Assembly: GCA_020723305.1 (NCBI GenBank)
Contig: DYJC01000003.1
Location: forward strand, 334,418-398,417
Direction: 5' to 3'
Length of the DNA: 64,000 nucleotides
From: Desulfosudis oleivorans
GTDB lineage: Bacteria; Desulfobacterota; Desulfobacteria; Desulfobacterales; SURF-7
Each line of letters opens with the position of its first letter. Within the stretch, counting starts at the first letter, position 1. The notes below the pieces were generated by a model. The model was not told the DNA's origin and made no database searches. It saw nothing but the letters and a program-made list of their open reading frames with translations. The position numbers and the translations under genes are program-made. Shown piece after piece: positions 1 to 64,000 of this stretch.

Positions 1-2
1 AC

Positions 3-2678
3 ACATATAAGCGGGTGGATATCCGGCTGGAGTCACTGATCGATATGGCCTACTGTTATGGTGAATGCTACAAAACAAACACTCCGGATCAGGCCCTTGA
101 TTATTTCCGCAACTATGCATGGTCAAGACAGGCATATATGACGGTTCTTGAAAAGCTCGCCAACCGGTATCTCTTGAAAAAAAAGTGGCAGCATGCAGCA
201 GCCGTTTACCGGGAACTGGCCGGACTTCAGCATGATGCAGAGAAGCTTCTGGATTATTCAAAAAATATCTTTGAGTGCGTGCAGGCCATGGAATCTTTTG
301 AAGATACGGACCAGGATATTGAGATTATTGTAAAGGCGTTGAAACAACAGAAATATTCCATTCATATTCCGGACGATAAAAAGAAAAAAAGCCTTCATGA
401 TTTTGAACTGTATGCAAGGGATCTGGTTACCCATGCTCACCAGAAAGCAAGAAGCCGTAAATCCAAACCGGATTTTCAGCATGCTGCGGATTCATACAAA
501 CTATATCTGGACTTTTTTGAGGACAGCCCTGTCTATCTGGAAATGGCCAATAATTATGCGGAAACGCTGTTTTCATCCGAACAGTACTTTGAGGCCGGAA
601 AACAGTATGAAAAGCTGATGAAAAAACTTCCGGAAAACAGTCCGAAAAAGGGAGAGATGTTATACAGTTCAGTAATCTCATACTACAGCGCACTGAAAAA
701 CCGGGAAGAGCTGGATTATTTTCAGGTGGCTTATGCACGCACCGGGTTGAGAACTACAGGAAAGCAATATGCTTCGGCATTCCCAAAATCAAAAAATGTT
801 TCAAATGTATTGTTTAATGTCGCATGGGTTTCCTATGATGCCGGCAAATATGATGATGCAATCCGTGAGTTTTCGAGTTTCGTGGAAGCCTATCCCTTCG
901 GAGAACCTGCCAAGGCTGCCGTACATCTGGTTCTGGATTGCTACCATCTCAAAGAGGATTATGACAATCTGATACAATACGGGAAGCATATCCTGAGCCA
1001 ATCCAAAATCAATGATCCGAAGTTCAGGAAAGAGGTTGCCGGAATTATTCATGGTACGGAAACAAAAATCGTGTCTTCACTTACAGTTGCAGCGATTGAC
1101 GATTGGGAAAAAGGCAAGGGTGACCTGATCGATTTTGCGAACCAGACCAGCAGCAGTCCTTCTGGAATGGGTGAAGAAGCCCTGAATGTTCTCATGGTCT
1201 CCAGTAAGGAAAAAGGGGATCTGGAAACCATGTTGACTGCCGGAGAAGATCTGGTGAGGCAGTACCCGACCTCCGGAAAGGTGGAGACAACCCTGGGTGT
1301 GATGATCGATACATCCCTCAAGACAGCAAGATTCAGGCTGGTTGCAGATTATCTTGAATCGTTTGCAAAACAGCTTCCAAACCACGCCAATACCGGTAAT
1401 TTTCTGACCCAGGCTGGATGGATCCGAAAAAATCTTGGACAGTTTGACCGTTCAACAGATAATTTCGAGCAACTGTTGAAGTCCCATGGAAATGAGGTTT
1501 CTCAAAAAGACGAGATTATTTTCGCTATGGCCGACAATGCAGTTCAAATGGGAAAACCGGATATGGCACTCGGTATCCTTTCATCCAACCGGAACAGTCT
1601 GAGCAAAATCGCTAGAATACGATCCGATGCACAGGTTTCGGATCTGTATCTCCAGATGGGTAATATTCAAACAGCCGGAACATATCGGAAAATGGCCTGT
1701 CAGCAGTATAATGAAACAATGGGTCAAAATGACAGTGATCTCAGGAACGATATGGCAAAAATGATTTATCATACTGTCCATCAGCAGAATCAGGAGTACA
1801 TGGCACTCCAGTTGAATAACAGTCTGGACAACCAGATTGCTGCCAGGAAAGCCAAACTCCTGGATGATCTGGAAAAGGGGTATCAATCTGTAATGCAGCT
1901 CAAGTCCCCGGATTGGGCGCTTGTTGCATGTTACCGAAGCTATGAAATCAACCGGGAATTCTCAAAATTTTTGGCCGGATCTCCTCTACCGGAGCTGAGT
2001 CCGGAGGAGAAAAAACAATATGCAGACCTGATCCGTCAAAAAGCAGATGAATATAACCAAAAGTCAGACCAGTATATGAAAACCTGTGTTGAACTTGCCC
2101 ATAAGTGGGAGATCTGCGATCCCAAGCTGGCAGCATTTTTTGCCTCATCATCAAGATCAGCTTCCGGGAAAACCGATTTTCATAGTTTTTCCAATTCAGG
2201 GTCTGGTGTTGAAATCAGTTCAAGAAATCTTACGGATCAAAATTTGAAAAAACTTCATGAGCAGCTTTCTCAGCATCCGGAAGATCAAAAACTACTTGCT
2301 ACGCTTTCCGAAGCCTATATTCAAAAAGGAGATTTCAGGCAGGCCATGCTGATTACGGAAAAGACATTGAGCGAGATCAAGGACAAGAACAGTCCGATTG
2401 CCGCCCGGTTCTATAACAATCTGGGACTGTCCCATCTTTATATCGGAAATGACCAGCAGGCAAAGGATGCCTTTAAAAAAGCACTGGATATCGATTCCAG
2501 TATTACTAGCGCAAAGATCAATCTGGCTGGATTGTTTTCCTATTACGGCCATTATATCGAGGCTGATAAAATTTACTGTACGCTTCCGGAATCCGGCAAG
2601 CTGGACAAATCGGAAGAAATCATTCATCCGCGAGCAAGGGAGTTTTATTATGTTCAGAATAAAAATTCAAAAAGCTGA
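3..2678 (+). CDS. Large TPR-repeat protein, 5' end outside the window
   Basis: Open reading frame running in from the left edge: the frame upstream of the GTG at 15 has no stop (codons ACA TAT AAG CGG), so the gene is probably 5'-truncated and the GTG is not necessarily its start. At least 887 residues are visible. The protein is almost wholly helical with scattered TPR-type motifs, e.g. around residues 265-325 (NVAWVSYDAGKYDDAI, a YbgF/BamD-like repeat) and a canonical pair near the C-terminus (NNLGLSHLYIGNDQQAKDAF, residues ~800-850). TPR proteins of this kind scaffold periplasmic or outer-membrane assemblies. It overlaps the next lipoprotein gene by 29 bases, so the two are probably co-translated; the five-gene run to 8711 looks like one operon for a surface complex. 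The TPR call is firm; the specific role is unknown. Confidence 0.8.
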   Translation, partial: TYKRVDIRLESLIDMAYCYGECYKTNTPDQALDYFRNYAWSRQAYMTVLEKLANRYLLKKKWQHAAAVYRELAGLQHDAEKLLDYSKNIFECVQAMESFEDTDQDIEIIVKALKQQKYSIHIPDDKKKKSLHDFELYARDLVTHAHQKARSRKSKPDFQHAADSYKLYLDFFEDSPVYLEMANNYAETLFSSEQYFEAGKQYEKLMKKLPENSPKKGEMLYSSVISYYSALKNREELDYFQVAYARTGLRTTGKQYASAFPKSKNVSNVLFNVAWVSYDAGKYDDAIREFSSFVEAYPFGEPAKAAVHLVLDCYHLKEDYDNLIQYGKHILSQSKINDPKFRKEVAGIIHGTETKIVSSLTVAAIDDWEKGKGDLIDFANQTSSSPSGMGEEALNVLMVSSKEKGDLETMLTAGEDLVRQYPTSGKVETTLGVMIDTSLKTARFRLVADYLESFAKQLPNHANTGNFLTQAGWIRKNLGQFDRSTDNFEQLLKSHGNEVSQKDEIIFAMADNAVQMGKPDMALGILSSNRNSLSKIARIRSDAQVSDLYLQMGNIQTAGTYRKMACQQYNETMGQNDSDLRNDMAKMIYHTVHQQNQEYMALQLNNSLDNQIAARKAKLLDDLEKGYQSVMQLKSPDWALVACYRSYEINREFSKFLAGSPLPELSPEEKKQYADLIRQKADEYNQKSDQYMKTCVELAHKWEICDPKLAAFFASSSRSASGKTDFHSFSNSGSGVEISSRNLTDQNLKKLHEQLSQHPEDQKLLATLSEAYIQKGDFRQAMLITEKTLSEIKDKNSPIAARFYNNLGLSHLYIGNDQQAKDAFKKALDIDSSITSAKINLAGLFSYYGHYIEADKIYCTLPESGKLDKSEEIIHPRAREFYYVQNKNSKS

Positions 2679-4023
2679 AAACAGGTGGTCTTTTTTCATC
2701 TGTATGTTGATCTGTCTGGGTCTCAGTCTGACCGGATGCGGTGGCGGAGGTTCCGACAGCAGTACGGAAGCTCAGAATTCCGGCAGTACATCTCAGAACA
2801 AGGAAGCGACATCGGATGGATGGGAGAAACGGGAAATTCTGAAACTTGAGGCATCCGGTATGCTTATCCCAAATATCCAGACCGCATATGATGGTGAGTC
2901 TACTGTTCATATGGCTTATTTTACGGACAGTCAGAATACCAATTCCGGATTTACGGCAAATCACACCTCTTTCACACTTCCGGATATGATCGCTGGAACT
3001 CCGGGTGAGATCGTCGATATAGACAATTGCAGAACCCTGGGGCTGACGCTGGGACCCGGAAAAGCACCTGTTGTTGTCTACCAGGGAGGTCAGATCCGGG
3101 AGTGCGGCGCGGAACAGCAGTCGGATGTGATGATGAGTATCGGTTCGGCAAACATATGGACTGAGGCCACAGCCGGAATTGGTTATGTGGAACGGAATCC
3201 GGTTTTTCAGGATGGGCTGGCAGGCCGGAGGGTAACCGCAGCCTCGGATTCAAATGGAGATGTTCATATGGCATACCAGTTTTTTTATGAAGGTTGCGAT
3301 GCCATGAACTTCAATTATCCTGATCTTTTGTATGTCCGGAAACAGGGATCGAATCCGGAAGCTGATGCAGCAGAAGAAACCGTGGAAGGCAATATTTATA
3401 ACGCAAACGGAACGGCCAGTGCCCAGAACAATGTGGGTGAACATGCGCAATTGATCCTGGATCAGGACGAGGACCCGGCCATTTTTTACTATGCAGATCT
3501 CTCCCCCAACAATTCCGATCCCGACCGGAAAGGACTTCGCGTTGCCCGGAAAAAGGGAGGAACCTGGACTCATGAATGGATCGAAATCGGAATCCAGGTG
3601 GGGTATATCAGCGCAGCCCTTGACCGGAATGGCAATCCGGCTGTTACCTATTATGTTGAAAGCAAATACACGGATTCTATGGGTTCCCACGAAAAATTGT
3701 TAAAATATGCGGTTCTGAATAACTCAACCTGGAAAAAGATGATTGTGGATGAAAGTGTTCAATGCGGAAATTTTTGCAGTCTTTCTTTTACTGCGGATGG
3801 AAATCCGGCAGTTGCCTATTACGCGATCCAGAACCACAGTGGAAGTACTTCACTCGCGGATCTGAAGTTCGCTGAGTATAACGGTTCTGCCTGGGATTCC
3901 GAAACCGTATCCACAGAAGGAGATATCGGGCATGATAACAGTCTCTGGTTCGACAAAACCGGAACAGCGTATATCTGCTCCTACTCGGAAACATTGGATA
4001 CGATTTTTCTGTTCTATCGATAG
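2650..4023 (+). CDS. Lipoprotein with repeated beta-propeller-like motifs
   Basis: The open frame extends upstream to 2398, but the start is placed at ATG 2650. That start follows an AGGGAG ribosome site and gives a lipoprotein signal peptide (hydrophobic stretch then LSLTGC, lipid-modified Cys30 followed by GGGG). The mature protein (~430 residues) carries recurring blocks such as GDVHMAYQF, GNPAVTYY and GNPAVAYY, spaced about 60-100 residues apart. This is the pattern of a beta-propeller or sialidase/BNR-like fold, although no catalytic residues are recognisable. It overlaps the upstream TPR gene and is followed by the thrombospondin type 3 gene after 11 bases. Likely outer-membrane anchored component of the surface complex encoded here. 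Function not known. Confidence 0.75.
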   Translation: MFRIKIQKAENRWSFFICMLICLGLSLTGCGGGGSDSSTEAQNSGSTSQNKEATSDGWEKREILKLEASGMLIPNIQTAYDGESTVHMAYFTDSQNTNSGFTANHTSFTLPDMIAGTPGEIVDIDNCRTLGLTLGPGKAPVVVYQGGQIRECGAEQQSDVMMSIGSANIWTEATAGIGYVERNPVFQDGLAGRRVTAASDSNGDVHMAYQFFYEGCDAMNFNYPDLLYVRKQGSNPEADAAEETVEGNIYNANGTASAQNNVGEHAQLILDQDEDPAIFYYADLSPNNSDPDRKGLRVARKKGGTWTHEWIEIGIQVGYISAALDRNGNPAVTYYVESKYTDSMGSHEKLLKYAVLNNSTWKKMIVDESVQCGNFCSLSFTADGNPAVAYYAIQNHSGSTSLADLKFAEYNGSAWDSETVSTEGDIGHDNSLWFDKTGTAYICSYSETLDTIFLFYR

Positions 4024-4034
4024 AGGAGGTAAAA

Positions 4035-4829
4035 ATGAGATACCTGAAATTCATCGGCATACATATATTGTTGCTACTGATGTTGTGTTCAACGGCTGGT
4101 TCGGTAACCGATCCCAATGACTGGTATGATGAGTGTCCGGATCAGAGCTGCGGAGCTCCTCCTGCCGGTGGTGTGGGCGGAGGCGGTGCAGGCGGTGGTC
4201 CGATTCTGGTGAGTTACGACCTTGGCCCTTTATGGTCGCTTCAGGAAGATGCCGACGCTGACGGAGTCCTGGATACACGGGACAATTGCGCATATTTCCC
4301 GAATGATCAATCCAACTCGGACGGCGATGACTATGGCGACGGTTGTGACAACTGCCCGGGCATAGCAAACAATGATCAGACCGATACGGATAACGACGGC
4401 ATCGGAGATCTTTGTGATACGGATAGTGATGGTGATGGCATCGAGAACACCGGGGATAATTGCCCGATGGTTGCCAATCCGATGCAGACAGATACGGATG
4501 GCGATGGTATCGGAGATCTTTGCGATGAAGATGATGATAATGACGGAATTCCGGATAGTGTGGACAATTGCAGCCTGGATCCGAATGTCGGACAGGAGAA
4601 TGGTGATTTTTTCATGAATGGTGACGCTGCCGGAGATGAATGTGATCAAGATTGGGATAATGACGGATTCACGGATGATGTGGATCTGTGCCCGCGATGC
4701 CGGACAGATGAAAATACGGATATGGACATGGATGGAATCGGAGATGCGTGTGACAACTGCCCGCGGGTTTCCAATCCGGATCAATCGGATTCTGATCGAA
4801 ACGGGAGAGGAGATGCTTGCAATGGATAA
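4035..4829 (+). CDS. Secreted thrombospondin type 3 (calcium-binding) repeat protein
   Basis: A 264-residue protein with a strong GAGGAGGT ribosome site just before the ATG and a Sec signal peptide (residues 1-~23). A Gly-rich linker (residues ~40-57) follows, then six to seven thrombospondin type 3 repeats from ~72 to the end. Each has Asp-rich DxDxDGxGD loops and paired cysteines (e.g. DTDNDGIGDLCD, DNCPMVANP). Such repeats bind many calcium ions and form rigid extended stalks. There is no OmpA-like or sorting domain after the repeats; the protein ends inside the repeat array. Its stop lies 8 bases after the likely start of the VWA lipoprotein gene, so translation is probably coupled. The repeats are clear; the partner and role are inferred from the neighbours. 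Confidence 0.85.
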   Translation: MRYLKFIGIHILLLLMLCSTAGSVTDPNDWYDECPDQSCGAPPAGGVGGGGAGGGPILVSYDLGPLWSLQEDADADGVLDTRDNCAYFPNDQSNSDGDDYGDGCDNCPGIANNDQTDTDNDGIGDLCDTDSDGDGIENTGDNCPMVANPMQTDTDGDGIGDLCDEDDDNDGIPDSVDNCSLDPNVGQENGDFFMNGDAAGDECDQDWDNDGFTDDVDLCPRCRTDENTDMDMDGIGDACDNCPRVSNPDQSDSDRNGRGDACNG

Positions 4830-6423
4830 GCGAATGACAACCATATTTTCTTTACTGATGCTTTTTCTGTCTATGATTGGTTGTTCCAAAAGCCCTCCAC
4901 TTGAAAGGACGCAGGTGCGCACACAGGCTTCGCTGAATGGTTCTTTTCTGACCGAAAGCCCGGATGAGATCAATTTTCCGGTAAAGGTGCTGTTTGCCAT
5001 CGACTGCTCCCTGAGCATGGGCGATGAGGAGATGGGGATAGTGGATGGATCAGATCCTTATTTTTTAAGGATTGAGGCGGTCCGGAATTTTATCAGTCAG
5101 TACAACAGCAATGAGAATACCTCGTTTGCGATCATGCTGTGGAGCAATACCGTATTTGAAACAACCGGCGGATTTACAAAAGACCCGGCGGTTCTGGATG
5201 GAATTCTTTCAGATGTTCAGAATGACACGACAACCGATTACTTAGGGACCCTGGACGAAATTTTTATTGATCTTCGGAATGATATCATCGGTTCCAATGA
5301 GGAAAACCGCGTCCGTTCAAAGTATATCGTAATTTTTTTGAGTGACGGCGTGCCCAATGCTCAGGGTGAAAGCCAGGCAGATGCAGATATCTGGGAGCGC
5401 GTCGAGGATATCAACAGCATGGTGACTGAATACGGTATCGGGTCATTCAACTTTCATACTTTTCTGCTGCTCGGTAATTTTGGAAATGACGCCTATGGTC
5501 AGGCCAGACGAGCGGAGGCGGAAACCACGCTGGCTGGAATGGCGGAAAGAGGGAACGGTCAGTTCAGTCTGTTTGAGAGTGCGGAGGCCGTTGACTTTAT
5601 CAATATTGTGGATATGCGGCTAACCGTTGAGTATGATGTCAAATATATGGTTGTCTATAATTACAATGTCAGACCCGGTGTCGAACTGATATACGCGGAC
5701 AGCGATGGCGACGGATTGTCCGATGATGATGAAACCCTGTATGGAACCGATCCTACGCTTACCGACACGGACGGAGACGGATTCAGTGACTTTTTTGAGA
5801 TCAAGGTCAGTTCTCCAGGCCATGAATTGAATCCTTTAGATCCAACCGACAGCAATTGCGATGCACCGGCAGTAGGTGTGGATTCAGATAAGGACGGTCT
5901 CATGGATTGTGAGGAACTGGTCAAGGGAACCAACCGGCTTGTCCCGGATACCGACCTTGACGGTATCCCGGATGGAATTGAATTTTTGACCAACACAAAT
6001 CCTCTGGAGTCTCAGCAATCCACGGATACGGATTTTGACGGTGTTGTGGACTGGCTGGAGGTTCAGCGGCATACCAACGTCACTTCCAATGATGAGAAAA
6101 TTCGTGAACGGTACAGTTATCAGTATGATATCCAGGATAGCGGGCTGGTTCAGATCAATCAGGGAACGGAAATGGAGTCCCATGTCCGGCAGTTTAATTT
6201 TACGATCTCCAATATCGATGTTGTGGAGACAAGAGGATATACGACAGCGGATGGTAAAGTCCGTCAGGATGGAGACAACCTGATCCGCTTTTATCTTGCA
6301 GAGGTTCCGGAAGATACTCCGGACAGCCCGCCGGTTTTCAGGATGGCGGAAGTGGTCATTAATATCAATGACGACAATAAGACGATTAACCTGACTCCCG
6401 CAGACTTTACCCTGCTGCAATAA
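4822..6423 (+). CDS. VWA-domain lipoprotein with thrombospondin type 3 repeats
   Basis: The frame is open from 4618, but the real start is probably ATG 4822 (GAGAGGAG upstream; 4813 is possible). This gives a lipoprotein signal with lipobox LSMIGC (Cys21). Residues ~55-260 form a von Willebrand factor A domain with an intact metal-ion-dependent adhesion site (AIDCSLSMG = DxSxS; later SDGVPN). From ~290 come thrombospondin type 3 repeats (DSDGDGLSDDDE, DTDGDGFSDFFE, DSDKDGLMDCEE), then a C-terminal ~100-residue beta domain. VWA plus MIDAS in an outer-membrane lipoprotein is the architecture of integrin-like adhesins; Myxococcus CglB is a known motility example. Co-operonic with the TPR and other lipoproteins. 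An adhesive role is inference. Confidence 0.85.
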   Translation: MDKRMTTIFSLLMLFLSMIGCSKSPPLERTQVRTQASLNGSFLTESPDEINFPVKVLFAIDCSLSMGDEEMGIVDGSDPYFLRIEAVRNFISQYNSNENTSFAIMLWSNTVFETTGGFTKDPAVLDGILSDVQNDTTTDYLGTLDEIFIDLRNDIIGSNEENRVRSKYIVIFLSDGVPNAQGESQADADIWERVEDINSMVTEYGIGSFNFHTFLLLGNFGNDAYGQARRAEAETTLAGMAERGNGQFSLFESAEAVDFINIVDMRLTVEYDVKYMVVYNYNVRPGVELIYADSDGDGLSDDDETLYGTDPTLTDTDGDGFSDFFEIKVSSPGHELNPLDPTDSNCDAPAVGVDSDKDGLMDCEELVKGTNRLVPDTDLDGIPDGIEFLTNTNPLESQQSTDTDFDGVVDWLEVQRHTNVTSNDEKIRERYSYQYDIQDSGLVQINQGTEMESHVRQFNFTISNIDVVETRGYTTADGKVRQDGDNLIRFYLAEVPEDTPDSPPVFRMAEVVININDDNKTINLTPADFTLLQ

Positions 6424-6437
6424 AAAGGAGAATAAAC

Positions 6438-8711
6438 ATGAGACCCTATAAAATTTGTTTTTGGATGATCCTCCTGCTTCTCGTCTCCTGTTCCGGATCG
6501 GAAAATCAATCAGAGAATGGTTCAGGACTTCCGGAACTGGTTTTGAGACAGAGGATGCAAGGTACGATTTCAACCGTCGGCGAGGTGGACTGGTATTATT
6601 TCCGTGCAGCCGAAGCCAATACGGTCATGCAGGTGCGTTGCTCAAGCGAAACCATCCGTCCGGATGTGGATCTGCTGGTCACCATATTTCAGCAGGATGA
6701 ACAAGGAAACCGGACAAGGTTGTATGCGGATCATGCACCGGATAATGGGGTTAGCCCAGCGGATTTGACACTGAATGTCTATATCGACCAGCCAAAGGAT
6801 ATTGTCATATCGGTCCGGGATCTGATGGATGATGATTCATCGGATCAGCCATATTATCTTTATGTGGATTTTTCCACTGCTTCCGAAGGGAACGACAGCT
6901 TTGCCCAGGCCCTTCCGCTTACCATCAATAGTGAAACCTGTCCGACGGACAGTATCAGCGCCATTGGAGATATCGATTGTTTCAGCTTTACTTCCCAGGG
7001 AGGGATATATGACCTGAGTGTGGTTTTTTCTCCCCTTTCCGGCAGTCCGGTTCAACTTTCCGTTGATCTGTACAATGCTGAAGGGCAAAGGATCGACCAG
7101 CAGACCGGTCTGAATCTGTGCAATTTCCAACTGACCCATTTTCTGCCGGCCGGTGTTTACTATGTGGAGGTGGATGATGATGGCCGGGATGATTTTGATA
7201 GTGGTTCCACCTATTCTGTGTGTGTAAATCAAATGACCAATGTGGAAGCAAATGAAAATGACCGGCAGGAGGATGCGGATCCCATTACACTGGCGGCATT
7301 TGGTATGGAAAATGAAATCACAGGATCTCTGGATTATATCACGGATTCGGACTGGTACCGGATCTCTCTGCCGGATCCTGCAAGCGGCTTTCGTGTTCTG
7401 GATCTCAGGTTTACCGGAACCGCAGCAAAGGAATATCTAATCGGTGTAATGGACCAGGAAGGCAATACAATCCTGTCCCATACCTTTAACGGAGGATCGC
7501 CGGAATATCATACACTGATCAAACTGGATGATAGGGCTTGTTACCTGGTAATAACACCCACAGCAGGGCAGGTCGAGTTTCAGACCATGCCCTATACAGT
7601 GACAGCAAGAGCGCTGAATATCCTGGATGATGCGGAAGTTGCCCCTAGCAGCAACGATACCATCCAGACAGCTGACCCATTAACACTGACATCAGATCCG
7701 GCATCTGCAACTATCGGAAAGATCGGATTCCGGGGAGATGTGGACTGGTATTCCGTAACCGTACCGGCCCATGCAAATCCTCAGATTCTGGAGGTGTTTC
7801 TCGAAGCCCCCATATCGCTGGTGGAATATTCCCTGAGTGTCATGAACAATACCCTGATGGAGAGGCTTTTTAACAACAATTCTGAAACCATAGCCACATC
7901 GCTTAAGACCGGATTGCTGATTCCAGCCAATGCCCAGAATGCGGTCTATTCCTTTCTGGTTCATGATGTTCAGGATGATGATGGAGATGATATCACCTAT
8001 ACGATCCGGACGGATATCAAGGACATTCCATTAGCCCTTCCTGCTGCTGCCGCAGGTTCGCCTCCATTCGGGGAAGTGGTTCAATACTATAATGAAGCCC
8101 TGGAGCCTGTTGTGGACACCGTATCGCTGTATATCAATCCGGACTCCACCAGGAGATTCAATCTGGATGGAGCATTTCTGGATACCGCCGCTGCTGTTCA
8201 GCAGGCCAACACCCCGAGCGCCGGTCTGACAACCCTGACCTTTCCGTGGGTTGCTGGTTATGTCGATTATAAAGGCGATCAGGACTGGTTTAAGATAGAT
8301 CTTTCTGCTTTGGATGCTTCGGAAGAGTGGTATTATGAAATCCAGGTAGAGTTCTACGCTCCGGCAACCAGCGTAGAATATGTCTGGAAGTTTTTCCCGG
8401 ATGTTCCCAATGACCGGACCCTTTCCAACAGCCGGGGCAGCTACAGCGGTTTCATCGCCAGTGCCGGAGACACAACGGTCACGGAATCCCAGGTCAGCAT
8501 GGTAACTCCTTCCGGTGATGACAGCGCCTTCTGGATAAACGATTCATGGTCAGGGGATGCATATTTCAGCATCAGTGATTTCAACTATGTAGAACTTCCG
8601 TCCGGCGGGGATAATCCCATACCCGACGATGATTGGGGTGGGTATGGTACAGCGCCATACTATTTTCAGGTAACCCTTGTGTATCATCCGGGTGAATCCG
8701 GGCCGGAATAA
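6438..8711 (+). CDS. Lipoprotein with multiple PPC (pre-peptidase C-terminal) domains
   Basis: 757 residues, starting 14 bases after the VWA gene behind AAAAAGGAG. The N-terminus is a lipoprotein signal peptide (LLLLVSC, Cys18). The mature part is a chain of at least four beta-sandwich modules with the PPC signature DVDWY/GDQDWF: GEVDWYYF (~47), GDIDCFSF (~175), SDWYRISL (~300), GDVDWYSV (~433), GDQDWFKI (~614). Asp-rich calcium-like turns occur (DDDGRDDFDSG, VQDDDGDDIT). PPC domains are usually C-terminal appendages of secreted proteases; here no protease domain is present and the modules form the whole protein. Last gene of the surface operon; a structured stem-loop and T-run follow at 8779-8862. 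Confidence 0.8.
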   Translation: MRPYKICFWMILLLLVSCSGSENQSENGSGLPELVLRQRMQGTISTVGEVDWYYFRAAEANTVMQVRCSSETIRPDVDLLVTIFQQDEQGNRTRLYADHAPDNGVSPADLTLNVYIDQPKDIVISVRDLMDDDSSDQPYYLYVDFSTASEGNDSFAQALPLTINSETCPTDSISAIGDIDCFSFTSQGGIYDLSVVFSPLSGSPVQLSVDLYNAEGQRIDQQTGLNLCNFQLTHFLPAGVYYVEVDDDGRDDFDSGSTYSVCVNQMTNVEANENDRQEDADPITLAAFGMENEITGSLDYITDSDWYRISLPDPASGFRVLDLRFTGTAAKEYLIGVMDQEGNTILSHTFNGGSPEYHTLIKLDDRACYLVITPTAGQVEFQTMPYTVTARALNILDDAEVAPSSNDTIQTADPLTLTSDPASATIGKIGFRGDVDWYSVTVPAHANPQILEVFLEAPISLVEYSLSVMNNTLMERLFNNNSETIATSLKTGLLIPANAQNAVYSFLVHDVQDDDGDDITYTIRTDIKDIPLALPAAAAGSPPFGEVVQYYNEALEPVVDTVSLYINPDSTRRFNLDGAFLDTAAAVQQANTPSAGLTTLTFPWVAGYVDYKGDQDWFKIDLSALDASEEWYYEIQVEFYAPATSVEYVWKFFPDVPNDRTLSNSRGSYSGFIASAGDTTVTESQVSMVTPSGDDSAFWINDSWSGDAYFSISDFNYVELPSGGDNPIPDDDWGGYGTAPYYFQVTLVYHPGESGPE

Positions 8712-8769
8712 AAATCCAAGTCCGGGAATATTCTGGAACGAACCAGCAGTAGAGAAAGGAGGATAATCT

Positions 8770-8883
8770 ATGGTGCTCGGCTCCGTCCGTTTTTCTGAAA
8801 CCCCAGCCTGGAATGAGAGGACCGGGTCTGACGGGAAGGAAATTACGGCGGAGCCTTTTTTTATCGTTCCCTGCTACCGTTAG
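8770..8883 (+). CDS. Possible 37-codon small ORF with a strong ribosome site
   Basis: ATG at 8770 is preceded by AGAAAGGAGG at 7 bases spacing, one of the best ribosome sites in the region. The frame runs 37 codons (begins MVLGSVRFSETPAW) to TAG at 8881. The same DNA also folds into a long stem-loop followed by seven T (8779-8862), so the ORF may be incidental to an RNA element. No homolog is recognised. Confidence 0.25.
   Translation: MVLGSVRFSETPAWNERTGSDGKEITAEPFFIVPCYR
8779..8862 (+). terminator. Long-loop stem followed by T-run, possible terminator or structured RNA
   Basis: GGCTCCGTC (8779-8787) can pair with GGCGGAGCC (8847-8855; one G-U), immediately followed by TTTTTTT. The ~59-base loop contains a further small stem (GACC/GGTC). 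It is placed 68 bases after the end of the lipoprotein operon. It could be a factor-independent terminator with an elaborate loop. The loop is long for a simple terminator. Confidence 0.4.
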
Positions 8884-9117
8884 TCGGATCAAAATGATCA
8901 TCGCTCCGGCGCCCCAACTTACGGGTTTATCTCTCTGAATATATCCCTGCACCCAAATCCTGTATTCCTGTCTGATCCGGTTCAATAGTGCCTCAAAGTG
9001 AAGGATATTATTGACAAAGATCGGTTAAAATGAAATAAGTCAAAATTTATTTCAGGTTGAATTGTATTTTCAGGTTTGGTGATTTCGACAATAAACGAAG
9101 GAGTATAAGGTAAACCT
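8884..9117. other. Non-coding stretch before the decarboxylase operon
   Basis: No convincing gene. TTGACA at 9011-9016 is followed by only weak -10 candidates, and TTTCAGGTT occurs twice (around 9051 and 9069). The promoter of the downstream operon probably lies here but cannot be fixed. Confidence 0.4.
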
Positions 9118-10668
9118 ATGGGAACAAAACCATTAATTGAAAAGCTCAGAGAAAAAAACAGGCAGGCTTTGGAAGGCGGCGGTGAAGACCGGATCAATAA
9201 GCAGCATGAAGCCGGAAAGATGACAGCCAGAGAACGCATCGACAAGCTTCTCGACAAAGGTTCTTTTGTTGAAATGGATCGATTCAAGGCGCACCGCTGC
9301 ACGGATTTCGGCATGGCCGATGAAAAAATACTCGGGGATGGCGTTGTCACCGGATACGGTCGTGTAAATGGTCGTCAGATTTTTGTATTTGCTCAGGATT
9401 TTACGGTTTTCGGTGGATCTTTGTCCCTTGCCCATGCGGAAAAAATATGCAAGGTCATGGAAAACGCCATGAAGGTCGGCGCACCGGTCGTCGGCCTCTG
9501 TGATTCCGGCGGCGCCCGCATTCAGGAAGGGGTTATGAGTTTAGCGGGTTACGCGGATATTTTTCTGAGAAACGTCATGGCTTCCGGTGTCGTGCCGCAG
9601 ATTACAGCCATTATGGGCCCCTGCGCCGGCGGTTCGGTTTACTCACCGGCATTGACGGACTGGATCTTCATGGTTCAGAACACCAGCAACATGTTCATCA
9701 CCGGTCCGGAAGTCATCAAAGCGGTTACAGGCGAAACCGTGTCCAAAGAGGATCTGGGCGGCGCGATGGCCCATAATTCCGTCAGCGGCGTGGCCCATTT
9801 TGCCACGGTCAACGATGAGGAATGTCTGCTGAAAATCCGGGAACTGCTCGCATTTCTGCCTTGCAACAACATGGAGGACCCTCCCCGCGTTGAATGCACG
9901 GATGATCCGAAACGCAGAGATGAGAAACTGAGGGATATCGTTCCGGAAGATCCTAACAAGCCCTATGACATCCGCAATATCATCCGCTCGAATGTGGATA
10001 ATGGATATTTCTTCGAAATTCAGGAACACTGGGGTGCAAACATCGTCATCGGTCTTGCCCGCATGGACGGTGCCACCGTGGGCATCATCGCCAATCAGCC
10101 ATCGGTCATGGCGGGATGTCTCGACATCAATGCATCCCTCAAGGGTGCCCGGTTTGTCCGCTTCTGCGACGCCTTCAACATTCCGATCATTATCTATGAG
10201 GATGTTCCCGGCTTCCTTCCCGGCACCAACCAGGAACACGGCGGTATCATCAAACACGGCGCAAAACTGATCTATGCGTTTTGTGAAGCCACTGTTCCCC
10301 GAATCACCCTCATCACCCGGAAAGCTTATGGCGGTGCATATTGCGTAATGAGTTCCAAACATATCCGCGGTGATATCAACATCGCATATCCCACGGCTGA
10401 AATCGCCGTTATGGGGGCCGATGGCGCGGTCAATATTGTTTTTCGAAATGAAATCAAGAAAGCCGAGGATGCAGTGGCGGAGAAAAAACGATTGGTCGAG
10501 GAGTACCGGGATAAATTCGCCAATCCATACAAGGCCGCAGAACTCGGGTATATTGATGATGTCATCGATCCGGCCGACACCCGTCCGAAAATCATCGAAG
10601 CGCTACGGATGCTGCGTACCAAACAGGCGACCAATCCGCCCAAAAAACATGGGAATATCCCGTTATAG
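9118..10668 (+). CDS. mmdA: Methylmalonyl-CoA decarboxylase carboxyltransferase (alpha) subunit
   Basis: 516 residues, the usual length of MmdA/PccB carboxyltransferases. Motifs include the N-terminal [22 protein letters not shown] block, [14 protein letters not shown] (~130), [20 protein letters not shown] (~162) and the C-terminal [21 protein letters not shown] / [12 protein letters not shown] region. It catalyses carboxyl transfer from (S)-methylmalonyl-CoA to biotin on the carrier subunit. The following genes encode the membrane beta subunit and the biotin carrier, so this is a Na+-pumping decarboxylase rather than a soluble propionyl-CoA carboxylase. Glutaconyl-CoA decarboxylase alpha is longer (~590) and less likely. 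The complex could drive Na+ export or run in the propionate pathway. The ribosome site is either GAAGGAG at long spacing or AAGG seven bases before ATG. Confidence 0.9.
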
Positions 10669-10683
10669 AAAGGAGAAACACTT

Positions 10684-11832
10684 ATGTCTTGGGCACATGT
10701 TCTTGAATTAATACAACAGATCCTTATTTCACAAACCGGGATACCGCATATCACCGGGGGCGCCCTCCTGATGATCGGTGTCGGGTGCCTCTTTATGTAT
10801 CTGGCCATTGCGAAGGATTTCGAGCCCCTGCTGCTTCTGCCCATCGGGTTTGGAATTTTTCTTGTCAACTTCCCCCTGACTCCCCTCATGGGCGAAACAG
10901 AACTGGGATATCCGGAACTGATCCGCGCCTTTTATCATTACGGCGTGGAATGGGAGATCATCCCCTGCGTGATCTTTCTGGGGCTGGGTGCTATGACGGA
11001 CTTCGGGCCCCTCATCGCCAATCCCAAAACCCTGATCATCGGCGCAGGCGCTCAGCTGGGGGTGTTTGTCACCTACATCGGTGTTCTTTTTTTCGGCTTC
11101 ACCCTGAAAGAGGCGGCTTCGGTCGGCATCATCGGCGGCGCCGACGGGCCGACGACGATTTATCTCACCACCAAGCTCGCTCCGCATCTTCTGGGCGCTA
11201 ATGCCGTTGCAGCCTATTCCTATATGGCTCTGGTGCCCCTTATTCAGCCGCCCATCATGCGGCTTCTGACCACCAAGGAACAGCGTTTGATCAAGATGCG
11301 CCAGCTCCGGGATGTTTCCAAAAAGGAAAAAATCCTCTTTCCCCTGATCGGCGCAACCCTCATCGTCTTATTGATTCCGGCAGTGGCGCCCTTGATGGGT
11401 CTTTTCATGCTGGGAAATCTCATGCGGGAGTCCGGCGTGGTGAAGCGGCTTGCGGATACGGCTGAAAACGACCTGATGAACATTGTGGTGATTTTTCTCG
11501 GTGTATCTGTTGGGGCCACCATGAAGGCGGAAACCTTCCTCACGTGGAAGCCTTTGATTATCTGTGTTTTTGGTCTCATCGACTTTATCATCTGCACTGC
11601 CGGAGGGATTCTCACTGTGCATATCATGAATTTTTTCCTCAAGGAGAAGATGAATCCCCTGATCGGTTCCGCCGGTGTTTCCGCCGTTCCCATGTCGGCC
11701 CGTGTGAGCAATATGGAGGGACTCAGGGAAGATCCCACGAACTTTTTGATCATGCACGCCATGGGGCCCAATCTGGCCGGTGTTATAGGGTCAGCGGCAG
11801 CAGCAGGCATGTTCATTGCGATGTTTCAATAG
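10684..11832 (+). CDS. mmdB: Sodium-translocating decarboxylase membrane (beta) subunit
   Basis: 382 residues, highly hydrophobic with about nine to eleven membrane segments, close to the usual OadB/MmdB/GcdB length. The family signature [19 protein letters not shown] (residues ~147-168) contains the Asp implicated in Na+ and proton movement in oxaloacetate decarboxylase. [14 protein letters not shown] near the C-terminus is also typical. It decarboxylates carboxybiotin and exports two Na+ per turnover in characterised homologs. It starts 15 bases after mmdA behind GAAAGGAG and is followed after 9 bases by the OadG-like gene, so it is co-transcribed. Confidence 0.92.
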
Positions 11833-11841
11833 GAGGCCGGA

Positions 11842-12786
11842 ATGAAAAACATATGCAGGAAATACCTTACATCTTTTGTCAGAGCGTTTTCATTCATGGT
11901 TCTGACCATATTGTTAAGTCTTCATTTCGGCGCGGGCAATTGCCTGGCTGCTTTTGGTGAAGATGTTGAAAAACCCAAACCTGTTTTTTCCAAAGAGGGG
12001 TCAGCTATTTTCGTCAAACTCCTTCCGCGTGGAAAAAGCAAATCCATCCGGATACGGTTTGAAGTGACCGGAGGCGACCTGGCGGATATCCAGGCCATGG
12101 ATCTTCCCAAGACCGAAAATTCCGATATAGATAAAAAGGACTTCCGGTCGGATCTTTTCACGGTTCATGTGGCGAATGTGCCCGTGGGAGGAGAAGTTAC
12201 CATCCTGTCCAGTTGCGATTACTACACCAGTGCAACACGGTTTTACGTATTCAACGAAAAGGCCGCCTCTCCGTGGAGCGATACCAATGCGACCAATAAG
12301 TCGCTTCCGGATCGGGTTCAGGATCTGACCTTTTCCGTAAAGGACGGAGGCCCCTATGATGCTGACGGCACTGCTGACGGCAAGATCACCGTAAACTGCG
12401 GCCCTTGGGATTCCTTCTGGGGATATGCCGTGGGTACCCTCTTCATCCGATTTTTTGGGGTTTTTCTGGTTCTCGGAGTATTACAGACCGGAATGATCAT
12501 TTGTGGAAAACTCTTTGAACGCGCTGATAAAAGACGAAAAATAGAGAAGGAAGCTTTGGTCAAAGTCCAGGTTTTAGAGGCTTCCCGTGATGCGGTTGAA
12601 ACCGTTTCAGCGACGGTAATGGAGCCGGAGATGGTTGCAGCCATTTCTCTTGCCCTTCATCTCGAAGTGATCCGGGAGATGGAAAGCGGAAAAGCCCTGG
12701 ACAGCGATCAGAGCGCCTGGAACCTGTATGGACGACAGAAGATCATGAGCGACCGGCTTCTGGTATTCAACCGACATACGAAATGA
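11842..12786 (+). CDS. OadG-like decarboxylase delta/gamma subunit with extra exported domain
   Basis: 314 residues with AGGAGG before ATG. It has a signal peptide or first membrane helix (residues ~12-35), then a ~150-residue exported domain (about 40-190) not found in ordinary OadG proteins. A membrane helix (WGYAVGTLFIRFFGVFLVLGVL, broken ~195-220) with the OadG-type arrangement comes next, followed by a charged cytoplasmic tail with MVAAISLALHLEV. OadG-type subunits are normally ~80-120 residues and hold the carboxyltransferase and biotin carrier on the beta subunit. The C-terminal third fits that role; the function of the exported domain is unknown. Position between beta and biotin subunits supports the assignment. 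Confidence 0.7.
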   Translation: MKNICRKYLTSFVRAFSFMVLTILLSLHFGAGNCLAAFGEDVEKPKPVFSKEGSAIFVKLLPRGKSKSIRIRFEVTGGDLADIQAMDLPKTENSDIDKKDFRSDLFTVHVANVPVGGEVTILSSCDYYTSATRFYVFNEKAASPWSDTNATNKSLPDRVQDLTFSVKDGGPYDADGTADGKITVNCGPWDSFWGYAVGTLFIRFFGVFLVLGVLQTGMIICGKLFERADKRRKIEKEALVKVQVLEASRDAVETVSATVMEPEMVAAISLALHLEVIREMESGKALDSDQSAWNLYGRQKIMSDRLLVFNRHTK

Positions 12787-12813
12787 TAATCTTTTTAACA
12801 TAACGGAACATAT

Positions 12814-13242
12814 ATGAAATATTCAATTAATATCGATCAGAAAAAATATGAGGTAGAGGTCGATGCGATCAGCGGTGGCATTGCTCAGGTAACCGTCAAT
12901 GGCGCATCATACGAGATTCAGTTTGAAAGAGAAGGCGGCCGGACAGCGGCGCCTGTCATAAAAGCCGCTGCCCCTAAACCCGTATCCATACCCAAACCCA
13001 AGGCGTCTTCAGCGCCGGCCGTATCCGGGTCGGGAGTTATTACAGCGCCCATTCCCGGACTCATCAAAGACATTACCGTTCGGGTTGGCGATACGATAAA
13101 GAATGGCCAAGTGGTTGTGATTATGGAAGCCATGAAAATGGAAAACCGTCTGATTTCAACCGTTGATGGAACCGTCAAGGAGATCCGCGTCCATGCCGGT
13201 AGTCAGGTGGCAACCAACGATGTGATTATGGTTATCGGGTAA
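12814..13242 (+). CDS. mmdC: Biotin carboxyl carrier (gamma) subunit
   Basis: 142 residues. An N-terminal beta segment leads into a Pro/Ala/Lys linker (residues ~50-70, flexible), then a biotinyl domain with the canonical EAMKMEN motif around residue 107, whose Lys is biotinylated. A mirror-image [14 protein letters not shown] hairpin precedes it. It shuttles CO2 from the carboxyltransferase to the membrane beta subunit. Fourth gene of the decarboxylase operon; the ribosome site is weak. Its stop lies within the convergent DUF1232 reading frame, and a perfect 13-base stem-loop follows 11 bases later, ending the operon. Confidence 0.93.
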
Positions 13243-13544
13243 TGATAAAAGCAAAACCGTGCGAACAAAAGTATGATTCGCACGGTTTTACAGACTTCCA
13301 GAACCTGAGGGGGAATCAGTCTGATGGTCAGAACGATTCCCAAAGGTATCAGGACAAGATCATCCAGATAACCCAACACAGGCACAAAATCCGGGATCAG
13401 ATCGATCGGGCTGAGTGCATAGGCAGCAACGAAAGAAACGAGAATCTTCGCATACCAGGGCGTCCGGGGATGGCGTGCAGCAAAGTAAAGGCAGTAGATT
13501 TCTGCTTTAAGAGATCGAACTTTTTCTTTCAGTCTTTGAGGCAT
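13203..13544 (-). CDS. DUF1232 (YkvA-like) small membrane protein
   Basis: 113 residues. The central segment [20 protein letters not shown] followed by [21 protein letters not shown] is the DUF1232 signature ([19 protein letters not shown]), with two short hydrophobic helices. The biochemical function of the family is not established. The reading frame continues through the terminator at 13253-13289 before reaching its stop. In another frame a TAA occurs right before the stem, so the 3' end may have been frameshifted and the last ~28 residues may be spurious. A promoter-operator repeat shared with rhuM lies 55-85 bases upstream of the start. No clear ribosome site. Confidence 0.8.
13253..13289. 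terminator. Bidirectional intrinsic terminator
   Basis: Perfect 13-base inverted repeat (AAAACCGTGCGAA / TTCGCACGGTTTT) with an 11-base loop, flanked by A on one side and T on the other, so it can act in both directions. It ends the mmd operon and faces the convergent DUF1232 gene. Oddly it lies inside the 3' part of the DUF1232 frame. Confidence 0.75.
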
Positions 13545-13578
13545 ATTGTTTGGGAGTCTTGTTTATTTTTATATATTT

Positions 13579-13639
13579 CATTCCAGACAGAGCAGTAGAA
13601 TATAGGAATCATTTATTCCAAATGTAAAAATGTAAAGGG
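13579..13639 (-). promoter_or_regulatory. Promoter-operator repeat, copy A (DUF1232)
   Basis: Read on the minus strand: -35 TTTACA (13623-13628), 18-base spacer, -10 TATATT (13599-13604). The spacer contains the inverted repeat GGAAT-5-ATTCC (13605-13619), placed exactly between the hexamers like a repressor operator. The 61-base block recurs at 15007-15064 and 17783-17841 in the same orientation. The -10 is ~55 bases from the DUF1232 start. Confidence 0.65.
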
Positions 13640-13855
13640 TTTCATGTTCGTTCCTCATGCCCCACATGTCTCTAACTTCGTTATCTGTTATCATAAGTTT
13701 TAATTTCTGAATGGCTATATAAACGATTCAAATGAGTCAAGAGCAGATTTGACCATTTTACCATTTTAGAAACCCGACATGGAAAGTAAATTATAACATC
13801 ATAGAATATCCCCATTATTTCCGGTGCGGACCCGGCATGCCTTGGTGATGTAGGG
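13640..13855. other. Non-coding stretch with a second block shared with the rhuM flank
   Basis: No gene seen. Around 13775-13822 the text AAAGTAAATTATAACATC..ATCCCCATTATTTCC matches 17860-17903 next to promoter copy C. The duplicated unit is therefore longer than the promoter core, and copy A carries ~130 extra bases between the two matching blocks. Confidence 0.45.
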
Positions 13856-13896
13856 GCCGGAGGGAAAACCCCCCGGCTAACCGATTAGCCTCCGGC
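13856..13896 (-). terminator. Nested stem-loops after the hemopexin-repeat gene
   Basis: GCCGGAGG (13856-13863) can pair with CCTCCGGC (13889-13896), enclosing GGCTAA-4-TTAGCC (13875-13890). Alternatively GCCGGAGGG pairs with CCCCCCGGC (13869-13877). The two folds exclude each other. It lies ~30 bases past the stop of the hemopexin gene on the minus strand and could terminate it. There is no long T-run, so the role is uncertain. Confidence 0.35.
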
Positions 13897-13924
13897 TGAT
13901 TGTCTGGAAGTCCGGCTGCTTTCC

Positions 13925-14626
13925 CTACCAAATTATACCCGGCCATGTTTCAGCGTTTATAGGTTTTGGATAATCGGGATCAGCCTTATCGGCTTTTATG
14001 TCATAGCGGATATATTGGTTTCCTTTAAAAAAATAGACCTTGCCATTTCCCCAGTTAACCGCACCATCAATGCCGTCCGTCCAGATAACACCCGGCCATG
14101 TTTCAGCGTTTATTGGTTTTGGATAATCTGGATCAGCCTTATCAGCTTTTATGTCATAGCGGATATATTGGTTTCCTTTAAAAAAATAGGCCTTGCCATT
14201 TCCCCAGTTAACCACGGCATCAATGCCGTCCGTCCAGACAACACCCGGCCATGTTTCAGCGTTTATAGGTTTTGGATAATCTGGATCAGCCTTATCGGCT
14301 TTTATGTCATAGCGGATATACTGGTTTCCTTTAAAAAAATAGGCCTTGCCGTTTCCCCAGTTAACCACATCGTCAACGCCATCCGTCCAGATAACACCCG
14401 GCCATGTTTCAGCGTTTATAGGTTTCGGATAACCGGGATCAGCCTTATCGGTGGTCATGTCGTAACGGATATATCGATTGCCGTTTAAGAAGTACGCCTT
14501 GCCATTCCCCCAGTTCACAATTCCTGTCAAGCTTTTACCGGGAAGATACGTTTCTGCCATTACCATCGTCCAAGCAGCCAGAAAAAATAAAATGGTGGAA
14601 ACAACTATCAGAACATTTTTCTTCAT
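13925..14626 (-). CDS. Exported hemopexin-repeat protein
   Basis: 233 residues: a Sec signal peptide (residues 1-~24, ending VMAET) and then four hemopexin-like repeats, each with VNWGNGKAYFFKGNQYIRYD. The repeats are 50 residues (150 bp) apart and nearly identical in DNA as well as protein for repeats 2-4, with repeat 1 slightly diverged (FLNGNRYIRYDMTT). Hemopexin repeats form a four-bladed propeller that binds proteins, heme or metal. Four blades complete one propeller, and the protein stops partway through the fourth unit. The near identity implies recent tandem expansion or gene conversion. Located in an accessory region; ligand unknown. Confidence 0.85.
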   Translation of the reverse strand: MKKNVLIVVSTILFFLAAWTMVMAETYLPGKSLTGIVNWGNGKAYFLNGNRYIRYDMTTDKADPGYPKPINAETWPGVIWTDGVDDVVNWGNGKAYFFKGNQYIRYDIKADKADPDYPKPINAETWPGVVWTDGIDAVVNWGNGKAYFFKGNQYIRYDIKADKADPDYPKPINAETWPGVIWTDGIDGAVNWGNGKVYFFKGNQYIRYDIKADKADPDYPKPINAETWPGIIW

Positions 14627-14717
14627 ACCTAAATCCTTTCAATTTTATTTATGTTAACATGCCGATCACCTTTGATGCATTTGCCCACATTATGGCGGAC
14701 TGATTACTATTCACAGG

Positions 14718-14949
14718 TCAATTTTCCCTGGGCTTTTCATACACTTTTGTGCTGGTGGCATCAATGCCTTTGATTTTCTGATGGAAAAACCGTTCCGATT
14801 ACCGAATTACCCGGATTTTTTCCTGGAGTTCATTGAAATAGTTCATTGACTGTCCGGTTTTGAACCGTCTCAAACCTCACATCGATTTTGATACCGCCGG
14901 AGGGAGCACGATATATTGAGGATTTGTGAATGGCTGTTTTCTTATCCAT
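14718..14949 (-). pseudogene. Decayed rhuM copy
   Basis: A broken relative of the intact gene at 16682-17740. The ATG at 14947-14949 (GGAGG upstream) opens MDKKTAIHKSSIYRAPSGG, matching the RhuM N-terminus, up to about residue 27. The sequence then jumps to the segment encoding NYFDELQEKIR..ERFFYQKIKDIYATS, reflecting an internal deletion of ~320 bp, and runs into a stop at 14718-14720. The 5' part is out of frame with the 3' part. DNA at 14818-14868 matches 17293-17343 with few changes. A degenerate copy of the rhuM promoter lies upstream (15007-15064). Confidence 0.8.
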
Positions 14950-15006
14950 TTGCCTCCTTGCATATTTCAGGGGCATGGGTACGTCCTTTGTATTTTTATA
15001 TTTTTT

Positions 15007-15064
15007 GTTCCAGACAGCAATAGAATATAGGAATCATTTATTCCAAATAAAAAAATATAAAGGG
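15007..15064 (-). promoter_or_regulatory. Promoter-operator repeat, copy B (decayed)
   Basis: Same block as copies A and C. The -10 (TATATT on minus, 15024-15029) and the inverted repeat (15030-15044) are intact. The -35 position (15048-15053) reads TTTTTA instead of TTTACA, so it is probably weakened. It sits in front of the rhuM pseudogene. Confidence 0.6.
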
Positions 15065-15077
15065 CGCGAATTTCCTC

Positions 15078-15239
15078 CTATATTTTCATTGCGGCTTTGC
15101 TGATTTCCTCTATGCCTTGGTCTTCCCACAAAGTTCTTTGCCATTTTGTATAGTCAAATGGTTCTCGCTGGATAATGGCGATAAACCTTTCTGCATCAAT
15201 ACTTCCCAGAGATTTTGTTAGTGCTTTTATGGCATTAGG
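15078..15239 (-). pseudogene. Fragment of a small conserved protein (no start codon)
   Basis: Minus-strand frame of 53 codons ending at TAG 15078-15080, containing ALTKSLGSIDAERFIAIIQR and EPFDYTKWQRTLWEDQGIEE. The composition and WQRTLWED-type C-terminus look like a small (60-70 residue) accessory protein found beside toxin or addiction genes; that resemblance is from memory only. The frame is directly preceded, in the same phase, by the stop of the 15240-15656 gene and has no start of its own, so it is probably 5'-truncated. Confidence 0.5.
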
Positions 15240-15656
15240 TTATAATTGTTCAAAATTCTTTTTATAAATCCATTTTGGAAAATCATAGAGTGTTTTCTTG
15301 ATACAATAAAACGGCAATCCAACCGCGTGACTAATAGGCATTGACACCAGATGTGATGCGATAAAGCCAGGCATTACCACAAATGAGGTTAAGTAATTTT
15401 TGCTTTCTATAAAAGGTAACGCCGGTAAACCAACAATTCCACCAGTCACTCCAACGCACACACCAAAAATCAATGCGGGAGGTAGTATTGCAATAGCAGC
15501 AGCAGTAGACGGAACAATAACAAATGGTCCCTCGTCAGTGAAATATGAGGCTTCAAACAATGCTGCCCCTGGACTGGTTGCATGTGAAATTTGAATATTT
15601 AATGCAAATACATTTATTAAAATGGTTGCTATGACAAGACTTTTATTTATGCACAT
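15240..15656 (-). CDS. Hypothetical exported, Gly/Ala-rich protein
   Basis: 138 residues. A signal peptide (residues 1-~26, cleavage after SHA) is followed by a hydrophobic Gly/Ala/Ile-rich core (residues ~50-80, IAILPPALIFGVCVGVTGGI) and a C-terminal basic aromatic tail. The middle may be membrane-inserting. No family recognised. No clear ribosome site before the ATG. AT-rich neighbourhood, part of the accessory island. Confidence 0.5.
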   Translation of the reverse strand: MCINKSLVIATILINVFALNIQISHATSPGAALFEASYFTDEGPFVIVPSTAAAIAILPPALIFGVCVGVTGGIVGLPALPFIESKNYLTSFVVMPGFIASHLVSMPISHAVGLPFYCIKKTLYDFPKWIYKKNFEQL

Positions 15657-15789
15657 GATAATTGCTTATAATTGTACCTGGTAATTATAGTTAATTATTT
15701 TATAGATTCAAACTTGTTTTAAGGGGCGGGGTGTTCTTTCGCATCCCTATAAGTAAATGGTTTCTTCATCCCTCAACACTTGCCAGAGT

Positions 15790-16554
15790 CTATTGTGTAA
15801 TTCCATGTTTTTTCAAAATAGCCTGATATGTCCCATCGGCTTTTATCTGTGCCAATCCTTTGTTGAAGCGTTCGATAATTGTTGCAAAAGACGTTTTCTT
15901 TTTCGAAATCGTCAAATACACTTTCTGTATCATGTAAGGAGGTTCGATGACAACTATTTGATCTTGTACATCTTGAGAAAAATTTGCGCGTAAGTCGTCT
16001 AAAATCCACTCTGTTGTTCCCACAAACACGTCAATTCTTTCTGCCAAGAGCTTTTTGAGATTATTGACATTCCCAGGCGCCTCGTCCACCTTAAGCCCAT
16101 CATGGTGAAGGGCTTCAATTAACGAAGTTCCCAATATGACGCCAATCGTATAGGGTGCCATATCCACCGGTCTCGAGTATGATATATTTCGATCTTTTCG
16201 CCTGAAGAAGTTGACCCGGATATCTCCCATAGGATTCGAATACTCAAGATATGACGTTCGTTCTTCAGCGTAATAAGCCCCAAGAACGCCATCCATATCT
16301 CCCACTTGAGAAAGGACTAACGCTCGTTTCAAAGGAACAAAGTGATACTTGACGTCATATCCTGCTCGCAGTAACGCGGCTGTCGCAATTTCTGCAATAT
16401 AGCCATGTCCATCAACATCTTGGTTGACAAACGGTTTATAATCGAACGCCGCAATCCTTAAGGACTTTTCTGAAGCCTCTACAGAATATGCACCCCATAA
16501 AAGCATAGAAACCGCCAAACAACTCGCAATCAATCTCTTCATTCGCTGTTTCAA
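15790..16554 (-). CDS. Orphan periplasmic solute-binding protein (SBP family 3)
   Basis: About 254 residues. The frame opens slightly earlier; a TTG at 16554 sits 8 bases after AAGGGG, while the first ATG (16542) has no such site, so the exact start is uncertain. A signal peptide ends near VEASEK. The mature protein reads LRIAAFDYKPFVNQD..GYIAEIATAALLRAGYDVKY, the start of a type II periplasmic binding fold of the polar amino acid/ectoine-like family, with a late KADGTYQAILKKHGI typical of the family's end. No permease or ATPase gene is adjacent, so it may act with a distant transporter or as a sensor. Confidence 0.8.
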   Translation of the reverse strand: MKQRMKRLIASCLAVSMLLWGAYSVEASEKSLRIAAFDYKPFVNQDVDGHGYIAEIATAALLRAGYDVKYHFVPLKRALVLSQVGDMDGVLGAYYAEERTSYLEYSNPMGDIRVNFFRRKDRNISYSRPVDMAPYTIGVILGTSLIEALHHDGLKVDEAPGNVNNLKKLLAERIDVFVGTTEWILDDLRANFSQDVQDQIVVIEPPYMIQKVYLTISKKKTSFATIIERFNKGLAQIKADGTYQAILKKHGITQ

Positions 16555-16681
16555 GATCAATTCCCCTTGTATTTTTGAAACAATAATATCACAATGCCGT
16601 TATCGGGTGATCAGGTATTAAGTTTCTATGCCATATAATCCTGCTAAAGGCATGTCTCGCAAGTCCTCAGGTCCAGGCGGT

Positions 16682-17740
16682 TTAAGTATCTTTCGATTTT
16701 CTTTTACGGATCTTGGGTAAATGCTTTTTCAACTTGCCGATGTCAGCCTCCAGTTCTTTCAGGTTTTTTTCCCGTTCAAGTAATTTTTGCGATTCCCTGT
16801 ATTTCTGAAATTCAATATTTGATTGTTCGAGCGCCATCTCATGGCTGATTTTTCCGGCATGATCGAGGAGTTCCCGGCCATTGAGCTGAATGATTGCATC
16901 AAGGCGCGTGATCCAGTCCTTCATATACATGGGAATTCGCTGTTGTGCCATTGTTTCTGCAAAGGTAAGGTATTGTTCAACAAGCAGGCCGAGCAGTTTT
17001 ATTTCATCTTCATCCAGGTAATTCTTTGCAATGCTCACATCACTCTTGCGAATGACTTCATCAGATTTTTTATCATAGGACTGCATCCCCATAAGCGGAA
17101 GTGTTGCGTCGGCTCTGCGATACACCAATTCCGAGGCTGTTTGCCGGCTGATCGCCCAGAGCAATTTGTTTTGAACAATTTTGAAAAATTCTATCGTCTT
17201 TTTATCGTTCGCATCATAGTCGATGCTGGTGGCATAAATATCCTTAATCTTCTGGTAAAAAAAGCGCTCTGAAAGACGAATCTCCCTGATCTTTTCCTGG
17301 AGTTCATCGAAATAGTTCATCGACTGTCCGGTTTTGAACCGTTCGGAATTGAGCGCAAAGCCCTTGATGATATATTCCTTGAGCCGCTGTGTAGCCCAGA
17401 TGCGGAATTGTGTGCCCTGCGGTGACTTGACCCTGTAGCCGACCGAGATAATGACATCCAGATTGTAGTACTTTACTTCCTTTGACTGGGTTTTCCCGGC
17501 AATGGCTCCGTGTTGAGTGGTGTGTCGGAAGTTCCGACATACCACTGTTTCTTCCAACTCCCCCTCCTTGAAGATATTCAGAATATGTTCGGTAATCGTA
17601 CTTCTTCCTTTACCGAAAAGCTCTGCCATGTGCTCCTGCGTCAGCCACACGGTTTCATCTTCCAGACGCACATCGATTTTGATATCGCCGGAAGGTGAGC
17701 GGTAAATGAGGAACTCGGAATTGTTTTTCATACTATCCAT
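16682..17740 (-). CDS. rhuM: RhuM family protein
   Basis: 352 residues, the usual RhuM size. An N-terminal block (IYRSPSGDIKIDVRLEDETV.WLTQEHMAELFGKGRSTITEHI) contains a helix-turn-helix-like segment, followed by YNLDVIISVGYRVKSPQGTQFRIWATQRLKEYI, the characteristic RhuM core. A C-terminal coiled-coil rich in Glu/Lys (residues ~300-352) ends in a basic KIRKRKSKDT tail. The start at 17740 follows AAGGAG at ~7 bases. The family was first named from a Salmonella pathogenicity island and is common on mobile islands; its molecular function is unclear. Promoter copy C lies 60 bases upstream and a deleted rhuM copy lies 1.8 kb away. Confidence 0.88.
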   Translation of the reverse strand: MDSMKNNSEFLIYRSPSGDIKIDVRLEDETVWLTQEHMAELFGKGRSTITEHILNIFKEGELEETVVCRNFRHTTQHGAIAGKTQSKEVKYYNLDVIISVGYRVKSPQGTQFRIWATQRLKEYIIKGFALNSERFKTGQSMNYFDELQEKIREIRLSERFFYQKIKDIYATSIDYDANDKKTIEFFKIVQNKLLWAISRQTASELVYRRADATLPLMGMQSYDKKSDEVIRKSDVSIAKNYLDEDEIKLLGLLVEQYLTFAETMAQQRIPMYMKDWITRLDAIIQLNGRELLDHAGKISHEMALEQSNIEFQKYRESQKLLEREKNLKELEADIGKLKKHLPKIRKRKSKDT

Positions 17741-17782
17741 TCAGGGTCTCCTTGGGACGGGTATGTGGCCCTTTATATTTTT

Positions 17783-17841
17783 CATTCCAGGCAGCAGTAG
17801 AATATAGGAACCATTTATTCCAAATGTAAAAATGTAAAGGG
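17783..17841 (-). promoter_or_regulatory. Promoter-operator repeat, copy C (rhuM)
   Basis: Minus strand: -35 TTTACA (17825-17830), 18-base spacer, -10 TATATT (17801-17806). The inverted repeat GGAAC-5-ATTCC (17807-17821, one arm base changed) fills the spacer. Identical in layout to copy A and ~60 bases before the rhuM start. Confidence 0.65.
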
Positions 17842-17944
17842 CGTCCTTTATGTTCCCCATCATGAAAAGTAAATCATAAAATGGATGTCCCCATTATTTC
17901 CACGGCAACCCGATTGGGCCGCTTTTATCCTTTATGATCAGTAT

Positions 17945-18472
17945 TCATTCAGGAATCAAATCAAGAATTTTTTTTCTTAACTGTCTTCTAAAGATTCCTT
18001 TGGAGAGGCAATTTATTATTTGGATGACTCCTGTCAATCCGCGCTGTACTTTTGCTTTATACTCAGGAACTGTTGTTTCGTCTTCATTTTGTCTTGGATG
18101 GACCAAAGAATCCCTAAAATCTTTAAATTCCATAAGCCATGACCAATCAGTACTCGAAAAATTGAAGTCGGGTATAAACTTGTTAATAAGTACCTTCAAT
18201 TTTTCATCTAATTTGTGGTAATCAACTCTTTCTTTGATATCTCCTTTTTTGGGATCAAATATGAGAGATTTGTCATTCAGAAATGCTATTTCATGTGGGG
18301 TAAGACTTTTAGCTTTAGCAAAAGAGTCTGCAATGTAATTTGTAAAGGCTTCGATTGCTCCGGCGGCATAAAAGATAGCGGCTCTGTAATACCGTCTAGC
18401 CTCTCTATCATTTTTAGCATTGCTTGCGATTTCAAAAAATGCGTAGGCGTCTTGAAGATATTCTTCAAACAT
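17945..18472 (-). CDS. HEPN-domain protein, probable RNase
   Basis: 175 residues, all-helical. The catalytic HEPN motif R-x4-H is present as FRDSLVHPR (Arg120, His125), preceded by a helix (residues ~20-50) typical of HEPN domains (YYRAAIFYAAGAIEAFTNYI). HEPN proteins are often metal-independent RNases acting as toxins or abortive-infection effectors. The ATG lies one base after the stop of the upstream DGQHR-like gene, so the two are translationally coupled. This order suggests the partner regulates or delivers the HEPN protein. AT-rich compared with the flanking core genes. An RNase role is inferred from the motif. Confidence 0.7.
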   Translation of the reverse strand: MFEEYLQDAYAFFEIASNAKNDREARRYYRAAIFYAAGAIEAFTNYIADSFAKAKSLTPHEIAFLNDKSLIFDPKKGDIKERVDYHKLDEKLKVLINKFIPDFNFSSTDWSWLMEFKDFRDSLVHPRQNEDETTVPEYKAKVQRGLTGVIQIINCLSKGIFRRQLRKKILDLIPE

Positions 18473-18473
18473 C

Positions 18474-19727
18474 TTAGAGTTTCCCCAAAGCTTTATCTGC
18501 TAGATGCGTGGCTCTTTTAGCTTCATAAGATTGGATAGCTGCATTGGCTAATTGCTTTGTGATTCTTTTTTTAGTAGTCCTTGTAGCTAATACGATGAAA
18601 ACTTCAAGCATTCTTCCTAATTCATTTGGATCACTCCGGGTTCCTAACCCTCGATATGTATCTTTATCAACTCCTTTTAGACGTGCCTCGGAAAGAGCTT
18701 TGGCATTAAGTGGATCGGCTGGGGGAGAAACAGAGTCAGGCAAAGAATAATGATAACTGAGATACTCTCGGTTTTTTTGGAAAAGACCCACAGCATAAGC
18801 CCAACTACCAACTACAGATAAAGATAATGCTTTGCGAGCGAATTCTGCATAACTCTCTTGTTCCCGTTCATTCACCCTCTCTCGTTGTAGCTGGTGCAAT
18901 CGGGCAAATTGCCTCCCCATCTCCAATAAGTTTGCATCTGACCAATTCGCTCGTCCTCGGACTCGATCATAATCTTCATCTATTCCACCTGATTTACAAA
19001 CTATCGGTTGGTGAAAATCTTCATCCGAAGAATCCAACCCTTTGTAGTAATTTACGATAAGGGTTCGCGCTATTCGTACAGTAGGAACCACATGACTTCG
19101 CTTATCAGAAAAATCTTCACCTGATTCAAGTAAACCAACTGCATGACACCAATCTCTAAGTTCGGTACCAAGTAATTGCTCTCGCATTCGATCTATAAGA
19201 TCATTTGGAACTGCGATTGAAGTGTTATTTACCGTGGCTATTTCGACTTTTTGTTCACGAGAAAGACTAAAATATACTCTAATTCCATGAAATGAAGACC
19301 CACTATTGCTTAGGGTGTTTCTAATTGCCTGAATTCGATGTTGCCCTCCGTAGATTTTTAGAGGTTTCTGCTCACGATAAGAGGTATCATACTCTATCAC
19401 CAAATCCTCAAAACTTCGTCCTGCCAAAGCATCTTTTTCCATCAATTTATATGCGGACTTATCCTCGGTAATATCACGATTTAATTTATAAATCTCGTCT
19501 TCATCATCATTGTCCAAACTCGCTTCCAGATCGCATTTTGTAACAAGGGTTTGACCATCAAGATGACAAATAAAGTAATAAGCCCCACTTTTTTTATCGA
19601 AATGCAACACCAACTTGGCCCCAGTCGATATTTCAAAGGGCATAAAATTCTTAAGAAAATCTTCAATTATGCGCATTATTTCGCCACTGGGGTTTAATTG
19701 TGGAGACACTATATAAAAGTCACTCAT
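18474..19727 (-). CDS. DGQHR / DndB-like domain protein
   Basis: 417 residues from ATG 19727, chosen because GGAG lies 8 bases before it (an upstream ATG at 19757 lacks a site). The segment KPLKIYGGQHRIQAIRNTL (residues ~121-139) followed by VYFSLSREQKVEIATVNN resembles the DGQHR motif and following strand of DndB/DpdB-like and ParB-like domains. The C-terminal ~130 residues are helical and basic. DGQHR proteins occur in DNA-modification and phage-defence loci. Forms a two-gene unit with the downstream HEPN gene (1-base gap), and an inverted-repeat operator lies upstream. The motif match is by eye; the first Asp is replaced by Gly. Confidence 0.65.
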   Translation of the reverse strand: MSDFYIVSPQLNPSGEIMRIIEDFLKNFMPFEISTGAKLVLHFDKKSGAYYFICHLDGQTLVTKCDLEASLDNDDEDEIYKLNRDITEDKSAYKLMEKDALAGRSFEDLVIEYDTSYREQKPLKIYGGQHRIQAIRNTLSNSGSSFHGIRVYFSLSREQKVEIATVNNTSIAVPNDLIDRMREQLLGTELRDWCHAVGLLESGEDFSDKRSHVVPTVRIARTLIVNYYKGLDSSDEDFHQPIVCKSGGIDEDYDRVRGRANWSDANLLEMGRQFARLHQLQRERVNEREQESYAEFARKALSLSVVGSWAYAVGLFQKNREYLSYHYSLPDSVSPPADPLNAKALSEARLKGVDKDTYRGLGTRSDPNELGRMLEVFIVLATRTTKKRITKQLANAAIQSYEAKRATHLADKALGKL

Positions 19728-19776
19728 GTAATTTGCTCCAAATGAAGATAGTTTCATAAAAGACTACGGCCCAATC

Positions 19777-19852
19777 ATTATATTATTATCAGGTCAAATA
19801 TTTCCCTGATAAGTCCAAATTAAGGGGGTTTTCGGGCACTTTTCCCCTGATA
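19777..19852 (-). promoter_or_regulatory. Promoter with inverted-repeat operator for the HEPN/DGQHR pair
   Basis: On the minus strand a perfect -10 TATAAT (19777-19782) lies ~50 bases before the start at 19727. Where the -35 should be there is the perfect inverted repeat TTATCAGG-11-CCTGATAA (19786-19812), and a third half-site CCTGATA occurs at 19846-19852. The -35 match itself is poor. This suggests a regulator binding at -35, as in autoregulated toxin-antitoxin operons. Confidence 0.5.
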
Positions 19853-20210
19853 TTAGGTCATTCATTTTTTCGCAATAGATCGATTTAAAAAATTTGAAAT
19901 ATTTTGTTTATAACCATAACCAACTGACAAAACTCAACCCATATAACTATCAAGATTTTCAACAGAATCATTTTATTGATCTTATGTCAACACAAAATGA
20001 TTGAAAATTGCTGGATGAAGTTCTTGAAATCATGCGGTTTCACCATCATTCCCTCCAGACGGAACAAACTTGCTTCAAATGGATTTTTTTTTAATCTCTT
20101 TTCAAAAAACAAGGTCCGGGGTTGATCTTCAATGTAGCCGGGTCATTGTCTCATAAATCCATATTCATTGAAATCGGTGTATTGAATAAGACAGTTTTTA
20201 CCTCCGCGAT
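19853..20210. other. Non-coding AT-rich stretch
   Basis: About 360 bases with no supportable gene. It separates the HEPN/DGQHR pair from the helicase gene. A T9 run (20088-20096) lies within it. Nothing else seen. Confidence 0.4.
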
Positions 20211-23200
20211 CTATTCCCCAGGCCCGGTTTTTTGATAGACCACTTCCAGAACCGGAAGCTCCCATTGATCCGTCCGGATGCGCTCCTGAAAATTTTCTTT
20301 CGGATCATTTCTATCTCGATGCAGCAAGGCAAGGACTCTCACTTCCATGATCCGGTTTAATTTTTCGCGCCATTTTTTTGCTCCTTGGTTGGACATCCTG
20401 GCCACACAGTTTCCCTTGAAATCAAGAATATCCACTCTGGAATTGTTTTGACAAAAAGATACACATTGCCCGGTTTGCAGTTCAGCGAGGTGTTTATGAA
20501 CCGGATGATCCGGCGGAAAGCAGCCGGCAAAGTCCATATAGATTTCATCCAGATCCAGCAGTTCATATTTTGGAACCTCCATATGGCTGGTATCTGTTGT
20601 GCTTTGATACGGCATCGGCATTGCAAAGTTGCCGCTGATCTCTTTTAGAAACGGGTTGTTTGCCTTTCCCTTGATTTTCAACAGGCTGAGGGTTTCTTCA
20701 GCCCGTGTCATGCCGACGTACATGATCCGCCTTTCTTCTTCCTGCTGCGCTTTATCCATGGATTGTTTCCAGTCCCCGTCCAGAATAAACACATGGGGAA
20801 ACTCCATTCCTTTGGCACTGTGGATGGTGCTCATGAATATGCCTTTTCCTACTACTTTTTCCCTTCGTTGTTCCGTGAGGAAATCATGGAAATGGTCGAT
20901 CATCCAGGTGACGGGTTGCAGGCTGTCGCCGGTTTCTTCCTGAAATGCATCCAGATAGGTATGGATCATGTGCCACCAGATATTGGTTTCTTTTTCCCCT
21001 TGAATCTCCTGAAAGCCTTTCTGCAAATCACTGACCCGGCAATTGTCTTTTTCTTTTTCCTTCATCCATTGGAAAGCGGCCCGGATTTCCCGTACACGGT
21101 GAAGGGGAAGGGCTTTATCCAGGGTGGTCTGTAATGGATATCCGGTTTTCTCCAGCACGGAACGGACAGCGGAAAGCGGGGCTTTGGTCCGTGACAGGAT
21201 GGAAAAGTCATCCCATGCCGCTGCCGGATCCAGACTTTTGATCCGGTCGATTTCATTTTTGATATAGTCGGCCTGATGAAACAGGCTGTTGACGGAGATG
21301 ATCCGGACGCGTCCTCTGGATAACGGATCGATCTCTTCCCATCTTCCTCCCGGCAGGCCGGCGGCCCGGTCCTGGTTGATGCGGATGGGATGAATGCCTT
21401 TCATCCGGTCCCGGTTGTTCCGGATCAGGCTGTTGGATGCGGAAATGATATGTCCGCTGGAACGGTAGTTCTCAACCAGGTAGATCACTTTTGCAGGGTA
21501 GTCTTCCTGGAATTGCCGGATAAAGCGGACATTGGCTCCCCTAAAGGTGTAGATATTCTGGTCATCATCCCCGACTGCCAGTATGGTCAGTTGACCATCT
21601 TCCTCTCCAAGGGAACGTCCGGCAATGGCAGATACCAGGTTGTACTGGTCTTCGTCAATGTCCTGGTATTCATCCACCAGGATGTGGCTGTATCCGGCCA
21701 GCAGCCGGTCCCGTGCCTCATCCGGCTCGATGCCGGGAATATCTTTTTCACCTTTCAGCATGGTCACGGCTTCCCGGATCATCTGATCAAAATCGATGCT
21801 GTCTTTTTGGGGAGATTTTGCCATGTCCCGGATCGAGATACCGGCCAGACGCATGGCAGCGCCATGATAGGTGGCGATGGTTACTCCTTTTGCCGCATTC
21901 CCGGCCAGTTTCCGGAGCCGTTTCCGCAGCAGCATGGCCGAGCTGTGATTAAAACAGAGCACCAGAATCCGGCGGGCCGGTATCCGTTCGACCTCCAGCA
22001 GGTAAGCGCAGCGGTGAACGATCACGGTGGTTTTCCCGGAACCCGGCCCGGCAAGAATGAGCATGTTCTCTCCCGGCGGCTTTCCTACAGCCGATATCTG
22101 CACAGGATTCCGGAGGTTCTCTACGATCATGCGGTAGGATTCGGCAGTGGTGGCCTTTTCCAGCAGATCCTTGTCATCCCGGAAGTACCGGTTGATGAAT
22201 TTTATCCGGCCAAGGGTAAAATAGTCCAGCACCAGCTTGATCGCTGTGGCGATTTTTTCAAGTGACAGGGTGGCATAGCGCATCATCACATGAACCTGGA
22301 AACGTTTTTCCAGGTAGTGAACCGCCAGAGGCTTGAAATCCCCTTTGTTGTAATACCTTCCTCTAGCAGTCCTGGCCATGCGGATGGTCATGGCCTGCCG
22401 GAGGACGGCCAGTCCATTCTGAAGGGTGATCACCTTCTGCTCATGAAGGAACATGATGGCCCGTTCAATGGCAGGCAGAATTTTTTTCACTTCCACACTC
22501 AGGGTGATATCCGCCCGGATGGCTGCGGAAAGCTGGTCACTGGTAAAGGAAACCCTTGCTTCACCTGTGGTTTCCATATCGGTTTCCAGCGTGTGATTCC
22601 CCGACATCTGAATCAGCTTCTGCAAGATCACATGGGCGACATTCTGTCTTAGAAAAATGGTTTTCCGGATGGTCTCCCAGGTTCGTTGAAGCCGTATCCG
22701 GTAGTGATTGCGATCCATGTAGCTGAGTTCAAAACTGCCCTGGGATGCGGCAAACCCTTTGCCGTCATAGGATATGCCTTTGATCAACTGCCGCAGGATA
22801 TCCGGATCGGTCTTGTATTCTTCGTTTTGAAGCTTCTGGTTCAGTCGCCGGATGTCCAGATTCACCCAGTTGCCGCTGTCCGCATCCGGGTCTTCTTCCT
22901 GAAGAATAGCGATCATCCGGTTCTCAAGAGCGCAGATATCCTGGAAATGAACGGAGGCCTTGTTTTTCCCTCTGTTCCGGAAAATGGCGGACAAGGTGAT
23001 TCCCTGGTCTATCAACCCGGCATCCGCCATGTCATGCAGGGCCATGATCACGGTCTGTGCAGCGGTCAGCCCTGTCTTTTTTTCCATCTCCTGCAAGGTT
23101 TTCATTTCCGGAAACAGCGCTTCGGCAATGGAATCCGCCCGGATTCCCCGGCTGTCTTCATTGTTGATGATGAACCGCAGGATGTTGAGCCACAGGTTTC

Positions 23201-25445
23201 TGGTATATGGGCTCAGATGAAACTGCTCGATCATTTTTTCCGCCTGTTCAAGGGATTCCACCAGGGGGCTGCCTTGAAAGGCATCGGTCAGGTTTTCATT
23301 ACGTTGCAGGAAACCGGCCCTCTCCAGCCAGGCAACCGCAGCTTTGACTTTGGTATCCCTGAATTCCGGTTTTAGGCTGTGCATGTCGGTCAGATCCTCA
23401 TCCCGGAGCAGTTCATCGCTGGTGACAACAATTTCACCGTTCTGGTTCTGTTTTTTACGCCGCAGAGCGCGAAGAATCCGGGCAATTTCATCCTGTTTGA
23501 TTTCCGAGAGCGCTCCCAGTCCGAACTGCCTGTTGACATCCTGGGAGTCATATAAAAGGATGCACCGGGCAGGCTTCAGATCCCGGCCTGCGCGTCCGGC
23601 TTCCTGAATGTAGTTTTCCAGGGAACCGGGCATTTCGTAATGCAGCACCAGCCGGATGTTTTCCTTGTCGATCCCCATGCCAAACGCATTGGTGGCGCAG
23701 ATGACAGGAATTTGACCGGTCACAAAAGCATCGATGATCTCTGTTTTGACCCCGGCATTCAGTTTGCCGTGAAATGCTTCTGCAAGCAGGCCCTGATGAT
23801 GGAGAAAGTCTCTGATCTCCTCTGTTTTCCCTGTGGTGGCTGCATAGACGATGATGCCTGCGGGTTCATCTGTTTCCTGGAGTTGTTCATGGATGATTTC
23901 ATGGATCTTCTCAAGCTTCCGGGATTCCGGAACCGGGATCACTTCAAAGGAGAGATTTTCCCGTTCCACCCCGCCTGCAAAGAGGTGCAGCTCCTGGTCG
24001 AGCTCTTCCCGGAAATGGGTTTCGATCTCCTCAATGACACTTGTTTTTGCCGTAGCGGTAAAGCAGCAGACCGGCGGCAGGATCTGATTCTGTTCCCTGG
24101 CAAACTCGCGGATAAAGCGGGCGGCATACAGGTAGTCCGGCCTGAAATCGTGCCCCCACTTGGACAGGCAGTGGGCTTCATCAAATACCCAGCATCCGAT
24201 TTCGCGCTGACGCAGAATATTTCGGACACCGGTGCTGCGGAGCTGCTCCGGGGAGATATATAAAATGGCGGTATTGCCCAGTCTGATCCGTTCCAGCACT
24301 TCCCCGCGTTCAGGCGGGGTCTGAAGTCCGGAGATGGATTCGGCAAAAAGAGTCCCGGTTTTTTTGATGAGATTATCCACCTGATCTTTCATCAGGGCCT
24401 GGAGAGGAGAGATCACAACCGTAAGGGTTCCGCGCCGCCAGTATCGGACCAGCGCCGGTAATTGAAAGCAGAGAGATTTTCCGCCGCCCGTGGGCAGAAT
24501 TCCCAGAACCGGCTTGTCACCCATGCAGTCCTGAACAATCGCTTTTTGCAGGCTTTGTCCCTGCTGGTCCAGCGGCTTTTCACGAAATGACGGGTAGCCG
24601 AAAAACCGGGTTAACTGTTTTTCCGGGTCATGGTTCTGCGAACAGTAGTTGCAGTCTGAACGGCCGCAGGGAGTTTCCCGAAGCGACCTGATGGCCTCTG
24701 GTATTCCAATGAACCGGTATCGAACCCAGGGAGGAAGTACCGAGTTTCCGCCGGCCACCTGAAGCCAGGACAGGCAATAGGCCGCAGCCGGACGCCCTTC
24801 AGGATGGGACAGCAGCCGGGGGATTGTTTTCTGAATAGCGCTGCTGCATGCGATTCCTATGGAATGATCCATAAAACATTGCAAGGCTTCTTCTTCCGAA
24901 TGGATCGTTTCCGGTGCGATCATGGAAAAAACAGTTGAAAGCCCTGTTCCAGGGAAGGAGTTGAACAGGCTTTTATGGAAACAGAAACGGTAAAAATCGA
25001 TGAGTGAGGGGTTTTCCGCTGCCATTGCAGCAAAGCTATTCCATTGATCGGCAAAAACAGATGCTGCCAGTCTGGCGTCTTCAACCGGTTTGTTGATGGA
25101 AGAACGGACCAGTTTATAATTCTTGACCAGCCGGTGATATGGATTTTGAGGAAAGGCAAGGGGAGACAGATAAAGCGTATCAATTACAGGCTTCCGTAGA
25201 AGATCAAGCCCTGGTGATGTGGCTTTGAGGATCGGGAAATCATGGCCCAGCAGATTGTGGCCCAGGATAAAATCTGCATTCCGGGCAAGATCATCAAGCT
25301 GCTCCAGTACCACCTTTGAACCGGGATTTCCGGTTTTTTCAAATATGCGATTATTCAAAACAGCGCCGACATGCCGGATTTTTCCTGTGCGTGTCGTTTC
25401 TAGATCCAGCAGCAGTGTTCGATCGATAAAATCGGAAAAGTTCAT
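20211..25445 (-). CDS. Exonuclease-RecQ-UvrD triple-fusion DNA helicase
   Basis: 1744 residues. Residues ~1-160: a DEDD-type 3'-5' exonuclease with LLDLETT, GHNLLGHDFPIL, and later D-rich helices (DTLYLS, EDARLAA). Residues ~300-650: a RecQ-like superfamily 2 helicase (Walker A PTGGGKSLCFQ ~315, DEAHC ~421, QEAGRAGRD ~615). Residues ~1125-1640: a UvrD/Rep superfamily 1 helicase (AGPGSGKTT ~1135, DEYQD ~1258, GDDDQNIYTFRGA, STIHSAKGMEF, MYVGMTRAEE). All motifs look intact. Two engines of different superfamilies plus a nuclease in one chain suggest repair of damaged or invading DNA. Such fusions exist in scattered bacteria and the physiological role is not settled. No good ribosome site; it follows the octanucleotide array. 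Confidence 0.88.
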   Translation of the reverse strand: MNFSDFIDRTLLLDLETTRTGKIRHVGAVLNNRIFEKTGNPGSKVVLEQLDDLARNADFILGHNLLGHDFPILKATSPGLDLLRKPVIDTLYLSPLAFPQNPYHRLVKNYKLVRSSINKPVEDARLAASVFADQWNSFAAMAAENPSLIDFYRFCFHKSLFNSFPGTGLSTVFSMIAPETIHSEEEALQCFMDHSIGIACSSAIQKTIPRLLSHPEGRPAAAYCLSWLQVAGGNSVLPPWVRYRFIGIPEAIRSLRETPCGRSDCNYCSQNHDPEKQLTRFFGYPSFREKPLDQQGQSLQKAIVQDCMGDKPVLGILPTGGGKSLCFQLPALVRYWRRGTLTVVISPLQALMKDQVDNLIKKTGTLFAESISGLQTPPERGEVLERIRLGNTAILYISPEQLRSTGVRNILRQREIGCWVFDEAHCLSKWGHDFRPDYLYAARFIREFAREQNQILPPVCCFTATAKTSVIEEIETHFREELDQELHLFAGGVERENLSFEVIPVPESRKLEKIHEIIHEQLQETDEPAGIIVYAATTGKTEEIRDFLHHQGLLAEAFHGKLNAGVKTEIIDAFVTGQIPVICATNAFGMGIDKENIRLVLHYEMPGSLENYIQEAGRAGRDLKPARCILLYDSQDVNRQFGLGALSEIKQDEIARILRALRRKKQNQNGEIVVTSDELLRDEDLTDMHSLKPEFRDTKVKAAVAWLERAGFLQRNENLTDAFQGSPLVESLEQAEKMIEQFHLSPYTRNLWLNILRFIINNEDSRGIRADSIAEALFPEMKTLQEMEKKTGLTAAQTVIMALHDMADAGLIDQGITLSAIFRNRGKNKASVHFQDICALENRMIAILQEEDPDADSGNWVNLDIRRLNQKLQNEEYKTDPDILRQLIKGISYDGKGFAASQGSFELSYMDRNHYRIRLQRTWETIRKTIFLRQNVAHVILQKLIQMSGNHTLETDMETTGEARVSFTSDQLSAAIRADITLSVEVKKILPAIERAIMFLHEQKVITLQNGLAVLRQAMTIRMARTARGRYYNKGDFKPLAVHYLEKRFQVHVMMRYATLSLEKIATAIKLVLDYFTLGRIKFINRYFRDDKDLLEKATTAESYRMIVENLRNPVQISAVGKPPGENMLILAGPGSGKTTVIVHRCAYLLEVERIPARRILVLCFNHSSAMLLRKRLRKLAGNAAKGVTIATYHGAAMRLAGISIRDMAKSPQKDSIDFDQMIREAVTMLKGEKDIPGIEPDEARDRLLAGYSHILVDEYQDIDEDQYNLVSAIAGRSLGEEDGQLTILAVGDDDQNIYTFRGANVRFIRQFQEDYPAKVIYLVENYRSSGHIISASNSLIRNNRDRMKGIHPIRINQDRAAGLPGGRWEEIDPLSRGRVRIISVNSLFHQADYIKNEIDRIKSLDPAAAWDDFSILSRTKAPLSAVRSVLEKTGYPLQTTLDKALPLHRVREIRAAFQWMKEKEKDNCRVSDLQKGFQEIQGEKETNIWWHMIHTYLDAFQEETGDSLQPVTWMIDHFHDFLTEQRREKVVGKGIFMSTIHSAKGMEFPHVFILDGDWKQSMDKAQQEEERRIMYVGMTRAEETLSLLKIKGKANNPFLKEISGNFAMPMPYQSTTDTSHMEVPKYELLDLDEIYMDFAGCFPPDHPVHKHLAELQTGQCVSFCQNNSRVDILDFKGNCVARMSNQGAKKWREKLNRIMEVRVLALLHRDRNDPKENFQERIRTDQWELPVLEVVYQKTGPGE

Positions 25446-25581
25446 TTTTTTTACAATGTCCGGATCGAATAGATTTTATACCAGTCATAAGGGCTGTTTT
25501 ATCGATGAGTTGACTATATTTTTGCTGCCCATATGTGTCAAGAACTTTTCAAATCCAACAAGTTGGAAATTTTTCCTATCC

Positions 25582-25802
25582 AACCGGCCAACGGGCCAAC
25601 CGGCCAACCGGCCAACCGGCTAACCGGCCAACCGGCCAACGGGCAAACGGGCGAACCGGCCAACCGGCCAACGGGCCAACCGGCCAACCGGCCAACGGGC
25701 CAACCGGCCAACGGGCAAACCGGCCAACCGGCCAACCGGCTAACCGGCCAACGGGCCAACCGGCTAACCGGCCAACGGGCCAACCGGCTAACCGGCCAAC
25801 CG
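25582..25802. repeat. Octanucleotide tandem array, 27 units
   Basis: Twenty-seven perfect-length copies of AAC[C/G]GGC[N] plus a partial unit, with no insertions or deletions. Variation is confined to unit position 4 (C or G) and 8 (C mostly, T, A or G). It lies between the stop of the sigma-54 regulator (25805) and the helicase start (25445), both on the minus strand. Because 8 is not a multiple of 3, all frames run open through it and give spurious TGQPANRP-type peptides. Confidence 0.95.
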
Positions 25803-25804
25803 TT

Positions 25805-27430
25805 CTATTCCTGCAAATACCGCCATAAAGTCGGAACACTGACCCCCATAAGCTTTGCAGCTTTTGTTTTGTTTCCTTCCGTATGGTTCACTACCTGTTT
25901 CGCGTATCTTTTGATCAGATCCTTTGGTGTAGGAAAATCACTGATCATGCCGGCAAAAGATTCGTCTGTGTCCAGGTTGATGGAGACCGGAAGATGTTCC
26001 AGTTGTATGGGCAGATTTCTGGATAAAATAAAGGCATACTCCACACAGTTTTCAAGCTCCCGGACATTGCCCGGCCAGTCATACTTTTGCAGCCTTCTCA
26101 CCGCTTCCGGCGTAAAACCAGGATGACTGTCATTAAGGCGGGACAGGAAATGACGGGCCAGAACCAGAATATCCTCCCGTCTCTGCCGGAGAGGTGTGAT
26201 AAAGAGAGGAAACACCGATACCCGGTAAAAGAGATCTTTTCTGAATTTCCCATCCGTCACCATCTGGGTCAGATCCTGATTGGTTGCCGCAATCGTTCTG
26301 GCGGATACGGTTTTTTTCCGGGTGCTTCCAAGCGGCATGACCTCTTTCTGTTGAAGAACACGCAGCAGTTTTGCCTGAACCTCAAAAGGCAGCTCACCGA
26401 TCTCGTCCAGAAAGATCGTCCCGTTGCCGGCCTCGATAAAAAGGCCGGGCTTGCTTTTTTCCGCACCGGTAAAAGCACCTTTTTCATGCCCGAACAATTC
26501 GGATTCGATCAGGGTGCCTGGAATGGCAGCACAATTGATAGCCAAAAAAGGGTAATCACACCGCTTGGAACATTCATGAATATATCGCGCAATCAGTTCC
26601 TTGCCGGTTCCGCTCTCCCCCTGAATCAGGATGGTTGAATCATTGGGAGCCGCAATTTCAGCCAGCTCGATCAGTTTCGCCATCTGGGGGCTCCGGTATA
26701 TCAGGCCGTGTTCAACTGTTCCCGGCCGGCAAGTCCGCTGTTTTAACCGTTGAATCTCCTGCTGCTGCTTTTTCAGGAATTCCTGGGAGCGGTTGAGTTC
26801 ACTTCTCAGGAACTCCAGTTCTTGATCCAGGGAATCGGCCCGGATAATTTCATGGAAGAAATCCTTTTCCTCATCCCACTCTTCAATCGGGCGGGCTTCA
26901 AACCGGCAGCACTCGTTTCCCTGGGCCCGGCATGACAGTTCTTTGACCAGAACATCCCGGCCGGTAACGGCACTGAAATAGCCGCCGGCCAGCCCGCACA
27001 GCATGTGACAAAGGGGCGTGCTGCTGTTGCCGGTCTGATGCAGATTCCAGATCAGGGATTCAAAGGAATGCATCCATTCTCCGGTATAGAAAAAAATATT
27101 TTTTTCCGGATGATATTCAAACCGGCTGTTCACCTCCCTTGCCATGCCGACCATCGGGGTTACAATCTGAAGCGCCTTGATCAGTTGCACGGGACTCTCG
27201 AATTCATACATGTTCTTAAGGGCAAGTCCTCCGGCCAGCCCGTTATCATACCCCATCCGGGTAAAGAGGATGGCGGATCTTTCCGGCCCGATGATATTAT
27301 AAAGATCTTCATAAAACCGTTTCAGGGTGGCCACGCCGGTGATCAGCAGACGCTGGCCACCGTATTGGGGAAAACCGGTTTTAGGGTCTCTTTGTATCAG
27401 TTCATTGATTCGCAGGTCTTTGGCTAGCAT
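25805..27430 (-). CDS. XylR/V4R sigma-54-dependent activator
   Basis: 541 residues. N-terminal XylR_N-like sensory region (residues ~1-125, TGFPQYGGQRLLITG..ERSAILFTRMGYDNG), V4R domain (~140-200, CGLAGGYFSAVTGRDV..CRAQGNECCRF), and a coiled linker. The AAA+ domain (~240-470) has Walker A GESGTGKE, GAFTGA for sigma-54 contact and Walker B IFLDEIGELP. A Fis-type helix-turn-helix is at the C-terminus (NKTKAAKLMGVSVPTLWRYL). XylR/DmpR-type proteins bind small hydrophobic effectors through this N-terminal part. The gene is divergent from the acyl-CoA reductase operon, whose -24/-12-like site at 27740-27755 is the likely target. The last codons touch the tandem array. Confidence 0.92.
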   Translation of the reverse strand: MLAKDLRINELIQRDPKTGFPQYGGQRLLITGVATLKRFYEDLYNIIGPERSAILFTRMGYDNGLAGGLALKNMYEFESPVQLIKALQIVTPMVGMAREVNSRFEYHPEKNIFFYTGEWMHSFESLIWNLHQTGNSSTPLCHMLCGLAGGYFSAVTGRDVLVKELSCRAQGNECCRFEARPIEEWDEEKDFFHEIIRADSLDQELEFLRSELNRSQEFLKKQQQEIQRLKQRTCRPGTVEHGLIYRSPQMAKLIELAEIAAPNDSTILIQGESGTGKELIARYIHECSKRCDYPFLAINCAAIPGTLIESELFGHEKGAFTGAEKSKPGLFIEAGNGTIFLDEIGELPFEVQAKLLRVLQQKEVMPLGSTRKKTVSARTIAATNQDLTQMVTDGKFRKDLFYRVSVFPLFITPLRQRREDILVLARHFLSRLNDSHPGFTPEAVRRLQKYDWPGNVRELENCVEYAFILSRNLPIQLEHLPVSINLDTDESFAGMISDFPTPKDLIKRYAKQVVNHTEGNKTKAAKLMGVSVPTLWRYLQE

Positions 27431-27479
27431 TCCTTTCTGTTCTCCTGTTTGTCGGCTCTGAGATAATTTTCATTCAGTA

Positions 27480-27583
27480 ATTCCCCCCTTGAGGGGGGAT
27501 AAAGGGGGGTGTAAAATTTTTTTTGAAAAATTCTTTTTTCTGAACAGAACCACACCCCCCTGCACCCCCCTCAAGGGGGGAAT
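27480..27583. repeat. MITE-like element with ~32 bp inverted termini
   Basis: Left end ATTCCCCCCTTGAGGGGGGA..GGGGGGTGT (27480-27512) is the inverse of the right end (27552-27583), separated by 39 AT-rich bases. Each end itself folds as CCCCCC-4-GGGGGG. A related hairpin occurs at 42419-42434. It lies between the activator and the acyl-CoA reductase operon. Confidence 0.75.
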
Positions 27584-27739
27584 AATAAATTTGGTTTTCC
27601 TGTCAGATGGAGACAGCAGAAACAATACTTTCAAAATTGAAATCCTATTTTCAGAACTGAAAAGTATTTGATTTTTCCGGATAAGGCAAGCTTTTTTTAA
27701 CAATCTGATTATAAATGGTATATCGTTCGATAATCAAGG

Positions 27740-27755
27740 TGGTACATTTTTTGAT
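27740..27755 (+). promoter_or_regulatory. Candidate sigma-54 promoter of the acyl-CoA reductase operon
   Basis: TGGTAC-5-TTGATA resembles TGGCAC-5-TTGCA with correct spacing, but the -12 GC is GA. It lies ~79 bases before the start at 27834 and next to a divergent sigma-54 activator gene. Plausible but not a perfect match. Confidence 0.45.
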
Positions 27756-27833
27756 ATACTGACATCAGCGCACAGTTCAGTTGTGTGAAGATATGGATTC
27801 CAGGGTTGTAAAACGATGGAGAAAGGAATGATC

Positions 27834-29435
27834 ATGAAAATTAATGAATACTACAAGGGTAAAAGAATTTTGATTACCGGAACAACCGGGTTCCTGGGAA
27901 AGGTTGTATTGGAAAAGCTGTTATGGGAGTCTCCGGATGTGGAAAAGGTCATTCTGCTTGTGCGACCTTCGAAGGGCGAAGGGCTCACACGGGAAGGGGC
28001 TTTATCCAGGGTCGAAAAAAATATCCTTTCATCCAGAATTTTTGACCGGCTGCGGCAGCGGCATGAAGATTTTCAATCCTTCACAAATAGAAAGATCCTT
28101 GCTTTTCCATGCGACCTGTTTCAGGAAGACCTCGGCATATCGGATTCCGACAGGCAGACCGTATTTACCGGGCTGGATGCCATCATTCATGTGGCTGCAC
28201 AGGTTTCCTGGGATGAACGTCTGGATTATTCCATAAAAGTAAATGCCCTGGCCACCAAACGACTGCTGGAATATGGAAAGGCAGTCACTCCAACTCCACG
28301 GTTTGTCTATATCTCTTCGGCCTATGTAAATGGAAAACGTACCGGAAAAGTGGCGGAACGTCCATTTGATCCAAACCAGAGTATTGCCAATGAGCTTGGG
28401 GAAAAAGTGCCTTTTGCCATAGAGAACGAGATCAATGCAGCGTTTGCCTATGCCAAAAAAGTTGAGATGGAAACCCAGTCTGAGAGGATGAAGCAGAATT
28501 TCAGAAAAGAGGCGGCGCTGCAGCTCAGTTATCGTGATGATATCGGTTATTCAGTGGAAGAGCTGGCGGAAATTCTTCGGAATAAATATGTTCATTCCAG
28601 GCTGTCGGATTATGGTATTCAGCAGGCGAATCTTCATGGCTGGACCGATTCATACTGCCTCAGCAAGGCCATGGGTGAAATGCTTCTGGTAAAATATCAG
28701 GAAAATATTCCCCTTGCCATTATCCGGCCTCCGGGAATCACCAGTGCGGTAAAGGATCCCTCACCAGGATGGCTGGAAGGATATCACCTGGTAGAACCTC
28801 TGATCGTCGGTATGGGTAAAGGGTTGATCAAGGCATTCCCCGGATCTGAAAAATCCCTGATCGATACGGTTCCGGTGGACTATGTGGTCAGCCTGATTCT
28901 GACCGCATGTGCGACATTGACCGACGCGGATAAGCCCTATGTATACCAGATCGGGACCAGCCACACCAATCCCATCACCTTGTCTGAAATCAGCAAAATA
29001 TGGAGATCCTATTTTCAGAGTCACCCCATGACGACGGATCAGGGGAAACCAGTAGAAGTCAAGCCGATTAAATTTTACAAAAGTCCGGAGTCCTTTAATC
29101 AGAAGATACAGTGGCAGTATTTATATCCATTGACGATCGCAGAAAAAATACTGATGCGGCTTCAGTTTGCAAAGGGATCAAAATGGTATCGAAATATGAT
29201 CGGCTGGGTAATCAAAAGCCGGAAAAAAGCGGAACGGGTCTGTCGTTTTTCCGACCTCTATTCTGCCTATACCATGAACAGTTGGATTTTTATGACCGAC
29301 AATTCCATGGCACTCTTTCAGAAACTGTCTTTGTCCGATCAGGTGACATTTGATTTTGATACCTCAAAGCTGGACTGGAAAAAATTCTGGAATGAGATCC
29401 ATATCCCTGGTATGAAGAAATTTGTTTTAAAGTAG
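27834..29435 (+). CDS. Fatty acyl-CoA reductase (male-sterility NAD-binding type)
   Basis: 533 residues from ATG 27834, the start best spaced from AAAGGA (upstream ATGs at 27816 and 27828 are in frame). N-terminal Rossmann motif RILITGTTGFLGKVVLEKLL, an extended SDR active site (ISSAYVNG; YCLSKAMGE with Tyr-x3-Lys) and IRPPGITSAVKDPSPGW. The C-terminal ~150 residues match the FAR_C-type tail. Members reduce fatty acyl-CoA with NADPH to aldehyde or alcohol. First gene of an operon with an SDR, an acyl-CoA dehydrogenase and an acyl-CoA synthetase, so it likely serves long-chain alcohol/aldehyde interconversion. The direction in this organism is unknown. Confidence 0.85.
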   Translation: MKINEYYKGKRILITGTTGFLGKVVLEKLLWESPDVEKVILLVRPSKGEGLTREGALSRVEKNILSSRIFDRLRQRHEDFQSFTNRKILAFPCDLFQEDLGISDSDRQTVFTGLDAIIHVAAQVSWDERLDYSIKVNALATKRLLEYGKAVTPTPRFVYISSAYVNGKRTGKVAERPFDPNQSIANELGEKVPFAIENEINAAFAYAKKVEMETQSERMKQNFRKEAALQLSYRDDIGYSVEELAEILRNKYVHSRLSDYGIQQANLHGWTDSYCLSKAMGEMLLVKYQENIPLAIIRPPGITSAVKDPSPGWLEGYHLVEPLIVGMGKGLIKAFPGSEKSLIDTVPVDYVVSLILTACATLTDADKPYVYQIGTSHTNPITLSEISKIWRSYFQSHPMTTDQGKPVEVKPIKFYKSPESFNQKIQWQYLYPLTIAEKILMRLQFAKGSKWYRNMIGWVIKSRKKAERVCRFSDLYSAYTMNSWIFMTDNSMALFQKLSLSDQVTFDFDTSKLDWKKFWNEIHIPGMKKFVLK

Positions 29436-29499
29436 ATGCGATGGGGAAGGTCTGTACTTTTTTAAAACTTTTGATTCATCGAAAGTGAGGGGACAAATC

Positions 29500-30267
29500 A
29501 TGGAATTAAGCGGGAAAAGAATTATTGTTACTGGTGCATCATCTGGCATTGGTCTGGATCTTGTGAAAGAACTTCTGAAACACAATTGTCAGATTATTGC
29601 TGTTGCCAGATCCATTGAGAAAATTGATTTTCATCATGAGAATGTGATCAAGTATCCGTGTGATATCTCAAAACCGGAAAACATTGATGCCTTGTTTGAT
29701 TTTGCCCAAAAAAAGTTCAAGACCATCGATCTGTTTATCTGTAATGCCGGCTTTGCCTATTACGGAGAGATTGCAGGGCCGAATTGGGAAGAGATTGCAA
29801 AAATTTATCAGACCAACGTGTTTTCCGCCATTTATGTTGCGGAAAAAATGAAGGCGCTCCATGGAAAAAATCCATTTCAGGTAGCCATTACAGCGAGCGC
29901 CATGAGTTTTCTCTCCTATCCGGGATATACACTGTATGCATCCACTAAAGCCGCGCTTCACGGATTTGCAACCGGATACCGCTGTGAACTGTCAAGCGGG
30001 CAGAAGATTCAGATGATCTATCCCATTGCGACCCGGACCAAATTTTTTGAGCAGGCTGGAGAAAAAACACCCATTCCCTGGCCGAGTCAAACCCCGGAAA
30101 AGGTGGCAGACACAATTGTAAAAGGCCTGATCAAAGGGAAGAATTCCATTTTCCCTTCAAAGCTGTTTCAGAGTCTGAATATCATTAACGGATATCTGCC
30201 TTTTCTGTTCAAGATCATCATTGTCTTTGAAACATTTAAATTCAAACAATGGTTGAAAAAAAAATAA
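29500..30267 (+). CDS. Short-chain dehydrogenase/reductase
   Basis: 255 residues from ATG 29500 (GAGGGG eight bases upstream; a GTG at 29485 is in frame but poorly placed). Classical SDR: TGASSGIG cofactor motif (residues ~11-18), NAG at ~90, catalytic Ser in ITASAMS, and Tyr/Lys in YASTKAA. The last ~25 residues are hydrophobic then basic (LFKIIIVFETFKFKQWLKKK), a possible membrane anchor. The substrate is probably a long-chain acyl or alcohol compound given the neighbours (acyl-CoA reductase upstream, acyl-CoA dehydrogenase 53 bases downstream), but the sequence does not show which. Confidence 0.85.
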   Translation: MELSGKRIIVTGASSGIGLDLVKELLKHNCQIIAVARSIEKIDFHHENVIKYPCDISKPENIDALFDFAQKKFKTIDLFICNAGFAYYGEIAGPNWEEIAKIYQTNVFSAIYVAEKMKALHGKNPFQVAITASAMSFLSYPGYTLYASTKAALHGFATGYRCELSSGQKIQMIYPIATRTKFFEQAGEKTPIPWPSQTPEKVADTIVKGLIKGKNSIFPSKLFQSLNIINGYLPFLFKIIIVFETFKFKQWLKKK

Positions 30268-30320
30268 TTCGAAATTAAGTTTGCACAAAGTTTATTGAAC
30301 GATTGATCGGAGGAAAGCTT

Positions 30321-31484
30321 GTGAGTATAGAAAAGGCGGAAAACAGTTCGTTGCAGGAGTATTTCGGGAAAGAACATCAGTTGATCCGGAAAGCAGTCCG
30401 GGAGTTTGTGAAAAAGGAGATCCTCCCCAATATCAATGAATGGGAGGAGGCTTGTGCGTTTCCCAGAGAGTTGTATCCAAAAATGGCGGAACTTGGATTT
30501 CTGGGAATCGGATATCCGGAAGAGCTTGGCGGGACTCCCGGAGACCTTTTTATGAAGATTGTGTATACCGAAGAGATGATGCGATCCGGGTCTGCCGGAC
30601 TGGTTGCCGGTATCGGTTCCCTGGATATCGCTCTTCCTCCGCTGGTTCGACACGGGACACCGGAGCAGAAGGAGCGGTTTGTCAAACCGGTTCTGGCCGG
30701 TAAAAGAATTGCAGCGCTGGGTATCACCGAGCCCGGAAGTGGTTCCGATGTGGCCAATATCAAGACAACGGCGGTTCCGGATGGAAATGACTATATTGTA
30801 AACGGAAGTAAAACTTTTATCACCAGCGGTGTCCGAGCAGACCAGCTTACTACGGCTGTCCGGACCGGAGGGGAAGGCTATGGCGGCATCAGTTTTCTAG
30901 TCATTGAATCCAGCACACCGGGTTATGCGGTCGGGAAAAAGCTTCAGAAAACCGGGTGGTGGGTTTCGGATACAGCGGAAATCTTTTTTGACAATTGCAG
31001 GGTTCCGAAAACAAACCTGATCGGCAAGGAAAATCATGGATTTTATATGATCATGGAGAATTTCCAGAGCGAAAGGCTTGCCATCTGCATCATGGCCAAC
31101 ATGACGTCCAGGATCGCCCTGGAAGAAGCCATTAAGTATGCAAAACAGAGAGAGGCGTTCGGGAAAAAACTGTCCGGTTTCCAGGTGACCCGGCATAAGC
31201 TGGCGGAGATGGCGACTCTGGTTGAGGCAAGCAGTGAGTTCACTTACCGGGTGGCAGCAAAGATGAATGCAGGAGTGGATCAGGTCAAGGAAGTATCCAT
31301 GGCCAAAAACTTTGCTACAAGTGTAAGCGACAGGGTCACCTTTGATGCAGTTCAGATTTTTGGAGGGTATGGATTTACAAGAGAATATGTAGTAGAGAGA
31401 TTATACCGGGACAACCGGATTCTATCCATTGGCGGAGGAACATCGGAGATTATGAAGGAAGTGATTTCCAAAATGATTCTATAA
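30321..31484 (+). CDS. Acyl-CoA dehydrogenase
   Basis: 387 residues from GTG 30321, six bases after CGGAGGA (TTG 30303 is in frame but lacks a site). Typical flavin dehydrogenase layout: LGITEPGSGSDVANIKTTA for substrate and FAD, the WWVSDTAEIFFDNCRVP strand, YAKQREAFGKKLSGFQVTRHKLAEM, and the C-terminal QIFGGYGFTREYVVERLYRD. The usual catalytic Glu position of short/medium-chain enzymes is Gly (SIGGGTSEIM). As in long-chain and isovaleryl enzymes, the base is probably Glu251 in FQSERLA. It oxidises acyl-CoA to enoyl-CoA, passing electrons to ETF. Third gene of the lipid operon. Confidence 0.92.
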   Translation: MSIEKAENSSLQEYFGKEHQLIRKAVREFVKKEILPNINEWEEACAFPRELYPKMAELGFLGIGYPEELGGTPGDLFMKIVYTEEMMRSGSAGLVAGIGSLDIALPPLVRHGTPEQKERFVKPVLAGKRIAALGITEPGSGSDVANIKTTAVPDGNDYIVNGSKTFITSGVRADQLTTAVRTGGEGYGGISFLVIESSTPGYAVGKKLQKTGWWVSDTAEIFFDNCRVPKTNLIGKENHGFYMIMENFQSERLAICIMANMTSRIALEEAIKYAKQREAFGKKLSGFQVTRHKLAEMATLVEASSEFTYRVAAKMNAGVDQVKEVSMAKNFATSVSDRVTFDAVQIFGGYGFTREYVVERLYRDNRILSIGGGTSEIMKEVISKMIL

Positions 31485-31498
31485 AAGAAGGAGGATAA

Positions 31499-33331
31499 AT
31501 GGCAGCAGTATCGAATAAACAGGGGCTTGTAACATTCGGAAGTCTGATTCCGGGAATTGTTTCCAAACTCGTCCGATTGCCGTCCGTAGTCAATGCAATC
31601 AAGTCAGCACTTCATGTATCGGATGATGATTATCTCTCTCTTGGCTGGAAGCTTGAAGAAAATGCCAGGTTGTATCCGGACAGGCCCGCCATTCTTTGTG
31701 ATAATCAACGTATCACCCATGGGGAATTCAATAAAGCTGTTAATCAGTACTGCCATTATTTTTTATCCATGGGTATACAAAAAGGCGAATCCGTAGTCGT
31801 TATGTTGGAGAATCGTCCTGAGTTTTTAATGGTAGCCGGTGCGCTTGCAAAAATCGGTGCTATCTCTTCCCTGATCAATACTAACCAGCGGGATCGGGTA
31901 TTGCTTCATAGCGTCAGCCTGATAAAAGGATTGCGATTTATCATTGGTGAAGAACTGATTGACGCCTTTGAAGCAGTAAAGAATGATCTGAAACTGAGTG
32001 GAGAAGAAACTTTTTATTTTGTGCCGGATAGTGGTAAATGCCCCGCACCTGAAGGCTATATTGATTTGACACATGCTGCTTCAGGTATGCCTACCCAAAA
32101 TCCTTCAACTACCGGTACGATACAGGCAAAAGACCCCATCTGTTATATTTTTACATCCGGTACAACCGGGATGCCCAAAGCTGCCATCATGGGAAACCGG
32201 CGCTGGGTTGCGGCCATGTTTGGTCTCGGAAGATTACTGATGAATATGAAAACCGATGATGTCTTGTACTGCCCGCTTCCTCTTTTTCATACAACCGGTT
32301 TTTGTGTGGGCTGGACCGTAGCATCTTCCATGGGGTCGGCGTTTGCCATTCGCCGGAAATTTTCCGCCCGTGAATTCTGGAAGGATGCAGCAAAATATCA
32401 TGCCACGGCTTTTGTTTATATCGGGGAGTTGTGCCGTTATCTGCTGAACCAGCCCCAGAGTTCTGATGACAGCCTTAATCCCATGAAAAAATGTATCGGG
32501 AACGGACTTCGTCCGGATATATGGAAGGAGTTCAAATCCCGGTTTGCCATCCGGCAGATTTCCGAACTATATGGTGCCACCGAGTTTGGCTTTGCTTTTG
32601 TCAATCTGTTTAATATCGATAATACGGTCGGCATGTGTCTGACGCCCTATGCCATTGTAAAGTACGATATCGATAATGAAAAACCGATCCTGGATGAGAA
32701 CGGTGTGATGCAGCGGGTAAAAAAGGGGGAATCCGGAATTTTGCTGGGAGAGATATCGGAAAAAGTTCCTTTTCAAGGATATACGGATCCAAAAGCATCG
32801 GAACAGAAAATCTGGAGGAATGTGTTCAAGCAAGGGGATGCCTGGCTGAATACAGGAGATTTCGTTCGCGATCTGGGATACAAACACATTCAGTTCAGTG
32901 ATCGGTTGGGAGATACTTTCCGATGGAAGGGCGAAAATGTTTCTACGACAGAAGTAGAGGAGACAATCAATTCGCTGGATCATGTCGAGCAAGCAGCGGT
33001 CTACGGTGTGCAGATTCCGGGTACGGATGGCAGGGCGGGAATGGCCGCGATTATTCCTTCTGTTCCAGAGGAATCGTTCGATCTGGAAAAACTGGCTGAT
33101 ACACTGCACAAGGTTTTGCCGGCCTATGCCATTCCCAAATTTATCCGCTTTAAAAAAGAGATCGAGATAACACCGACTTTTAAGGTTAAGAAGGCCTTGC
33201 TTCACAAAGAAGGATTTGATCCCAGTATGCTTGTTGATCCAATTTTTGTTCTGCTTCCGGGTGAAAAGCAATACACTCAGCTGAACAAGGGACTTTACCA
33301 GGAAATCGCTACAGGAAAATATCGATTTTAG
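31499..33331 (+). CDS. Long-chain / very-long-chain acyl-CoA synthetase (FATP-like)
   Basis: 610 residues behind GAAGGAGGAT. Adenylate-forming enzyme: P-loop YIFTSGTTGMPKAAIMG (~219), the ELYGATEF motif (~355), and WLNTGDFVRD..GDTFRWKGENVSTTEVEE (~445-485), the last part being the family's hinge. WKGENV is characteristic of the FATP/VLACS (SLC27) branch, which activates long and very long chain fatty acids to CoA esters with ATP. It supplies substrate for the acyl-CoA reductase and dehydrogenase encoded upstream. An AT-rich inverted repeat (~33380-33410) follows the gene and may end the operon. Confidence 0.9.
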   Translation: MAAVSNKQGLVTFGSLIPGIVSKLVRLPSVVNAIKSALHVSDDDYLSLGWKLEENARLYPDRPAILCDNQRITHGEFNKAVNQYCHYFLSMGIQKGESVVVMLENRPEFLMVAGALAKIGAISSLINTNQRDRVLLHSVSLIKGLRFIIGEELIDAFEAVKNDLKLSGEETFYFVPDSGKCPAPEGYIDLTHAASGMPTQNPSTTGTIQAKDPICYIFTSGTTGMPKAAIMGNRRWVAAMFGLGRLLMNMKTDDVLYCPLPLFHTTGFCVGWTVASSMGSAFAIRRKFSAREFWKDAAKYHATAFVYIGELCRYLLNQPQSSDDSLNPMKKCIGNGLRPDIWKEFKSRFAIRQISELYGATEFGFAFVNLFNIDNTVGMCLTPYAIVKYDIDNEKPILDENGVMQRVKKGESGILLGEISEKVPFQGYTDPKASEQKIWRNVFKQGDAWLNTGDFVRDLGYKHIQFSDRLGDTFRWKGENVSTTEVEETINSLDHVEQAAVYGVQIPGTDGRAGMAAIIPSVPEESFDLEKLADTLHKVLPAYAIPKFIRFKKEIEITPTFKVKKALLHKEGFDPSMLVDPIFVLLPGEKQYTQLNKGLYQEIATGKYRF

Positions 33332-33482
33332 CGATTCCAAATATTAGGATTGACAGAAAATATTTCTTATGGCACTATTTTAATTGAAAAAAATGTACCC
33401 CCTCAATTAAAAAAAACAAGCACCTTACATATCTTTCATTGGATTCCGGGAAGTCAGCGGCAAACAGATAAGGGAGCAAGCC

Positions 33483-34634
33483 ATGCATGGTAACGTCTCT
33501 TCGCATATTATTCAAAAAATAGTATTCGCAAGTTGGGCCTTGTTTCTGATTATGTTAACAGATGACTTGGCCTGTGCAGCTCAACCCATTCGAATTGGAG
33601 CGATTTTTTCAAAATCCGGAATTGCTGCCACTCATAATGAACCGTTAATTGTCATGACACAGCTTGCGATTGATGAACTCAATCAAAAAGGTGGTATTAT
33701 CGGGCGGAAAGTCGAACTTTTGCTATATGATAATCAGAGTACTGCAATTGGTTCGGTTGTTGCCGCACAAGAAGCAATTAAAGATGATGTAACGGCGGTA
33801 ATCGGCGCTCATTGGAGTTCCCACTCACTTGCAATGGCACCCTTGCTTCAGGAGGCCGGCATTCCGATGATAAGCCCTGGCTCCACCAATCCGGCAGTAA
33901 CCCTGGTGGGGAATTATATTTTCCGCGCCTGCTTTTTGGATTCCTTTCAAGGTCAGGCCATGGCCAAATTCGCCTGTGAATCACTGGGGGCGCGCACAGC
34001 GGTTGTTATGAAAAATATTAATGAAACTTATAGCATAACGCTGACTGAATTCTTTGTAAAAGCTTTTACAGCCAACGGCGGCCGGATTCTGGCCAATAAC
34101 GATTATCGTGGCAAGGCAGTTGATTTTTCAGAAATACTGAAATCCGCCAAAGCCTTGCAACCGGATGTCATATATGTGCCGGGATATACCATTGACAGCG
34201 GTTTGCTGATCAAGCAGGCCGTGGCCATGGGCATCCGCTCCACCTTTTTGGGCGGTGATGCCTGGGATGAAATTGATAAGGTTGCCGGCAACGCATTAGA
34301 AGGGAGTTATCAGAGCGCCCCCTGGCATCCGGAAGTACCTTTTAAAAATAGTGTGCATCTTAAAGAGGTTTATCGGCGGAATTTAAAGAAGGATATTGAA
34401 AACAACAGCGCGCCATTGGCTTATGATGCCGTAATGCTGCTGGCAGACGCCATCAGGCGGTGTGCATGCATGGATAAAAGTAAAATCCGGGATCAACTGG
34501 CCACGACATCCGATTTCGAAGGAGCCACAGGATTGATCAGTTTTGATCGCAATGGTGATCCGCAACAGAAAAAAATTATTATCTTAAAGTATAAAGATGG
34601 TGCTTTTCAGTATTTGAAATCAATTCAACCTTGA
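33483..34634 (+). CDS. Periplasmic Leu/Ile/Val-type ligand-binding protein 1
   Basis: 383 residues, ATG 6 bases after GGGAG. Signal peptide (residues ~1-32) followed by the type I periplasmic binding fold of branched-chain amino acid receptors: IRIGAIFSKSGIAATHNEP, NQKGGIIGRKVELLLYDNQS, AVIGAHWSSHSLAMAPLLQEAGIPMISPGSTNP. It has a strong paralog 62 bases downstream. Neither has permease or ATPase genes nearby; instead a histidine kinase and response regulator follow. So it may present a ligand to the kinase rather than to a transporter. The ligand cannot be read from the sequence. Confidence 0.87.
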   Translation: MHGNVSSHIIQKIVFASWALFLIMLTDDLACAAQPIRIGAIFSKSGIAATHNEPLIVMTQLAIDELNQKGGIIGRKVELLLYDNQSTAIGSVVAAQEAIKDDVTAVIGAHWSSHSLAMAPLLQEAGIPMISPGSTNPAVTLVGNYIFRACFLDSFQGQAMAKFACESLGARTAVVMKNINETYSITLTEFFVKAFTANGGRILANNDYRGKAVDFSEILKSAKALQPDVIYVPGYTIDSGLLIKQAVAMGIRSTFLGGDAWDEIDKVAGNALEGSYQSAPWHPEVPFKNSVHLKEVYRRNLKKDIENNSAPLAYDAVMLLADAIRRCACMDKSKIRDQLATTSDFEGATGLISFDRNGDPQQKKIIILKYKDGAFQYLKSIQP

Positions 34635-34696
34635 CAAACTCTTAACAAGTCAAAATTCAAGATCAAGAAGTCACAATTCCCTATGGAGGATGTGTT

Positions 34697-35815
34697 ATGA
34701 AAATCATTTTATGGATTATGGCGATGTTGATAGCATTCTCAACTACTTCCACTGCCCAGGAAGAGGATGTGATCAATGTTGCCGCCATCTACGCCTTATC
34801 GGGTCTCGCAGCTGAAGCGCACGCCGGACCTGTAAACGGCGTGAAGTGGGCCGTGGATGAAATCAACGCAGAGGGTGGATTGATCGGACGGAAAATTAAT
34901 CTGATTCTCATTGATAATTTGAGTACACCGATCGGGTCGAGTGTTGCTGCTGAAAAAGCTGAGAAAGAAAAAGTAGTTGCTATCATAGGTTCTGCATGGA
35001 GTTCGCACTCCATTTCGATTGCAAAAGTTGCCCAAAATTCGGGTATACCCATGATATCCTGTCAGTCAACAAATCCTGAAGTGACGCTCATCGGATCATA
35101 CATATTTCGAGTATGCTTTACCGACCGATTCCAGGGTGAAGTGATGGCACGATTTGCAAGGCAGCAACTGAAAGCCAAAACAGCAATCGTATTTACCAAG
35201 CTGGATGACGATTACAGCACTGGCCTGTCGGAAATCTTCATTCGCAATTTTAAAATATCAAATGGTGTTATGATCAAAGAGATTGAATATAAATCCAATG
35301 TTCAGAATCTGGATGGACAAATTGAAGCCGCCCGCAAGGCTAACGCGGATGTGGCTTTTTTTACAGGACATGATGAAACCGGTTATATTGCCAAACTCAT
35401 GCAGAATAGTGGTATCCGGGCTATCCCTTTGGGGGGGGATGGCTGGATCGTAGACAGTTTTTTTACAAAAGGCGGCAATCAATTGAAAAGAGGATATTTT
35501 TGTTCCCACTGGTCCGCTGACAGCACGGAAAAAGAATCCAGACAATTTGTCAGTCGCTATAAAGACCGTGAAGGTTTCGGTGTGGGGTCGGCCCTGTCTT
35601 ATGATGCAGTGATGGTTCTGGCCCATGCAATAAGGAGCGCCGGAGTGTCGGATCGCATCCAGATCAGAAATGCCCTGGCACAAGCCAAGAATTTTCAGGG
35701 GGTAACCGGTAAGATCAGCTTTAATGCCGATGGTGATCCTGTTAAAAGTGCAGTGATCATGGAAATCAAGAACGGCCGTCCATATTATTTACAAACCCTC
35801 AGTCCGGAGCCGTAA
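34697..35815 (+). CDS. Periplasmic Leu/Ile/Val-type ligand-binding protein 2
   Basis: 372 residues with GGAGG eight bases before ATG and a signal peptide (cleavage near STAQEED). Same fold and sequence landmarks as the preceding gene (NAEGGLIGRKINLILIDNLS, AIIGSAWSSHSISIAKVAQN, GIPMISCQSTNPEVTLIGSY), so they arose by tandem duplication followed by divergence. A kinase gene starts 24 bases downstream. Two different receptors in front of one kinase suggest either two related ligands or a heterodimeric sensor. Confidence 0.87.
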   Translation: MKIILWIMAMLIAFSTTSTAQEEDVINVAAIYALSGLAAEAHAGPVNGVKWAVDEINAEGGLIGRKINLILIDNLSTPIGSSVAAEKAEKEKVVAIIGSAWSSHSISIAKVAQNSGIPMISCQSTNPEVTLIGSYIFRVCFTDRFQGEVMARFARQQLKAKTAIVFTKLDDDYSTGLSEIFIRNFKISNGVMIKEIEYKSNVQNLDGQIEAARKANADVAFFTGHDETGYIAKLMQNSGIRAIPLGGDGWIVDSFFTKGGNQLKRGYFCSHWSADSTEKESRQFVSRYKDREGFGVGSALSYDAVMVLAHAIRSAGVSDRIQIRNALAQAKNFQGVTGKISFNADGDPVKSAVIMEIKNGRPYYLQTLSPEP

Positions 35816-35839
35816 TCTTTTATCTCAACATAAAAAAAC

Positions 35840-38116
35840 ATGAAACAATTCAACACCCAACGGCTGCAATTTAAAATCAATCTGGCTCTACTTTTGACAG
35901 CAGTTCTATTCGTTTTTATCACCATATCGGTTTTGTATCCCTTGGAACGTCGACGCCAGGCAGGAATTTTGAAAAAGGTTCATCTGCTGCTGGACAGCGT
36001 GTATCAACAACAAAGGGAAACGCTTGCAAACGAATTGTTCGCCAAACAACAAAGAGCCTTAAGGGCAACCCTTGGAGAGTTAATCAAGGTTGATGGAATT
36101 ATCGGCGTCAGTGTACTCGGTCCGGAGGGCAAATTGGTACTGGCAAATGATGATCAGTTCTCCCATGACTTGACCACCGGTGAAATGGAGAGGCTGTCAA
36201 CTTCTGCTCAGTTCAGACGCCTTGATCTGAAAGGACGATCCGTCGGTGAGTATGCCACCATGATCCAGGTGATCGGAGAGAAGATCGGTTTTATTCGTAT
36301 TTTTTATGATTTAACAGAATTGGATAAAGAAAGGCGCACCTTGAATTTCATCCTGTTTGGTTTTGTGACCGCGACATTGGTTCTCATGCTGGGCCTGTTG
36401 AATTTTATCCTGTCACGTTCGGTAATCCGTCCGATTGGTTTGCTTCATAAAGCGATCGAAGGATTACAGCGGGGACATCTGGGACAAACCGTAGAGATGG
36501 ATGCAAAAGATGAAATCGGAGAAGTAGGACATGCCTTTAACCAGATGTCACGACAGCTTAATCTGAGTCAGATGGCATTAAAAAAGGCCGAGGAAACCTT
36601 CAGGGGAATTTTTGAAAATGCATTTGAAGGACTGTTTCAGATTGATCCGGTCACCGAACGTTTTATAACTGTCAATCCATCATTGGTCAGGCTTTTGGGG
36701 TATTCTTCCGAACAAGAACTTCTATCTGCAAATGTGCATGCATTAAGAGAGTCTATCGTCCACATTGATGATGTACGGGAAAAATATCAACAATTGAAAA
36801 GCCTCGGCCATATCGCCGGTTTTGAAACTCAGATTCGGCAGAAAGACTGCCGGATATTGGATGTCTCCACCTCTATCCGGGCGATTAATGATGAGAAGGG
36901 AAAGCTGCTTTACTATGAAGGATCAATTGTTGATATCAGTGAACATATTAAACGCGAACGCGCGGAGAGGGCTCGTGAGGCCGCAGAAGCAGCCAATCAT
37001 GCCAAAAGTGAATTTTTAGCCAAGATGAGCCATGAAATTCGTACGCCCATCAATGCAATCATGGGTTTTTCCAATCTATTGGCAGCATCGGTCAATGATG
37101 CAACACAGCTTCATTATTTGAAGTCCATTAAAATCAGTGGTAAAAACCTAGTTACGTTGATTGACGATATTCTGGATATATCCAAAATCGAAGCCGGAAA
37201 AATGAATCTGCATTACGAACCTGTTAATCTGAAAAGCTTTTTTAATGATATTTATCAGACTTTTTACCTGCAGGCCAATGAGAAAAAGTTGAGACTGATT
37301 GTACGGTTACCGGAGGAGAAGGAAGTCAGCGGAGTTGTAATTGACGGGAACCGTTTACGGCAAGTGCTTTATAACCTTATCAGCAATGCAATAAAATTTA
37401 CGGAACACGGTGAGATCACAATTGATGTCAATCTAATTGGTCATCATTTCCCGAATCAGATTGATCTGGGAATTACCGTTACCGATACGGGTATCGGTAT
37501 CCCGGAGGATGCTATAGAGCATATTTTTGAACATTTTACCCAGATACCGGGTCAAGATGAAAAGCGTTATGGAGGTACCGGCCTGGGTTTGGCGATATGC
37601 AGAAGTTTGACCGAAATGATGGGAGGTCGGATCACCGTTCAAAGCATTGTCGGGCAAGGTAGTTGTTTTAAGGTTACGCTTACGGATTTGACAATTATCG
37701 ACTCCGTCGGTACTGATAATGACAGTGAAGTTATTGATACCACACAGCCGGATTTTGTACATTCACCTTTGCGGGCTTCACTAGATAAAAAAGACCATGC
37801 AGCCTTTACAAAATCGATGTTAACTAAATTACCTTTGGAGGTGATTGCAGGGCTTTCAGAAATAATACCGCAATTGGAAGGACATCTGATGGACCAATGG
37901 CAGCAAATAAAGAGAAATCATGATATTGACACTATTGAGGAGTTTGCAGGAGAGATTGAACAGCTGGGGGAGGAGACGGGTATCTTACCCTTACTGGAAT
38001 TTGGTGAGAGACTTACCTCCTTCAGTAGGGCATTTGACGTGGATCAAATTCAAATTCAACTGCAAGCATATCCGTCTTTGGTAGAACAGCTGAAACAGGC
38101 GGTAATCAACGGATGA
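35840..38116 (+). CDS. Membrane sensor histidine kinase (HAMP-PAS-HisKA-HATPase)
   Basis: 758 residues. First membrane helix (~13-33), extracytoplasmic segment of ~135 residues, second helix (~170-195), HAMP (~196-250) and PAS (~255-375). The HisKA phosphoacceptor is FLAKMSHEIRTPINAIMGFS (~392-411). The ATPase has NLISNAIKF, DTGIGIPEDA and GGTGLGLAICRS. A ~110-residue helical C-terminus resembles an HPt or dimerisation piece without a clear His motif. The stop overlaps the response regulator start by 4 bases (ATGA). Two binding-protein genes precede it, so it probably senses their liganded state in the periplasm. No ribosome site is obvious. Confidence 0.92.
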   Translation: MKQFNTQRLQFKINLALLLTAVLFVFITISVLYPLERRRQAGILKKVHLLLDSVYQQQRETLANELFAKQQRALRATLGELIKVDGIIGVSVLGPEGKLVLANDDQFSHDLTTGEMERLSTSAQFRRLDLKGRSVGEYATMIQVIGEKIGFIRIFYDLTELDKERRTLNFILFGFVTATLVLMLGLLNFILSRSVIRPIGLLHKAIEGLQRGHLGQTVEMDAKDEIGEVGHAFNQMSRQLNLSQMALKKAEETFRGIFENAFEGLFQIDPVTERFITVNPSLVRLLGYSSEQELLSANVHALRESIVHIDDVREKYQQLKSLGHIAGFETQIRQKDCRILDVSTSIRAINDEKGKLLYYEGSIVDISEHIKRERAERAREAAEAANHAKSEFLAKMSHEIRTPINAIMGFSNLLAASVNDATQLHYLKSIKISGKNLVTLIDDILDISKIEAGKMNLHYEPVNLKSFFNDIYQTFYLQANEKKLRLIVRLPEEKEVSGVVIDGNRLRQVLYNLISNAIKFTEHGEITIDVNLIGHHFPNQIDLGITVTDTGIGIPEDAIEHIFEHFTQIPGQDEKRYGGTGLGLAICRSLTEMMGGRITVQSIVGQGSCFKVTLTDLTIIDSVGTDNDSEVIDTTQPDFVHSPLRASLDKKDHAAFTKSMLTKLPLEVIAGLSEIIPQLEGHLMDQWQQIKRNHDIDTIEEFAGEIEQLGEETGILPLLEFGERLTSFSRAFDVDQIQIQLQAYPSLVEQLKQAVING

Positions 38117-38787
38117 CAATCATGGAACCTTTTAAAATTCTGATCGTCGATGATATCGCAATAAATATACAGGTCTTGGGTAACTTACTGCGTAAGGAAG
38201 GTTATGCTATTTCTTATGCCAAAAGTGGTGGTCAGGCATTATCCATTCTGGAAGAAGAACTGTTTGACTTGATTTTGCTGGATGTAATGATGCCGAATAT
38301 GGATGGTTTCCAATTATGTGCAAACATCAAAAAAGAAACAAAATGGCAGGAAATCCCCATCATATTTCTAACCGCCAAGGCTCAGCTTGAAGATGTGATT
38401 GAAGGTTTTCATCTAGGAGCAGTAGATTACGTTACCAAACCGTTTAATTCAGAAGAGTTGTTGGCAAGGGTAAGAACCCATCTTGAATTGAAGGCTGTAA
38501 AAAAACAGTTGGAAAATCAAAACAGTATTCTTTCCCAAAAAAATGAAGCACTGACAAAACTCAATCAGGATTTGGAAAATGCGCTGAATGAAATTAAAGC
38601 ACTGCGCGGCATCCTGCCGATCTGTGCGAATTGCAAAAAGATTCGGAGGGCAGATAGTGATCCCAGAAAAGAAGATTCATGGATGGTTTTGGAGAACTAC
38701 CTCATGGAATACACCAGTGTTAAAGCCAGCCACGGTATTTGTCCGGAATGCATGGCTGAGCTTTATCCTGATTTTGTCAAAAAATGA
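38113..38787 (+). CDS. Response regulator with C-terminal Cys-x2-Cys module
   Basis: 224 residues. Receiver domain (residues ~6-120): phosphoacceptor Asp in LILLDVMMPNMDGF, Thr in FLTAKAQ, Lys in VTKPFN. A coiled linker (~125-165) leads to a tail with CANCKKIR..HGICPECM, two Cys pairs that could bind a metal, seen in many deltaproteobacterial regulators. There is no DNA-binding domain, so output is by protein interaction. Overlaps the kinase gene by 4 bases; the two are surely co-translated. Confidence 0.9.
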   Translation: MTIMEPFKILIVDDIAINIQVLGNLLRKEGYAISYAKSGGQALSILEEELFDLILLDVMMPNMDGFQLCANIKKETKWQEIPIIFLTAKAQLEDVIEGFHLGAVDYVTKPFNSEELLARVRTHLELKAVKKQLENQNSILSQKNEALTKLNQDLENALNEIKALRGILPICANCKKIRRADSDPRKEDSWMVLENYLMEYTSVKASHGICPECMAELYPDFVKK

Positions 38788-39040
38788 CATAATAAAATTT
38801 TTCTCCCATATTCTGATAAAAAGAAGATATGAATAGAAAAGGACACACCTGTTTGTACAAAAAGATTACTCCCACCACTTTCATTATCGACCTCCTTTGC
38901 AGATAACACACTGTAATAAAAATCAAAAATTGTCAATTCGTTGCTCTGGAATGCTTCTTGCTGACTTTTTGCTTTCGATCAATAGCTGTTATTGTGCATT
39001 TGACGGCAAAAAGCTTTAACCAAAGAAGGAGATTGATGAT

Positions 39041-40546
39041 ATGAAAGGCACTTTCAAATTTGTTGTAATGGCAATTTTTGTTTTTGTGTCCACCCAACCT
39101 GTTTATGCGAATCATTCCGGAGTCTGTCAGAAAAACGATACCATCCCTCCTGTCAGTTGCAGCACTGAATTACCGCTTGTATACAGTGATGATTTTGACA
39201 CTTTCAATAAAGAATACTGGTCCACGGAAAACGGAAGGGTTCGGATGATGAAGGAAAAAGGATGGGTTCACATGAAATACGATACCATTACTTCCATGGA
39301 TTATATTGATCAGAACCTGACGGATTTTCGGATCATCCTTCGTTTTCATGCATGGCAACATCACTCTCCTGTATTTACAATTCAATTTACAAATGGTGAA
39401 GAACTGGAATTCTCCTATCAAAAGGTTATTATTCAAAAACGGAAATGGAAGTTCACCAAAAATCAATTTTCCGCAACAGCCTGGCCGGAAATCGCAGATA
39501 AACCCATTCCTCTGCATTTTTCCGGAAGATGGGATACCCTTCTTATAGATTACAACAGCACCACAGGAGTCGTTTCACTGGACACGGATAATGATTGTGA
39601 TTTTGATCATGTTCTTACGTGGAAACCAGGCCTGCAATTCAGTCATGTAACCGGTTCCAACCAGAAATGGGATCTGTTTGAGCTGTATGCTGCCAAAAAG
39701 CAGGTAACGGAAGAACCATCCGGTATTCCGGACTATCAATTGGAATGGAACGGTGTTGGTGAAGGCGCAAAAGGCCTTGCCGTTGACAGCAGCAGCAATG
39801 TCTATGTTTCATCTCCTTCGGATAGCAGTGTAAAGAAATTTGATGAAAATGGAAATCTTCTGGCAGAATGGTTTGGTTTTAATAATCCTCAAGGGATTTC
39901 GGTCAGCCCGGACAACTATCTCTATATAGTAGATTCAGGCTCAAGCAGCATTAAAAAATATGATGCCAATGGTGCCTTGATATCAGAGTTACCGAGATAT
40001 GGCGGAGGGTATGAATCGCTCAGTTCTGTACAGGATGTTGCAGTGGACGATCAGGGTATTGTGTATGTGTCCAGTTTCAACATCTGGTTTGATGGAGGAA
40101 TTGTGTTTGGTTCAAAAATATTTAAATTTACCCCGGACTGGGTTTTTATCGGCGAAGTCATACCCGGAATTAATTCCATTATTACCGGGATAGATACTGA
40201 CAACCAGGGCAACATCTACCTGACCACTGCTGACGGCATCCGTAAATACGATTCAAATGGGAACTTTCTGATGAATATCGGAACGGTTTCCGGCGGAAAT
40301 GGTACAGGCGAATTTTCCAGGGGCAGCCATGATGTTCATGTCAGTGACACCGGCCTTTTGTATGCAACAGATGGCAATGGAAATAATCGGATTCAGGTTT
40401 TTAACTTGAATGGTGAATATCAACACGAGTGGGGAATAACCGGTTCCGGAAACGGTGAATTCATGGAGCCCTCAAGGATATCGGTAACCTCCAAGGGGGT
40501 GTTCATATTGGATACCGGAAACAACCGGGTTCAGAAGTTCAAATAG
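39041..40546 (+). CDS. Exported NHL-repeat protein
   Basis: 501 residues behind AAGGAG. Signal peptide (~1-22). Residues ~45-225 form a beta-sandwich-like domain (YSDDFDTFNKEYWSTENG opening, concanavalin/LamG-like by eye). Residues ~235-501 hold NHL-type propeller repeats (GLAVDSSSNVYVSSPSDSSV, GIDTDNQGNIYLTTADGIRK, VSDTGLLYATDGNGNNRIQV, ISVTSKGVFILDTGNNRVQK). NHL propellers bind proteins or polysaccharides. The final repeat ends at the C-terminus as in typical closed propellers. Stands alone; function unknown. Confidence 0.8.
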   Translation: MKGTFKFVVMAIFVFVSTQPVYANHSGVCQKNDTIPPVSCSTELPLVYSDDFDTFNKEYWSTENGRVRMMKEKGWVHMKYDTITSMDYIDQNLTDFRIILRFHAWQHHSPVFTIQFTNGEELEFSYQKVIIQKRKWKFTKNQFSATAWPEIADKPIPLHFSGRWDTLLIDYNSTTGVVSLDTDNDCDFDHVLTWKPGLQFSHVTGSNQKWDLFELYAAKKQVTEEPSGIPDYQLEWNGVGEGAKGLAVDSSSNVYVSSPSDSSVKKFDENGNLLAEWFGFNNPQGISVSPDNYLYIVDSGSSSIKKYDANGALISELPRYGGGYESLSSVQDVAVDDQGIVYVSSFNIWFDGGIVFGSKIFKFTPDWVFIGEVIPGINSIITGIDTDNQGNIYLTTADGIRKYDSNGNFLMNIGTVSGGNGTGEFSRGSHDVHVSDTGLLYATDGNGNNRIQVFNLNGEYQHEWGITGSGNGEFMEPSRISVTSKGVFILDTGNNRVQKFK

Positions 40547-40644
40547 TATTCAAAACAGCAGTCGATTGATGTCATAGGAAAAAAAGATTGTTGGATGTCT
40601 GTTCGGAGAGTTAACATTTTTATTGAACAAGAGAGGTATAGGAA

Positions 40645-41142
40645 ATGATCGAATCCACCTACCTGGAAGGCAATCAGAAGATTATGAGCGAACTGAAGGG
40701 CATTCGGACACTTGTTCCTTTTAAGGAAAGAGATCTTCGCAAGTTGCTGACCTATAGCAAGATTCGACAATATAAAAATGGTGAACAGATTATTTCAGAA
40801 GGAAGTTTTGACGGCCATGTTTACATATTGATTTACGGACGGACAAAAATTGTTAAAAAAAAGAAGGAACTGGCTGTTCTGGATAAACGGGGAGATATTT
40901 TTGGTGAGATGAGTCTTCTCGGAGATTGCTCCAGAACAGCCAGTGTATTTGCCGACAATGACGTTGTCTGCCTGGCAATCGATACAACCCATATCAATAA
41001 ATTACCTGACGGAGATAAATCACCAATCTATCATATGCTCTATCGTATCTTTGCAGAAACACTAGCGTATAGGTTGAAAGTTACTAGTGAAGAACTGATC
41101 AGTATGAAAAGAAAAGGATTGAAATTCTGGCAGTATTATTAA
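40645..41142 (+). CDS. Cyclic nucleotide-binding domain protein
   Basis: 165 residues, CRP-like jelly-roll (residues ~15-130): IRQYKNGEQIISEGSFDGHVYILIYGRTKI, then the phosphate-binding cassette GDIFGEMSLLGDCSRTASVFADND. The cassette keeps the GE..L..RTA pattern, so cyclic nucleotide binding is plausible. No helix-turn-helix follows the ~35-residue C-terminal helix, so it is probably not a transcription factor but a binding module acting on a partner. The upstream NHL gene is 98 bases away. Confidence 0.85.
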   Translation: MIESTYLEGNQKIMSELKGIRTLVPFKERDLRKLLTYSKIRQYKNGEQIISEGSFDGHVYILIYGRTKIVKKKKELAVLDKRGDIFGEMSLLGDCSRTASVFADNDVVCLAIDTTHINKLPDGDKSPIYHMLYRIFAETLAYRLKVTSEELISMKRKGLKFWQYY

Positions 41143-41511
41143 AAGGCAGTAGTATTAAAACAGATCCTATAGCCAATTTCAAAACGATTATAAAGCATCA
41201 CACCGGCGAAAGTCAGTGCTCAGAAAAGAGCCGAAAATACTGGATTTTTGTTTTCGCCGGAACTACAACAAGAGACTTTGAAATGGGCTCCCTATTTTGA
41301 AAAAAAATATTTCAGCAGGGCAAGCTTTTGAAAAAACTTTTTGCGGGTATTCCGATTGCATAAGCCTTCTTCTTATTCAACATTATTGTTCTGATTGGAT
41401 CATCATATCGTGAAGAATTCTTGACAGTGTCGCGTCTAGTAATTTATGGTTTTGTGTACTATTTACGACAACGTAAAATAAAGTCCTAATCATAAACGGA
41501 CAGGGGGCGCA
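41143..41511. other. Non-coding gap with dispersed-repeat-like hairpin and promoter
   Basis: Contains the inverted repeat CCGGCGAAA (41203-41211) / TTTCGCCGG (41252-41260). The text between the arms (AGAAAAGAGCCGAAAATACTGGA) is like a common dispersed hairpin family in related genomes, recalled from memory. It also holds a sigma-70-like promoter, TTGACA (41421-41426), 18 bases, TATGGT (41445-41450), 62 bases upstream of the dehalogenase start. Confidence 0.45.
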
Positions 41512-42417
41512 ATGAAAAGTCTAAGAACACCCGACCAACGCTTTCAGAACCTTCCAGGCTACCCTTACCAGCCGAACTATTTATTCATACCCGATGGCAA
41601 GGGCGGAGAACTCCGGGTTCATTATGTGGATGAAGGGCCGAGAGATGGAGATCCGGTATTGCTGATGCATGGAGAGCCAAGCTGGTCTTATCTGTACCGG
41701 AAGATGATCCCGGTATTTCTCGATGCCGGGTATCGGGCGGTTGCGCCGGACCTGGTTGGATTCGGCCGTTCGGACAAACTGCCGGATCGAAAAGAGTACA
41801 CATATCAGCGGAATGTGGACTGGATGCAGGCTTGGCTGGATGGGATGGGACTGGAGAAAATTACGCTGGTCTGCCAGGACTGGGGCGGGTTGATCGGTTT
41901 GCGGCTGGTGGCAAACCATCCGGACCGGTTTTCAAGGGTTGTGGCCGCCAATACTGGTTTGCCGACAGGCGAAACCCGGATCACCGATGCATTCCTGAAA
42001 TGGCGGAAATTTTCTCTGGAAGTGCCGGATTTCGATGCCGGGTTCATTGTTGCCATGGGATGCCGGAAACCCCTGACCAATGAAGTGATTGCAGCCTATA
42101 ACGCCCCTTTCCCCGAAGACGCCTATAAAGAGGGGGCACGAATCCTTCCCTCCCTTGTCACGATCAGCCCGGATGATCCGTCTGCATCGGCAAATCAGGA
42201 GGCATGGAAGGTGTTGAGCCAATTCGACAAACCGTTTATCACCATGTTCAGTGATGGAGATCCGATCACACGCGGAGGGGATCAGGTTTTTCAGAAAAAA
42301 GTGGCAGGCGCCAAAGATCAACCCCATACCACCATTAAGGGCGGCGGCCATTTTCTTCAGGAAGACTGCGGAGAAGAATTTGCCGGAGAGATTGTTGAGT
42401 GGATGGCGAAATTTTAA
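41512..42417 (+). CDS. Haloalkane dehalogenase (subfamily I)
   Basis: 301 residues, an alpha/beta hydrolase very close in layout to DhlA. Oxyanion motif LLMHGEPSWSYLYRKM (~51-65), nucleophile Asp123 and halide-stabilising Trp124 in CQDWGG, catalytic His280 in GGGHFLQED, and the acid likely Asp248 or Asp250 in SDGDP. It hydrolyses carbon-halogen bonds of haloalkanes to alcohols. The alternative of an epoxide hydrolase is unlikely because of the Trp after Asp and the GEPSWSYLYR signature. Single gene with its own promoter. CCCCCCTTGAGGGGGG (42419-42434) follows the stop as a hairpin. Confidence 0.87.
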   Translation: MKSLRTPDQRFQNLPGYPYQPNYLFIPDGKGGELRVHYVDEGPRDGDPVLLMHGEPSWSYLYRKMIPVFLDAGYRAVAPDLVGFGRSDKLPDRKEYTYQRNVDWMQAWLDGMGLEKITLVCQDWGGLIGLRLVANHPDRFSRVVAANTGLPTGETRITDAFLKWRKFSLEVPDFDAGFIVAMGCRKPLTNEVIAAYNAPFPEDAYKEGARILPSLVTISPDDPSASANQEAWKVLSQFDKPFITMFSDGDPITRGGDQVFQKKVAGAKDQPHTTIKGGGHFLQEDCGEEFAGEIVEWMAKF

Positions 42418-42418
42418 T

Positions 42419-42434
42419 CCCCCCTTGAGGGGGG
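42419..42434. repeat. CCCCCC-TTGA-GGGGGG hairpin, related to the 27480 element
   Basis: Perfect six-base stem with TTGA loop two bases after the dehalogenase stop, followed by AATTATTTATT. A second GAGGGGGGA occurs ~25 bases on. Convergent typA ends at 42511, so the hairpin may terminate either gene. Confidence 0.55.
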
Positions 42435-42510
42435 AATTATTTATTGCGATCAACATGAGGGGGGAGTTATTAAATAATGATCAACTCAAGATGGGGAACT
42501 TTCATTGCAA

Positions 42511-44331
42511 TCAATCCCAATGAGAAGCTTTTCTTTTTTGCGCGGAAAGAACTATTTTCCTTAGCCGAATGGATTTTGGAGTGATTTCAACAACCTCGTC
42601 ATTCCGGATAAAGTTCAGGGCACTTTCAATGGTCATGGGTTTGATCGGAGACAGAACAACCGCATCATCTTTACCGGATGCGCGCATATTGGTCAGTTTC
42701 TTTGTTTTCGCCTGATTCACGTTGATGTCGGTTTCCCGGTTGTGTTCTCCAATAATCATTCCTTCATAGCACGAAGTTCCGGGGGTGACAAACAGGGTTC
42801 CCCTGGGCTCCAGATTGAACAGAGCATAAGGGATTGCATCCCCTTTCCGGTCTGCCACAATGGAACCGGTGTATCTGGTGGGAAAGTCTCCCCTGTAAAC
42901 ATCATATCCTGAAAAACTGGAATTCATGATTCCGGTTCCCTTGGTATCAGTGAGGAACTCATCCCGGTATCCGATTAAAGACCGGGATGGAACGGAAAAT
43001 TCCATTCTGACCCTTCCGGTTCCGTTGTTTACCAGATTGGTCATTTTCCCTTTTCGAATGGACAGTTTTTCCGTAACAATCCCCAGGTAGCTTTCTTCGC
43101 AATCCACGAAAAATTGCTCGATGGGCTCCAGTTTCTGTCCGTTATCATATTTATAGATCACTTCCGGCCGGCCAACGCAGAATTCAAATCCTTCCCGTCT
43201 CATGGTTTCGATCAGGATGGCGAGCTGGAATTCCCCCCTTCCTTTGACAATAAAGCTGTCCCTTTGTTCCAGATCTTCAACCTGGATTGCAACATTCATC
43301 AGGGTTTCTTTATGAAGCCGTTCCCGGATTTTGGCGGATTGAACATATTTGCCCTCCATCCCGCTGAACGGACCGTCGTTGATGGTAAACTTCATGGAGA
43401 TGGTGGGTTCGTCCACATGGATTCGTTCCAGGGCTTTTGGATGATTGCTGGTGCAGATGGTATCCCCGATTTTCACATCCTCAATTCCGGAAAGGACAAT
43501 GATATCGCCGGGCTCTGCTGATTCGATTGGTTGAAAGGCCAATCCCTGATAGGTCTGGATTTTGGTCACGCGAAGGGGAAGCTGTTCCTGTTTTTCATTG
43601 ATACAGGTCAGATTTTCCTTTGATTTCACGGAACCGTTGATAATTTTTCCGATTGCAAGCCTTCCCAGATAATCGGAATACCCAAGGTCTGAAACCAGCA
43701 TCTGAAATGGTTCTTCAGGGTCATGGGATGGTGATGGAATTTCTTCCAGGATGGTATCAAAGAGAAGGTGTAGATTGTCTGTCGTATCGGTCAGTTGTTT
43801 TTTGACAATCCCTTCACGGCCGATTGCATACAGGTACGTGAAATCAAGTTGCTGGTCTGTTGCTTCCAGGTCGATGAACAGGTCATAGATTTCATCCAGA
43901 ACCTCAGCAGCCCTGGCATCTTTCCGGTCTATTTTATTGATCACGACAATGACCTTCAGTCCGGCTTGCAGGGTTTTTTTCAGTACAAATCTTGTCTGGG
44001 GAAGAGGGCCTTCAGACGCATCCACAAGGAGGATTGCTCCATCGGCCATGGATAGCGCCCGCTCTACTTCACCGCCAAAGTCGGCATGTCCGGGAGTGTC
44101 GATAATATTGATTCTGGTCTTTTTCCAGATTACGGAGCAGTTTTTCGCGGCAATGGTAATGCCTCTTTCCCGTTCCAGATCCAGACGGTCCATGATTCGG
44201 TCATCAACATCCTGATTGGCCCGGAAAAGACCGCTTTGTTTAAACATGGCATCAACAAGTGTGGTTTTGCCATGATCAACATGGGCAATAATTGCGATAT
44301 TCCGAATATTCGGATTATTGATTTGACTCAT
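42511..44331 (-). CDS. typA: Ribosome-associated GTPase TypA/BipA
   Basis: 606 residues, the family length. Translational GTPase: G1 IAHVDHGKTTLVDAMF (~14-29), G2/G3 ERERGITI and DTPGHADFGGEVERAL, G4 NKIDRKDA, then domain II, domain III and the BipA-specific C-terminal domain. It contains the family signature YRDEFLTDTKGTGIMNSSF. BipA binds the 70S ribosome and aids assembly and stress or low-temperature growth. GGGG precedes the ATG. Monocistronic and convergent with the dehalogenase gene. Confidence 0.96.
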   Translation of the reverse strand: MSQINNPNIRNIAIIAHVDHGKTTLVDAMFKQSGLFRANQDVDDRIMDRLDLERERGITIAAKNCSVIWKKTRINIIDTPGHADFGGEVERALSMADGAILLVDASEGPLPQTRFVLKKTLQAGLKVIVVINKIDRKDARAAEVLDEIYDLFIDLEATDQQLDFTYLYAIGREGIVKKQLTDTTDNLHLLFDTILEEIPSPSHDPEEPFQMLVSDLGYSDYLGRLAIGKIINGSVKSKENLTCINEKQEQLPLRVTKIQTYQGLAFQPIESAEPGDIIVLSGIEDVKIGDTICTSNHPKALERIHVDEPTISMKFTINDGPFSGMEGKYVQSAKIRERLHKETLMNVAIQVEDLEQRDSFIVKGRGEFQLAILIETMRREGFEFCVGRPEVIYKYDNGQKLEPIEQFFVDCEESYLGIVTEKLSIRKGKMTNLVNNGTGRVRMEFSVPSRSLIGYRDEFLTDTKGTGIMNSSFSGYDVYRGDFPTRYTGSIVADRKGDAIPYALFNLEPRGTLFVTPGTSCYEGMIIGEHNRETDINVNQAKTKKLTNMRASGKDDAVVLSPIKPMTIESALNFIRNDEVVEITPKSIRLRKIVLSAQKRKASHWD

Positions 44332-44526
44332 TTTTTCCCCTAAATATAAAATTCATTAATCAAGCAAAGATATAAAGGCAAGCGTCAATATAACCATGAA
44401 AGACTGGATTGCAAGGGGGGCATCCGGAATTGGAATCATCCTGTTTTTTTGTTTTCAATTGTACAAAAAAAGCATATAAGCTATTCTCTCTTTACGATAT
44501 CAAAGTGGGCAACCAGGGGAAAAAAG

Positions 44527-46098
44527 ATGATAACCTTATTGGATTATGGGGCCGGGAATGTCCGGAGCGTGGTGAATGCAATCAAACGGCTGGGCGAAAC
44601 CGTAAAACCGGTTTCCTGTGCAGAGGATATTCAACGAGCTGAAAAACTGGTGTTTCCCGGGGTCGGAAATTTCAGAAGCATGATGCAGATCCTGGACAGG
44701 AAAAAATATATCCAGGCTTTAATCGACTATCTTGCGGCAGACCGGCCTTTTCTGGGCATATGCCTGGGATTGCAGGCCTTGTTTGATTCAAGTCAGGAGG
44801 CCGAAGGCGTTCAGGGGCTGGGGATCATTCCGGGAATTGTGAAACGGTTTACAGTGGATCTTTCCGTACCCCATATCGGATGGAATGGGATCAATATCAA
44901 ACAGCCATCCCGGATTTTTCAGGGTCTTCGGGGGGATGAACGCTTTTATTTTGTTCATTCCTATCACGTTGTTCCGGATGACAATGCCGTGGTGTTGACG
45001 ACAACCAACTATGGTTATGAATTTGTCAGTGCTGTTCAGAAAGGAAACATTATCGCAACCCAGTTTCATCCGGAAAAAAGCGGTTCAGCAGGGCTTTCTG
45101 TATTGAAAAACTTCCTGAACCTGGAGATTCCGGCTTTATTTCCTGAAAAGGTTACCCGGAAAACAACGCTTTCCAAAAGGATTATCGCCTGTCTGGATGT
45201 CCGTTCCAATGATCAGGGAGACCTGGTGGTCACCAAAGGAGATCAGTATGATGTAAGAGAAGACGGTGATGTCCGGAATCTGGGCAAGCCGGTTGAACTG
45301 GCAAAGCGGTATTATGAGGAAGGGGCGGATGAGGTCACTTTTTTGAATATCACCGGTTTTCGGGATTTTCCCCTCGAGGATATGCCGATGTTGGAGGTTT
45401 TGCAGAAAACATCGGAAAAGGTATTCGTACCCCTTACGATTGGTGGCGGAATCCGTGATTATACGGACAAGGATGGCCGGGTCTATACCGCTCTTGAGGT
45501 TGCATCGGAATATTTTCGATCCGGAGCAGATAAAATTTCCATCGGCAGTGACGCCGTCCTCATTGTCGAGGCGTATTTGAAAACCGGAAAGAAAACCGGA
45601 TCCAGTGCAATCGAAGAGATTGCAAGGGTTTATGGCAACCAGGCGGTTGTTATTTCCATTGATCCCAGGCGGGTATATGTTAACTCCCCTGATGAAGCTG
45701 CACATCCTGTCGTTAAAACCCGGTTTCCCGGTCCGGACGGGGAACAATATTGCTGGTATCAATGCACGATCAAAGGCGGAAGGGAAGGACGGGATCTGGA
45801 TGCGTCAACGCTTGCCAGGGTTTGTGAAGAGCTTGGAGCAGGGGAGATATTGCTGAATTGTATTGATCAGGATGGCACCAACTCCGGATTTGACATTGAG
45901 CTGATCAATCTGGTTCGCAATACCGTAACCATTCCGGTAATTGCATCCAGCGGAGCTGGATGTGTTGAACATTTTTATGAGGTATTTTCCCAGACCAAAG
46001 CAGAGGCCGCGCTTGCAGCAGGAATTTTTCATCGACGAGAGGTTCCGGTCGGGGATGTAAAGAGATACCTGAACGGGAAAGTGGATGTCAGGATGTAG
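44527..46098 (+). CDS. hisHF: Bifunctional imidazole glycerol phosphate synthase HisHF (fused)
   Basis: 523 residues from ATG 44527 (AGGGG seven bases upstream; the frame is open further upstream but without a site). Residues 1-~205: class I glutamine amidotransferase (Cys79 in GICLGLQALF, His in QFHPEKSG). Residues ~218-523: HisF cyclase barrel starting RIIACLDVRSND. The barrel has the insertions (TDKDGRVYTALEVASEYFRS, VYVNSPDEAAHPVVK, GEQYCWYQCTIKGGREGRDL) of yeast HIS7 and plant HISN4 rather than of ordinary bacterial HisF. It converts PRFAR and glutamine to IGP and AICAR in histidine synthesis. No other his gene is adjacent. Confidence 0.95.
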   Translation: MITLLDYGAGNVRSVVNAIKRLGETVKPVSCAEDIQRAEKLVFPGVGNFRSMMQILDRKKYIQALIDYLAADRPFLGICLGLQALFDSSQEAEGVQGLGIIPGIVKRFTVDLSVPHIGWNGINIKQPSRIFQGLRGDERFYFVHSYHVVPDDNAVVLTTTNYGYEFVSAVQKGNIIATQFHPEKSGSAGLSVLKNFLNLEIPALFPEKVTRKTTLSKRIIACLDVRSNDQGDLVVTKGDQYDVREDGDVRNLGKPVELAKRYYEEGADEVTFLNITGFRDFPLEDMPMLEVLQKTSEKVFVPLTIGGGIRDYTDKDGRVYTALEVASEYFRSGADKISIGSDAVLIVEAYLKTGKKTGSSAIEEIARVYGNQAVVISIDPRRVYVNSPDEAAHPVVKTRFPGPDGEQYCWYQCTIKGGREGRDLDASTLARVCEELGAGEILLNCIDQDGTNSGFDIELINLVRNTVTIPVIASSGAGCVEHFYEVFSQTKAEAALAAGIFHRREVPVGDVKRYLNGKVDVRM

Positions 46099-46146
46099 AG
46101 GCTTCTAAGGTTTTTATGAATGGTATAGCAAAGGGTGATGAAACGG

Positions 46147-47082
46147 ATGATTCATAAACAGCGAAATCGTAAAAGTATCCTGACCGTTTATGTTGGACTG
46201 GGGGCCAATTTTTTTCTTGCCACCCTGAAAACAATGGTCGGCATCACAAGCCATAGTTCGGCCCTGCTTGCCGATGGCATCAATTCGACCTCAGATGTTG
46301 CATACGGTATTGTGATGAGCATATTCATGAGGCTTTCGAGCAAGCCTCCGGATGAAGATCACCCTTATGGACACAGTCAGATGGAAAGCATTGCGGCGGT
46401 TGTCGTGGGCGCGTTCGTAATCACTACAGCCATTGCCATTTTTTGGGATTCGATTAACAGCGCATATGACATCTATTCCGGAAAAGCGGATATCAGTGTC
46501 GCTTCTGAAATTGCCCTGTGGGTTGCATTATCTACCGTGGTAATTAAACTATTGTTAACGGTCTGGACGCTGGGTATCGGCCGTCAGACTCAGAACGCCG
46601 CTGTGCTGGCTTTGGGGTTTGATCATAGAAATGACGTTTTCTCGGCCCTGGCCGCGACCATCGGCATTTTTTTTAGCCGATTCGGTTATCCCTGGATTGA
46701 TCCACTGGCCGGGGCGATTGTCTCATTGATTATTCTTCATACAGGGATTGAAATATTACGCGAATCCACGTCGGATTTGATGGACACATTGCCAGGAAAA
46801 AGTTTGGCAAAACAGATCACCGGTTTTGTGAAATCGATTCAGGGTGTAGGTGAAATCGAGGAAATACATGCACACCGGTTCGGCCCATACCTGGTTGCCA
46901 ACTTGACGATATGCGTGGATGGGAATCTTTCTGTTACCGAAGGGGATAAAATTGCCACCAGGGTGGAAAGTATTCTGATTGACAACATTGAATTCATGCG
47001 CAAGGTTCATGTTCATTATCATCCTTTTAGTTCCGATGCCTTGAACGGCAATCATACATGTATTTCGAGGATTAAAATTTAA
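46147..47082 (+). CDS. Cation diffusion facilitator family transporter
   Basis: About 311 residues. In-frame starts exist at GTG 46135, ATG 46138 and ATG 46147; AAAGGG is best spaced from 46147 but the choice is uncertain. Six membrane helices in the first ~220 residues with the metal-site motifs SALLADGINSTSDV (helix II) and FDHRNDVFSALAA (helix V). A cytoplasmic ferredoxin-like domain (~225-300, with HAHRFGPYLVANLTICVDG) follows. CDF proteins export Zn2+, Fe2+ or Mn2+ in exchange for protons; the His in HRND and Asp in ADG are compatible with Zn or Mn. Standalone gene. Confidence 0.9.
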   Translation: MIHKQRNRKSILTVYVGLGANFFLATLKTMVGITSHSSALLADGINSTSDVAYGIVMSIFMRLSSKPPDEDHPYGHSQMESIAAVVVGAFVITTAIAIFWDSINSAYDIYSGKADISVASEIALWVALSTVVIKLLLTVWTLGIGRQTQNAAVLALGFDHRNDVFSALAATIGIFFSRFGYPWIDPLAGAIVSLIILHTGIEILRESTSDLMDTLPGKSLAKQITGFVKSIQGVGEIEEIHAHRFGPYLVANLTICVDGNLSVTEGDKIATRVESILIDNIEFMRKVHVHYHPFSSDALNGNHTCISRIKI

Positions 47083-47158
47083 GCCCAACGCCGAGATTGG
47101 CCAAAATGGGACGTTTTGAAACTGGCTCTGAAGAGAAACATCTGGTTGGGGATGTAGA

Positions 47159-47198
47159 AATACTTGAATGGAAAAATGAATACTTGAATGGAAAAATG
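47159..47198. repeat. Perfect 20-base tandem duplication
   Basis: AATACTTGAATGGAAAAATG occurs twice with no gap (47159-47178, 47179-47198), in non-coding DNA between the CDF gene and a small minus-strand gene. Looks like a replication slippage product. Confidence 0.95.
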
Positions 47199-47227
47199 GG
47201 TGTCAGGATTCGGGTTGTTACAGACTT

Positions 47228-47476
47228 CTAATGGATGGTATAGGTTGTTTTATCCGGGAGAATGCTGGCCTCAAGATATTCAACAAAAAGGGTTAGACCT
47301 TTTTCCATTGTGCTGAAATTGGAGATCAGTTCCTGTTCGGTATATTTGCTTGCATCTTCAATGATAAACATGGCAATGGCCGCATTGATTGATTCCTGGG
47401 TGGCTGGATCGATGTTCATGCAGAGTATGGACCGTAACCCCTCCTCTAGGTATTTGAGTAAATTCTGTTTCTCCAT
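47228..47476 (-). CDS. Hypothetical 82-residue protein
   Basis: Small helical protein (begins MEKQNLLKYLEEGLRSIL). An AGGAACAC ribosome-like site precedes the ATG. It is acidic and without signal peptide or recognised domain. Another small unknown gene lies 71 bases upstream on the same strand, so the two may be co-transcribed. Confidence 0.55.
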   Translation of the reverse strand: MEKQNLLKYLEEGLRSILCMNIDPATQESINAAIAMFIIEDASKYTEQELISNFSTMEKGLTLFVEYLEASILPDKTTYTIH

Positions 47477-47547
47477 CTAGTGTTCCTTTCTATATTGGTT
47501 GTTCGATCTGAATACGGTTTCCGGCTTTTCCGATCGAACCGGATCAT

Positions 47548-47943
47548 TTAATGCCATACACTGTTGGCTTTACATACGATTCTTTTAAACACATCCCTTA
47601 CATCCGAGAGATCGCTGTCTGCATAGGCAAGGTAACGGGGACGCAATGAATGGGCCTTGGTCACAATTTTTTGTTCCTGATCCGGCAGAATGAGGATAAA
47701 GGGAATTCGTTGGAGCTGATCCTGGAGAGCAATCAATTCATGCAGCTCTTTTTCATTCTTGGCAAAAATAATTGCCGCAACAACACCGTTCAGGGGTTGA
47801 CGAAGGATTTTAACCAACTGGTCCATATGCCGGGCAATGATGATATTTTCACGCAGGACAACTGTCTCCACCAGAGACTGAAGATATGTGCCTGTATTTT
47901 CGATTGGATGAGAATATAATAATATACTGGGTGTAACTAACAT
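47548..47943 (-). CDS. Hypothetical receiver-like protein
   Basis: 131 residues with an alternating beta/alpha pattern (SILLYSHPIEN, VVAAIIFAKNEKE, IPFILILPDQEQKIVTKA, RPRYLAYADSD). By secondary structure it resembles a response-regulator receiver fold, but no phosphoacceptor Asp triad is evident. It could be a degenerate receiver. Upstream of the 82-residue gene on the same strand. Confidence 0.55.
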   Translation of the reverse strand: MLVTPSILLYSHPIENTGTYLQSLVETVVLRENIIIARHMDQLVKILRQPLNGVVAAIIFAKNEKELHELIALQDQLQRIPFILILPDQEQKIVTKAHSLRPRYLAYADSDLSDVRDVFKRIVCKANSVWH

Positions 47944-48285
47944 ATTATTTTTCCTTAGGGGAGATTATTCAGGTCAGCTTGATTTTAATGAAACAGTAAT
48001 ACAAAAATCAGGCCAATGTGTAATGCAAATGATCAAAAAGAAAGAAAGTTAAATAAAACAATGTGTTGGTTTTCAATATGACAAAAGGGGGCAGATTAAG
48101 TGCCTTGAAAAATAGAAAAATCGTATTGCGCAACAGGACATACGTCCCACTGGGATAGACATGGACGCCAATTGGTTTTATTGTCAATATGATATGGCAT
48201 ATTTACACCATATCATATTGACAATCTGGTTTGATTCTTGATCGCAGGAAATACGAAAAAGATGAAAAAACTTGTCCGTTACATG
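47944..48285. other. Non-coding gap with a long perfect inverted repeat
   Basis: No gene seen. It holds an 18-base perfect inverted repeat at 48180-48225 and short palindromes (GGACATACGTCC, TCCCACTGGGA) just before it. The region is AT-rich and flanked by two minus-strand genes. Confidence 0.5.
48180..48225. repeat. 18-base perfect inverted repeat
   Basis: ATTGTCAATATGATATGG (48180-48197), 10-base loop, CCATATCATATTGACAAT (48208-48225). There is no T-run after it on either strand beyond four T/A, so it is more likely a protein site or an RNA hairpin than a simple terminator. About 60 bases past the stop of the pilus operon's last gene. Confidence 0.85.
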
Positions 48286-48639
48286 TTATTGTTTGCCACA
48301 TGTTTCCAGGACAAGCCATATGGAAATGATCTGATTTGAATCGTTTTTCATATATCCCACAAGGCTGTTCGGCGTGATCAGTTCAACCGGCATGTTATTG
48401 CCTTCCGGAGTATGATAGGTCAGTTCCGGTGACAGGGGTTTCTGGGAATCATCAATAACGACTTTCTCTTTATCAATGCTCATCAAGCAGCCATACCCGT
48501 CAAACCCATCCGGGTAATGGGGAGGCAGTTTCCATTCTCCCTTTTTCCCGCGGGCATCGCAGATACCCGCTGTAACCAGGAACGCACAGGCAATGATCAT
48601 GAGTATTGAAATGTTTCGTTTTATCTGTTGGTGTTTCAT
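48286..48639 (-). CDS. Small exported protein of the pilus operon
   Basis: 117 residues from ATG 48639, where AAGGAGG lies 8 bases upstream; the longer open frame to 48813 overlaps pilY1 and has no site. Signal peptide (MKHQQIKRNISILMIIACAF, cleavage near CDA) and then a compact beta domain (YGCLMSIDKEKVVIDDSQKP..NSLVGYMKNDSNQIISIWLV). Not recognised by name; this type of small beta-barrel protein often closes PilY1 operons in related bacteria (recalled, not searched). Last gene of the operon and 91 bases after pilY1. Confidence 0.75.
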   Translation of the reverse strand: MKHQQIKRNISILMIIACAFLVTAGICDARGKKGEWKLPPHYPDGFDGYGCLMSIDKEKVVIDDSQKPLSPELTYHTPEGNNMPVELITPNSLVGYMKNDSNQIISIWLVLETCGKQ

Positions 48640-48678
48640 CTTATAGACCTCCTTGTTCAATGTGGTCAGTCGGTCAGT

Positions 48679-48715
48679 CTTCCCTGCAAAAAGTTTGTTT
48701 TTTTTTGCAGGGAAG
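48679..48715 (-). promoter_or_regulatory. Stem-loop between pilY1 and the last pilus gene
   Basis: Perfect 14-base stem (CTTCCCTGCAAAAA / TTTTTGCAGGGAAG) with a 9-base loop in the 91-base gap. It lacks a following T-run on the minus strand, so an mRNA-processing or partial-attenuation role is more likely than full termination. Confidence 0.6.
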
Positions 48716-48730
48716 TTCTGATTCATATTG

Positions 48731-51700
48731 TTATTGTTGTTTTTCAAACCAATACCGGATACCAAAAGTCGGGCCTTTTTCCAATAATGTTGTGATATTC
48801 TGGGTTGCTGCATTGGCTGTGGAAGAACTCATGATTTTCAATTCTCCTTCCGGCAGGCTCGCAATGGCCGGAGACATCAGCCTTCCAGCTTTTTTGATTC
48901 TGGATGGTGCGACAATCTTATAATCGTCTGGATTGGCATTATGCGCTGCGACCGAACCTCTGGCTGTGGTTGAATCCGGAGCTGTGGAATCAAAGATTAG
49001 GTAATCCCCTTCACTGACCAGGTTGCCATCCGTGTCATATTCCGGTTTATCAAATGTACCGTTTTCATCGATATCCCATGGCGATTCATCCAATCTGGCG
49101 CCGGAAGCTGCATTGATTTCGTTGATGACCGACTCGCCACTAGCGCTGCATGGGGTAATATCGGGAATATAAGAAATTACAATGGCATTGCCACCCCGTA
49201 CAAGGGGATCGGTGACAACCCGTTCACCGGAGATCGGAAGATCAAAATACCAGCCCACATGATGGGTCGGGTTGGGTTTATAGTCGTCTGCTGTGATCGG
49301 CGTGATCGGATTGCTAAACATATTATAATTGTTGGTGGTTCCTGCCACATCATCTACCGTATCCACTTCTGTAGCGTAGTCAATCTCATGTTGCGTGGTT
49401 GATCCGACCGTATACGTATCCACGTTGATGATTTCGGTTTGTTCCAAAAGACTTACGGTTGAGGGTTGGTTGCTCAAGGGTGTTGCACCCCGGGTAAAGG
49501 AACCGAGATATTCCTGGTCATCCGAGTCATCTCCATAATCCCAGATCCCGTATATGGTCTGGGCATTGTTATTGGTGGTATCACTGTCGCCGAGGTATTT
49601 ACCGGTGGCAAACAGGATCAGATATCCGTCCTTATTGACCTGTTTCATGCTCATGACATCCGGTCTTGTAGTGATGGGCTGTACGGTCGTTCCATCCGGA
49701 CCAATGGCCTGAAACAACGGTTTGGGTGTTCCGGAAGTATCCTTGTAAGCAGAATCCCAATCAGAAGGACTGGAACTGGTCAGGTCAAATTTCCAGAGAT
49801 TTCCCTGGAGGTCTCCAGCATATACATAATCAACCCTGAAGTCATTGTTAATGTCAATGGCTACCGGTGTGGAAAGGCCATTGCACTTCGGGGAACCGGC
49901 ATTGGCTGCACCGGTATCGATTTTCCGGATCACGGAACCGTCTGCAGGATCAAGAATGAACAGAGCTGCATGGCCAACCTTGCTGTTGTATCCATTTCCA
50001 AAGAGTACGATATAGTTGCCGGAATTGTTGGATCGCAGGATATTGGGTATGCTGTAAGTGTATCCAAGATAATCGCTTTCCGAATAGGTTGCTGTTCCTC
50101 CGGATGTATAGGCTGCATTTCCGGTTGAACCGTCCAGACTGAATGATCCGGCATCGATGACGGTAATGACCCATTGTCCATTGGCTGCCGTGTTTCCAAG
50201 CACACCTGAGATCTCGATGGCATCATCGGTTGAAAAACCATGGGATGCGGCAGAAATCACAATCGGGCTGGTGTTGGTTGCATTGGTGATGGTTTTGGTG
50301 ATGACGCTTGTGCTTGAATCCGGGTATTCCCACAGCACTTTTCCAGCCAGAGTGGTTTCATCCGTAATGGTAGGCGCATGATTTGGATCATCCGGATCCG
50401 GTGCGGAAACGTTCAGGGCATAATATCCCTTGCCGCCGCCTCCAAGACCACCGACCAGCAGGGTTGTAATCCGGGTTGCACCTACCAGAAAATCCACATC
50501 CGTTACTTTGGGTGTAAGATCAACATAATATTCATGCGAGTATGTGGTACTTGTCAGCTTGTAAAGGTTTTCAAACACCAGATTGGGAACATAGGCAAAG
50601 TATTCTGTTCCGCCTGCGATTCCGTTGGTTGTATCATCTTCTGCGTAAAGAGCGTGCAGCATTCCGTCATTTCCGCCAACATACAGGATTCCATGCTTGT
50701 AGGAAGGGGATGAATGAACAATATCACCGAGATTGTAAATGCGATCCCGGAAGGTTCCGCCACCTTCGACCTCATTGGTATGATCGCCCCGGATATAATT
50801 GAGGGTATTCTGGGCAACGGTTGCATTTGCATTCAGCATGGTTTTCATCGCTGCGGGAAGACTGGCGTACCGGAACGGGATTCCGGATGAGCCGTTGTAA
50901 GTGCTGATGATTCGCCCTGTATCCCAGTTTTGACTCTGCATCTCATCACGGGCCTGCCAGAATGGGTTGCCGGTGTCCACTACAGCGGTTAAGGTGTTGA
51001 TTCCAAAGGATTGAACATTGCCGGACCAGTTTTCACTGTCATAACTGGACTGGAAGATCCGAAGGTTTGTGCTGACCTCTTCATACAACTCATCACCGTT
51101 TACGGAAACCGATGAGGCTGATCCGATCCTGAGTTCAACGTCTTCCAGGATTTCCAGCAAAGAATCGATCAACTCATCCGGATTGGAGGCACTCAGGAAC
51201 AGACCGCGGCCGTTAAATGCTGCATGCATGAGATCGTCAATTTTTTCCTGGTCTCCGTTGGTTGGATTGGGCCAGGTTGGATAAACCGGATTAGCCGGGT
51301 CCAGAGGGTCGTTATAATCATAGTCAAAGTCTGCCGGGTTTTCCGCTCTGGAAACCAGGTTTCCTCTAACCCCGAAAGATACCCCGTAGGTGACCATGTG
51401 CTGGTGAGTGGCTGAATCCATCTCATTGCCCTGGATGCTGTTGTCCAGGCCATTGCAAAGGTCTTCCTTGTAAAATTTCATAGCCACATCCGCAAGGGTA
51501 TTGGAATAGGCGTCTTCATAGGGTACACCGGCATAGGTTGGTGTCAGACTGTCTGCTATGTCCTGGTTTCCCACACTGGGACTGCCTCCATTATAATATC
51601 CATCTGTCATGGCAATGGCAAATGCCTGCTGGCATGCACCGCCATCTGCTGCAGGGGCAAATGGCGAATCATTTCCGGCACTGCCGTTCAGCTTGAGGTT

Positions 51701-54439
51701 GTCATCCTGATCATAATACCGTCCAACATCCCTAAGGCCGGTCGTTAATGGGGTTCCCTGTGCGCTGATATTCAGGTTGTAGAGCAGGTTCAGCAGAGTG
51801 GATGTCTCATCCACGCCGCCAGCCTTGATACCCAGAACCGGCTGCTGGATCTTGTGGTTAATGGTGTTGATGCCCACGTACACCCCCTGCATCTGGGAGA
51901 TGGTTCTGGAAATCGCGGCCGTAGCGGTCAGTTCCCGTTTCCGGTAAAAGGAATACCAGTTTGCAAAATTCTGACGTTCCTGAACATATGTTCTGCTGGT
52001 GGCTACATCAGCAGGAGGAGAACCAGCCACAAGATTGAGTTCCCCGGGTTCCACGACCCCGGCTGTTCCGGTTACCAGTTCATTGATTGCATAGTATTTG
52101 ATTGTGCTGGTACTGCCATCCAGTATTACCAGATAGGGTTTGTTTTCGGATTCCGACCAGACATAGTAATGAGCATTTTTAATGGTGATGGTTGTGGTGG
52201 CCGCAGGTACCAGCCTGATGGCATCGGCGACAGCCACCGTATTGTTTACTGCACTCTGGGTGTGGGAAAGAGCGATAAAAGAGGCGGCATCCAGGGTGAA
52301 TGCTCCGGCTCCAAGCTGCCGCCAGGTTCCTCCATTTATGGTCTGATCAACTATAAACGGTGTCAACCCGCCTGCATGTTTGACTACATAATTGACAGCA
52401 TTGGAACGGTCTGCTCCCGATACCCATCTGGCATAGATGGTATAGCTGCCGGAAAGGTTGGGTACCCAGGCTGCTGCATAAGTAGGATAGGTGCCGGTTG
52501 TATCCAGAGGCGTCCAGTAATAATCATCATCATAGGCATTTGAATTTGAGGCAGTTTCCCAATGATTACCTGTGGGTATGAACTGGACGGCATCGGCAAC
52601 CGCCCGGTCGGTGCTGCTGGTCCGGTTATGGCTCATGGTTACGGTTCCGGAGCCCGCCAGTATGGGAATATTCGTGGCGATTAGTATCCATTCGCCTCCA
52701 TTATTCGTCTGATCAACGGTTTCAGTGGTTGTTACGGAACCACCTTGATCAACCGTATAGGTTACTGCTGTCGAGTTGTTACTGTCCGCATGCCACCTTG
52801 CATACACATCATATGTTCCGGCTGCCAGTGCCGGCGCCCAGGTTGTGATATATTGGCCATTGACGTTGGTGTAACGGTAGGTGCTGTTCCAGGCCTCTGT
52901 AGAATATTCTCCGAGCCTCATAGCGCCGGATGACGGTTGCTGTACGATGGCAAATCTTGTATCCTCGTTATCAATCGTAATGGGTTCATTGTTGGGTGTC
53001 TTGGTGAACTGGGCTATATTCTTATCATCAATGACGACCGCCCCGGTGTCTATGGTGTCGAAAGTGTTATCCAGGTTTAAGGTGTTCCCTGCAATTTTGG
53101 GATGGGATTGAGGGGTATTCGGGTCTGCATTGGAAAGGGTGGGCCAGGGAATATAATCCACATCCGGATTATAGTACAGCTTGTTATATCCGGCCCATTG
53201 GGTTTTCCATGTTTTCCGGTCGGTTCCAGTACTCAGGGTCTGGCCACTGTACACATTGTCTCCCGGGTTATCAAAAATATAATAGTGGCTGTAGCCGCCA
53301 ACCCAGAATATCCCGTCATTTTCGGTGGTTATAAACTCCCAGTCCATGCTTCCGGAGTCATCCAGTACAAACATGATATTGGCCGGAGCTGCACGGAATC
53401 GGGTATCCAGGGGTACATCACTGATGTCTGTGCACAAATAGGCCGGTACCTGAAAGGTAACCTCAATGGAGTGATCGGCAGATACGCCGGAGAAGGTATA
53501 ACTGGATATTGGACCCACGGAAACCCCGTCCACCTTGACATCGTAGATCACGTTTCCGGGACTGGGGGTCATGGTAAAGGAGGGTGAGTCAAAACCATCG
53601 GTGACTGTGACGGTTCCGGCCGGAGAGATTGTACCGCCAGTGCCTCCGGTCACGCCGGCAGTGATGGACCAGGTCAGGGTGCTGACGAATTCGACATGAA
53701 GAGTATAAGCGCCGGTGCTGTTGTTGCCGTTTTCCTCCACAGAGTAATAGTAGGTTCCGGCAGTGACATCTCTCTGAATTCGAAAATTCCTATTGCCGGA
53801 GCTGATATCATTATGTTCTACTACTTGATTACATGAAGTATTGTAGTACCGGCCACGAGTATCTGTGGTTCCGGTTGTGTATACCGTAAGTTGACCCTGC
53901 TGAGGACTGGGTATAATGATTTTAAAATAATCTAAATCTCCATTTGTTTCGATATTTCCTGCAGTGACCGATGTTCTTGCCACCTCTGTTGAATTTGTAC
54001 AGTTGTTTCCATGATCATCACTGGTGAAAGCCACAACCAGGGTGTAGTTGCCGGTTCCAGTGCTAGTGCTATGTTCCACATTGATATAATACGTTCCTGC
54101 TGTATTGGTATAATAGGATATCTGAAAATTCCTGTTGCCTCCTGAAATATTATCATGTTCAGCCAGTTTGGCGCAGCTTGCGTCCCGAAGATAACCATAG
54201 GTATTTGTACTTCCGGTTGTATAAACGGTTAGCATACCTCTGCCCGGAACATTGATCGCATAATACTTTGTTGTACCGGCAGGAGATATTGAGCCCGCGG
54301 TTGAGCTGGGTACAGCCAGAGTGGTTGTTGAGGAGCAGGCTATCCCACCTCTCTCATCCCGTGCGTGTGCATTGGGGGAAAGAAGGCATACCATCAAACA
54401 CACTGTGATTATCGTTGAAAAAATATATTTACGTTTCAT
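48731..54439 (-). CDS. pilY1: Mosaic PilY1-type pilus tip adhesin
   Basis: 1902 residues. Start placed at ATG 54439 (GGAGG seven bases away; ATG 54445 is too close). Signal peptide (~1-26), two PPC-like modules (~35-255), a Gly-rich beta repeat (~260-335) and a von Willebrand A domain with MIDAS (NIMFVLDDSGSMDWE, ~355). Two golvesin-like modules (TYDVYARWH ~510-615; SYTIYARWV ~625-745) follow. The conserved PilY1 propeller (~1225-1560) has a calcium loop (DINNDFRVDYVYAGDLQGN) and an inserted FCCH-like module (ISGVLGNTAANGQW..AAYTSGG, ~1380-1450). PilY1 sits at type IV pilus tips and controls assembly, adhesion and surface sensing. Confidence 0.92.
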   Translation of the reverse strand: MKRKYIFSTIITVCLMVCLLSPNAHARDERGGIACSSTTTLAVPSSTAGSISPAGTTKYYAINVPGRGMLTVYTTGSTNTYGYLRDASCAKLAEHDNISGGNRNFQISYYTNTAGTYYINVEHSTSTGTGNYTLVVAFTSDDHGNNCTNSTEVARTSVTAGNIETNGDLDYFKIIIPSPQQGQLTVYTTGTTDTRGRYYNTSCNQVVEHNDISSGNRNFRIQRDVTAGTYYYSVEENGNNSTGAYTLHVEFVSTLTWSITAGVTGGTGGTISPAGTVTVTDGFDSPSFTMTPSPGNVIYDVKVDGVSVGPISSYTFSGVSADHSIEVTFQVPAYLCTDISDVPLDTRFRAAPANIMFVLDDSGSMDWEFITTENDGIFWVGGYSHYYIFDNPGDNVYSGQTLSTGTDRKTWKTQWAGYNKLYYNPDVDYIPWPTLSNADPNTPQSHPKIAGNTLNLDNTFDTIDTGAVVIDDKNIAQFTKTPNNEPITIDNEDTRFAIVQQPSSGAMRLGEYSTEAWNSTYRYTNVNGQYITTWAPALAAGTYDVYARWHADSNNSTAVTYTVDQGGSVTTTETVDQTNNGGEWILIATNIPILAGSGTVTMSHNRTSSTDRAVADAVQFIPTGNHWETASNSNAYDDDYYWTPLDTTGTYPTYAAAWVPNLSGSYTIYARWVSGADRSNAVNYVVKHAGGLTPFIVDQTINGGTWRQLGAGAFTLDAASFIALSHTQSAVNNTVAVADAIRLVPAATTTITIKNAHYYVWSESENKPYLVILDGSTSTIKYYAINELVTGTAGVVEPGELNLVAGSPPADVATSRTYVQERQNFANWYSFYRKRELTATAAISRTISQMQGVYVGINTINHKIQQPVLGIKAGGVDETSTLLNLLYNLNISAQGTPLTTGLRDVGRYYDQDDNLKLNGSAGNDSPFAPAADGGACQQAFAIAMTDGYYNGGSPSVGNQDIADSLTPTYAGVPYEDAYSNTLADVAMKFYKEDLCNGLDNSIQGNEMDSATHQHMVTYGVSFGVRGNLVSRAENPADFDYDYNDPLDPANPVYPTWPNPTNGDQEKIDDLMHAAFNGRGLFLSASNPDELIDSLLEILEDVELRIGSASSVSVNGDELYEEVSTNLRIFQSSYDSENWSGNVQSFGINTLTAVVDTGNPFWQARDEMQSQNWDTGRIISTYNGSSGIPFRYASLPAAMKTMLNANATVAQNTLNYIRGDHTNEVEGGGTFRDRIYNLGDIVHSSPSYKHGILYVGGNDGMLHALYAEDDTTNGIAGGTEYFAYVPNLVFENLYKLTSTTYSHEYYVDLTPKVTDVDFLVGATRITTLLVGGLGGGGKGYYALNVSAPDPDDPNHAPTITDETTLAGKVLWEYPDSSTSVITKTITNATNTSPIVISAASHGFSTDDAIEISGVLGNTAANGQWVITVIDAGSFSLDGSTGNAAYTSGGTATYSESDYLGYTYSIPNILRSNNSGNYIVLFGNGYNSKVGHAALFILDPADGSVIRKIDTGAANAGSPKCNGLSTPVAIDINNDFRVDYVYAGDLQGNLWKFDLTSSSPSDWDSAYKDTSGTPKPLFQAIGPDGTTVQPITTRPDVMSMKQVNKDGYLILFATGKYLGDSDTTNNNAQTIYGIWDYGDDSDDQEYLGSFTRGATPLSNQPSTVSLLEQTEIINVDTYTVGSTTQHEIDYATEVDTVDDVAGTTNNYNMFSNPITPITADDYKPNPTHHVGWYFDLPISGERVVTDPLVRGGNAIVISYIPDITPCSASGESVINEINAASGARLDESPWDIDENGTFDKPEYDTDGNLVSEGDYLIFDSTAPDSTTARGSVAAHNANPDDYKIVAPSRIKKAGRLMSPAIASLPEGELKIMSSSTANAATQNITTLLEKGPTFGIRYWFEKQQ

Positions 54440-54485
54440 TGTCATACCTCCGGTATTAACCGTTGCTGTTCATATTTCAAAAAAC

Positions 54486-54989
54486 CTAAAAAGGTTTGGT
54501 GTAGCCGATGCCCACGATAACATCCCCTCCGCGATTGTTCCACTCCCTTCCATAGACAACGTAGGAATGCACCTGGGCTTCTCCCATGGCCATGGAACTT
54601 CCGGCCTGTATCCCCCGTGTAACCGCAAGATATTGCAGATCGGTGTTCGGTGTCGTCACTGTAATCAGGGAATCCTGGCCATTGGTTCCCCATAAGGCTT
54701 CTGCCGGCAGCTCATTATCAGCCGAAACCGTACCAATGGGAAGCAGATAGATTGGAGGAAAAGAGTCAAGGTTGATCTCATCTTCCAGAAGTTGTATCGC
54801 CTCAATGGCGGCTGCCTCTGCACGGAAAAAGCTTGTTTTGTAACCGATTTCATTTCGGACAATCTGGGACTCGGTGATGGACGTATTGCTGGCGGAAATC
54901 CCGATCACGGTGAGTACTGCCATCAACAGCAGGACAATCGCAATCAGGGAACCTTCTTCGTTTTTAATTATGGGCAATCTGTTTTTCAT
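54486..54989 (-). CDS. pilX: PilX-like minor pilin
   Basis: 167 residues from ATG 54989 (TAAAGGG eight bases upstream; an ATG at 55007 is less well placed). N-terminal hydrophobic helix after IIKNEEGSLIAIVLLLMAVLTVIGISAS with the early Glu/Gly seen in PilX (NEEGSLI), then TSITESQIVRNEIGYKTSFFRAEAAAIEAI, the conserved PilX segment. A minor pilin of the priming complex with PilV, PilW, FimT and PilY1. Order and spacing match the Pseudomonas-type minor pilin operon. Confidence 0.85.
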   Translation of the reverse strand: MKNRLPIIKNEEGSLIAIVLLLMAVLTVIGISASNTSITESQIVRNEIGYKTSFFRAEAAAIEAIQLLEDEINLDSFPPIYLLPIGTVSADNELPAEALWGTNGQDSLITVTTPNTDLQYLAVTRGIQAGSSMAMGEAQVHSYVVYGREWNNRGGDVIVGIGYTKPF

Positions 54990-55026
54990 AATTTTTCCCT
55001 TTACCATAATACTGGGTTTTTATGAG

Positions 55027-55464
55027 TTATAAATTCATATCTGCCTTGACGGATGTTAATGTAATTGTCTGTCTTCCGCCTCCGGAAGAAGGATCCCAGG
55101 AGACATTTACCGTTATGGTCACGGTATTCGGTGCCGGGGTTGCGGCTGCCGGAGCCGTAACGGACCAGTCAATATCGAACCGGCCTCCTGAACCTTGATC
55201 GGGTCTAGTTCCCGGGTTGGGAACAACCGCCGGGTCGTTCAGATTTGTATAGGAATAGGTCATGAGCTCTTCCAGTACTGCGGTTCCAAGGCTGATCGCT
55301 TCTGTTGTATCTCCTGATTTTCTTGCATTGGAATTGGACGAGAGCTGCATGGAAATAATGGCAAGGATTCCAATGGACAAGATTCCAAGGGCGATCATTG
55401 CCTCAATAATCGAATACCCATGGTTATTTTTTTCCTGGATTTGGATGGTTTGCTTCATGTGCAT
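55027..55464 (-). CDS. pilV: PilV-like minor pilin
   Basis: 145 residues with AAGGAG six bases before ATG. Type III prepilin leader with cleavage at G-YSIIEAMIALGILSIGILAI (Glu+5 kept), then LSSNSNARKSGDTTEAISLGTAVLEELM, the PilV signature. The C-terminal half is a beta domain with a Gly-rich loop. Processed by prepilin peptidase and part of the minor pilin priming complex. Confidence 0.88.
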   Translation of the reverse strand: MHMKQTIQIQEKNNHGYSIIEAMIALGILSIGILAIISMQLSSNSNARKSGDTTEAISLGTAVLEELMTYSYTNLNDPAVVPNPGTRPDQGSGGRFDIDWSVTAPAAATPAPNTVTITVNVSWDPSSGGGRQTITLTSVKADMNL

Positions 55465-55483
55465 GATCTGCTCCTTCTGATTG

Positions 55484-56149
55484 TTAAAGATTCAGGTTCC
55501 GGCAATACACCCTTGTTTGTATGGTCCGGCTGATCGTGCCATATTTTCCGGCTGCTTCGGAGAGTGTTATGCTGATATTGACGGAGCGGATGTTTTCCAG
55601 GCTTGCAGCCGGTATAGGGTTACCTGCAATCTGACCGTTATTGTTATCAAAATAGGTAAAAACAAGAGCGGAAATATTTCCAAGAATATTCTGATTCCCG
55701 GCCAGATTGGTCCTGGTAAGCGTTCTTGAAACGGCATTGTATGTGTATGTAATCTGCTCATCCGGACTGGTTACCGTTTCATCAACGCCGGCAGTGCTCA
55801 GGTCATCTACTGCAACCAGACCGTTAAAATCGTTATCCGAGGTAAAGGTGAAGGCTGTGCTGCTTGCAGCCGTAAATCCTACACCAGAGGTCAGCTCCCG
55901 CGGATTCAATCCTGCGTTACGGATATCCTGTTCCATAAAGGAAATTCCAGCACGGATATCCTGTTGAATATCTGTAGAAACGGTTTGAATGGTATTGGTT
56001 CGGGTATAATTGGCAAATATGGTGAATGCTGCCGCAAGGATAAAAGATGAAATGACCATGGTAATCAGAATTTCAACCAGCGTGAAACCATTCTGGCTTT
56101 TTGCAGCTTCGGCTTGTTTGCGATATTGAGTCATATGATGCTTTTTCAT
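55484..56149 (-). CDS. pilW: PilW-like minor pilin
   Basis: 221 residues. Prepilin leader QNG-FTLVEILITMVISSFILAAAF with Glu+5, and RTNTIQTVSTDIQQDIRAGISFMEQDIRNAGL, a PilW hallmark. A longer C-terminal beta region follows, ending in RTIQTRVYCRNLNL. Located between FimT and PilV as in other minor pilin operons. The leader is unusually long and basic (KKHHMTQYRKQAEAAKSQNG). Confidence 0.88.
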   Translation of the reverse strand: MKKHHMTQYRKQAEAAKSQNGFTLVEILITMVISSFILAAAFTIFANYTRTNTIQTVSTDIQQDIRAGISFMEQDIRNAGLNPRELTSGVGFTAASSTAFTFTSDNDFNGLVAVDDLSTAGVDETVTSPDEQITYTYNAVSRTLTRTNLAGNQNILGNISALVFTYFDNNNGQIAGNPIPAASLENIRSVNISITLSEAAGKYGTISRTIQTRVYCRNLNL

Positions 56150-56172
56150 GATTCCGTTTCCTTCTTTATCCT

Positions 56173-56595
56173 CTAATTGATTCGAACTGTTCCGATCATG
56201 TTCACAACTACCTGAGTGTTTCCAGTATCGTTGGAAAGGGTTACAATTCCTGAGTTGCTGGAGCGTCCTCTGGAGTCAAATGTGGTTGAATCTCCGGCAA
56301 GGGTGGTTCCATTGATGGATGTATTGGTTAAATTTCTGGATAGAATGATGTCAACACCGTTTGTGATTGAATAGCTGTTGTTTCCTGTATTGAATGAAAT
56401 CGTCATATTGGTGTTATCCCGGATGGCCCTGGATCTGGCGAGTTCAAAATCGGCCTTAAGGGTTCTGGTGTCGCCGCCAAGAGATGATTTCGCACGCCAT
56501 GAGATAATGTTCGGTACAGCAACTGCAGCCAGTATGGCCATAATTACGATCACAATGACCATTTCTATTATAGTGAAACCCTTGTTGTTTTTCAT
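56173..56595 (-). CDS. fimT: FimT/GspH-like minor pilin
   Basis: 140 residues from ATG 56595 (CAGGAAAT site; a longer frame starts at 56619). Leader KNNKG-FTIIEMVIVIVIMAILAAVAVPNI with Glu+5 and the GspH/FimT continuation WRAKSSLGGDTRTLKADFELARSRAIRDN. A C-terminal beta domain completes it. First gene of the minor pilin operon, ~80 bases downstream of the predicted transcription start of the sigma-54 promoter. Confidence 0.88.
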   Translation of the reverse strand: MKNNKGFTIIEMVIVIVIMAILAAVAVPNIISWRAKSSLGGDTRTLKADFELARSRAIRDNTNMTISFNTGNNSYSITNGVDIILSRNLTNTSINGTTLAGDSTTFDSRGRSSNSGIVTLSNDTGNTQVVVNMIGTVRIN

Positions 56596-56684
56596 TATTT
56601 CCTGTCTCCCGTCATTCAAACTTTATTTGATACTCTTTATCATCAAGCGCTTAAATCAGAAAAATATGGTTTGCGGGTATTCAA

Positions 56685-56700
56685 TGCAATGGAGGTGCCA
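56685..56700 (-). promoter_or_regulatory. Sigma-54 (RpoN) promoter of the minor pilin operon
   Basis: On the minus strand TGGCAC-CTCCA-TTGCA, an exact -24/-12 consensus with GG and GC 10 bases apart. It lies ~90 bases before the fimT start. Type IV pilin genes are classically under PilR/sigma-54 control, so the operon is likely regulated that way here. Confidence 0.85.
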
Positions 56701-56986
56701 GTCTGAAGGGGAAGGTTTGAACGGGGGAATTATATATTCTATTTATTTGATATTAAAGAAAAATCATTCTGTATCGAAAACAAAACAGACTGGATGTGGG
56801 ATAAAGGAAATGCAGAAAATCAGTCGGAGGTATTAAAAAGATTGATAGGACTATTAAATGATTTAATACCTGAATGAGGAGGGATTTTAAAATTGACTCA
56901 GCCTGCGCACTGTGCATAGACTAAAATCATACAAAACAATATCTTGTCTGAAGTATGCAGATCAATTTCGTGTGGAGATTTTCATC
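56701..56986. other. Intergenic region upstream of the pilin promoter and the SDR
   Basis: AT-rich, no supportable gene. It should hold the activator sites for the sigma-54 promoter and the promoter of the divergent KDSR-like gene; neither can be located with confidence. Confidence 0.4.
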
Positions 56987-57808
56987 ATGAAAAATTGGAA
57001 GGACAAAACAGTTTATATTACAGGCGGTTCCAGCGGTATTGGTCTTTCCGCAGGGCGGCTTCTTGCGGAAAAAGGGGCCAATATCCTTATTTTTGCACGG
57101 GGCATGAACCAGCTTGAACAGGCAGTGGATGAAATCAGGAGCCATTCAGCTTCCGGAAATCAGCGGATTGCCTGTTTGCAGCTTGACGTATCCGATCATC
57201 CGGCGGTTCAAGATGTTATGGCCAGAGCGGTGAATGAATTCGGATGTCCGGATCTTCTCATCAATTCCGCCGGCAGAGCCAGGCCAGGTTATTTTCATGA
57301 AATCTCCTATGAGCAGATGGATGAAACCATGCGAATCAATTTTTATGGTGTATGGAATCCAATTTCAGCCTTGCTGCCCCATATGAAGCAAAAGGGCGGT
57401 TATATTGTAAATGTGTCGTCCATCGCCGGATTTCTGGGCGTGTTCGGTTATACGGATTACAGCGCCTCTAAATTTGCAATGATCGGTTTTTCCGAGGCGC
57501 TGAGGAGTGAGGTCAAGCCTTTTAACATTCAGGTATCGGTTCTGTGCCCGCCTGATACCAGCACACCAGGGTTTGAAATCGAAAACAGAACCAAACCCGA
57601 AGAAACAAAGGCGATTTCCGCAAATGCAAGATTGATGCACCCGGATGCCGTTGCAAAGGCACTGGTAAAGGGGATTGAGGGTCGTAGGTTTATGATTTTA
57701 CCCGGATTAGACGGTAAATTGACATGGATTTTGAAGCGGCTGCTTCCAGGCCTTGTCGACGCTGTGATGGATGCGAAAATTAAAAAAATTCAAAATCAAA
57801 AATTGTAG
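56987..57808 (+). CDS. 3-ketodihydrosphingosine reductase-like SDR
   Basis: 273 residues from ATG 56987 (GTGGAG nine bases upstream; the frame opens earlier at 56912 without a site). SDR motifs: TGGSSGIG (~13-20), NSAGRA (~92), catalytic Ser in VSSIAGF, and Tyr/Lys in YSASKFA. The segment EVKPFNIQVSVLCPPDTSTP, then GFEIENRTKPEETKAIS, matches the eukaryotic KDSR/TSC10 diagnostic block ([20 protein letters not shown]). KDSR reduces 3-ketodihydrosphingosine in sphingolipid synthesis. A bacterial enzyme of that branch suggests sphingolipid-like lipids, though no other pathway gene is in the window. The stop codon lies in a 28-base palindrome. Confidence 0.75.
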   Translation: MKNWKDKTVYITGGSSGIGLSAGRLLAEKGANILIFARGMNQLEQAVDEIRSHSASGNQRIACLQLDVSDHPAVQDVMARAVNEFGCPDLLINSAGRARPGYFHEISYEQMDETMRINFYGVWNPISALLPHMKQKGGYIVNVSSIAGFLGVFGYTDYSASKFAMIGFSEALRSEVKPFNIQVSVLCPPDTSTPGFEIENRTKPEETKAISANARLMHPDAVAKALVKGIEGRRFMILPGLDGKLTWILKRLLPGLVDAVMDAKIKKIQNQKL

Positions 57809-57832
57809 GGGCGGTTCGCGAACCGCCCCTAC
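57805..57832. repeat. 28-base perfect palindrome over the SDR stop codon
   Basis: GTAGGGGCGGTTCG/CGAACCGCCCCTAC with no loop. It contains the TAG stop of the KDSR-like gene and lies 10 bases from the convergent purQ stop. In the minus direction it is followed by CAATTTTTG..TTTTTTT, so it may terminate purQ. Confidence 0.85.
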
Positions 57833-57842
57833 GGGAATTCTG

Positions 57843-58658
57843 TCACGAAAAAAAATTCACGGCATTTTGAAACAGAGCCAGTCCCATGGTGGTTTCCGGA
57901 GGCCATGGTTTCTGGTTTCGTCTGGAGATCTCTTTCAATCGTGTCCAGTCCGGATGGTTGGTCGGGTGGTGATAGGCTTCCGGATGAGGCATCAGACCAA
58001 AAACCCGGCCGGTTGGATCGCATATTCCGGCAATATCAAGTACTGATCCATTGGGGTTGTCCGGGAAAGCCTTGTTGGCAGGCTGGTTATCACGGGTTGC
58101 GTACTGGAGTACGATCTGATTGTTTTCCTGTAATCGAAGCAGGGTTTTTTCATCGGCAAAAAATTTCCCTTCCCCATGCCGTACCGGTAGTTCAATGGTA
58201 TGGATGCCTTTTGTGAAGATGCAGGGAGATTTGGGATTCACCCTCATGTTGACCCACTGATTCCTGAAATTTCCGCAGTCATTATAGGTAAGGGCAACGC
58301 TTCGGGTCGCGTAATCATGGTCAAATCCCGGCAACAGGCCCAGATTGACAAGGGTCTGGAAGCCATTGCAGATTCCAATCACAAGATTTCCCTTGTTGAT
58401 AAAATCGATGATTTTCTCGCCGATGTTGGTTTTCATCCGTACAGCCTGCACAACACCGGCACCGTGATCGTCCCCCCAGCTGAATCCGCCGCCGAAAACC
58501 AGAATCTGGAATGCATCCAGGGAAATGCTTTCATCAATGATGGAATTGATATGAACCCGGGATGGAACACCCCCTGCAAGCTCAAAGGTGTGCGCTGTCT
58601 CATGGTCGCAATTGAGTCCATATCCGGTCAGAACAAGAACATTTACATTGGCTTTCAT
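57843..58658 (-). CDS. purQ: Phosphoribosylformylglycinamidine synthase, glutaminase subunit
   Basis: 271 residues. Class I glutamine amidotransferase of the PurQ type: VLVLTGYGLNCDHETAHTFE, FGGGFSWGDDHGAG, nucleophile Cys in VIGICNGFQTLVNLGLLPG, and the His/Glu pair in GLMPHPEAYHHP. It releases ammonia from glutamine for the PurL synthetase. Its start overlaps the purL stop by 4 bases, so the two are co-translated. The long form (~270) matches the large deltaproteobacterial PurQ rather than the ~230-residue Bacillus type. Confidence 0.95.
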   Translation of the reverse strand: MKANVNVLVLTGYGLNCDHETAHTFELAGGVPSRVHINSIIDESISLDAFQILVFGGGFSWGDDHGAGVVQAVRMKTNIGEKIIDFINKGNLVIGICNGFQTLVNLGLLPGFDHDYATRSVALTYNDCGNFRNQWVNMRVNPKSPCIFTKGIHTIELPVRHGEGKFFADEKTLLRLQENNQIVLQYATRDNQPANKAFPDNPNGSVLDIAGICDPTGRVFGLMPHPEAYHHPTNHPDWTRLKEISRRNQKPWPPETTMGLALFQNAVNFFS

Positions 58659-61651
58659 ATCAGATCTCCAAACGGGCGTTTCCAGGCAGCTTTCAGATCC
58701 TGAACCGATGCGGATAAAATCTGTCTGGCATCCATTCCATGAATGACGAGGTTTCCGGTATCGGTAACTTTCCCGATCATTGCACAGGGAAAGTCGAGAA
58801 ACATTTTTTCAAAGGTTTCCTGATGGCTGGGATCGATGGTTACGATAAACCGTCCACCGGACTCAGAGAACAGCAGGGTGTCATTCCGGTTTACACCATC
58901 TGACGGAACTTGGAACAGGTCGATTTCCATTCCAAGGTTTCCTCCCATGGCAATCATCGCAAGATGCACACCCAAACCTCCCCGGTAAATTCCATGAGCT
59001 GATGCGACGATATTTTGAGCGATCGCCTGGTTCAGGGTTTTGTATACGGGGAAAAACTGTTCCGGAAGGATATGGGGAACATGGGAACCGGTATATCCCA
59101 GATGTTCATAATATTCCGATGCACCCAGTTCATTTTTTGTGACTCCGACAATATAAATCAGGTCGCCCGGAATTTTTGCATCCATGGTAACGCAGTGTTG
59201 AACATCCGGCACAATACTGGTGGCCGAGAACTGCATGGTCGGGAGTCCGGATACCTTGCGAGTTTCGCCATAGGGCCCGGTCAGATGGCCATCCACATAC
59301 ATGCTGTCTTTTCCGGATAACAGCGGGATTCCATAGGAAAGACAGGTTTCTTTCAGGGCTTTGCAGGAGCGGACAAGCTGGGCGGCCTTGAATTTTCCGT
59401 CTGGATTTTTTTTCGGGTGAAACTGGATATCCGGCCAGCAGAAATTATCCACGCCTCCGATCTGATCCGGGTCAGCGCCGACCGATACAAGACGTCTGAC
59501 AGCTTCGTCAATGGTGCAGCTTGTCATATGGTATGCATCGATGGCTGAGTATGCCGGCAGCAGACTCTGGGCAAAGGCAAGGCCTTTTTCAGATGTAAGT
59601 ACCGGCCGGATCACGGAAGCATCGCTGTTCATATCCCTTTCCGCACCCACAAGCGGTTTGATCACGCTGGTTCCTTGAACTTCATGGTCATACTGTCTGG
59701 TAATCCATTCCCGGGAACAGATATTGGGTCTTCCCAGAATATCCAGAAGAAGGGCGGTGTAATCCCGGGGTTCGCCGATTACCGGTTCCGTAAGACCGCG
59801 GGTTTCCGGGGAGATCCACTCTGCATCAAACTGCCATTGGGGAAATCCGGATGACATGAGATTCAGGTTGATGTAAGCGCAGGTTTTATCATTGTATGTG
59901 ATGTGAAGTTTGCCTGAGTCCGTGTAGCTTCCAATCACCGTACTTTCGACAGCATGTTTATAAGACAGCGCCATGAAGCGGTCCAGGTGTTCCGGTTTTA
60001 CGGCTACGGTCATCCGTTCCTGGGATTCGGAGATCCAGATCTCCCACTGATTCAGGCCTTCATATTTCAGGGGTACTTTTTCCAGCTGCACCTGACATCC
60101 GCCTGCATATTCAGCTGATTCGCCCACAGAAGAAGACAGGCCGCCGCCGCCATTATCGGTGATAAACGAAATCAGACCTTCATCACGGGCTTCCAGAAGG
60201 AAGTCATGCATTTTTTTCTGTGTATATGGATCACCGATCTGAACATGACCTGCCGGTGTGTTTGCGGAAAAGGTTTCAGATGATGCGGTTACTCCGTGAA
60301 TCCCGTCTTTCCCGACCCGGCCCCCACACATGATGATCAGTTCGCCGGGAGAGGTTTTTTTCTGTTCAGCCGGCATTCCCTTTACTTTTGCAGGCATGAT
60401 ACCCAAAGCAGTAACAAATACCAGGCATTTACCCATGTAGCCGTCATGAAACAGAACCTGGCCAAAGGTTGTCGGGATACCACTTTTGTTGCCGCCGTCC
60501 TTGACCCCTTCGATTACACCGTCCAGAAGGCGCCTTGGATGAAGATGCGGTTTCAATTCACCTTGATAATCGCGATGCCCTACGCAATATCCATAGCTTC
60601 CCATAATGAGTTTGGAGCCTATGCCTGTTCCCAGCGGATCACGATAGACACCGACAATCCCGGTGATGGCTCCGCCATAGGCTTCCATGTTGGACGGGGA
60701 GTTGTGGGTTTCTCCGGTGATGACATAATAATGGTCGGAATCAAACCGCCCGGCGCCGGCATTGTCCCATAAGACAGAGACCACCCATGGTTTTTTTTCT
60801 TTCAGCGTCAGGGTCGGGGCTTCAATACAGGTTTTAAACAGGTTGTTGATCACCTCTTTTTCCCCTGTTGTCCTGTCCGAATAATGAAAACACCCCCGAA
60901 AGGTGTTATGGTTGCAATGATCGCTTCTGGCCTGGGAGATGTATTCAAGCTCGATATCCGTGGGATCGGAAAGGCCGACTTCTGCTCGCCCTGCACTCAC
61001 ATCCGGATCCAGAAAATAGGATCGGATGGTCGGGATATCATTGGGGTTGAGGGCAAGATTCCGCTCAGCACTTATTTTTTGAAGGGTCTGGTCACTGTCA
61101 ATGGGAATGGTGGTAACGGCTGGAATGTAATCCAGTTTTACACTGGGAATGATGATACCGGTTCCAATGAGCTTATCCCACTCCTGTACTGAAATAACAC
61201 GCCATTGCTGGATGATATCGTTTGCCAGCAGTTCTCCGGCGATTTTATCCACATCGGCATAGGTTAGGTTTTCCGCTTTGATGCAATACCGTTTGGATGT
61301 ATAAACCGCCTCGTTTGGCGCAAGTTCGATACCCAGCTGGTCTTCGATTGCCTCAACAGCAGTGCTTCCGGGATTGTCCTTTACACCCGGACGGTAACCG
61401 ACCCAGATGGTCCAGTCGAAATCAACAGGGAGCGGAGAATAGGAAGAGATCTGGGTTACCGGGTTGGTGAAGACTTCAGATCGGATGGCTGCGAGCTGTT
61501 CCTGGGTCAAATGGGCATCAATGGTAATGACATGGATGGTTCGAACAGAAGTCAGTTCAAAACCAAAATAATTTTTTGCCTTTTGACGGATTTTTTGACC
61601 TTCCGCATCTGCAAGATCTGGATTCAGTGTAATTTCAAGTTGATTTGGCAT
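58655..61651 (-). CDS. purL: Phosphoribosylformylglycinamidine synthase, synthetase subunit
   Basis: 998 residues. An N-terminal PurS-like region (~1-180: two related beta-alpha blocks) is fused to the PurL synthetase with its FGAM-synthase pieces. Motifs: DPTDIELEYISQARSDHCNH, VITGETHNSPSNMEAYGGAI, NGGGGLSSSVGESAEYAGG, and the later GGVDNFCWPD/LLSGKDSMYVDG repeats. It makes FGAM from FGAR, ATP and ammonia in purine synthesis. The glutaminase is separate (purQ, downstream), so this is a PurSL + PurQ arrangement. It starts 17 bases after rseP ends. Confidence 0.95.
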   Translation of the reverse strand: MPNQLEITLNPDLADAEGQKIRQKAKNYFGFELTSVRTIHVITIDAHLTQEQLAAIRSEVFTNPVTQISSYSPLPVDFDWTIWVGYRPGVKDNPGSTAVEAIEDQLGIELAPNEAVYTSKRYCIKAENLTYADVDKIAGELLANDIIQQWRVISVQEWDKLIGTGIIIPSVKLDYIPAVTTIPIDSDQTLQKISAERNLALNPNDIPTIRSYFLDPDVSAGRAEVGLSDPTDIELEYISQARSDHCNHNTFRGCFHYSDRTTGEKEVINNLFKTCIEAPTLTLKEKKPWVVSVLWDNAGAGRFDSDHYYVITGETHNSPSNMEAYGGAITGIVGVYRDPLGTGIGSKLIMGSYGYCVGHRDYQGELKPHLHPRRLLDGVIEGVKDGGNKSGIPTTFGQVLFHDGYMGKCLVFVTALGIMPAKVKGMPAEQKKTSPGELIIMCGGRVGKDGIHGVTASSETFSANTPAGHVQIGDPYTQKKMHDFLLEARDEGLISFITDNGGGGLSSSVGESAEYAGGCQVQLEKVPLKYEGLNQWEIWISESQERMTVAVKPEHLDRFMALSYKHAVESTVIGSYTDSGKLHITYNDKTCAYINLNLMSSGFPQWQFDAEWISPETRGLTEPVIGEPRDYTALLLDILGRPNICSREWITRQYDHEVQGTSVIKPLVGAERDMNSDASVIRPVLTSEKGLAFAQSLLPAYSAIDAYHMTSCTIDEAVRRLVSVGADPDQIGGVDNFCWPDIQFHPKKNPDGKFKAAQLVRSCKALKETCLSYGIPLLSGKDSMYVDGHLTGPYGETRKVSGLPTMQFSATSIVPDVQHCVTMDAKIPGDLIYIVGVTKNELGASEYYEHLGYTGSHVPHILPEQFFPVYKTLNQAIAQNIVASAHGIYRGGLGVHLAMIAMGGNLGMEIDLFQVPSDGVNRNDTLLFSESGGRFIVTIDPSHQETFEKMFLDFPCAMIGKVTDTGNLVIHGMDARQILSASVQDLKAAWKRPFGDLI

Positions 61652-61668
61652 GGGTTTGACCCGTTTTA

Positions 61669-62763
61669 TTAAAAGAAGTTTAAGGCATTACCGATATAGT
61701 TCATCACATTGTACCGCATGACATCATTATAAAAAACAAATATCATGAGCAAAAGCAATACAAACATTCCACCCTGCTGCGCAATTTCCCGAACCCGGAT
61801 GCTGACCGGCCGGCCTCGGATAGCTTCAATCGTGAAAAACAGGAGATGCCCGCCATCCAGGACAGGGATCGGAAGAAAATTGAGAATGGCCAGATTGATA
61901 CTGATAAATGCAATAAAGTATAAGAGATTTGCAATTCCTTCTTTTGCCTGGTCTCCAGCCATCTGGGCGATCATGATCGGCCCGCCTAGGTTGTCTGCTG
62001 AAATCGAACCCAGGATTAATTTGCCGATACCGACGAACATGAGTACCGTAACATTGTACGTGTGGGAAAGGCTCTCGGTGAAAGCCTGGATCGGGTTCAG
62101 TTTTTTGGAATACACATCCCCGGATGCGGTAATTCCGACAATATATCGTTCAATATCCTCGCCGAACATGTTCTTGTCCTGTTTTAAAACCGGTTGAACC
62201 TGAAGAATTTTGACCTCACCGTCTCGTTTAATGGAAAGTGCAAGGATTTCTCCCTTGCTCTGCCCGATCCGTTCAGCCATCTCTTCCCAGGTGGATACAC
62301 GGGTATCGTTGATTGCAAGCACCAGATCCCCTTCCTGAATCCCTGCTTTTTCTGCGGGTGATCCCTCCTGGATCTTTCCGACAACCGGTTTCAACGTCTG
62401 GGTTCCGTAAATCTGAAAAAAACCAAAGAAAATAACAATGGCCAGGAGGAAATTGAACAAAGGGCCGGCAGCGACAATACCGATTCTTTTGAAAACATGT
62501 TTATGGGTAAACGACAAGGGGATGTCCATGGGATCCAGTTCCGCATCCGGTTCTTCGCCAACCATTTTTACATATCCGCCAAGAGGGATAGCGGAAATTC
62601 TGTAATCCGTGATTCCGATCTTTTTTCCAAAAATTTTTGGTCCAAAGCCGAGAGAAAATTTTTCAACGCCGACTCCGAACAGACGGGCAACCAGAAAATG
62701 TCCCAACTCATGAACAAAAATTAAAACCCCCAGGACAATGACAAAGGAAAAAAAATAACTCAT
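61669..62763 (-). CDS. rseP: Site-2 metalloprotease RseP
   Basis: 364 residues. First membrane helix carries the zinc motif HELGH (residues ~19-23) in LIFVHELGHFLVARLFGVGV. One PDZ domain (~115-190, KAGIQEGDLVLAINDTRVSTW) and the second active-site motif NFLPIPVLDGGHLLFFTIEA (~300) follow, with four membrane helices in all. It cleaves membrane-bound anti-sigma factors, releasing an envelope-stress sigma factor. One PDZ rather than two, as in many deltaproteobacteria. Fourteen bases after dxr; the dxr-rseP pair is widely conserved. Confidence 0.95.
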   Translation of the reverse strand: MSYFFSFVIVLGVLIFVHELGHFLVARLFGVGVEKFSLGFGPKIFGKKIGITDYRISAIPLGGYVKMVGEEPDAELDPMDIPLSFTHKHVFKRIGIVAAGPLFNFLLAIVIFFGFFQIYGTQTLKPVVGKIQEGSPAEKAGIQEGDLVLAINDTRVSTWEEMAERIGQSKGEILALSIKRDGEVKILQVQPVLKQDKNMFGEDIERYIVGITASGDVYSKKLNPIQAFTESLSHTYNVTVLMFVGIGKLILGSISADNLGGPIMIAQMAGDQAKEGIANLLYFIAFISINLAILNFLPIPVLDGGHLLFFTIEAIRGRPVSIRVREIAQQGGMFVLLLLMIFVFYNDVMRYNVMNYIGNALNFF

Positions 62764-62777
62764 ATTGAGACCACTTC

Positions 62778-63977
62778 CTATACAGGACTTTCTCCTGTGT
62801 TTTGAATGTTTGAGATGATCTCATGGGCTTGATGCCTGGCCCATTGATCCGCTTCCGTAATATCAGACAGGTTCGGTTGTTTGTCAATCTGATGGCGGTT
62901 CATGGTTAGGTCAATGACATCCGGAATTTGAATAAAGGATAGTTTTTGATCCAGAAACGCCTGAACCGCAATTTCATTGGCCGCGTTCAAAACCGCCGGA
63001 AGAGTTCCTCCCATCCTGCACGCCTTAAAAGCATGGGCAAGGCAGGGAAATTTTCCCAGATCCGGGCGTTCGAAATCCAGTCTGCCGATAGCGGCAAAAT
63101 CCGGCACCGGCTGGTTGATGGGGAGTCGTTCCGGCCAGGACAGGGCATAGGAAATAGCCCCTTTCATATCCGGGATACCCAGTTGTGCAATTACGGAACC
63201 ATCCTGGAATGAAACCATGGAATGGATAATGCTTTGGGGATGGATAACCACTTCAATATGCTGTTCGGATATATCAAAAAGGTGCTTGGCTTCAATCACT
63301 TCCAGACCTTTGTTCATCAGCGTGGCAGAATCAATGGTGATTTTTTTTCCCATTTCCCAGTTGGGATGATTCAGGGCGTCTTTGATCTGAATGGAATCAA
63401 ATGTGTTCCTGGGGCGATGCAAAAAAGGCCCACCGGATGCGGTTAACAGGATTTTGGTAATATCGGATTTCCGCTGACCGGAAATACACTGAAAGACTGC
63501 ACTGTGTTCACTGTCAACCGGCAGGATTCGGACATTGTGCTTTTTTGCCTCCTGCATGATGATTTCTCCGGCCATGACAAGGGTTTCCTTGTTGGCCAGG
63601 GCAATCTCTTTTCCAGCCTGGATGGCTGCCAGCGTTGGCAGAAGTCCGGCAGATCCCACCATGGATGAAACCACCATATCGACGCTGCTGTGGGTTGCAA
63701 CAGCATGGTAACCTTCTTCCCCGAACAGGATTTGAACAGAGATATCTTTTGGCAGTCGTTTTTTCAGTTGATTGACACTGGACTCATCGAAAAGGGAAAC
63801 CAGTTTTGGACGAAACTGCAGGATCTGTTGAGCAAGCAGCTCAACATTATTTTTTACCGCAAGCGCTTCAATGATGTACCGGTCCGGAAACATTGCAGCG
63901 ATTTGCAGGACATTCTTACCGATCGATCCGGTTGAACCTAATATTGAAAGATGTTTGATGGGACTGGTCCGATCCAT
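62778..63977 (-). CDS. dxr: 1-deoxy-D-xylulose 5-phosphate reductoisomerase
   Basis: 399 residues, the family length. NADPH-binding LSILGSTGSIGKNVLQIA (~9-25), ANKETLVMAGE (~128), metal ligands in DSEHSAVFQCI (~153), GGPFLHRP, MGKKITIDSATLMNKGLEVIEA and HPQSIIHSMV. All are hallmark Dxr motifs and all look intact. It makes MEP in the non-mevalonate isoprenoid pathway. First visible gene of dxr-rseP-purL-purQ; an AAGGAG ~14 bases before ATG may be its ribosome site or belong to an upstream gene outside the window. Confidence 0.96.
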   Translation of the reverse strand: MDRTSPIKHLSILGSTGSIGKNVLQIAAMFPDRYIIEALAVKNNVELLAQQILQFRPKLVSLFDESSVNQLKKRLPKDISVQILFGEEGYHAVATHSSVDMVVSSMVGSAGLLPTLAAIQAGKEIALANKETLVMAGEIIMQEAKKHNVRILPVDSEHSAVFQCISGQRKSDITKILLTASGGPFLHRPRNTFDSIQIKDALNHPNWEMGKKITIDSATLMNKGLEVIEAKHLFDISEQHIEVVIHPQSIIHSMVSFQDGSVIAQLGIPDMKGAISYALSWPERLPINQPVPDFAAIGRLDFERPDLGKFPCLAHAFKACRMGGTLPAVLNAANEIAVQAFLDQKLSFIQIPDVIDLTMNRHQIDKQPNLSDITEADQWARHQAHEIISNIQNTGESPV

Positions 63978-64000
63978 TGTCAGACAATATGCTCCTTAAA

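Follow-up and report, generated by a model that had tools for sequence, protein, structure and literature searches.

A PilY1 protein encoded in a 64,000-nucleotide stretch of DNA from Desulfosudis oleivorans (hereafter the window) carries added modules in three places: two PPC-like domains in front of its VWA domain, two golvesin modules inside the VWA domain, and one FCCH-like module inside the C-terminal propeller. The module families and insertion sites of this architecture recur among related PilY1s, the modules are under purifying selection, and structure models predict that both the VWA domain and the propeller are intact. Mosaic and modular pilus tips are known; the new part is a pair of recurrent internal insertion sites, one of them in a propeller usually treated as invariant. 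Taking the evidence as a whole, we think it likely that this protein is a type IVa pilus tip adhesin whose modules, added at three places, most probably bind surface polymers. We give about an even chance to a broader reading, in which PilY1s have two fixed sockets (one beside the VWA metal site, the other in one propeller inter-blade loop) that are repeatedly filled with different modules across lineages, including one with homology to modules of phage structural proteins. Swapping inserts within folded domains, the carrier included, would then alter tip specificity, in addition to the fusion of domains in front. To our knowledge, the targets of type IV pilus tips are mostly unknown outside a few pathogens.

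A modular PilY1 in a minor-pilin operon

The pilY1 ORF occupies positions 48731-54439 on the minus strand of the window. A second ATG lies two codons upstream, at 54445; a GGAGG sequence precedes the ATG at 54439 by 7 nt but the upper ATG by 1 nt, and we therefore prefer the start at 54439, which the initial annotation had also used. Counted from this ATG with its Shine-Dalgarno sequence the protein has 1902 amino acids, while the residue numbers given below begin at the upper ATG (preferred start +2). By eye, the N-terminus (MKRKYIF...AHA, 54359-54439, minus strand) resembles a signal peptide.

Upstream and co-directional with pilY1 lie genes for four minor pilins on the minus strand, forming a minor-pilin operon: a FimT/GspH-like protein (56173-56619; GspH E 5.5e-10), a PilW-like protein (55484-56149; an N_methyl match, named from its operon position), a PilV-like protein (55027-55464; TIGR02523 E 4.3e-9, under its cut-off) and a PilX-like protein (54486-55007; PilX_N E 8.2e-7). 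Type IV pilus machinery is present in the genome, where matches above the cut-offs put PilT at 5 sites and PilQ at 1, and the ORF is a real PilY1 in its operon. The nearest named genome, the Desulfobacteraceae metagenome-assembled genome (MAG) SURF_7 (L034), encodes a PilY1 with 80% identity over residues 1-1904 and without architectural difference. Since this MAG comes from a separate study, its identical architecture ruled out an assembly chimera.

Downstream of pilY1 a small secreted protein is encoded at 48286-48639 (minus strand, start picked by eye), for which a Pfam scan that included the upstream extension gave no match. Its divergent relatives adjoin pilY1 in many of the fetched loci (55 rows including the window's own, several regions being counted twice), the search having covered fetched loci only, nearly all of which are pilY1 loci. 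We assume that it may be the counterpart of Pseudomonas PilY2. A 15-pair hairpin at 48679-48715 separates the two genes, and in terminator consensus scans of the surrounding region terminator-like sites were no commoner than in shuffles.

The same genome holds a second PilY1 (L129; G000:C21, 3615-10294, minus strand) in a minor-pilin operon of its own. In this 1390-amino-acid protein Pfam finds the propeller only and no module, and its MIDAS-like stretch DNHSSM deviates from DxSxS. From this second gene, the organism may have two kinds of pilus tip.

Modules in front of and inside folded domains

A Pfam scan of the full-length protein identified the propeller (PF05567, E 1.2e-45), two stretches of Golvesin_C (E 3.6e-28) and an FCCH-like match (E 3.8e-6; its 27.3 bits fall short of the 29.5-bit cut-off). 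The initial annotation had named PPC, VWA, golvesin-like and FCCH-like modules: profiles or predicted structure back the first three, and the FCCH-like assignment lies near the Pfam cut-off, with E1_FCCH (PF16190) rising to 32.9 bits, above the cut-off, in a genome search.

Two PPC-like domains follow the N-terminus, at residues 31-141 (54023-54355, minus strand) and 142-256 (53678-54022, minus strand). PPC gave no match at E<=1 in the full-length scan, while residues 31-141 scanned alone reached 31.4 bits with the PPC profile (PF04151), above its cut-off of 25.9, and 8 of 10 aligned PPC-like stretches match it at E<=0.1. The model of the first domain resembles Tk-SP (3afg, Z 11.3) and that of the second resembles ColG (2o8o, Z 13.3, rmsd 2.2, 103 aligned residues). 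A profile of ten PPC-like stretches (alignment A5) likewise finds PPC and collagen-binding domains of bacterial collagenases (5sv5, E 2.5e-4). The 80 residues from PPC to VWA (residues 257-336; 53438-53677, minus strand) are tentatively Ig-like by eye and conserved in several relatives; profile search lent no support, returning only Big_3_5 at E 0.37.

The VWA domain, for which a Pfam scan of the query gave no match, comes in two parts on the minus strand. The first (52931-53413) contains the MIDAS motif DDSGS (53348-53362) and YYNP, and the second (51116-52198) contains an arm, the first helices with NFANWY, and the MIDAS residues T898 and D948. In a structure model of residues 30-1195 (pLDDT 75.6, pTM 0.56, built on an alignment of 32 rows) the best VWA match is BatB (3ibs; Z 15.7, rmsd 2.4, 179 aligned residues), and this match covers model residues 324-1080, thus reaching across the golvesin pair. 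Each of the MIDAS positions D362, S364, S366, T898 and D948 is either invariant or conserved in at least 90% of rows (alignment A2, 32 rows). An earlier proposal that the usual N-terminal region of PilY1 had been replaced therefore does not hold: the usual VWA of this PilY1 type is complete and modules have been added to it, the PPC pair ahead of the domain and the golvesin pair, whose location the initial annotation did not give, inside it.

The golvesin modules span residues 507-625 (52571-52927, minus strand) and 626-749 (52199-52570, minus strand), and scored 64.1 and 63.2 bits with Golvesin_C (PF25275, cut-off 31.6) in the genome profile search. The model places the first VWA strand at residues 356-361 and the first helices at 820-834 and 837-851, with the golvesin pair between the MIDAS strand and the first VWA helix. 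Because the pTM is 0.56 and residues 494-528, where the insert starts, form the model stretch below pLDDT 50, this position relative to the MIDAS is a statement of topology, not measured geometry. A profile of 16 golvesin modules found one solved structure, a Paenibacillus xanthan lyase (6f2p, E 9.7e-26, chain residues 918-1038), and by this profile similarity the modules are homologous to the C-terminal domain of that enzyme. The available passages on xanthan-degrading enzymes leave xanthan binding by this domain unstated.

The propeller is likewise divided, into a first part (residues 1200-1374; 50324-50848) and a second part with the C-terminus (48734-50068), both on the minus strand. Between VLWEY and LGYT lies the FCCH-like insert, at residues 1375-1459 (50069-50323, minus strand), where the initial annotation had put an extra module at about 1380-1450. 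That annotation had also advised checking whether the insertion preserves the propeller and its calcium loop, and both are predicted to be kept. A model of residues 1195-1904 (pLDDT 83.9, pTM 0.85, 46 rows) fits Pseudomonas aeruginosa PilY1 (3HX6) with Z 27.8, rmsd 2.6 and 423 aligned residues; with Foldseek the TM-score is 0.51 on the model's length and 0.72-0.73 on the target's length. The calcium loop DINNDFRVD (residues 1531-1539; 49829-49855, minus strand) is intact, its D1531 and D1539 being invariant (alignment A1, 46 rows). Within the insert, residues 1385-1454 have a pLDDT of 83-92 in blocks of ten, and the first ten residues 75. It is flanked by the strand VLWEY (1370-1374) and by LGYTY (1460), and the strand order of the model indicates that the site is an inter-blade connection. 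A profile of four FCCH-like inserts (A4) matches E1 enzymes (2lzj, 8e-5) and a 'structural protein' (26dk, 0.0018); its BURRH matches were dropped, as no single stretch passed alone.

Recurrence, selection and origin of the inserts

To place the architecture among relatives we used loci picked for their resemblance to the query (79 of 184 stretches were kept), so that the counts over 118, 111 and 56 below should not be read as unbiased frequencies. The 138 phmmer hits plus the query gave 118 rows once contained duplicates were removed. Both VWA halves are present in 56 of them (the NF position is approximate in 8), and the propeller-loop alignment holds 111 PilY1s. Alignments A1 (46 rows) and A2 (32 rows) were hand-picked from a list that gave 55 of 109 and 45 of 55 references, with L132 added to A2.

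Spacing across the VWA site is 93-186 residues in 35 of the 56 proteins. Three more have 203-237 residues, with extra sequence of unidentified kind (L081, L063, L064), and the remaining 18 have 232-497 residues, accounted for by golvesin-like modules (n=13, including weak calls at 22 bits in L120 and 18 bits in L121) or PPC-like modules (n=5). The PPC-like modules occur at this site in MAGs titled 'Deltaproteobacteria' and in Lysobacterales. With golvesin in some lineages and PPC in others, one VWA site therefore takes different modules. Both types also occur ahead of the VWA domain, PPC in the query, L034 and L035, and golvesin in L122.

The propeller site has a sharper length distribution: the loop measures 0-32 residues in 105 of 111 PilY1s and 84-90 residues in the other 6, with none between. 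Four of the long loops hold FCCH-like modules (query, L034, L132, L116), and two hold other inserts: that of L035 (10333-10617, plus strand), in which FCCH is undetected, and that of L040 (11620-11904, plus strand), which contains DTNGDG-type repeats. Searches of these two against Pfam and PHROGs gave no useful match (for L040 the sole hit was Cu-binding_MopE, at E 0.34), and a search of the L035 insert against phages gave nothing useful; the count of three insert kinds rests on these null searches and on the detection of FCCH in only 4 proteins. In L037, near the query in the tree, the loop has 5 residues and no insert.

An AU test rejected a single clade for the four FCCH-bearing PilY1s (p 0.0003). 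A single clade was also rejected for the rows with PPC at the VWA site (p 2e-84), and the golvesin-bearing rows gave p 0.018; these two groups were defined by module detection and tested after the tree had been seen. All three tests used a quick tree, from which the fragment L115 was omitted and in which L132, whose VWA domain is cut by a contig end, was added as golvesin-bearing.

Across 96 related genomes, the window's own included, 63 have PilY1. Golvesin is found in 27 and stands in one frame with PilY1 in 19 (17 of these 19 above cut-off), and this design is therefore common in the order. FCCH is rarer, occurring in 6 of the 96 genomes and within a PilY1 frame in 4; these co-occurrences in one frame were paired by hand from contig and frame length. 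In the phylum, the FCCH profile matches 5 of 297 genomes (the window's own, L137-L139 and L140), and the frames of L137-L139, read individually, are not PilY1.

We compared rates of evolution between the query and L034, with bootstrap intervals. Omega is 0.23 (0.16-0.34) for the golvesin modules, 0.26 (0.17-0.38) for PPC and 0.38 (0.21-0.68) for the FCCH-like insert, against 0.11 (0.07-0.15) for the VWA core and 0.12 (0.09-0.17) for the propeller core; the intervals of golvesin and VWA core do not overlap, nor do those of FCCH and propeller core. In this pairwise comparison the modules are maintained by purifying selection, yet evolve faster than the cores that carry them. Such acceleration is what is expected of recognition parts, but relaxed spacers would look similar.

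Searched alone, the FCCH-like insert matches PHROG 584 ('major tail protein', 2e-5). It also matches 19 phage records, with which it shares 37-48% identity and whose annotations name tail, baseplate or stabilisation proteins, an FCCH domain or chitin binding. Papers retrieved in a literature search on the FCCH domain and phage tails dealt, by their titles, with E1, ubiquitin or SUMO. Outside PilY1, the phylum search gave its strongest FCCH-like match in a 293-amino-acid protein (L137; G378:C14, 1006-1887, minus strand), whose module is 56% identical to the query insert over 70 residues. With identities of 37-48% to the phage records and 56% to L137, a recent capture from phage is not established. 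As for exchange between pilY1 genes, the query and L132 are slightly more alike in the insert (62% identical) than in its flanks (56-58%), while three pairs with L116 have no such excess (41-56% in the insert, 53-59% in the flanks). These sequence comparisons do not tell independent insertion from recombination between pilY1 genes for the FCCH carriers. A source in another gene of the same genome was rejected for golvesin and FCCH alike, both profiles matching this ORF only.

The only PHROG match of the L137 protein is weak (virion structural protein, E 0.028). A further FCCH-like module lies in a 557-amino-acid protein of L138 (G239:C20, 3-2712, minus strand) that precedes a reverse transcriptase (PHROG 1423, E 3.3e-47); the 557-amino-acid protein may be what a diversity-generating retroelement varies.

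Proposed function and relation to known pilus tips

In the mechanism that we favor, PilY1 would be the non-pilin adhesin at the presumed tip of a type IVa pilus. The propeller would act as the carrier, docking on the PilX/PilV/PilW/FimT minor-pilin cap by analogy with published PilY1 complexes, and the VWA domain with its MIDAS metal site would be the force-bearing head. Modules would be displayed at the front (two PPC-like), from the loop that joins the MIDAS strand to the first helix (two golvesin) and from one propeller inter-blade loop (FCCH-like). By topology, the golvesin pair would leave the VWA fold next to the metal site. Published modelling, in the sections available, sets PilY1 on top of a FimU-PilW-PilV-PilX cap, its outermost part being the N-terminal domain (PMC13190605). 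On that arrangement the farthest-projecting parts would be the PPC pair and the VWA domain with the golvesin modules inside it, and the carrier would hold the FCCH-like module. The modules most likely bind polymers on the touched surface, with extracellular polysaccharide as a first guess because of the homology of the golvesin modules to the xanthan lyase C-terminal domain. Pilus retraction would then pull on the contact, with the load passing through the VWA domain. A recognition role for the modules is plausible from their binding-type folds and their faster yet purifying evolution, as is the specialised surface target that the initial annotation had suggested for this modular PilY1.

The inserts could instead serve reach or shape, by making the tip longer, shielding the MIDAS or adjusting the yielding of the VWA domain under force, with ligand binding left to the VWA domain itself. 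Their position in loops of folded domains would suit such a role, as would the uniform 84-90 residues of three insert kinds in one propeller loop, as if bulk mattered; the omega of 0.38 for FCCH is also the highest. We nevertheless regard this account as unlikely, since solved structures include binding-domain relatives of golvesin and PPC, and omega is well below 1. More improbable still is a passenger account, in which permissive loops tolerate near-neutral mobile domains that spread by recombination between pilY1 genes or came from phage structural genes. The scatter of FCCH carriers over more than one clade (p 0.0003), the lack of a propeller insert in L037 close to the query, and the related modules in phage structural proteins are what passengers would produce, but the comparison of the query with L034 finds every module open and under purifying selection, and 19 of 96 genomes have golvesin within the PilY1 frame.

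Should modules indeed be exchanged at two fixed sites without disturbing the fold, sequence could be used to infer tip specificity, and the exchange would be testable because near relatives share the scaffold with and without inserts. Surveys that treat the propeller as invariant and consider the N-terminus only would miss part of the diversity.

The query has the propeller fold, the calcium loop and the minor-pilin operon in common with P. aeruginosa PilY1 (3HX6), for which published papers also describe a VWA domain with MIDAS; it differs in its two PPC-like domains in front, its two golvesin domains in VWA and its FCCH-like module in the propeller. A precedent for insertion into the VWA domain is Acinetobacter ComC, a PilY1 whose variants carry insertions inside the VWA scaffold, and a ComC from which residues 166-256 had been deleted failed to restore endothelial-cell adhesion; that insert is a Tyr-rich finger, in contrast to two golvesin domains in the query, and the available portion of the paper makes no mention of a propeller insertion (PMC10374093). 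A 2021 survey counted 68 PilC/PilY1 architectures in InterPro, which with modular pilins such as Streptococcus sanguinis PilB resemble the query in joining a carrier to exchangeable effector modules. The modules are described there as N-terminal to the carrier (PMC8179133), whereas two of the query's three module sites lie within folded domains, and one of these domains is the carrier. The DUF4114-bearing PilY1 of Myxococcus, in the sections available, shares with the query a conserved propeller, a variable N-terminal module and more than one PilY1 operon per genome; its module is different, and the main text uses the words golvesin, PPC and insert 0 times (PMC13190605). PilY1 was also among the expressed adhesins of sulfate reducers living with methane-oxidising archaea, according to the accessible part of a 2023 study (PMC10553843). 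A literature search in which subscription journals were thinly covered returned no report of a domain insertion into the PilY1 propeller and none of golvesin or PPC modules in PilY1, although the dataset of the 2021 survey may list such architectures.

Elsewhere in the window, at 44449-46098 on the plus strand, a single ORF joins HisH (224.7 bits, cut-off 105.4) and HisF (322.7 bits, cut-off 294.55), both above their NCBIfam cut-offs. The HisF part has extra sequence, with 303 residues on 247 profile positions, and we take the arrangement to resemble the eukaryotic HIS7 fusion.
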